Positions 1-7,054 of a stretch of DNA of 7,054 nucleotides are shown here, piece by piece. Both the position numbers and the translations under genes were made by a program. Origin of the DNA: a bacterium (GTDB lineage: Bacteria > Verrucomicrobiota > Verrucomicrobiae > Limisphaerales > J093); assembly GCA_021839785.1 (NCBI GenBank), contig JAKCAB010000410.1:1-7054 (forward strand), written 5' to 3'. The stretch's first letter is position 1. The number at the start of each line of letters is the position of its first letter. Under the pieces are notes generated by a model that was not told where the DNA came from, did not search any database, and saw nothing but the letters and a program-made list of their open reading frames with translations.

Positions 1-1038
1 CCAGCGTCTGGTGAAGGCGCGCGTGGATGGCCAGCTCGCGCGCGTCGCGTTCCAGCCCGGCGACGAGGTGAAGCAGGGCGACTTGATTTTTGAGACGACC
101 CCCGTCCGTTTCAGGCAACGCTGGATCAGGCCACGGCCGTCCTGGCGCGGGACGAGGCCTCGCTGCAGAACGCCGAGGCCGACATGAAGCGCACCGACGA
201 ACTGGCCGGCACCAAGGCGGTGCCCGCGACGGTGGTGGACGCCAACCGTGCGAAAGTCGCGACGTTCAAGGCCTCGGTCGCGGCCGACCAGGCCGCCATC
301 GCGAGCGCCAAGCTGCAGCTCTCGTTTTGTTCCATCACCTCGCCGGTGGACGGCCGCATGGGGTTGCTGCTCGTGGACGCAGGCAACATGGTCAAGAACA
401 ACGACACCATCCTCGTCATCGTCAATCAGACCCGGCCGATCTTCGTGGATTTCGCGGTTCCGGAGCGCTCGTTGCAGGAGGTGAGGGCAGCGGCGGCGCG
501 CGGCCATTTGCGCGTCCAGGCGGCGACCCCGCAACATCCGGAGAAGGCCGCCGTGGGCGAGCTGGAGGTCGTGAACAACCAGGTGGACACCACCACGGGC
601 ACGCTGTTGCTGCGGGCGAAGTTCGCGAACGAAGACGAACGGCTGTGGCCGGGCCAGTTCCTGAACGTCACCCTCACGCTGGGCGAATTGACCAATGCGA
701 GGGTCGTGCCGTCGCAAGCGGTCCAATCCAGCCAGAGCGGTGACTTCGTCTTTGTCGTGAAGCCCGACGAGACGGTGGAAAAGCGGATGGTGACCACCGG
801 ACCGCAACGCGGGAACGAGACCGTCATCGCCCACGGGGTCAAGGCCGGCGAGACGGTCGTGACCGACGGCCAGTTGCGCCTGGTCCCGGGCGCCGAGGTG
901 AACGTGCAAACGCCGGGTCAGCGCGCCGGCGGCACACCGGCGGGCGGGCCGTCAACCGAAGGACCGCGAGCGGCCAGCACCGCTCAGCCGGCGAAAAGAC
1001 CATTTGCTGGCGGGCCGGGGCCGGGGAGGATTGCGTGA
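1..1038 (+). CDS. RND efflux periplasmic adaptor (AcrA/MdtA-type MFP), 5'-partial, one-base frameshift
   Basis: This is the periplasmic adaptor that links an inner-membrane RND pump to an outer-membrane channel. The coding frame runs through bases 2-94 as the first half of the lipoyl-like domain (KARVDGQLARVAFQPGDEV, then KQGDLIFE). It then continues one frame over from base 97 as DPRPFQATLDQATAVL. The usual family motif is EIDPRPF, so one base appears to be missing at about 95-103. After the break come the alpha-hairpin (about 112-315), the second lipoyl half (ITSPVDGRMGLLLVDAGNMV, about 335-395), the beta-barrel (VNQTRPIFVDFAVPE onward), the membrane-proximal domain (VVPSQAV...FVFVV...GVKAGETVVTDGQLRLVPGAEV), and a Pro/Gly/Ala-rich tail (about 905-1035). 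The ATG at 184 lies inside the hairpin and is not a credible start; the real start is upstream of the window. The stop overlaps the GTG of the RND permease by four bases. Family assignment is very secure. As written the gene is broken, unless the missing base is a sequencing error. Confidence 0.9.
92..112 (+). other. Frameshift site in the adaptor gene
   Basis: Upstream coding sense ends with the GAG codon at 92-94, and downstream sense resumes at GAC (97-99), one frame back. Adding one base at 95-96 (ATC for AC) restores EIDPRPF, the family consensus. Adding one C to the five-C run at 99-103 restores ETTPRPF. Without correction the upstream frame reads 25 or so unrelated residues and stops at the TGA at 185-187. 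A ribosomal slip on the earlier T run (87-91) would not help, because the recovered frame meets TGA at 91-93. Confidence 0.85.
1025..1030 (+). promoter_or_regulatory. Ribosome binding site of the RND permease gene
   Basis: GGAGGA lies four bases before the GTG at 1035. It is the only strong Shine-Dalgarno sequence in the operon segment seen here. It supports the GTG start, which is also where the conserved RND N-terminus (NISELFIRRPVMTTLVMSG) begins. It lies within the last codons of the adaptor gene. Confidence 0.7.
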
Positions 1039-3002
1039 ACATTTCGGAGCTGTTCATTCGCCGGCCGGTCATGACCACGCTGGTCATGTCGGGCATCCTG
1101 TTGTTCGGCGTCATCAGCTATCGCTACCTGGCGGTGAGCGACCTGCCCAACGTGGATTATCCCACGCTCCAGGTCTCGGCGAGCCTGCCGGGCGCCAGCC
1201 CGGAGACGATGGCTTCCGCCGTGGCGACGCCGCTGGAACGGCAGTTCACCACCATCGCCGGCGTGGACTCGATGTCGTCGGTGAGCGCCCTCGGCCTTTG
1301 CCAGATCACGATCCAGTTCACCCTGGACCGGAACATCGACGACGCTGCGCAGGACGTGCAGGCGGCCATCGCCAAGGCCTCGCGGCTGCTGCCGCAAGGC
1401 ATGCCCTCGCCGCCGACGTACAGCAAGGTGAACCCCGCCGACCAGCCGATTCTGTACATGGCGCTCACGTCGGACACCCAGCCGCTGTCGGCGGTGGGCG
1501 AATACGCGCAAACGCTCATGGCCCAGCGCATGTCGATGGTGAAAGGCGTGGCGCAGGTCGGCGTGTTTGGCGCACAAACCTACGCGGTCCGGATCCAACT
1601 CGATCCCAGTGCGCTCGCCAGTCGCGGCCTCGGCATCGACGAGGTCCAGCAGGCGGTGGCGCAGGGCAACGTGAACCTGCCCACCGGCACGCTCGATGGC
1701 CCGAAGCAGGCGTTCACCGTTCAGGCCAACGGCCAGTTGTTCAAGGCAGCGGATTACCGGCCGCTCATCGTGGCCTATCGCAACGGGCAACCGGTTCGCC
1801 TCGGCGACCTGGGCCGGGTGATCGACAGCGTGCAGAACGACAAGGTGGCCGCGCGGTTCAACACCACCCGCGCGATCATCCTGGCCGTCCAGCGCCAGCC
1901 CGGCGAAAACACGGTCGAAGTCGTGGACAACATTCGCGCGCTGCTGCCGACCTTGCGCGCGCAGTTGCCCGCCTCGGTGAATTTCGAGATCCTCTACGAC
2001 CGCTCGCAGTCCATCCGCGAATCCGTGCACGACGTCCAGTTCACCCTCATGCTCACGGTCTGCCTGGTGGTGTTGGTGATCTTCCTGTTCCTGCGGAACC
2101 TCTCCGCCACGGTCATCCCCAGCCTGGCGTTGCCGATGTCGCTGATCGGCACGTTCGCCGTGATGTACCTGCTCAACTACAGCGTGGACAACCTTTCGCT
2201 GATGGCGCTCACGCTCTCGGTGGGCTTCGTCGTGGACGACGCCATCGTGATGCTCGAGAACATCGTCCGCCACATCGAGGAAGGCATGCCCGCGTTCGAG
2301 GCGGCGCTCAAAGGCGGGCGCGAGATCGGCTTCACGATCATTTCGATGACTCTGTCGCTGGCGGCGGTGTTCATCCCGGTGCTGTTCATGGGCGGCATCC
2401 TCGGCCGGTTGCTGCACGAATTCGCGGTGACGATCATGACCGCGGTGCTGGTGTCCGGCTTCGTTTCGCTGACGCTCACGCCGATGCTGTGCAGCCGGTT
2501 TGTGCGGCCGCCGGGCCAGGCGCACCACGGCCACGTCTATGCGGTGTCGCAGCGGTTCTTCGACGGCATGTTCGGATTTTACGAGCGCACGCTGCGGGTC
2601 GTGTTGCGACACCGCCTGACCGTGATCTTCGTTTCGCTGGTCGTGCTGGTGGCGACGGGCTACCTGTTCGTCACCATTCCCAAAGGCTTTTTCCCGAGCG
2701 AGGACACCGGCCAGATCTTCATCGTCACCGAGGCGGGGCAGGACATCTCCTTCGATTCCATGCGCGACCACCAGCTTGCCTTGATGCATTTGTTGATGCA
2801 GGAGACGAACATCCTCAACAACCTGACCTCGTCCATCGGCGCGGGCGGGCCGACCACCACCGGCAACAGCGGCCGCATGTTCGTGCGCCTCAAACCGCGC
2901 TCGACCGGCCGGCCGCACGTGGACCAGATCATCCAGCGCCTGCGCGGCAAGCTCAACTCCGTGCCCGGCATCAGCGCCTTCCTGCAGAACCCGCTGCTGT
3001 GA
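1035..3002 (+). CDS. RND multidrug efflux permease, MdtB/MdtC-like, C-terminally truncated
   Basis: This is the inner-membrane proton/drug antiporter subunit of a tripartite efflux pump (HAE1 type). Visible parts, in order: the N-terminal helix FIRRPVMTTLVMSG (residues 8-21); the first porter region with LPNVDYPTLQVSASLPGASP; YSKVNPADQPILYMALTSD, typical of the MdtB/MdtC/MuxBC subgroup; helices 2 and 3 (FTLMLTVCLVVLVIFLFLRN, then IPSLALPMSLIGTFAVMYL); and helix 4 with GFVVDDAIVMLENI, whose D401 and D402 correspond to the AcrB proton-relay pair D407/D408. Helices 5-7 follow (…FIPVLFMGGILGRL…; …SLTLTPMLCSRF; …HRLTVIFVSLVVLVATGYL), then TIPKGFFPSEDTGQIF. The protein stops at residue 655 (FLQNPLL), inside the second porter domain. 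Family members are about 1,020-1,050 residues, so the rest of the porter and docking domains and helices 8-12, including the TM10 lysine of the proton relay, are absent. It starts at GTG, overlapping the adaptor stop (GTGA). As written it cannot form a working pump. Confidence 0.93.
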   Translation: MNISELFIRRPVMTTLVMSGILLFGVISYRYLAVSDLPNVDYPTLQVSASLPGASPETMASAVATPLERQFTTIAGVDSMSSVSALGLCQITIQFTLDRNIDDAAQDVQAAIAKASRLLPQGMPSPPTYSKVNPADQPILYMALTSDTQPLSAVGEYAQTLMAQRMSMVKGVAQVGVFGAQTYAVRIQLDPSALASRGLGIDEVQQAVAQGNVNLPTGTLDGPKQAFTVQANGQLFKAADYRPLIVAYRNGQPVRLGDLGRVIDSVQNDKVAARFNTTRAIILAVQRQPGENTVEVVDNIRALLPTLRAQLPASVNFEILYDRSQSIRESVHDVQFTLMLTVCLVVLVIFLFLRNLSATVIPSLALPMSLIGTFAVMYLLNYSVDNLSLMALTLSVGFVVDDAIVMLENIVRHIEEGMPAFEAALKGGREIGFTIISMTLSLAAVFIPVLFMGGILGRLLHEFAVTIMTAVLVSGFVSLTLTPMLCSRFVRPPGQAHHGHVYAVSQRFFDGMFGFYERTLRVVLRHRLTVIFVSLVVLVATGYLFVTIPKGFFPSEDTGQIFIVTEAGQDISFDSMRDHQLALMHLLMQETNILNNLTSSIGAGGPTTTGNSGRMFVRLKPRSTGRPHVDQIIQRLRGKLNSVPGISAFLQNPLL

Positions 3003-3084
3003 GACTTTCCAGCAGTGGCTCCGCCGCAAACTGCGCCGCCCACGCACCGCTGAACCCGGTCTCGCCGTTTCCCCGACCGCATGA
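3001..3084 (+). pseudogene. Probable residual C-terminus of the RND permease
   Basis: Read from 3001 in the frame one base off the permease frame, this stretch gives ETFQQWLRRKLRRPRTAEPG followed by LAVSPTA and a TGA at 3082-3084. An amphipathic, Arg/Lys-rich cytoplasmic tail after a residue pattern like Y-L-[ED]-x-[FL] is how MdtB/MdtC-type permeases usually end (MdtC ends with FFDRLRLRFSRK and a short tail, from memory). Its TGA overlaps the next ATG as ATGA, matching the junction at 4331. I infer that this is the genuine 3' end of the permease gene, joined out of frame to base about 2997-3000 by loss of the middle part. The alternative is an ordinary 78-base spacer. Confidence 0.6.
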
Positions 3085-4334
3085 GCAACGCACCCGATCC
3101 GCACCCGCCGTCGCCCGGCGCCGAGCCCGGCGCACCCGCAAAGAAGAACGGCCCCCCGCCGTGGCGGCTCGCGGGCTTTGCCTTGCTGGCCGCCGTGGTC
3201 GCCGGACTCGGCTTCGTGGGGTTGCGTTATCTCGTGGACGTGTTCACGCACGAGAGCACCGACGACGCTTACCTCGAAGGCCCCATCGTGGCCATTTCGC
3301 CCAAGGTGGCCGGCATCGTTTCCGCCGTTTACATTCATGACAACCAGCCGGTGAAGGCCGGCGACTCGCTGGTCGATATCGATCCACGCGACTACGAAGC
3401 CGCCCTGGCCCACAAGCGGGCCAGCCACAACGTCTCGGAGAGCAACCAGAAGACTGTGGCCAGCGCTTATGCGTTGATGCAGGCCCGCCCGGCCACCGCG
3501 GAATTGACGGCGAAGCAGAGCCAGTCCGAGGCGGCGGCTTCCGAGGCGACGGCCGAGCGCGCTGAGGCGGATTTCAAGCGGATGGAGTCACTGCGTAAAG
3601 AAAACGTCAGTTCCGCGCAGGAATTCGATCTCGCTCGCGCCGCCGCCCGCGCCACGGCCGAGGCGGACCGGGACAAGGTCGCCACCGACCGGTCCCGCGT
3701 CACGGAAGCCCACGCGCAACTGGACGCCGCCGGCGCTGCGTTTGCGATGGCACGGGCCGAGGTCCACCAGGCGGAAACCGATGTTAAGATCGCTGAACTA
3801 GACCTTTCGTACACGCGCCTCGTCGCGCCGACGAACGGCTTCGTCACCCGCAAGGCCGTCCACGCCGGCGAATACGTCCAGGTCGGCCAGCGGTTGCTCG
3901 CCGTGGTGGTGCCGGATTTCTGGGTGGTGGCCAACTTCAAGGAAACCCAGTTGCAGAACCTCCTTCCCCACCAGCCGGTCGAACTGCACGTGGACGCCTA
4001 CCCCGACCGGAAGTTTGCCGCGCACGTGGACAGCATCCAGGCGGGCAGCGGCGCGCGCTTCAGCCTGTTGCCGCCGGAAAACGCGGTCGGCAATTTCGTG
4101 AAGGTGGTGCAGCGCGTGCCGGTCAAAATCCTGTTCGACCAGCCGCCGGACGAAGCCCACAAGCTCGGCCCCGGCCTGTCGGTGGTGCCTTGGGTTCGCA
4201 CCAGCGATTTTCAGGTTTCAACGCCGGTGCTGGCCCTGGCCGCCATCGTGGTGGCGGCGCTGTTCACCGCGCTGGTGTGGAAAGCCGTCCCGCCGGGTGG
4301 CAAGGACGCCCCGAAGTCCGCGCCCGGACGATGA
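3081..4334 (+). CDS. emrA: EmrA-like MFS efflux adaptor (HlyD family) with extra C-terminal membrane helix
   Basis: This is the periplasmic adaptor that partners an EmrB-type MFS exporter and extends toward an outer-membrane channel. It has 417 residues (E. coli EmrA has about 390). A Pro-rich cytoplasmic N-terminus (1-27) is followed by a membrane anchor (about 30-50), then STDDAYLEGPIVAISPKVAG (59-78), the typical EmrA opening of the lipoyl-like domain. A long Ala/Glu-rich alpha-hairpin spans about 105-240. The second lipoyl half is LSYTRLVAPTNGFVTRK (242-258), and the beta-barrel carries VANFKETQ (283-290) and FSLLPPENAVGNFVKVVQR (327-345), all EmrA hallmarks. Residues 383-403 form a second hydrophobic stretch, unusual for EmrA. 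There is no clear Shine-Dalgarno before the ATG; an in-frame TGA at 3051-3053 rules out an extension upstream. The missing ribosome site suggests translation coupled to the upstream gene, which makes the damage in the permease relevant to its expression. It overlaps emrB by ATGA. Confidence 0.93.
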   Translation: MSNAPDPHPPSPGAEPGAPAKKNGPPPWRLAGFALLAAVVAGLGFVGLRYLVDVFTHESTDDAYLEGPIVAISPKVAGIVSAVYIHDNQPVKAGDSLVDIDPRDYEAALAHKRASHNVSESNQKTVASAYALMQARPATAELTAKQSQSEAAASEATAERAEADFKRMESLRKENVSSAQEFDLARAAARATAEADRDKVATDRSRVTEAHAQLDAAGAAFAMARAEVHQAETDVKIAELDLSYTRLVAPTNGFVTRKAVHAGEYVQVGQRLLAVVVPDFWVVANFKETQLQNLLPHQPVELHVDAYPDRKFAAHVDSIQAGSGARFSLLPPENAVGNFVKVVQRVPVKILFDQPPDEAHKLGPGLSVVPWVRTSDFQVSTPVLALAAIVVAALFTALVWKAVPPGGKDAPKSAPGR

Positions 4335-5905
4335 GTGCGCCGGCGACGAAGACCGCGCCCTGGCATCCGCGACACAATCCATGGCTGATCGCGGCCACGG
4401 TCGTGGCGGCCACGTTCATGGAAGTGCTCGACACGTCCGTGGCCAACGTCTCGTTGCCGCACATCGCGGGGAATTTGTCCTGCACGACGGAGGAATCCAC
4501 CTGGATCCTCACCAGCTACCTGGTCTCGAACGCGATCATCCTGCCCATGACGGGCTGGCTGGGACGGTATTTCGGGCGGAAGCGGTTGTTCATCGGCTGC
4601 ATCGCGCTGTTCACGATGACCTCCGTGCTGTGCGGCATGGCGACCAACCTGCCTTTCCTGATTGTCGCGCGGGTGCTGCAAGGCATCGGCGGTGGCGCGA
4701 TGGTGCCCATTTCGCAGGCCATCCTGCTGGAGAGCTTTCCGCCGCAAAAACGCGGGCAGGCGATGGCCGCGTTCGGCATGGGCGTCATCGTCGCCCCGAT
4801 CCTCGGTCCAACCCTGGGGGGCTGGATCACCGACAACTATTCCTGGCGCTGGATCTTCTACATCAACATCCCGGTCGGCGTCGCGGCGATGCTCGCCGCC
4901 GAAGCCGTGGTGGAGGACCCGCCGTACATTCGCGGGGCACGCGCCGAAAGCATCGACTTCGCCGGCTTCGTGTTCCTGGCCGTCTGGCTGGGCACGCTCC
5001 AGATCGTCCTCGACAAAGGCGAGCAGGACGACTGGTTTGCGGCGGAATGGATCCGGTGGTTCGGCGCGATCTCCCTGGCTTCCTTCGCGGCTTTCCTGAT
5101 CCGCCAACTCCGGGCCGAGCATCCGCTGGTGGACTTGCGGGTGATGAAGAATCGCAACTTCAGCGCCGGGCTGCTGCTGATTGCGATGCTGGGTGGCGTG
5201 CTTTACGGCACGACTGCCGCGCTGCCGATTTTCCTGCAAACGCTGATGGGCTATCCCGCGCTGCAAAGCGGCCTCGTGTTGAGTCCGCGCGGCGTCGGCT
5301 CGTTTTTCACGACCCTCCTGGTCGGCCGGCTGGTCGGCAAGGTCAGCGGGCGCTGGCTGGTCTTCACGGGTTTTGCGTTGCTGTCGGTGTCGTCGTTCTG
5401 GCTGGGCAACATCAACCTCCAGATCAGCCCGGCCAACGTGATCCTGCCCGTCATTCTGAGCGGCATCGCCATCAGCTTCGTCTTCGTGCCGCTCACGACC
5501 ACCGCGATGGGTTACCTGCGCCAGGACCAGATGGGCAACGCCTCCGGCCTGTACAACCTGATGCGCAATCTGGGCGGCAGTTTCGGCATCGCGATGGTCA
5601 CGACGTTCCTGGCCCGGCACGCGCAAGTCGAGCAAGCCGCGTTGGTGACGCACCTGACGCCGTACGACCCGGCCTACACCGAACGCCTGGCTGCGATCAC
5701 CGCGTCACTTACGTCGCTGAGTGGCGGCGCCGCGGCCAGCCGGCAAGCCACGGCGTTGATTGGCCAGACCGTCTGGCAACAGGCCCAACTCTCGGCCTTC
5801 GTCTATAATTTCCGGCTCTTCGGCGTGCTCTGCCTGCTTTGCCTGCCCGCGGTTTTTCTGTTCAAGCGCGTGAAAGGCGGCGCGGGCGCCCCCGGCGGCC
5901 ATTGA
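4331..5905 (+). CDS. emrB: EmrB-like MFS multidrug exporter (DHA2 family, 14 helices)
   Basis: This proton-driven inner-membrane drug exporter works with the EmrA-like adaptor immediately upstream. It has 524 residues (E. coli EmrB has 512). Motifs run in DHA2 order: MEVLDTSVANVSLPHIAGNL (30-49, motif D1); TWILTSYLVSNAIILPMTGW (57-76); GWLGRYFGRKRLF (75-87, motif A); RVLQGIGGGAMVPIS (114-128, motif B); and GVIVAPILGPTLGGWI (151-166, motif C, typical of antiporters). WRWIFYINIPVG (172-183) follows. The C-terminal half carries the expected NFSAGLLLIAMLGGVLYGTT, MGNASGLYNLMRNLGGSFGI, a periplasmic loop, and a last helix ending in FLFKRVKGG. The ATG at 4331 was chosen because it overlaps the emrA stop as ATGA and begins a normal DHA2 N-terminus; an upstream in-frame ATG at 4190 would add unrelated sequence lying over emrA. 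No Shine-Dalgarno is evident, so coupling to emrA is likely. The gene appears complete. Confidence 0.95.
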   Translation: MSAPATKTAPWHPRHNPWLIAATVVAATFMEVLDTSVANVSLPHIAGNLSCTTEESTWILTSYLVSNAIILPMTGWLGRYFGRKRLFIGCIALFTMTSVLCGMATNLPFLIVARVLQGIGGGAMVPISQAILLESFPPQKRGQAMAAFGMGVIVAPILGPTLGGWITDNYSWRWIFYINIPVGVAAMLAAEAVVEDPPYIRGARAESIDFAGFVFLAVWLGTLQIVLDKGEQDDWFAAEWIRWFGAISLASFAAFLIRQLRAEHPLVDLRVMKNRNFSAGLLLIAMLGGVLYGTTAALPIFLQTLMGYPALQSGLVLSPRGVGSFFTTLLVGRLVGKVSGRWLVFTGFALLSVSSFWLGNINLQISPANVILPVILSGIAISFVFVPLTTTAMGYLRQDQMGNASGLYNLMRNLGGSFGIAMVTTFLARHAQVEQAALVTHLTPYDPAYTERLAAITASLTSLSGGAAASRQATALIGQTVWQQAQLSAFVYNFRLFGVLCLLCLPAVFLFKRVKGGAGAPGGH

Positions 5906-6074
5906 GCGGAGGCGTGGACGCCGTCGGTCCGCGCCAATCCCGGTCCGCCGGCAGGCGCTTCGGCCCTGGCAGTTGCTCGGGCCTGGCCGGTCCGAGGCGG
6001 GAACCGACGGCAGCCGAAGTCCAAAGGCAAATCCCGCCGCGTTCAGCGTCACCGGTGTTCTGCCTCCCCGGCCG
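5906..6074. other. Convergent intergenic region, no gene seen
   Basis: These 169 GC-rich bases separate the ends of the plus-strand efflux operon and the minus-strand pair. ORFs crossing it are antisense or shadow frames of the flanking genes. CGGTCCG occurs three times (5925, 5941, 5988). A short GC stem can be drawn over the minus-strand stop codon (arms 6068-6072 and 6079-6083, extended by 6061-6064 with 6085-6088). No T-run follows on either strand, so I see no convincing intrinsic terminator. Rho-type or unstructured termination is possible. Confidence 0.6.
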
Positions 6075-6659
6075 CTACGCCGGCGGCAGAATCTCCACGA
6101 TTTCCGAGAGCGCGCGATTTTGGGCGTCCCAAATCGTGTTGCGGCGGCCATACAGCGTGTGCCGCCCCTGGAGCCGGAAGGCGCGGTTCATCAAGTCGTC
6201 CGACTCGATTCGAAGGTAAGCGAGCGGGTGACCATGATGCGGGATGTTCCGCATGTTGAGGATGTGGCCGAGCGGCAGGTATTCATCCAGGATCAAGCGG
6301 CGCACGTCGGCGGGGAACAACACCAGGTTCACCTTGTTGGCGCCGAACTCGACCGCGCGCTGGTCCCGGTCCAGGCGCAACACCACTTCGCGAAAGTACA
6401 GGTCGTTTTGACGCTGCCGGCCCCAGACCTCGATGTGGATGTCGCACCGGTGGAACCGCTCCAGCGTGGGGGTCATGTCGTGATCGTGAACCAGCAACCC
6501 CCGGTACGGCTCTGGCACCAGTTCGCTGGGGATGATCTCGATCCGTGGCAGCGGCTGGCGCTCGCGGGCGTAGAAATCGTCCAGCGGGTAAAGAAAGGCC
6601 CCGGTCGCCGGGACCGGGGCCTTCACTTGCGGTGTCAGCGAATATGTCGCAGGCATCAT
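6075..6659 (-). CDS. UbiC-like (chorismate lyase fold) protein of unknown substrate
   Basis: This 194-residue soluble protein has no signal peptide and no membrane segment. After a Pro/Ala-rich lead (1-25), its core resembles the chorismate pyruvate-lyase fold: LVHDHDMTPTLERF (56-69; UbiC has LLLEDSMTKRFE), YFREVVLRL (88-96; UbiC WLREILL, including the active-site Arg, here R90), YLPLGHIL (127-134; UbiC TPLGRYL), LYGRRNTI (169-176; UbiC LWGRRSRL) and SEIVEILPPA (185-194; UbiC TELFLPAS, with the catalytic Glu matching E189). The spacing and key residues suggest the same superfamily. The UbiC GRTVVP stretch reads VEFGANKVN here, so chorismate may not be the substrate. Two ATGs stand side by side; AGGAA (6663-6667) is three bases from the first and six from the second, so the start at 6656 may be the one used. 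It overlaps the upstream gene by one base (TGATG), implying a shared transcript. Superfamily is fairly secure; function is open. Confidence 0.8.
   Translation of the reverse strand: MMPATYSLTPQVKAPVPATGAFLYPLDDFYARERQPLPRIEIIPSELVPEPYRGLLVHDHDMTPTLERFHRCDIHIEVWGRQRQNDLYFREVVLRLDRDQRAVEFGANKVNLVLFPADVRRLILDEYLPLGHILNMRNIPHHGHPLAYLRIESDDLMNRAFRLQGRHTLYGRRNTIWDAQNRALSEIVEILPPA
6590..6623 (-). terminator. Terminator-like hairpin inside the 5' part of the UbiC-like gene
   Basis: Bases 6595-6606 and 6612-6623 are a perfect 12-bp inverted repeat (AAGGCCCCGGTC and its complement) with a five-base loop. On the minus strand the hairpin is followed by a T-rich run (TTTCTTT, counting the last two stem bases). 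It has the shape of an intrinsic terminator, yet it lies over codons 13-24 of the UbiC-like gene (KAPVPATGAFLY). It could attenuate transcription coming from the beta-helix gene. It could also be chance from GC-rich Pro/Ala codons. Confidence 0.4.
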
Positions 6660-7054
6660 CAGTTCCTGTTCGTCAGACGCGCCAAGTCGCGGCGGAATTC
6701 GCTGTCGCGCAGTCCGATTTGGTCGAGCGGGATGCGCTCGAAACCGAGTTTCCAGGCCGGCGAATCGGCTTTGAGTGCAAAGTCGCCCGGCCGCGCATCG
6801 TCGCCGGGGAGTCGCACAAGGCTGGGGGCGGCGTTGGTGAGGTTGTTTTCCAAGTGAAGCATCGCTTCGGTGGCGTGCCAGCCGACCTCGAGCCATTTGC
6901 CGGCGCAGACGTTGCGCGCAACCACGTTGCCCTCCGGCGGCACGCCTTTGAACGCGTCGCCGACGATCGCCGGACCGCCCGGCGGGCCGTAGCAGGCGTC
7001 GAGGGTTCGGATCGCGGGGTAGCATTCGCGGTAAAGCGCGGCCGGCATTTCGGC
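6659..7054 (-). CDS. Right-handed parallel beta-helix protein, C-terminal part (polysaccharide-lyase-like), 5'-partial
   Basis: The open frame enters from the right edge of the window with no stop, so the ATG at 7048 is probably internal (two further codons, Ala-Glu, precede it). The visible 131 or so residues contain LYRECYPAIRTLDACYG, a segment PPEGNVVARNVCAGKWLEVG, LHLENNLTNAAP, and the terminal signature GDFALKADSPAWKLGFERIP followed by LDQIGLRDSEFRRDL. In my recollection this arrangement (W/Y-x-x-x-YP, GNV.ARN, N-rich turns, then 'F.L...SPAWKLGF..IP...IGL') closes large secreted beta-helix proteins annotated as pectate-lyase-like or DUF1565-type in Verrucomicrobiota and Planctomycetota. 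Such proteins are thought to act on polysaccharides. The catalytic part is outside the window, so no substrate can be given. It is followed by the UbiC-like gene with a one-base overlap. Confidence 0.72.
   Translation of the reverse strand, partial: AEMPAALYRECYPAIRTLDACYGPPGGPAIVGDAFKGVPPEGNVVARNVCAGKWLEVGWHATEAMLHLENNLTNAAPSLVRLPGDDARPGDFALKADSPAWKLGFERIPLDQIGLRDSEFRRDLARLTNRN
6663..6667 (-). promoter_or_regulatory. Ribosome binding site of the UbiC-like gene
   Basis: AGGAA on the minus strand sits inside the last codons of the beta-helix gene. Spacing is three bases to the ATG at 6659 and six to the ATG at 6656, which favours the second of the two tandem start codons. Confidence 0.45.

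Follow-up and report, generated by a model that had tools for sequence, protein, structure and literature searches.

We conclude, with a probability of roughly 0.93, that the window analysed here (the whole stretch of 7,054 nucleotides) records the recent decay of a tripartite RND efflux pump, with the EmrAB-type MFS genes downstream of it still open, and that the RND half of this combined RND and EmrAB operon has become a young pseudogene cluster. Three genes that close relatives have intact carry at least four lesions between them. The first-pass annotation of this DNA had described a loss from the permease gene and had overlooked the breakage of the adaptor and channel genes of the same operon; with these included, the anomaly looks like the ordinary decay of an entire pump and not a lone deletion.

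Genomic setting of the window

The window corresponds to bases 31237–38290, read on the minus strand, of a 45,330-bp contig of genome G000, a 6.1-Mb draft in 326 contigs that is 91% complete. The three closest named loci (L016–L018), whose permeases are 73–77% identical, are from Verrucomicrobia, and Acidobacteria and cyanobacteria are frequent lower down among the 78 named loci. Upstream of the permease lie the adaptor and channel genes of the same pump and then tetR. The frames that are open on this contig and match Pfam domains over the cut-off encode EmrA (417 aa), EmrB (524 aa), TetR (214 aa), an Obg-type GTPase (394 aa), a phosphoesterase (298 aa), a PQQ-repeat protein (410 aa) and a beta-helix protein (797 aa), whilst Pfam gave no match for two more long ORFs on the contig (1,229 and 573 aa) or for the 194-aa and 131-aa ORFs on the minus strand of the window. 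The 131-aa ORF is the end of the beta-helix gene, which is coded mostly beyond the window; the 194-aa open frame (6075–6659, minus strand) directly follows the end of that gene and has neither a Pfam nor an NCBIfam match. The features on which the argument turns are these:

1–115, plus strand: N-terminal frame of the pseudogene for the adaptor (MdtA-like membrane-fusion protein), by tblastn with P0122 residues 1–109
76–115, plus strand: stretch holding the adaptor frameshift, where two tblastn matches overlap
184–1038, plus strand: remaining adaptor frame, a 284-aa ORF (P0121) found on four contigs; TIGR01730, 187.4 bits against a cut-off of 94.9
1035–3002, plus strand: truncated RND permease (MdtB/MuxB-like), 655 aa, covering PF00873 profile positions 1–657 of 1021
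2994–3000, plus strand: putative deletion junction, placed by homologue spacing; seven bases not assigned to either flank from the DNA of relatives
3001–3084, plus strand: orphaned permease C-terminus, 27 codons and a TGA in the +1 frame
3081–4334, plus strand: emrA (MFS-pump adaptor), 417 aa, open; best match TIGR00998
4331–5905, plus strand: emrB (DHA2-family MFS permease), 524 aa, open; TIGR00711

A truncated permease and its displaced C-terminus

The permease frame closes at a TGA at 3000–3002. Homology to the HAE-1 RND permeases of PF00873 and of NCBIfam RND_permease_2 / MdtB-MuxB is present over the N-terminal half of the product (674.5 bits for PF00873), which we take from the topology to span that half and the beginning of the second. 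A full permease of this family has both halves, is about 1,000–1,050 aa long and exceeds the curated NCBIfam cut-offs; the window protein has 655 aa and scores 786.8 bits for NF033617 (cut-off 1250) and 739.5 for NF007798 (cut-off 1584). Among the 120 homologues listed of 7,971 matches, 109 have at least 1,000 aa. When the protein is aligned to MdtB, the GFVVDDAI helix of the first half is seen to be kept, and the conserved KKNAIMMIDFA helix to be lost along with most of the second half; both helices have a role in the proton relay.

Behind the stop, a second frame opens with GAG at 3001 and reads ETFQQWLRRKLRRPRTAEPGLAVSPTA. Its TGA at 3082–3084 overlaps the emrA ATG at 3081 as ATGA, and its 27 residues align without gaps to the C-terminus of P0004, a 1,040-aa permease that is 95% identical to the 655 residues of the window, with 22 of the 27 identical. 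In comparisons with the last 60 residues of the 109 full-length homologues (the 11 of the 120 listed that fall below 1,000 aa were dropped), the mean local score of the tail was 44.5, against 19.1 for shuffled sequences, and none of 300 shuffles reached the observed value. For the five other frames of the same bases the observed mean was reached by 238, 72, 193, 25 and 6 of 300 shuffles; the frame with 6, on the minus strand, is mildly high, yet it scores no more than 29 in any single comparison, where the tail reaches 115. Judged by this similarity, the 27 residues past the permease stop are a genuine permease C-terminus. The first-pass annotation had proposed just this, a stop at residue 655 with the true C-terminus out of frame behind it, and had suggested the alignment to full-length C-termini that bears it out; its reading of the gene junctions (ATGA between tail and emrA, ATGA at 4331–4334, GTGA at 1035–1038) was also accurate, and only the length that it quoted for the tail has to be corrected, being seven residues too short.

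The spacing of landmarks in the homologues gives the size of the loss. From the asparagine of the QNP motif to the first acidic residue of the tail, 95 of the 101 homologues that were parsed have 362 residues, the others having 363 (four), 364 (one) and 371 (one); a further eight of the 109 could not be parsed. The usual spacing corresponds to 1,086 bp, against 13 bp in the window, so that 1,073 bp (3 × 357 + 2) are missing, in agreement with the earlier estimate of roughly 1.0–1.1 kb and 3n+2. The breakpoints were also sought in the DNA of relatives (14 loci, with permeases up to 83% identical), which proved too diverged at 2994–3000.

Lesions in the adaptor and channel genes

The adaptor begins about 211 bp upstream of the window. 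Residues 1–109 of P0122, a 416-aa adaptor, match window coordinates −211 to 115 in tblastn, and residues 97–416 match a different frame from 76 on. An in-frame TAG, seen in G000 DNA only, lies about 102 bp upstream of the window and cuts the adaptor off after 36 codons. Where P0122 has a single uninterrupted frame, the adaptor of G000 is therefore broken by both an in-frame stop and a frameshift, and its 284-aa remainder scores 221.1 bits for MdtA (NF008589), against a cut-off of 391. The ATG of this remainder lies within an ATGA at 184–187, overlapping a TGA of another frame, probably by coincidence.

The outer-membrane-channel gene is split over two frames near residue 343, about 613–617 bp before the window, and the resulting 382-aa fragment is found on four contigs. 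Full-length forms of all three proteins, P0004, P0122 and the 475-aa channel P0245, are each on a 2,321,996-bp contig. The broken permease, adaptor and channel genes probably share one set of four contigs, which probably stem from independent samples. The lesions are probably young and common in the population.

Their age was approached through relative-rate tests, 13 three-way comparisons covering all three genes. In none was the window branch significantly faster than the branch of the P0004 contig, and the largest chi-square, 3.33, came from a test in which the non-window branch was the faster. For the permease, 11–14 changes fell on the window branch and 7–12 on the P0004-contig branch (five outgroups); the corresponding ranges were 6–15 and 14–20 for the adaptor (three outgroups) and 10–14 and 17–21 for the channel (five outgroups). 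The absence of significant acceleration fits a recent loss. Accelerated change, which would have been a sign of old decay, was significant in none of the tests.

Alternative explanations

The first-pass annotation had left the choice between a real deletion and an assembly collapse, and of the two it is the deletion that is now favoured. A collapse or chimeric join would mean that the genome holds a whole permease from which the assembler dropped about 1.07 kb. G000 is indeed an incomplete draft in many pieces, and it is conceivable that related samples were assembled again to give the four contigs. However, among the matches listed, the 655-aa form occurs with the same last residues on four contigs, as P0001 on two, P0002 on one of 15,116 bp and P0003 on one of 22,427 bp, and these carry different substitutions, P0002 differing from P0001 by three residues and P0003 by two. 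The partner genes have lesions of their own, independent of the deletion, and each of the two broken products is found on four contigs. The missing half, searched for with the homologous half of L016 (a permease 76% identical to P0004 over its full length), has no close copy elsewhere in the 91%-complete assembly; there were 19 matches, the best of which is 38% identical and belongs to a different RND pump. Because the 655-aa form is present on four contigs with differing residues and its missing half lacks a close copy, the sequences strongly suggest a true loss of about 1.07 kb, and we regard a collapse as very unlikely.

Given a real deletion, the 655-aa protein might have been kept as a functional half-size transporter or regulator. 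Its 95% identity to P0004 and the unaccelerated window branch agree with this, as does P0073, a protein of 654 aa from a 77%-identical lineage that stops at nearly the same place. Against it, most of the second half has gone, the conserved KKNAIMMIDFA helix included, and the adaptor and channel that should work with the protein are broken. At sites that are at least 99% conserved, the window permease is altered at 4 of 258 and P0004 at 1 of 259, though 5 of the 109 intact homologues have as many such changes or more. A retained function of this kind seems to us highly improbable. The adjacency of the stop and the tail frame also brings to mind programmed +1 frameshifting at CTG-CTG-TGA, by which the N-terminal part would be linked to the tail; the joined product would still be short by about 357 residues, around a third of the protein, and on that ground we reject the idea as scarcely credible.

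Related loci and known systems

Permeases in the same order are mostly complete. Of 320 genomes of the order, 66 (G000 included) match the permease at E ≤ 1e-250, and in 61 of the 66 the frame is open over at least 1,028 aa. The five exceptions are G000 itself (752 between stops), G028 (829), G202 (869), G205 (649) and G216 (797); the G216 frame has one internal TGA, and those of G205 and G216 come within 80 bp of a contig end. Interrupted RND permease frames thus recur in draft genomes of the order, as in G028:C243 (829 aa) and G202:C37 (869 aa), and in the former (L145) the permease match is in two separate pieces with the break near residue 753–767. Frames were followed in 21 of the 78 named loci, and 18 run for 1,024–1,065 aa; L020 (883) and L025 (989) have unreadable codons in the permease frame, and that of L028 leaves its stretch.

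The locus of G046 (L140) shares with that of the window the order channel, adaptor, RND permease, emrA, emrB, and its permease is 82% identical. Unlike that of the window, this permease is intact and open at 1,037 aa; the arrangement that the first-pass annotation had named as contrary to its proposal, a 655-residue permease followed by a non-coding spacer in relatives, is not what G046 has. The two loci also differ in that 7 bp separate the permease stop from the assigned emrA ATG in G046, where the ancestor-type junction of the window is an ATGA overlap. Few of the relatives sampled have the combined operon: permease and EmrB matches occur together in 41 genomes of the order, and the genes are neighbours in two (G000 and G046), share one contig at least 40 kb apart in three more and are on different contigs in the remaining 36, in which linkage could be masked by the end of a contig. 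Viral contigs scanned with P0004 gave one locus (48%), which was set aside.

The closest structural match by sequence to P0004 in the PDB is MdtB (9lyq), and E. coli mdtABCD resembles the window in placing an RND adaptor and permease and then an MFS gene in one operon (PMC4462101). That operon encodes the MdtA adaptor, the MdtB and MdtC RND permeases and the MFS transporter MdtD. The operon of the window differs in having a single RND permease gene, in the EmrA-type adaptor that precedes its MFS gene, in the channel gene with which it begins, and in a TetR gene upstream where E. coli has BaeSR. A parallel for the loss is found in Shigella flexneri M90T, in which, according to PMC6393483, insertion sequences disrupt mdtABCD, mdtEF and cusCFBA and emrAB is kept. 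Both cases combine inactivated RND genes with retained emrAB, but at the locus of the window, which is from a different phylum, the damage consists of a deletion, a stop and frameshifts rather than insertion sequences, and the RND and emrAB genes share one operon. Among the titles listed by the literature searches that were run, none deals with the operon or with how it decays in these bacteria.

P0073 comprises three member sequences and ends near the last residue of the window permease; its own last residues diverge in a way that resembles a frameshift at the conserved QNPP motif, which may be a coincidence or a recurrent point of loss. Two further contigs, of 8,676 bp (P0123 and P0243) and 23,193 bp (P0124 and P0244) and from close relatives, have full-length channels and adaptors with altered C-termini. 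Of the 7,971 matches to the permease, the 120 listed include none on a contig of either size, and an independent permease loss on these contigs is possible. The C-terminal pieces of the adaptors match the window adaptor over 38 residues for P0123 (E = 1.7e-7) and 10 for P0124 (E = 0.004); nothing else with E < 0.09 was found for them in the window, L099 or L140 among the matches listed. The window deletion, P0073 and these two contigs together could be read as a dual-pump operon that has lost its RND permease repeatedly and independently and has kept other genes, and in which the deletion, by severing translational coupling, may have retuned EmrAB; this reading we consider unlikely.

Predicted consequences for emrA and emrB

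EmrB exceeds its family cut-off (TIGR00711, 458.1 bits against 230.2). EmrA falls below that of its best-matching family (TIGR00998, 225.6 against 390.8) and is above that of HlyD_D23 (65.7 against 30). The start of emrB overlaps emrA as ATGA at 4331–4334. A strong Shine–Dalgarno sequence precedes the permease and none precedes emrA or emrB: the anti-Shine–Dalgarno energies are −11.0, +0.4 and −1.1 kcal/mol, respectively, in the window, and G046 has the same pattern (−9.4, +0.6 and +0.1). The permease stop is now 78 nt upstream of the emrA start. In native E. coli and Haloferax gene pairs, reinitiation drops sharply as the distance grows, and gaps of about 20–38 nt nearly abolish it, although further reporter work cited in that source has coupling across longer gaps (PMC10666635). 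Since emrA has no Shine–Dalgarno sequence of its own and the nearest terminating ribosome is now 78 nt away, it would be predicted by analogy with these species to have lost its stop–start coupling and probably to be translated less, and EmrAB may as a result be under-translated. The 7-bp gap at this junction in G046, in place of an ATGA, counts against such a loss of coupling. If translation of emrA did depend on the permease stop, nature has with this deletion performed an experiment on the reach of reinitiation.

Conclusions

Under the preferred reading, a recently decayed RND pump ahead of open EmrAB genes, the ancestral order on one strand would have been tetR, channel, adaptor, permease, emrA and emrB, with the permease stop overlapping the emrA start. 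A 1,073-bp (3n+2) deletion would have joined permease codon 653–655 to the 27-codon C-terminus out of frame, and permease translation would since have ended at 3002. With most of the second half of the permease missing and both adaptor and channel broken, no RND pump is to be expected, and it is presumably not made. Selection on the pump was probably relaxed because further RND pumps encoded in the genome cover for it. Besides this permease, seven matched RND frames of at least 1,035 aa are open in G000, and there are channel-family matches on further contigs; these may explain the relaxed selection, and the other channels could serve EmrAB.

The window is a new example of ordinary pump decay, and the anomaly is most likely the organism's own and not that of its assembly. 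The case shows that a deletion scar can be recognised from a short tail that lies out of frame next to a stop. Automatic annotation would assign an MdtABC-like pump to an organism that is most likely unable to make one.
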